From assembly GCA_030622125.1 (NCBI GenBank), contig JAUXGM010000038.1, positions 1 through 16,199 on the forward strand: a stretch of DNA of 16,199 nucleotides, in the 5' to 3' direction. The position numbers and the translations under genes are program-made. The stretch's first letter is position 1. Every line of letters begins with the position of its first letter. This document shows positions 1 to 16,199 of this stretch, piece by piece. This DNA is from a bacterium (GTDB lineage: Bacteria > AUK180). The notes under the pieces were generated by a model that was not told where the DNA came from, made no database searches, and saw nothing but the letters and a program-made list of their open reading frames with translations.

Positions 1-3000
1 AATAAAATTGAATTGCGCACAATTCCCAATTCGAATACCGTCCCAGGAATTACCGAGATCAGCAGTTCCGGTCACATCAGTTCCTATACAATTTCCTAAG
101 ACTACATTATTATCCGTTCCACTGCCATCAATTCTAACACCACTCTGGTCATTTCCTGAAATAATATTTCGTGCTGTTGCAATGGTTCCACCAATGGTAT
201 TTGATTTCGCTCCACTACGGATATATACACCACTCCATGAATTTCCAAGATCAGCAGTTCCATTCACATCTGTTCCTATATAATTTCCAAGTATCTGATT
301 ATTGCTTCCAAGAATATAGACCCCATTAATATCATTGCCTGATATGATATTTCTTGCCTCTGCAACTGTCCCGCCAACTGTATTTGATTGAGCACCAGCA
401 AATATGGCTACACCCTGGGATGAATTCCCCAGATCAGCAGTGCCGTTTACATTCGTTCCGATGTAATTACCGAGAACAACATTGTTATCAGTACCACTGT
501 TACAAATATAGACCCCATTAATGCCATTGCCTGATATGATATTTCTCGCTCCGGCGGTAGTGCCACCAATAGTATTTGATTGAGCACCGTTCTGGATTAA
601 TACCCCAGAAGATAAATTAGCGAGAGCATTAGAACCGGTTACATCTGTACCGATGTAATTACCAAGAACCACATTATCATTCGTATCTATATCTCTAATT
701 ATTATTCCACAGTTAGTATTACCTGAAATGATATTTCTTGCACCATCAATTGTACCACCAAGTGTATTTGATTGAGCACCATTACTGATGCGTACACCAT
801 ACTGTGAATTCCCCCTATCAAGAGTGCCAGTTACATCTGTTCCGATATAATTACCAAGAACAATATTATTATCTGTTCCACTTTCTTGGATATAGACACC
901 ATTTTGGTCATTACCTGATATAATATTTCTGGCACCTGCATCTGTACCACCAATTGTATTTGATTTTGCACCTCCGCCAATAGTGATACCGTGAGCTGTA
1001 TTACCTAAATCAGCAGTGCCATTCACATCAGTTCCTATGTAATTTCCAAGAACTATATTATTATCCGTTCCAATATCCCGAATATAAACACCACGGGTAT
1101 TATTGCCGGATATGATATTTCTCGCTCCTGCTATTGTACCGCCAATTGTATTTGATTGAGCACCGCTCGTAATGCTTATGCCACTGCCTGAGTTCCCTAA
1201 GCCGGCATCACCGGCGGCGTTTAAACCGATATAATTCCCGAGCACTTGATTATCATCAGTGCCGATGCTTGTAATATGGATACCATATTGATCATTAGCG
1301 GAAACAATATTTCCGGCTCCCGAGATCGTGCCGCCGATCGTATTTGACTGAGCACCACTCATGATGAGTACACCACTCTGTGTATTACCTAAAGCCGCGT
1401 CACCAGCGGCATTCGTTCCAATGTAATTACCAAGCACTTGGTTATTATCCGTACCGCTGCTCAAGATCCTGACACCATTCTGGCCGTTTCCGGATATGAT
1501 ATTTCTTGCTTCTGCGTCTGTTCCGCCAATTATATTTGATTGAGGACCACCGCCCATATAAATACCACATTGTGAATTGCCCAAATCTAAAGTACCGGAT
1601 ACATCCGTACCAATATAATTGCCGATGACCTTATTATTATCCGTGCCAATGCCATAGATATTAATTCCGCCGTTGTTCCCGGATATAATATTTCTCGCTC
1701 CTGCTATTGTACCACCAATTGTATTTGATTGAGCACCTACAACAATATCCACACCAACCTCCGAATTGCCAATATCAACAATCCCGGTTACATCTGTACC
1801 GATATAATTACCGATAACAACATTGTTATTTGTACCACTTTCACGGATTGAAACTCCCGCCCAGCCATTTCCTGAAATAACATTTCTTGCTCCGGCAATG
1901 GTACCGCCAATCGTATTCGATTGAGCGCCCCAAGAGATACATACCCCATGTCTGATATTACCCAAATCAGACGAGCCATTCACATCTGTCCCGATATAAT
2001 TGCCAAGTATTTTATTGTTATCTGTCCCACTATCTCTTATATAAACTCCGTAGTGGCCATTTCCGGAAATAATGTTTCTTGCTGCATCAGAATCGCCACC
2101 GATAATATTTGATTTGGCTCCCCCGCCAATAGTGATGCCATAATTTGTATTACCTAAATCTACAGTGCCATTCACATCAGTTCCTATGTAATTACCAATG
2201 ATTATGTTATTATCTACACCGTCATTGCCGTAAATAGATATTCCTGATTGACCGTTAGCGGATATGAGATTACCTTTCCCTGAAATAGTTGAACCGATCG
2301 TGTTTGCATGAGCTGCAGCTGTTATAGAGATGCCGTGCTGTGTATTTCCGAGAGCTGTATCCCCTGCTGCATTAGTGCCGATATAATTGCCGTATATTTC
2401 ATTATCATAAGCATCATTACAAAGAAAAACACCATGCTGGTCATTACCAGAGATGATATTTCTTGCGCCGTCAGAAGAACCGCCTACGATATTTAAATGG
2501 GCCCAACTGATCGAAACACCTGAATACGAATTGCCAATATCCAATGTGCCGGTTACATCCGTTCCTATATAATTACCAAGTATTTTATTACCGATACTAT
2601 CTTTACCTGTAATGTAGATCCCGGTTATATCATTACCTGAAACCAGGTTTCCCATTCCTGCAATAGTACTACCGATAGTATTTGAACTAGCACCGCTGTG
2701 AATATATATACCGGTATGAGAATTTCCAAGGTCAGCAGTGCCCGAAGTGTCTGTGCCCACATAATTATTTGCAATAAGATTTCCTGTGGCAGAAGCACCG
2801 GTTATTTTGATCCCAGAGGGTCTAAATCCGGGCAATCCAGAAAACCTATTAATTACCAGTCCGGCAACAATATTATTTGCGGAAGTTATACTTATACCAC
2901 TACATCCTGAGGTATTAGTTCCGTCTATTTCAACATCATGATTCAAGCCTGCAAAAATGATCGTTCCACCAGTGGTATCGCTCAGTGCCGGTAATGCACT

Positions 3001-3195
3001 TGTGGGTTGAATTGTTCCTGAAATGGAAAATACGATCGTATCCGCACCCGCATTCCCATTGGCATCCGTAATTGCCTGACGCAACGAACCTGGACCAGCA
3101 TCATTTGTAGTTATTACCGTATAAGTTGCAGAAAACAGACCAACAGCAGAAAAAACTAAACAAAGAAAAGAAAGAAAAAGTTTTTGGACTTTCAT
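1..3195 (-). CDS. Giant secreted right-handed beta-helix repeat protein with CSLREA-like N-terminus (3' end outside window)
   Basis: Probably a secreted or surface-anchored fibre-like protein of unknown ligand. Read on the minus strand, one frame stays open from ATG 3195 to base 1 (1065 codons) and leaves the window. Residues 1-23 form a signal peptide (MKVQKLFLSF start, cleavage probably after FSA). Residues 30-56 (TNDAGPGSLRQ, then GADTIVF) match the CSLREA-type domain that precedes beta-helices in large secreted proteins. From about residue 125 a unit of 63-65 residues recurs about 15 times. Each unit holds GNYIGTD-VTGTADLGNS, GV-I, GAQSNTIGGT and ARNIISGN, i.e. two beta-helix turns per unit. 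The conserved Ala codon of GAQS lies at 391, 583, 775, 967, 1159, 1351, 1543, 1732, 1924, 2116, 2311, 2500 and 2689, so spacing is 189, 192 or 195 bases. An AGGAG site (3202-3206) sits 6 nt before the ATG. The C-terminus, which could show the anchoring mode, is not in the window. Confidence 0.93.
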   Translation of the reverse strand, partial: MKVQKLFLSFLCLVFSAVGLFSATYTVITTNDAGPGSLRQAITDANGNAGADTIVFSISGTIQPTSALPALSDTTGGTIIFAGLNHDVEIDGTNTSGCSGISITSANNIVAGLVINRFSGLPGFRPSGIKITGASATGNLIANNYVGTDTSGTADLGNSHTGIYIHSGASSNTIGSTIAGMGNLVSGNDITGIYITGKDSIGNKILGNYIGTDVTGTLDIGNSYSGVSISWAHLNIVGGSSDGARNIISGNDQHGVFLCNDAYDNEIYGNYIGTNAAGDTALGNTQHGISITAAAHANTIGSTISGKGNLISANGQSGISIYGNDGVDNNIIIGNYIGTDVNGTVDLGNTNYGITIGGGAKSNIIGGDSDAARNIISGNGHYGVYIRDSGTDNNKILGNYIGTDVNGSSDLGNIRHGVCISWGAQSNTIGGTIAGARNVISGNGWAGVSIRESGTNNNVVIGNYIGTDVTGIVDIGNSEVGVDIVVGAQSNTIGGTIAGARNIISGNNGGINIYGIGTDNNKVIGNYIGTDVSGTLDLGNSQCGIYMGGGPQSNIIGGTDAEARNIISGNGQNGVRILSSGTDNNQVLGNYIGTNAAGDAALGNTQSGVLIMSGAQSNTIGGTISGAGNIVSANDQYGIHITSIGTDDNQVLGNYIGLNAAGDAGLGNSGSGISITSGAQSNTIGGTIAGARNIISGNNTRGVYIRDIGTDNNIVLGNYIGTDVNGTADLGNTAHGITIGGGAKSNTIGGTDAGARNIISGNDQNGVYIQESGTDNNIVLGNYIGTDVTGTLDRGNSQYGVRISNGAQSNTLGGTIDGARNIISGNTNCGIIIRDIDTNDNVVLGNYIGTDVTGSNALANLSSGVLIQNGAQSNTIGGTTAGARNIISGNGINGVYICNSGTDNNVVLGNYIGTNVNGTADLGNSSQGVAIFAGAQSNTVGGTVAEARNIISGNDINGVYILGSNNQILGNYIGTDVNGTADLGNSWSGVYIRSGAKSNTIGGTIATARNIISGNDQSGVRIDGSGTDNNVVLGNCIGTDVTGTADLGNSWDGIRIGNCAQFNFI

Positions 3196-3217
3196 AATTT
3201 ACTCCTTTTATTTGTAA

Positions 3218-3246
3218 ATTATAGCATAATTTTAATTAAAAATCAA
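3218..3246 (-). promoter_or_regulatory. Sigma-70 promoter of the beta-helix gene
   Basis: On the minus strand TTGATT (3246-3241), a 17-bp spacer and a perfect TATAAT (3223-3218) precede the beta-helix gene; transcription should start near 3211, leaving a short leader with AGGAG. The -35 box overlaps the stop codon of the transketolase subunit gene, so the beta-helix gene has its own promoter but could also receive read-through from the operon. Confidence 0.75.
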
Positions 3247-4097
3247 ATTGCATCAAGGTGTTCTTCGCCACTCTCCAATTCTGCCATTGCCTTCTTAAAT
3301 TCTTCTTCATTGGGTGCTCTGCCGTGCCACTGAACTTTGTTTTCCATAAAAGAAATACCTTTTCCTTTGATGGTCTTTGCAATGATTGCCACCGGTTTAT
3401 TCTTTACAGAATTTACTTTTTTAAATCCGTCTATGATCTCTTTTAAATTATGACCGGCTATTTCAATTACTTCCCAATTAAAACTTTCCAATCTCTTCTT
3501 TAACGGATTTTTATTTTTTACTTCATCTACCTTTCCGTCAATTTGAAGACCGTTAAAATCAACTATCATGATCACATTGTCAAGTTTATAATGACCGGCA
3601 GTGGAGATCGCTTCCCATATCTGCCCCTCATCCATTTCACCATCGCCAACCATACAGTAAACATAAGCAGAATTTTTATCATATTTGAGTGACATTGCAA
3701 TACCGTTTGCAATTGATAACCCCTGCCCAAGTGACCCGCTTGAAACTTCTATTCCGGCGGTCTTTAACATATGCGGATGTCCTTGAAGGTTGGAATCGAT
3801 CTTCCTAAATGTTTTTAATTCCTCAACGGGAAAATAGCCGGTCATTGCTAAAACAGTGTAAAGTGCAGGACAAATATGCCCTTTTGAAAGTATAAATCGA
3901 TCCCTTTCATTCCAATCAGGCTCATCCGATCTATGTCTCAAAAAATTATAATAGAGAGCAACTAAAATATCTATTGCTGAAAGCGAGCCGCCGGGATGTC
4001 CCGATCCGGCAAGATAGATCATTTTAATAATATGCTTACGTGCCATGTATGCCCGTTTTTTTAATTCAATTATAGAGAGACCTATTGGATATTCCAT
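3243..4097 (-). CDS. Transketolase, N-terminal (TPP pyrophosphate-binding) subunit
   Basis: Cytoplasmic thiamine-diphosphate enzyme subunit of the non-oxidative pentose phosphate pathway; it supplies the half of the active site that binds the TPP diphosphate and Mg2+. The 284 residues carry GSGHPGGSLS (31-40), SKGH (71-74), GSLGQG (121-126) and the TPP/metal motif GDGEMDEG (151-158) followed by N182, all standard for the family. The length is typical for the N-terminal half of a split transketolase. Its partner, the C-terminal pyrimidine-binding subunit, normally follows directly; here the next gene downstream is the unrelated beta-helix gene. The start at 4097 overlaps the patatin gene by 16 nt and has AGGGA just upstream, so translation is probably coupled. 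Other TPP enzymes with the same fold (DXS, split sugar-transketolase-like enzymes) are less likely given the close match to transketolase N-halves. Confidence 0.92.
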   Translation of the reverse strand: MEYPIGLSIIELKKRAYMARKHIIKMIYLAGSGHPGGSLSAIDILVALYYNFLRHRSDEPDWNERDRFILSKGHICPALYTVLAMTGYFPVEELKTFRKIDSNLQGHPHMLKTAGIEVSSGSLGQGLSIANGIAMSLKYDKNSAYVYCMVGDGEMDEGQIWEAISTAGHYKLDNVIMIVDFNGLQIDGKVDEVKNKNPLKKRLESFNWEVIEIAGHNLKEIIDGFKKVNSVKNKPVAIIAKTIKGKGISFMENKVQWHGRAPNEEEFKKAMAELESGEEHLDAI

Positions 4098-4960
4098 CTT
4101 GTCCCTTTGAACATTTTGAAATTTCTTTTTTTTATGCCCTTATTTTTATATGAGTAGGTTTCCTTTTTAATACTTTTTTTTGCGCTTACATAAATTTTTC
4201 TATATAACGAAAAGTCCGACCATTTATATTCTCTTAGGTCAAATCTTTTAACAAAAGTTGCAAAATGCCTTTCCAAATTATTTAAATAAGAGCTGTAAAT
4301 ATTATTTAGGTTCATCAAGAGTGAAATCCCACTGAGTTCTCCGTTTGGCTCCTTATAACTTCCGGATATATCAGAAAGATAAGTCCTGTCCGCTCCCAAT
4401 TTATAAGCATATAATACCGGAATATTTTCTAAAAAACCACCATCGGAAAAATATTCTCCATTGATATCAACGGGTGGAAAAACAACCGGCACCGACATTG
4501 AAGCAACAATTGCAGGGACAAGTTCTCCCTTTGAAAAAATAGTATAATTACCTTTGGTTAAATTAACAGCTCCTAAATATATGGGAATAGGGAGTTCTTC
4601 AAATCTAATCTTGCCGAATATATCATAAAACAATTGAAAAACTTCCTCATTTTGAAAAAGAGACGATTGCTTTACAAGTTTAAGACCATCAAAAAATGTT
4701 TTAGCAGTATGAAAAATATTCTTATGCTCCGGATTTGCAAAATGTTCTTCTATTTTTTTTAATATATCCATAGAAAAAACTTTACTTTCCAAACCCTTTA
4801 TCTTTTTTATATCACCGTTAAAAAAACTATATAAAGCAGCAGCAAATGCACCCGCACTTACACCGATGATACTGTTTATCTTTAAATTACAATTTTCTAA
4901 AAAGGCGATGTGAGCAATTCCTTTGACCCCGCCGCCGGAAAGTATAATAAAATTTTTCAC
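4082..4960 (-). CDS. Patatin-like phospholipase (acyl hydrolase)
   Basis: Predicted lipid acyl hydrolase using a Ser-Asp dyad. The 292-residue protein has the oxyanion-hole motif GGGVKG (9-14), the nucleophile elbow GVSAG with Ser35 (33-37) and the catalytic Asp in DGG (D173-G175), in the order and spacing of bacterial RssA/YchK-type patatins. No signal peptide or membrane segment is seen, so it is probably cytosolic or peripherally membrane-bound. The start codon overlaps the stop of the upstream 372-aa gene (ATGA, 4960-4957), and its 3' end overlaps the transketolase gene, so it is embedded in the operon. The C-terminal 90 residues are Lys- and Tyr-rich. Substrate is unknown. Confidence 0.9.
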   Translation of the reverse strand: MKNFIILSGGGVKGIAHIAFLENCNLKINSIIGVSAGAFAAALYSFFNGDIKKIKGLESKVFSMDILKKIEEHFANPEHKNIFHTAKTFFDGLKLVKQSSLFQNEEVFQLFYDIFGKIRFEELPIPIYLGAVNLTKGNYTIFSKGELVPAIVASMSVPVVFPPVDINGEYFSDGGFLENIPVLYAYKLGADRTYLSDISGSYKEPNGELSGISLLMNLNNIYSSYLNNLERHFATFVKRFDLREYKWSDFSLYRKIYVSAKKSIKKETYSYKNKGIKKRNFKMFKGTRWNIQ

Positions 4961-6075
4961 CCTTCAATGATCTCAACATTTGCTCGAGGAACAATAACCT
5001 TATCCCCGTTTTCAAGTTCAACTTCCACTACCCTGACCATTGCCTCTGATTCTAATTTTTGGAGTTTTGACGGCAGAGAAACAACCTTAGCGATCTCGCC
5101 AAAATATGGATTTCTTATTATTCTGATATTTTTGCCCTTTTCAAGAAAATATTCCGGTGCCTTAATATGTTCATCGGAGTAATTTAAATCGGTTGCAATG
5201 ATCTCAGGTCTGATAACCCCTGCTCTTATCTGTGTTGCACCGTTTATTGAAACAAATTTGCCATCAAGTGATCTTAAAAGCTCAAAGGTCTGCTTAGCCA
5301 TATTTATCATACCAAATCCTTCCGTAACAACAATAGAAAGCGGGATTTTTTCATTTCCGGTGATCGCTACCCCGATCTCATATCCGAGAAGTGCTTTTAT
5401 GTCGGCATCATCAATTCCTGCTGTAATAATGCCCTTAACACCGATTGCCATTGCTTTTTTAATAAAATGATAATCCGTATGTGAACCTGCAACAATAATT
5501 TTGTCTTTTAGGTCATCGCTGAGATCATCTGTTTTAGCACTCTTTTCAGGTCCGCTTACAATAACTTTTAAGTTACCCATTCTTTCACCGCCAAGTCCGA
5601 AGATGCCCTGGATAAAAGAACCTTTTGTTTTAATAATAACTCCTTCTTCCGGTATAACTTCCTTTACAATACCGCCAATGTATGCCAACACATTAATTGG
5701 TTGAGGCTGCATTCTCAAAACACATTGACCGGTAACTGTTGAGATAGATTCTACAATACCGTTAATAGGTGATTTTACAGTATCTCTTATAAGTCCGAAA
5801 AGTGACTTTTTTTCCGCAAGGACCTGCTCCTGTTTAATATCATCTCCTTCTTTCACAAGTAAAAATTTCTCCATTTCAGCCGGAAGAATTCCCATTTTTC
5901 CTGCAACTTTAATAATGTAAACATTCCCCGGAAGTTCTGCTGACGCCACTATATCAAATGGCTTTACTTCATCGCCTTTTTCTACCAATGTTTTTCCCTT
6001 TATAGGAAGCAACCTTTCCTTTTCTATTAAGGTATATTTTGAAACCTTTAATCCTGGTGTATATGCTTGTCCCAT
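4957..6075 (-). CDS. Conserved GlmL-neighbour protein with lipoyl/barrel-sandwich-like segment, function unknown
   Basis: Not assigned to a characterised function. The 372 residues contain no signal peptide. Residues 24-60 (KGKTLVEKGDEVKPFDIVA) and 96-122 (KSPINGIVESISTVTGQCV) resemble the paired half-motifs of biotinyl/lipoyl or RnfC-type hammerhead folds, but no modifiable Lys in an MKM or DKA motif is visible. Residues 155-270 are Gly-rich and look like an alpha/beta domain (FGLGGERMGNLKV, then IIVAGSHTDYHFIKKAMAIG, then GIITAGIDD). The last 40 residues (VRVVEVELENGDKVIVPRAN) look like a small beta-barrel. An AGGGAG site lies in the end of the upstream ATPase gene, whose TAA is 2 nt before this ATG, so the two are surely co-translated. 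That linkage suggests it works with the GlmL-like ATPase, perhaps as its client or membrane adaptor; this is inference. Confidence 0.8.
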   Translation of the reverse strand: MGQAYTPGLKVSKYTLIEKERLLPIKGKTLVEKGDEVKPFDIVASAELPGNVYIIKVAGKMGILPAEMEKFLLVKEGDDIKQEQVLAEKKSLFGLIRDTVKSPINGIVESISTVTGQCVLRMQPQPINVLAYIGGIVKEVIPEEGVIIKTKGSFIQGIFGLGGERMGNLKVIVSGPEKSAKTDDLSDDLKDKIIVAGSHTDYHFIKKAMAIGVKGIITAGIDDADIKALLGYEIGVAITGNEKIPLSIVVTEGFGMINMAKQTFELLRSLDGKFVSINGATQIRAGVIRPEIIATDLNYSDEHIKAPEYFLEKGKNIRIIRNPYFGEIAKVVSLPSKLQKLESEAMVRVVEVELENGDKVIVPRANVEIIEG

Positions 6076-6077
6076 AA

Positions 6078-7913
6078 TTATCTCCCTGTTATTTTCTCAA
6101 ATTCATCGGTTGGATATAAATTCATTGCTTTATACCATTTAACGATCTTTTCTTTTCGCTGCTCATCGTTTAAATTGATATTAAAAGGTCTTCCCCTTGT
6201 ATCAATAATAATACCTACAACCCCACCGTTTAATGTTGCTTCAATCGGTTTATTATTACCGGCGCCCATATTAAATCCCTGCAATGGTTTTATCGTTGCC
6301 TTTGCTGTTTCACCAGCACCAAGCGGATAGATAACGATCTCACCATAGTTTATTTTTTCTGTTTTTCTTTTCCCATCGGGGAATTCAATATCTACTTCCA
6401 ATACAGGTTTTATTCCTTTCTTTAAATTACCAAAAGGTGCCACTGATGTTCCAAGATAGATCAGACAATCTTTTTCAAAAACATCGGTAGCTGCCTTTTC
6501 ATTTACCTGGGAAAGAACACCGAGCTGCGGCATCATAAAGATACTGTCAACCGTAAGATCGGTTATTCCAATTGGGGCGAAGGCATCTATCATCATTAAA
6601 GCCGCTTGTTGGCGTCTTGGTGAATGAGAAAGCACACCGCCGGAGCCAACGAGCATATCCAATTTAAACATATCTATCAATGTTTGCCCTGATGTTTTCT
6701 GAGAAAAGGCATCCGATATCGTCCTCTGCTGTTGAACACCTTTTAAACCGACGGCAAGGGATTTATGCTGGATAAAAGCGAGACGAAGTGCTTCTCTTGC
6801 CAATGCTTGTTCTATCAGTAATTCTTCAAGTGTTTGTGGGATCGTTGTTGGTCTGATCATCTTGTTCTTTATTCGGTTCCTAATATCTTTCAGATCGGGA
6901 TGAAATGGTAGCCATCTCATAATATTATCCGCTCCGGCTTCAGCAAAAACCTCACTTATCGAATATGACATTCCAAGGTTTGCAGAAACCGTTCTATTAA
7001 ATATATTTCCAAACACCGAAAAGATATCAGTTGTTGCACCGCCTATATCAACGCCCACGATATCGATCTTTTTCTGCTTTGCAATTGTTTGCATAATGAG
7101 CCCGACAGCACCGGGAGTCGGCATAATATCTACATCCGTCCATTCCATCAATGTTTTATAACCCGGGGCATGTGCCATAACATGTTCAAGGAACAATTCC
7201 TGGATCATTAACCTTGCAGGCATAAGATTTTCCCTCTCTAATGTAGGTCTAATGTTATCGGTAACCTGTAATGCAGTGGCTTTGAGTGTTTCTTTTATAT
7301 TTTCTCTTGCTGCCGTGTTGCCTGCATAAATAACAGGTAATTGATAGGAAATACCCAAACGGGCTTTGGGGTTCGCTGCCTTGATGATCTCAGCAAGTTC
7401 TACTACATGTTTGATCGTTCCGCCATCCGTGCCGCCGGATAAAAGTATCATGTCCGGTCGCAAGTGTCTTATTATTTCAATCTTTTCATGGATAGGTCTT
7501 GTATCATTTGTTGCTATGATATCCATAACAATTGCACCGGCACCAAGAGCCGCTCTCTCTGCGGATTCTGCCGTCATACTTTTTACAACACCCGCAACCA
7601 TCATTTGAAGTCCGCCTCCCGCCGAAGAGGTCGATATATAAATATCTGTTCCTTCCTTATCGTTTTCTTGCGGTTTAATGAATTCTTGCTTTTCATTTAA
7701 AAACTTAATATCGGTAAGTTCTTCAAGTTCGCCAACCGCATTGATAACACCTTTTGTAACATTCTCAACCGGTGCTTCAACAGTAGTGGGTGCTTCACCT
7801 CTTTTAATAAGACGGTAAAATTCACCTTTTTTTTCTATAAGGATCGCCTTTGTGGTGGTAGAACCGCAGTCGGTTGCCACAATTCTTTTGATATCGGAAT
7901 AACCAGTCTCCAT
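6078..7913 (-). CDS. GlmL/MutL-family ASKHA ATPase (glutamate mutase L-like)
   Basis: Member of the GlmL (MutL) family, acetate/sugar kinase-Hsp70-actin fold proteins encoded beside adenosylcobalamin-dependent glutamate mutase and ornithine aminomutase and thought to act as reactivating chaperones. The 611 residues show the phosphate-1 loop DCGSTTTK (15-22), the family motif SSAGGGLQMMVAG (from 96), phosphate-2 VDIGGATTD (288-296) and the adenosine loop GSGG (423-426) followed by VLSHSPRR. All ATPase motifs are intact, so it should be active. The start is well supported: AAGGAG (7921-7926) lies 7 nt upstream. It sits 16 nt after the 104-aa gene and 2 nt before the 372-aa gene. No mutase subunit (no DxHxxG cobalamin motif) occurs in the window, so its client is unknown. 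It is unrelated to DNA mismatch-repair MutL. Confidence 0.9.
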   Translation of the reverse strand: METGYSDIKRIVATDCGSTTTKAILIEKKGEFYRLIKRGEAPTTVEAPVENVTKGVINAVGELEELTDIKFLNEKQEFIKPQENDKEGTDIYISTSSAGGGLQMMVAGVVKSMTAESAERAALGAGAIVMDIIATNDTRPIHEKIEIIRHLRPDMILLSGGTDGGTIKHVVELAEIIKAANPKARLGISYQLPVIYAGNTAARENIKETLKATALQVTDNIRPTLERENLMPARLMIQELFLEHVMAHAPGYKTLMEWTDVDIMPTPGAVGLIMQTIAKQKKIDIVGVDIGGATTDIFSVFGNIFNRTVSANLGMSYSISEVFAEAGADNIMRWLPFHPDLKDIRNRIKNKMIRPTTIPQTLEELLIEQALAREALRLAFIQHKSLAVGLKGVQQQRTISDAFSQKTSGQTLIDMFKLDMLVGSGGVLSHSPRRQQAALMMIDAFAPIGITDLTVDSIFMMPQLGVLSQVNEKAATDVFEKDCLIYLGTSVAPFGNLKKGIKPVLEVDIEFPDGKRKTEKINYGEIVIYPLGAGETAKATIKPLQGFNMGAGNNKPIEATLNGGVVGIIIDTRGRPFNINLNDEQRKEKIVKWYKAMNLYPTDEFEKITGR

Positions 7914-7929
7914 ATACTAACTCCTTTTC

Positions 7930-8244
7930 TTATTTCTTTTTTGCTTTTTTTAATGCCCTTTGCTCTTCTCTTTTTTCTTTGTCATACTTTTCTATCATAT
8001 CAATTATTATATCAATTGAATCTCTTTTTTCAAGAAAATTCACAAATTCGCTATAATCATTTTTTACAACAAATGCCTTTATAAACGGCTCAAAAAGTGC
8101 CATTCCCTGACTTGCCACATAATTTAAGGGTCTATTTAATTCGATAAAAAGGATTGCAGGGGTAGCAAATCCGTGATCAACAATAAATCGTGCCACTTTT
8201 TCTGCTACAATAAGTTCATTTTCTTTTATGTTACTCGTTTCCAT
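7930..8244 (-). CDS. Small conserved protein preceding GlmL-like ATPase, function unknown
   Basis: A 104-residue soluble protein with no assigned function. Residues 12-56 (ending FATPAILFIELNRPL, then NYVASQGMALFEPFIKAF) carry a pattern I recall from short proteins next to GlmL-type ATPases in other phyla: Ala-Pro-Ala-like turn, FxE, PL, SQ, F-P. It may be an amphipathic helical membrane-associated segment. The C-terminus (84-104) is highly charged and Lys-rich (KYDKEKREEQRALKKAKKK). The start overlaps the upstream membrane protein gene by 14 nt, and the stop is 16 nt before the ATPase gene, so it is translated within the same operon and probably works with the ATPase. That functional link is inferred from position only. 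Confidence 0.82.
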   Translation of the reverse strand: METSNIKENELIVAEKVARFIVDHGFATPAILFIELNRPLNYVASQGMALFEPFIKAFVVKNDYSEFVNFLEKRDSIDIIIDMIEKYDKEKREEQRALKKAKKK

Positions 8245-8653
8245 TTTCTATCTTTTCCATAACGAACGATCTTACTTTTTTTTGTATATCCGGCGGACAG
8301 AAGATCATAATTCCTCTTGTTCTATCAAGCCAATTTCTATTCTTGTAGGGACTTAAAAAAAATCCTGCATCATTAAATTCAACCCTTTTATAATTCGTCC
8401 ACTTTATTGAAAATCTCAAAAAAACTCTCTTGATCTTTATTCCCTCATCATCTATAAAATAAACGGTTGGCATCCAATACTGCATAAATGCAAAGAAAAA
8501 AAATAAAATATAGAGTATTAGATAGAGCCCGGCAACAAAGATGTGATGAGTAAAAAAACCAATGATAAAAAGCACGGCGATCAAGACAATACTTTTTAAC
8601 GGATTATCAATAAGTGGATGTACTTTCCAATCTTGTTTCATCATATTATACAT
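8231..8653 (-). CDS. Small membrane protein, two-helix hairpin with cytoplasmic PH-like tail
   Basis: First gene of the operon; 140 residues. Two adjacent hydrophobic helices (about 21-35 and 39-59, SIVLIAVLFIIGFF and GLYLILYILFFFFAFM) form a membrane hairpin. They are followed by about 75 soluble residues with alternating beta-strand pattern (TVYFIDDEGIKIKRVFLRFSIKWTNYKRVEF, then TRGIMIFCPP). This layout resembles bacterial PH-domain membrane proteins (YdbS/bPH2 type) but the match is by pattern only. Three Met codons (8653, 8644, 8641) could start it. A promoter whose -10 box covers 8652-8657 would start RNA near 8645, so the in-frame ATG pair at 8644/8641 may be the true, leaderless start. 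It overlaps the 104-aa gene by 14 nt. Confidence 0.75.
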   Translation of the reverse strand: MYNMMKQDWKVHPLIDNPLKSIVLIAVLFIIGFFTHHIFVAGLYLILYILFFFFAFMQYWMPTVYFIDDEGIKIKRVFLRFSIKWTNYKRVEFNDAGFFLSPYKNRNWLDRTRGIMIFCPPDIQKKVRSFVMEKIENGNE

Positions 8654-8679
8654 TTTATCATTTTTTAAGATTTTGTCAA
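8652..8679 (-). promoter_or_regulatory. Probable promoter of the six-gene operon
   Basis: On the minus strand a perfect TTGACA (8679-8674), a 16-bp spacer and TAAAAT (8657-8652) precede the operon. The -10 box overlaps the first Met codon of the membrane protein gene, so the predicted RNA start (about 8645) falls at the second Met codon. No Shine-Dalgarno sequence is present. An alternative -10, TATAAT at 8650-8645, lies 23 bp from TTGACA, too far for a normal promoter. Confidence 0.55.
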
Positions 8680-8829
8680 ATTTTTATTTTTTAAATATTG
8701 TTACTAAATGAAAATGTTAAAAAATTTACTACAAGAAAATGTGGTTCATCTCCAAAAAAGTTGATAAAATAATTTAAAATAGTGTCATTGCGAATTATTT
8801 TTTTTTCTGTCAATGTTTTTTTTTCAGTC

Positions 8830-8874
8830 ATTATCGGGTCCCCATCTTCACGAGGACAGGCCCGACCCGATAAT
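8830..8874. repeat. Hairpin, 11-bp perfect arms
   Basis: ATTATCGGGTC (8830-8840) and its complement GACCCGATAAT (8864-8874) flank a 23-base GC-richer loop. It belongs to the GTCATT-headed repeat group. It is followed on the plus strand by a T run, but no plus-strand gene ends here, so a terminator role is not supported. Confidence 0.65.
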
Positions 8875-8916
8875 CCATTTTTTGTTTGTCTTAATTTTTT
8901 ACTCTTCACTTATGAT

Positions 8917-8962
8917 CTGTCATTATGAGCTTTTACAAAGTAAAAGCGTGATAATCTCATTT
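8917..8962 (+). repeat. 46-bp inverted repeat, left copy
   Basis: Identical over 46 bp to the reverse complement of 9336-9381. Inside is a perfect hairpin GCTTTTAC-AAA-GTAAAAGC (8929-8947) with outer pairing of ATTAT and ATAAT (8922-8926, 8951-8955). The element starts with the GTCATTATGAG head. The pair could be two opposed copies of a dispersed repeat or the ends of a 465-bp nonautonomous element. Confidence 0.8.
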
Positions 8963-8972
8963 CTTGGAGTTT

Positions 8973-8998
8973 ACCCCGTACAGGCTTTAATACGGGGT
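8973..8998. repeat. Hairpin ACCCCGTA / TACGGGGT
   Basis: Eight-base perfect arms (8973-8980 and 8991-8998) around a 10-base loop. It is preceded by GAGTTT, as are the related words at 9420 (GAGTTTACCCCGCAC) and 10881 (GTTTACCCAGCACC), and is followed directly by another GTCATTATGAG head at 8997. Confidence 0.7.
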
Positions 8999-9061
8999 CA
9001 TTATGAGGATTTTAAAAAAATACCTTGATTAAAAAATTAAAAATCCATTTAACTATTTTCC

Positions 9062-9101
9062 TATATGCGTATATGCGAATATGCGAATATGCGAATATGT
9101 G
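9062..9101. repeat. Tandem array of an 8-bp unit (TATGCGAA)
   Basis: About five head-to-tail copies of TATGCG followed by AA or TA, with a final degenerate TATGTG copy. It lies between the two 46-bp inverted repeats and is not in any coding frame. Confidence 0.8.
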
Positions 9102-9335
9102 CATACAAAAAATTTACAAAAATTTCCTGATTTATTTTCGATATTTGAGTAAAATATAATAAAGGAAGTTGTTGATACGCAATTTAAATTTTATTACCAA
9201 TAGAAAAAAAACATTATTAAAAATTGATACTTTCAAAAGGACGCCGGGTTGGTGCTTTGGTTCTTTCAGATTTTGTTGATAGAAATTTGTAAAAAAATAA
9301 AAATGGGGACGGTGATTTACAAATTTACAATTTAA

Positions 9336-9381
9336 AAATGAGATTATCACGCTTTTACTTTGTAAAAGCTCATAATGACAG
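9336..9381 (-). repeat. 46-bp inverted repeat, right copy
   Basis: Exact reverse complement of 8917-8962, including the GCTTTTAC/GTAAAAGC hairpin. It lies 53 bp beyond the end of the minus-strand ATPase gene and could shape the 3' end of that transcript. Confidence 0.8.
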
Positions 9382-9434
9382 GCAACTAACTGTGTTGCAA
9401 GTAAGAAGTGAAAAAGTGCCGAGTTTACCCCGCA

Positions 9435-10646
9435 CTAAATATTCCAGGGAAATAAAAAATTTTTACTTTTACAATTTTTTTTATTAATATTTAGCACTAT
9501 GATATTTAAAATACTTTTAGGATATTTTTCCAAAAAACCTTTAAACTGAGCGGGATGTTTGCCGGAATAAGTTTGTTTAACTTCATATCCGAATATCTTT
9601 TGAGCCTTTTCAACGACAAAATCAATTTCTTGACCGGATTTTGTTCTCCAAAATTTTAATTTTCCCCCTTTTTTTCTCAAAATTGAAAAAATTGCGTTTT
9701 CAAACATTAACCCATCAGTAACTTTTACAAATTCCCCAAATCTTAAAATGTTTCTTAAACCATTATCTTCAAAGTATATTTTAGGCATCTTTGATAATTC
9801 ACTTCTCAAATTAGTGAAAAATGGTCTTACTGTTTTAATGACATAAGTATTTTCCAAAAGAGCAATACTATCTTTTACTGTTGCTCTTGCAATTCCCAAT
9901 GTAGATGAAATCTCATTTATATTTAATAATCCATTATTGGCAGATAATATTTTTAATATTTTATTAAATCTTTCTATATCACGCACATTACCAATTTCTC
10001 TAATATCTTTCCGCAAGTATGTCCCAATAATGTTCTGTAAATATCTATCCTTTTGTTCCTCATTTTCCAATAAAACAACTCGTGGATATCCTCCATAAAT
10101 AATAAATTCTTCAAACATTTTTTTTAATTCCTCATTTATTGTATTAGAAATAATTTTTGTGTCAATGTTATATTTTACATTTTTAAACTCTAAAAATTCC
10201 TCGAAATCTAACCCAAAAAGTTCAAATTCAAAAAATCTTCCAGCCATACTGTCTTTAAATTTCTTCTTTATCTCGAAGGAAGATGAGCCTGAAACAATTA
10301 ATTTGCAATTTTTTGAATGATGATCATAAATTTGCTTCAAAAATGTTGATGGATTATTTAAGTATTGAATTTCATCAATAAAAACATATTTTTTTACTTT
10401 AATATTGGTTTTATAATCAATATATTTTATAAATTCACTAACCCCGGCATTACATAAATCCAGATACTTTTGGTTCTCAAGATCAAAATACAGAATATTG
10501 TTCGAATCTATTTTTTTACCTTGTAAATATTCAATAAGCATTTTCATTATCGTTGTTTTACCAACTTGTCTTGCTCCATGAATAACGATTATTTCCTTTA
10601 AATCTATATATTTAAGGAGTTCTTTTAATAATTTTCTCTCTATCAT
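9435..10646 (-). CDS. AAA_14/DUF4143 ATPase with PD-(D/E)XK-like C-terminus (copy 1)
   Basis: Stand-alone ATP-binding protein of the family common in bacteria and archaea and still without a settled function. From ATG 10646 it has 403 residues: Walker A GARQVGKT (24-31), Walker B YVFIDE with D91-E92, sensor SGSSS (119-123), likely arginine finger R137 (SMAGRF), a winged-helix-like stretch around 250-280 (LNINEISSTLGIARATVKDS), and a C-terminal DUF4143 part with the nuclease-like signature EIDFVV...YEVK (E340, D342, E355, K357). I chose ATG 10646 because the longer reading from TTG 10694 would begin inside the -35 box. The gene is clearly more AT-rich than the operon and is flanked by repeats, which suggests horizontal acquisition. 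It is paralogous to 14275-15555. Confidence 0.9.
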   Translation of the reverse strand: MIERKLLKELLKYIDLKEIIVIHGARQVGKTTIMKMLIEYLQGKKIDSNNILYFDLENQKYLDLCNAGVSEFIKYIDYKTNIKVKKYVFIDEIQYLNNPSTFLKQIYDHHSKNCKLIVSGSSSFEIKKKFKDSMAGRFFEFELFGLDFEEFLEFKNVKYNIDTKIISNTINEELKKMFEEFIIYGGYPRVVLLENEEQKDRYLQNIIGTYLRKDIREIGNVRDIERFNKILKILSANNGLLNINEISSTLGIARATVKDSIALLENTYVIKTVRPFFTNLRSELSKMPKIYFEDNGLRNILRFGEFVKVTDGLMFENAIFSILRKKGGKLKFWRTKSGQEIDFVVEKAQKIFGYEVKQTYSGKHPAQFKGFLEKYPKSILNIIVLNINKKNCKSKNFLFPWNI

Positions 10647-10665
10647 ATTTTTCGCCTTTTGTGCA

Positions 10666-10694
10666 ATTATACAATATTTTTTATTTTTTGTCAA
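10666..10694 (-). promoter_or_regulatory. Perfect-consensus sigma-70 promoter of ATPase copy 1
   Basis: On the minus strand TTGACA (10694-10689), exactly 17 bp, then TATAAT (10671-10666): the ideal strong promoter. RNA should start near 10659, giving a leader of about 13 nt with a weak AAAGG site before ATG 10646. Two operator-like repeats lie just upstream, consistent with a strong promoter held under repression. Confidence 0.85.
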
Positions 10695-10700
10695 GTATCA

Positions 10701-10759
10701 ATTACATTTTTTCTTACTTTTTGTAATTTATATATTACATTTTCTCCTACTTTTTGTAA
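10701..10759 (-). promoter_or_regulatory. Two operator-like direct repeats upstream of ATPase copy 1
   Basis: Two 26-bp copies (10701-10726 and 10734-10759) differ at three positions or fewer. Each begins ATTACA, ends TGTAA, and shares TACTTTTTGTAA. Starts are 33 bp apart, about three helical turns, so both would present the same face of DNA. The nearer copy ends 6 bp from the -35 box. The regulator is unknown. Confidence 0.5.
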
Positions 10760-10776
10760 CATAGTGCCATTATTAA

Positions 10777-11130
10777 AAGACAGGACGCTGTCTTGTGCTC
10801 TGTGGTTATTCAATTATTAAAGAATGAGATTCCTATACCCTAAACGGGACACACCAAAAAAAAGGTTAAAAGGTTAAAAAGTTTACCCAGCACCAATTTG
10901 GTGCGGGGTGAAAAAGTTCAAGGTTAAAAATCCTAAATTTTATTTCCTTATTAACTTATTACCCATTCTTCATTGTTCATTATTTATCCAGCATCTTCCT
11001 AAGGTGCTGTGATTCATTCTTCATTTGTATTCCAACTCTCAACTTTCAATTCTCAACTATCTACTGCCTCTAACCTCTTCTTTTGTTGTGCTCTGTGGTA
11101 TATCCAGCACCTTCTTGGTGCTGTGGTTAG
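10777..11130. repeat. Noncoding region with four related hairpins and a pyrimidine-rich tract
   Basis: No gene is seen. Hairpins: AAGACAG-GACG-CTGTCTT (10777-10794); GCACC-AATTT-GGTGC with an outer ACCC/GGGT pair (10885-10909); CAGCATCTT-CCT-AAGGTGCTG with one G-T pair (10989-11009); CAGCACC-TTCTT-GGTGCTG (11105-11123). The word TTGTGCTCTGTGGT occurs at 10793-10806 and 11086-11099. Two hairpins share a TTATCCAGCA/TATCCAGCA entry and CTGTGRTT exit. Between them, about 11012-11085 is a C/T-rich low-complexity stretch. The function is unknown; the layout suggests a family of dispersed structured repeats. Confidence 0.6.
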
Positions 11131-11169
11131 TATATTTTTTATTTCGTAAAAAACTAATACGACAACAAA

Positions 11170-11198
11170 TTGACTTTTAATGGAATTTTTTGTAAAAT
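11170..11198 (+). promoter_or_regulatory. Sigma-70 promoter of the LEA14-like lipoprotein gene
   Basis: TTGACT (11170-11175), 17 bp, TAAAAT (11193-11198). RNA should start near 11205. AGGAG (11213-11217) then lies 7 nt before ATG 11225. A nearby TATAAT (11207-11212) has no matching -35 box. Confidence 0.65.
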
Positions 11199-11224
11199 AA
11201 AACAATTATAATAGGAGACGCTAT

Positions 11225-12016
11225 ATGAAACGAGCTATTTTATTCGTTACCGCACTTATTTTTTTGGGCGGATGTGCAACATTACAGAATTTTGTCAGTG
11301 TCCAGAAGCCAAAGATCAACATAGCCGGTGCAAAGATCACAGGTGCGGATATGGAATCGGTATATGTAAGAGTAAATCTTTCCGTAGAAAATCCAAATGC
11401 AATAGATCTTCGCCTGACAAAATTTATCAGCGGTATCTTTTTGAACAATTCACATATCACTGATATTTCTGTTGACAAGGCATACACATTAAAAGCGGAA
11501 AGCACCGATGAACTTCCAATTGATGTAGCAATTCCTTATTCGGCGATTCCCAATCTTTTCAATCTTATTTTATCCGACAAGAAAGAGGTGCCAATCTCAT
11601 TTCAAAACAAAATAACATTTGAAAGTCCTCTATCATTAGTAGTGCCTATTAATTTTTCTATTAACATACCAATCCCTAAGATACCCGAATTAAAAATAAC
11701 TTCACCGGAAGTGAAAAATATCAGTTTCACGAACATCGATCTTGTGGTCAATCTTTCTATCAATAATAAAAGTTCCATTCCAATAAAAAATTGTAAATTA
11801 GAAGGCTATTTTTACATTCAAGGTAGACAGGCGATATCAGTTGACCAAAAAATCGAAGCAAGAAAATCGGCAACATCAAATCTGCCGATCACATTTTCCG
11901 TAAGCACGATCGATCTCGGTATATCACTTGTAAGTGCAATTAAATCGGGAAATTACACAGTTTCATTCAAAGGAAACTTTATTACCCCTTTTGGGAGTAG
12001 AAAAATTGTTTTTTGA
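11225..12016 (+). CDS. Lipoprotein with tandem LEA14/LEA_2-type domains
   Basis: Predicted membrane-anchored lipoprotein of 263 residues. The N-terminus MKRAILFVTALIFLGGC is a lipoprotein signal with lipobox LGGC and acylated Cys17. Two similar halves follow: about 27-140 (KPKINIAGAKITGADMESV, then VRVNLSVENPNAIDLRL) and about 152-262 (ELKITSPEVKNISFTNIDLV, then VNLSINNKSSIPIKNCKLEG). The pattern of a strand, NPN-like turn, short Leu/Ile strands and Gly-Tyr/Phe is typical of the LEA14 'water stress and hypersensitive response' fold, an immunoglobulin-like domain found in many bacterial lipoproteins. Role is unknown; a stress or envelope-stabilising function is only suggested by the fold. It is transcribed alone from its own promoter and converges with the next gene, with 12 nt between stops. 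Confidence 0.85.
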   Translation: MKRAILFVTALIFLGGCATLQNFVSVQKPKINIAGAKITGADMESVYVRVNLSVENPNAIDLRLTKFISGIFLNNSHITDISVDKAYTLKAESTDELPIDVAIPYSAIPNLFNLILSDKKEVPISFQNKITFESPLSLVVPINFSINIPIPKIPELKITSPEVKNISFTNIDLVVNLSINNKSSIPIKNCKLEGYFYIQGRQAISVDQKIEARKSATSNLPITFSVSTIDLGISLVSAIKSGNYTVSFKGNFITPFGSRKIVF

Positions 12017-12028
12017 TGGGGACGATGG

Positions 12029-14152
12029 TTAATTAATAACCGCAAATTTTGAGATGCTGTGTTGAGCGTTGCAGGTAACGGTAACAATATAGATGCCCGA
12101 TCTTAATCTTGATGTTTTATATGTAATATTGTTCTTATCTCGATAAACTATTGCACTTTTTGTAACTATTGAATTTCCGGAAATCGTATATATATCAAAA
12201 TCCTCTATATCAAGTGCCCATTTGATCCTAATTTCGGAGGCGCCATTCTTGGTAGCAATCGGATTCGGATAAACCAAAACAGGTGGAGTAACTACTTTTC
12301 CAATTTTTAAATAACAAAATTTTTCCACATTATTTGTATCCTCATTATTGCTTTCGTCTTCTGCCCGAACAATATAATAGTATGTAATACCGGTTGCAAG
12401 CTCCGAATCATAATATTTTAATGCTGTTGTGCTTCCAACGGGATTTAGGAGATCTTCATCTCCGGGTAAAATGGAACGATAAACATTATAGGTAATATTT
12501 TCATCAACATTGTCGGTTGCTTTATTCCACACAAGTAAAAGTTCGTCGGGGGCATCAACGGTAAAAATTGCACCAACGCCGGCAAAACTCGGGGGGGTTG
12601 TATCGCCATTAGGTATAGCAGATCTCTCAACATTATTTTTTTCTTCTCTACTATCGGCATCCATTGCCCTTACAACATAGTAATATCTTTGTCCATCCAC
12701 TAAATCTTTATCAATGTAACTTAATGTTGTAAGTCCTGATATCGTCGGATTTGCAAAATCTTCACCACCTGAGGTTGTTGATCTATAAATATTATAAGTG
12801 ATCGGCGGAGAATTATCATGAGCAGCATCCCATTGCAAAAATGTTTCACCCGGGTTACCTGTCAATCCTGCCGATCTTAATCCATCGAAATCCGGAGGCG
12901 ATATGTCTTGAGATGGTGCTATGCTCATTTCAACACTATTACTATCCTCATTTCCTAAGACATCCTCTGCACGAACAAGGAAATAATAGATTGTATCCGG
13001 AGTTAATCCCATTACTGTGTATGATGTATTACTTACCGTTGTATGATCGGGAACTTCAAAGTTATACCCCATTGATGAATTTGCCTGATAGATGTTATAG
13101 GTAATCGGATAAGAGCCGGCGGTATCATTTGCACTATCCCATGAAAGTATGACATCCCCACCATTTTGTGTATCCTGAATATTTTTGATCCCACTGAAAA
13201 TTGGCGGATCTTCTTCACAGGGAACATCGCAGGGGTATGCCTTTGTTGTTAGAGCACCGCCGGAAACAGTATAACTGCATCCATCTGTCTCAAGCAGGAT
13301 ATTATCATTTGCGATCTCTCCCCAGCCGACACCAAGTGTTCCGCCATCACCGGTTTCCGTTTGATAAATATAACTTCCGACATTATGTATGCGGTCTATT
13401 ACCTCTTGCGTTGGATGACCGTATGTATTGTTACCAACTGAAATTATTGAAACTTCAGGTGTTATGTATCCAAGAAAATCACTTGTTGAACTTGTATTTG
13501 AACCGTGATGATCTACTTGATAGACATCGATATCTCCAAGGTCATCACCAAGTATTGCTTCCATCCCATCTTCAATATCCCCACCGATAAAAAGATCAAA
13601 TTCTTTATAGGATATAAGGACAGAAACACCGAGTTCGTTTTCGTTTGTTGTTGAAATTGATCCGCCGGAATTGAATACGGAACCGTTCAGCGTTAGAAAT
13701 TTCATGGTTACGCCGGCACCAAGATCAATTGTCTCCCCAAGAGTTACCGTTTTTCTGCCGCCGGTGGTCGTAGTTATAGCATTTAAATAATCCGGATAAA
13801 CAATGATACTACTGTAACTTTCACCCCTATCATAACATCCATAGATGACATCAACGCCGGTATACGCGCCCGCACCATTTATAATCTCGTCCAATCCACC
13901 AATATGGTCTTCGTGGTAATGGGTAGCGATCATATAATCAATTGTATTACTATATCCATTTTCATTTAGTATCTTTAAGGTTTCTTCACCATATCCTGTA
14001 TTACAGTCTATTACGATTGTTTTTCCTGAAGGTGTAATAATTAGAGACCCATCACCCTGCCCCACATCAACAAAATATACCCTTAGTTTGTTCCCAAAGG
14101 TAAAAAGTGAAAAGAAAAGTAAGAATATTATTATAAAATTTATTCTTTTCAT
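12029..14152 (-). CDS. Secreted ComEC-type metallo-beta-lactamase with three FN3 domains and sorting-like C-terminus
   Basis: Predicted exported metal-dependent hydrolase, possibly a nuclease, related to the soluble beta-lactamase-fold domain of ComEC/Rec2. From ATG 14152 it has 707 residues: signal peptide 1-20 (MKRINFIIIFLLFFSLFTFG); catalytic domain about 21-300 with FVDVGQGDGSLI, the metal motif THYHEDHIGG (H78, H80, D82, H83), GGDIEDG (D192) and DHHGSN (D214-H216); three fibronectin type III domains near 318-415, 418-515 and 519-615; and a C-terminal domain from about 622 (VLVYPNP, then DIYTISG, then SGIYIVTV) like FlgD-Ig or type IX-type sorting tails. ATG 14152 is preferred over the longer TTG 14188 because the TTG is part of the -35 box. 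There is no Shine-Dalgarno site. No transporter half of ComEC is present, so a role in DNA uptake is unproven. Confidence 0.88.
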   Translation of the reverse strand: MKRINFIIIFLLFFSLFTFGNKLRVYFVDVGQGDGSLIITPSGKTIVIDCNTGYGEETLKILNENGYSNTIDYMIATHYHEDHIGGLDEIINGAGAYTGVDVIYGCYDRGESYSSIIVYPDYLNAITTTTGGRKTVTLGETIDLGAGVTMKFLTLNGSVFNSGGSISTTNENELGVSVLISYKEFDLFIGGDIEDGMEAILGDDLGDIDVYQVDHHGSNTSSTSDFLGYITPEVSIISVGNNTYGHPTQEVIDRIHNVGSYIYQTETGDGGTLGVGWGEIANDNILLETDGCSYTVSGGALTTKAYPCDVPCEEDPPIFSGIKNIQDTQNGGDVILSWDSANDTAGSYPITYNIYQANSSMGYNFEVPDHTTVSNTSYTVMGLTPDTIYYFLVRAEDVLGNEDSNSVEMSIAPSQDISPPDFDGLRSAGLTGNPGETFLQWDAAHDNSPPITYNIYRSTTSGGEDFANPTISGLTTLSYIDKDLVDGQRYYYVVRAMDADSREEKNNVERSAIPNGDTTPPSFAGVGAIFTVDAPDELLLVWNKATDNVDENITYNVYRSILPGDEDLLNPVGSTTALKYYDSELATGITYYYIVRAEDESNNEDTNNVEKFCYLKIGKVVTPPVLVYPNPIATKNGASEIRIKWALDIEDFDIYTISGNSIVTKSAIVYRDKNNITYKTSRLRSGIYIVTVTCNAQHSISKFAVIN

Positions 14153-14159
14153 AAGTAAT

Positions 14160-14188
14160 ATATTACCATTTTTTATAAAATTATGCAA
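14160..14188 (-). promoter_or_regulatory. Promoter of the ComEC-type gene, leaderless arrangement
   Basis: Minus strand TTGCAT (14188-14183), 17 bp, TAATAT (14165-14160). Exactly 7 nt separate the -10 box from ATG 14152, so RNA would begin at the start codon. No ribosome-binding site exists upstream of either possible start. Confidence 0.6.
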
Positions 14189-14213
14189 AAAAAATTAGGA
14201 AAAATTCGTTTTT

Positions 14214-14241
14214 TGTAAAAAAAGTCTTGACTTTTTTTACA
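14214..14241. promoter_or_regulatory. Operator-like palindrome at the ATPase copy 2 promoter
   Basis: Perfect 13-bp arms TGTAAAAAAAGTC (14214-14226) and GACTTTTTTTACA (14229-14241) with a 2-bp centre. It covers the TTGACT -35 box of the downstream ATPase gene and lies in the 122-bp divergent region shared with the ComEC-type gene. The arms share an ACTTTTTxTA core with the repeats upstream of ATPase copy 1. A dimeric repressor site is the simplest reading. Confidence 0.55.
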
Positions 14242-14255
14242 CTTTGTGCTATTTT
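14227..14255 (+). promoter_or_regulatory. Sigma-70 promoter of ATPase copy 2
   Basis: TTGACT (14227-14232), 17 bp, TATTTT (14250-14255), predicted RNA start near 14262. GAAGG (14261-14265) is the only ribosome-site candidate, 9 nt before ATG 14275. Confidence 0.65.
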
Positions 14256-14274
14256 AGTATGAAGGTATATATAA

Positions 14275-15555
14275 ATGAATGAATTGTATGAAAGAAAAAT
14301 CTTAAACAAAGTACGAAAATGGCTTAATAAACCGGAAATTATTGTTCTTTTGGGTGCAAGACAAGTTGGAAAAACTTCCATTTTAAAACTTTTAATGGAT
14401 GACATGAAAGATAAGCAATTTATTTATTTTGACCTTGAGAACACCTATAATTTAGAGTTATTTTCTAATACAGAATTTTTTTTAAACTATTTGCGAGGAA
14501 AAGACCTATTAAAATCAAAAAAACTTTATATTTTTATTGATGATTTTCAATATATGCAAGATACAACAAAATTTTTAAAATTAATGTATGATGGATATCC
14601 CAATCTTAAATTTATTGTAACAGGTTCTTCTTCTCTTGAAATTAAAAGAAATTTTTCCGAATCTTTAACAGGAAGAAAAATAATTTTAAAAATTCATTCC
14701 CTTGATTTTGAAGAATTTTTGTTATTTAAGGAGAGTGATCTATTATCTATTAAACAGAAAATTAATATAAGAAAAATTGCAGAAGATTTTTCCATTGCCG
14801 AAGAGTTATCTATTTTTACAAAAAAAATAAATGTATTCCTGAATGAATTTATTGTTTATGGTGGTTATCCGAAACCTGTTCTTACCCCTGACATAGATGA
14901 TAAAATCCTGCGATTAAAAGAGATACACAATTCTTATATAAAAAAAGATATAAAAGATATAGGAAAAATTGATAATATTTTGGAATTCAATAAATTGGTT
15001 TCTGTTCTTGCATTAAATAATGGCAATCAATTTAATGTAAAAAATATTACGGAAGAATTTGGTATAAAAAGAAGACATATTGAAAAATACATAGATCTAT
15101 TAAAGGAAACTTTTGTTATTAATATTTTAAAGCCATATTTTAGAAATAAAAAAAAGGAAATAATCAAAATGCCGAAAATATATTTTAGCGATTCAGGCTT
15201 AAGAAATTTAAATATATCGGATTTTAGAAATTTGGAAAGTAGAAACGATAAAGGTACTCTTACAGAAACATTTTTCTATAATGAAATATTAAAAAATAAA
15301 GGGGAATTGGAAAAAATTAGATATTGGAGAACAAAAACAGATAGTGAAGTAGATTTTATAATTATTAAAGAAAATTCAATAATGTCTTATGAAATTAAAT
15401 TTAAGAATCAAATAAAAATAAAAGATTTTTCTTCCTCAAGAAAGTTTTGTAATAAATATTCAATAAATAAAGCCTTTATTATAACAAAAGAATATTTAGA
15501 ACATAAAAAAGTTGATAATATTGATTATTATTTTATACCTCTCTGGATGATATAG
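14275..15555 (+). CDS. AAA_14/DUF4143 ATPase (copy 2) with Asp-Asp Walker B
   Basis: Paralogue of the ATPase at 9435-10646, 426 residues. It keeps Walker A GARQVGKT (27-34), the YFDLEN strand, sensor TGSSSLEIKR (117-125), the arginine finger candidate R134 (LTGRK), VYGGYPKPV, IKKDIKDIGKI, YFSDSGLRN and the C-terminal nuclease-like signature SEVDFII...YEIK (E358, D360, E373, K375). Walker B reads YIFIDD (85-90): the usual catalytic Glu after the Asp is replaced by D90, and the usual IQ is FQ, so ATP hydrolysis may be altered. A 25-residue charged insertion near 150-180 (SDLLSIKQKINIRKIAEDFS) accounts for the greater length. The gene is strikingly AT-rich and Lys/Ile-rich compared with the operon, consistent with separate acquisition. 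It is transcribed alone. Confidence 0.9.
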   Translation: MNELYERKILNKVRKWLNKPEIIVLLGARQVGKTSILKLLMDDMKDKQFIYFDLENTYNLELFSNTEFFLNYLRGKDLLKSKKLYIFIDDFQYMQDTTKFLKLMYDGYPNLKFIVTGSSSLEIKRNFSESLTGRKIILKIHSLDFEEFLLFKESDLLSIKQKINIRKIAEDFSIAEELSIFTKKINVFLNEFIVYGGYPKPVLTPDIDDKILRLKEIHNSYIKKDIKDIGKIDNILEFNKLVSVLALNNGNQFNVKNITEEFGIKRRHIEKYIDLLKETFVINILKPYFRNKKKEIIKMPKIYFSDSGLRNLNISDFRNLESRNDKGTLTETFFYNEILKNKGELEKIRYWRTKTDSEVDFIIIKENSIMSYEIKFKNQIKIKDFSSSRKFCNKYSINKAFIITKEYLEHKKVDNIDYYFIPLWMI

Positions 15556-15567
15556 AAATTTATATCA
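15548..15567 (+). terminator. Weak hairpin at the end of ATPase copy 2
   Basis: TGATATA (15548-15554) and TATATCA (15561-15567) pair around a 6-base loop, overlapping the stop codon. All stem pairs but two are A-T and there is no clear T run, so intrinsic termination is doubtful. Confidence 0.25.
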
Positions 15568-15589
15568 AAGTTCAAAAATCTTATTTCAT

Positions 15590-15618
15590 TTGATTTTTAA
15601 GGGAAAAAGAATTATAAT
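15590..15618 (+). promoter_or_regulatory. Sigma-70 promoter of the delta-60 repeat gene
   Basis: TTGATT (15590-15595), 17 bp, perfect TATAAT (15613-15618). Both hexamers and the spacing are identical to the promoter of the giant beta-helix gene at the other end of the window. RNA should start near 15625, upstream of the small leader ORF. Confidence 0.8.
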
Positions 15619-15644
15619 ACAACATAAGGTTCTTGGAGGAACTT

Positions 15645-15713
15645 ATGAAGAAGGTATTTTCAATAGAAGCATTCAAGGATGTTCATAGGATATCATTTAG
15701 TTTTTTATTCTAA
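15645..15713 (+). CDS. Possible 22-residue leader ORF
   Basis: Starts MKKVFSIEAF and ends in a hydrophobic SFSFLF. It has the best ribosome site in the area, GGAGG (15635-15639), 5 nt before the ATG, and lies wholly between the promoter and the delta-60 gene; its TAA is 13 nt before the next ATG. It could couple or gate translation of the large gene. It could also be a remnant of a former signal-peptide start. No homologue is recognised. Confidence 0.4.
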   Translation: MKKVFSIEAFKDVHRISFSFLF

Positions 15714-15726
15714 GATGGAGAAGAAG

Positions 15727-16199
15727 ATGAAAAAAATATTATTTTTGACTGTGTTGATATGTATGTTTTTGCCAGAAGGTATTTATGCAGCATCTGTAGA
15801 TGATGGTTTTAACCCTGATGCAGATAATCCGGCCTTTCCCATAACAGTTCAATCCGATGGGAAAGTACTTGTCGGCGGTATGTTTACAACAATAGGCGGT
15901 GTGACAAGAAATCGTATAGCCCGCTTGAATGCAGATGGTACACTTGACGCAACATTTGACCCTGATGCAAATAACGCGGTTTTTTCCATAGCAGTTCAAT
16001 CAGATGGGAAAACAATCCTCGGTGGTTTTTTTACCGCAATTGGTGGTGTTACAAGAAATCGTATAGCCCGCTTGAATGCAGATGGTACACTTGACGCAGC
16101 ATTTGACCCTTCTGCAAATGCTGCTGTTATTTCCATAGCAGTTCAATCAGATGGCAAGATAATTATTATTGGTTGGTTTACAGCAATAGGTGGTGTGAC
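15727..16199 (+). CDS. Secreted delta-60 repeat protein (3' end outside window)
   Basis: The first 157 codons of a probably large exported protein. Residues 1-21 form a signal peptide (MKKILFLTVLICMFLPEG, cleaved near YAA). From residue 27 the delta-60 repeat follows: FNPDADN, then VQSDGKVLVGGMFTTIGG, then VTRNRIARLNADGTLDATF. The repeat is 49 codons (147 bp) long here, and a third copy has begun at the right edge. Delta-60 repeats are known as beta-propeller-like modules in surface proteins; function is unknown. Copies 1 and 2 are identical over 48 bases (15904-15951 and 16051-16098), which points to recent duplication or gene conversion. GGAG (15717-15720) lies 6 nt before the ATG. Confidence 0.9.
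   Translation, partial: MKKILFLTVLICMFLPEGIYAASVDDGFNPDADNPAFPITVQSDGKVLVGGMFTTIGGVTRNRIARLNADGTLDATFDPDANNAVFSIAVQSDGKTILGGFFTAIGGVTRNRIARLNADGTLDAAFDPSANAAVISIAVQSDGKIIIIGWFTAIGGV

Follow-up and report, generated by a model that had tools for sequence, protein, structure and literature searches.

What does a GlmL-type ATPase do in a bacterium in which no B12 mutase accompanies it? In one account, GlmL is a chaperone that restores glutamate mutase to activity (PMC4682846). The window analysed here, a stretch of bacterial DNA of 16,199 nucleotides, encodes a member of this ATPase family between a small protein of 104 residues (P104) and a protein of 372 residues (P372), and the original prediction was that the three may be a self-contained machine working without any mutase. 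The three genes supply the cytosolic half of a conserved system that is larger and includes a membrane cassette of four further genes (DUF6754, M212, M285, and M219). The best explanation, to which we give a probability of about 0.45, is that they encode the ATP-driven cytosolic half of an undescribed envelope machine in which GlmL would act through P372 on the DUF6754 complex. The features of the operon, in the order in which they are read, are as follows.

8231 to 8653, minus strand: M150, a small membrane protein of 140 residues; it opens the gene string and overlaps P104 by 14 nt
7930 to 8244, minus strand: P104, a soluble protein of 104 residues with the motif PAIxFxESxxPLxxIGSQ and a basic tail; a new family
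6078 to 7913, minus strand: long-type GlmL/MutL-family ASKHA ATPase of 611 residues, matching PF13941
4957 to 6075, minus strand: P372, a putative adaptor of 372 residues with a predicted barrel-sandwich hybrid (~10-145), a swivelling beta/beta/alpha domain (~130-300), and a KOW/SH3 domain (~307-372)
4082 to 4960, minus strand: patatin-like lipase, overlapping P372 by 4 nt; a lineage-restricted operon passenger
3243 to 4097, minus strand: N-terminal half of a transketolase; a lineage-restricted passenger

The coordinates of these minus-strand reading frames agree with the strict order first proposed for P104, GlmL, and P372, with gaps of 16 nt between P104 and GlmL and 2 nt between GlmL and P372. 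The genome to which the window belongs (G000; 2.08 Mb, 96% complete) was searched family by family.

The ATPase aligns to all 450 positions of the Pfam MutL model PF13941 (E = 1.5e-126; 423 bits against a cut-off of 27), and its ATP motifs DCGSTTTK, DIGGATTD, and GSGGVLSH are conserved in the GlmL alignment; its description as an intact GlmL/MutL-family ASKHA ATPase was therefore correct. With GlmL/MutL, the accessory ATPase of glutamate mutase (NF040745, PF13941), it shares the homologous ASKHA domain and all three nucleotide motifs, but it differs in several respects. It misses the NCBIfam cut-offs for GlmL (NF040745; 225.5 bits vs. 475) and for the GlmL family as a whole (161 bits vs. 204), it exceeds mutase-linked GlmL by about 130 residues at the C-terminus, and it accompanies the P104, P372, and DUF6754 families rather than being tied to mutases. 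The long-type proteins and the mutase-linked GlmL and Or-4 proteins sampled form separate clades in a quick tree, in which long branches leave the placement of fusions unsure. Or-4 (NF040744), the GlmL-related protein of ornithine aminomutase, belongs to the same ATPase superfamily, but the present protein scores 205 bits against the cut-off of 600, and its own bacterial family lacks the aminomutase (PF09043).

The second MutL protein of the same genome (contig C40) is a natural GlmL–P372 fusion of 861 residues, the C-terminal part of which is 26% identical to residues 99-293 of P372 in a pairwise search (E = 4e-11). Further GlmL fusions with P372-like C-termini are found in four genomes (G001, G006, G087, and G120). 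Fused genes are a classic sign that two proteins are direct partners, and the two chains probably work together; of the two roles originally offered for P372, client or partner, the fused sequences favour the partner. A fusion-type MutL gene lies one gene after M219 of a cassette in G006, and about 730 nt after M219 in G005.

Among GTDB species genomes, at least 580 relatives of P372 were counted, distributed over many phyla. Its AlphaFold model (pLDDT 87.6, from an alignment of 65 sequences) was compared with known folds domain by domain. The N-terminus resembles barrel-sandwich or biotin-carrier folds; the middle part (residues 130-300) matches swivelling β/β/α domains, with RraA at Z 9.3 and domains of pyruvate kinase and rifampin phosphotransferase at Z ~8-9; and the C-terminus matches the KOW domains of NusG/Spt5 at Z ~8-9. 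Scores of Z ~8-9 at 10-24% identity indicate a common fold, not a common function. Solved structures yielded no match to the whole chain, and reactivase structures are absent among the fold matches listed. By hhalign, P372, DUF6754, M285, and the other families of the system show no homology to one another.

Earlier, P372 had been called lipoyl-like. As far as the fold is concerned the term stands, given the barrel-sandwich part of the model; the Pfam Biotin_lipoyl score (E = 0.92) is below the cut-off, and the conserved hairpin lysine is missing. No lysine or histidine is invariant in the 65 sequences, which argues against both a lipoyl carrier and a phosphohistidine enzyme; in particular, the lack of an invariant lysine at a hairpin position makes a carrier of the lipoyl type unlikely. 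Likewise, residues 130-300 share the fold of RraA, of the pyruvate-kinase C-terminal domain, and of phosphohistidine swivelling domains, but P372 has no conserved histidine and its flanking domains are different. The modelled protein fits an adaptor with swivelling and KOW domains better than it fits a lipoyl carrier.

The barrel-sandwich part of P372 also gives sub-threshold Pfam matches to RnfC_N (E = 0.001; 19.6 bits vs. 25.6) and NQRA_N (E = 0.002; 18.6 bits vs. 25), and GlmL gives a weak Pfam match to BcrAD_BadFG (E = 0.008). Together with the multiple transmembrane segments of the cassette subunits, these matches are what a redox or ion-pumping membrane complex would lead one to expect, one in which P372 is a docking subunit like RnfC or NqrA and GlmL an ATP-dependent electron activator like BadF. 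Such a complex is unlikely, however: the similarity is restricted to the barrel-sandwich fold, P372 has a swivelling domain in its middle part rather than Complex1_51K (which gave no match), no cysteine is invariant in the 65 P372 sequences, and the alignments of GlmL, P104, M150, and the cassette proteins contain no CxxC cluster motif.

Profile searches of 154 genomes for B12-dependent enzymes (methylmalonyl-CoA mutase, PF01642; glutamate mutase E, PF06368; lysine/ornithine aminomutase, PF09043; and the class II ribonucleotide reductase NrdJ) gave no match in the genome of the window or in four relatives of its family (91-96% complete). PF06368 in particular is absent from all five (G000-G004). 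No mutase of these families elsewhere in the genome tracks this GlmL, and the earlier statement that the module is mutase-free now extends from the window to the family. It extends further, as 14 of the 39 genomes with P372 have none of the three mutase families, so that P104 and P372 do co-occur with GlmL where these mutases are lacking. Across the 154 genomes, P372 and mutases occur independently of each other, any B12 mutase being present in 25/39 genomes with P372 and 60/115 without it (Fisher test, p = 0.26). As positive controls, three genomes (G084, G112, and G124) have a classical short GlmL (455-510 residues) located 150-190 bp from PF06368, and G124 has another short GlmL beside an aminomutase. 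None of the mutase-linked GlmL genes sampled has P104 upstream, and P372 is missing from them as well. Within the window, the only trace of a mutase or cobalamin domain is a B12-binding score below threshold, which falls within the ATPase. The dehydratase large subunit (PF02286) had no match in the genome of the window, and no control genome matched either.

A helper of a hidden mutase of these families is accordingly rejected. A broader form of the idea is that GlmL, P372, and P104 are a reactivase or chaperone for an unrecognised adenosylcobalamin enzyme, as proposed for GlmL and as shown for the diol dehydratase reactivase. Apart from the kinship of the ATPase with GlmL, it can draw on the glycerol dehydratase reactivase, which joins an ATPase domain of ASKHA type to a swivelling domain and has a small second subunit that is released from the latter when ATP is hydrolysed (PMC7674605), a matching parts list. 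In the DdrAB/GdrAB proteins the ATPase and swivelling parts belong to one chain, as they do in the 861-residue paralogue on C40. The likeness shown is nevertheless one of parts rather than of sequence, and the partner genes of the present system encode a membrane complex. The mutase families searched are missing from the family, the B12-binding domains of the genome are located in two reading frames with the look of radical-SAM proteins, P372 shows no correlation with mutases, and the GlmL proteins that do serve mutases are short, adjoin their mutase, and lack P104 and P372. A B12 reactivase is therefore distinctly unlikely.

Gene order shows what accompanies the ATPase instead. The neighbour table comprises about 120 loci picked around P372, DUF6754, or MutL matches, and its frequencies are conditional on that choice. 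Two orders are fixed: M150–P104–GlmL–P372 and, separately, DUF6754–M212–M285–M219. GlmL is the next gene after P104 in 46/50 testable loci, P372 is the next gene after MutL in 54/84 (a count over all MutL genes that takes in the fusions and the short classical GlmL), and M150 is directly upstream of P104 in 23/26 testable loci; the order and adjacency originally reported are far beyond chance. In the cassette, DUF6754 is followed by M212 (38/40), M212 by M285 (33/37), and M285 by M219 (33/35). In several phyla the two halves form one continuous string. The complete eight-gene string is present in three loci (L062, L104, and L123), and three others (L064, L122, and L036) have the same string from P104 to M219 without a called M150. 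The patatin gene adjoins P372 in 7 loci only; together with the glycine-cleavage and purine (purS/purQ/comF) neighbours, it is judged to be lineage-specific.

Presence and absence were scored in 154 genomes, of which most are the sole representative of their family, and compared by Fisher tests that ignore phylogeny; this sampling limits the effect of kinship on the p values that follow but does not remove it. DUF6754 occurs in 39/39 genomes with P372 and in 3/115 without it (p = 2e-33; 42 DUF6754 genomes in total), a long or fused GlmL in 38/39 P372 genomes (p = 2e-32), and P104 in 37/39 (p = 1e-29). The exceptions are few: a P104 match is absent from G014 and G036, DUF6754 occurs without P372 in G005, G064, and G083, and G093 (85% complete) has P104 and GlmL but neither P372 nor the cassette. 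One complete genome, G013 (100%; loci L039 and L139-L141), combines P372 and P104 with three cassettes and gave no MutL/PF13941 match; GlmL may be dispensable there, or it may have been missed, and the genome is a natural test of whether the ATPase is required. P104, GlmL, and P372 are thus a conserved unit, linked genome by genome as had been predicted. They are not self-contained, given their strict co-occurrence with, and sometimes adjacency to, the cassette and M150.

Co-occurrence on this scale could also reflect common ancestry within lineages, the three-gene operon having a function separate from that of the cassette. What counts in favour of this is that P372 adjoins GlmL in many loci and the cassette in only a minority (14/94 have DUF6754 as the next gene). 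The probability is nonetheless low, since the contrast of 39/39 to 3/115 was obtained from many phyla with mostly one genome per family, and the adjacency recurs in several phyla in varied arrangements, with a fusion-type GlmL after the cassette or P104 beside DUF6754.

P104 has no relatives in Pfam, PDB, or PHROGs, and in G010 and G066 it adjoins DUF6754 apart from GlmL. M150, which has no Pfam match, has one or more hydrophobic segments near residues 20-60. The first gene of the cassette is a clear member of DUF6754 (PF20539), a family for which no paper was found in the literature searched. According to hydropathy and positive-inside residues, on which all cassette topology rests here, DUF6754 has an extracytoplasmic FN3 domain, a transmembrane segment, a predicted cytosolic domain, and a final segment; M212 and M219 are predicted to be multi-pass proteins, and M285 a soluble domain flanked by two segments. 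The predicted cytosolic domain of DUF6754 is very conserved (…GRATEMG…AESLILAETG…DYTxxGEELxAAS…). The structure model of DUF6754 is poor (pLDDT 61) and usable for the FN3 domain only. The genome of the window has two cassettes, one on contig C112 (DUF6754 of 587 residues, M212, M285, and M219) and one, with a short DUF6754, on contig C8.

Several tandem DUF6754 cassettes occur with a single GlmL, which would suit one scaffold for several complexes, and the ASKHA fold has cytoskeletal members, but an ATPase that polymerises on the membrane by way of P104 and M150 and arranges DUF6754 complexes spatially, like FtsA or MreB, is very unlikely, as GlmL family members are not known to form polymers and the swivelling domain of the conserved adaptor points to conformational coupling.

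In the envelope machine that is preferred here, the membrane half would consist of the DUF6754–M212–M285–M219 cassette and of M150, encoded just upstream of P104. GlmL would bind and hydrolyse ATP. P372 would be its dedicated adaptor, with a swivelling domain that couples the opening and closing of the ATPase to the client and with barrel-sandwich and KOW domains that provide contacts, while anchoring the ATPase at the membrane would fall to P104 (and M150). Either power strokes or binding controlled by nucleotide could then act on the cytosolic domain of DUF6754, and a membrane complex with extracytoplasmic FN3 and M285 domains might be assembled, gated, or reset. The logic would be that of a reactivase, with a membrane complex as the client. 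Given a reactivase-like parts list and accompanying genes for a membrane complex, we propose that ATP drives the remodelling, gating, or assembly of that DUF6754 complex. The parts and their partners are established by the data; physical contact, remodelling, and the envelope role are what we infer.

On this evidence the system is apparently undescribed and, apart from having an ATPase of known superfamily, matches no known kind; no mutase-free GlmL system was found in the openly accessible literature searched. The system is carried by hundreds of genomes in many phyla, most of them uncultured (WOR-3, Cloacimonadota, Zixibacteria, Fermentibacteria, Poribacteria, Riflebacteria, some Bacillota, and others); one cultivated member is Candidatus Syntrophosphaera thermopropionivorans (L070). 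Because the ATPase falls in Pfam MutL, it would readily be taken for a mutase helper, and metabolic reconstructions would be misled towards B12-dependent glutamate fermentation. At least seven linked families lacking an assigned function are defined as one testable unit, and there is a second setting for learning what GlmL-type ATPases do. The odds appear even that a widespread ATP-driven envelope machine of this type exists, in which a DUF6754 complex of four subunits receives energy from, or is remodelled by, a GlmL-type ATPase and its swivelling/KOW adaptor, and that such coupling extends beyond B12 enzymes.

Several minor observations concern copy number and neighbours. In two Bacillota loci (L107 and L110), two consecutive GlmL genes are found upstream of P372, the first followed by a gene of ~455 residues that falls into the same similarity cluster; the arrangement looks like a tandem duplication of the GlmL–P372 pair. 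The cassette is present in three tandem copies in L155 (G142), and contig G108:C183 has four DUF6754 matches; P372 and GlmL are single-copy in both. In G005 (L149, 4129-5871), three tandem paralogues of ~185 residues lie directly upstream of the DUF6754 cassette. The glycine-cleavage genes gcvPA/gcvPB are just upstream of M150/P104 in nine loci from several phyla (L062, L091, L092, L098, L105, L119, L122, L123, and L126). The transketolase N-terminal half of the window (3243-4097) has no adjoining C-terminal half and is followed by a long repetitive reading frame; in the relative L030/L048, both halves (277 and 316 residues) come after the patatin gene. The repetitive frame (1-3195, minus strand) encodes a surface-type protein of at least 1065 residues with many N-x-IGGT...ARNIISGN repeats and no Pfam match. 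Two AAA_14/DUF4143 ATPases of the same family lie on opposite strands (9435-10694, minus; 14275-15555, plus). A secreted-looking protein (12029-14188, minus strand) combines a metallo-beta-lactamase fold with an FN3 domain and a type IX secretion sorting tail (Por_Secre_tail), and a DUF5122 beta-propeller repeat protein begins at 15679-16197 (plus strand) and runs off the contig.
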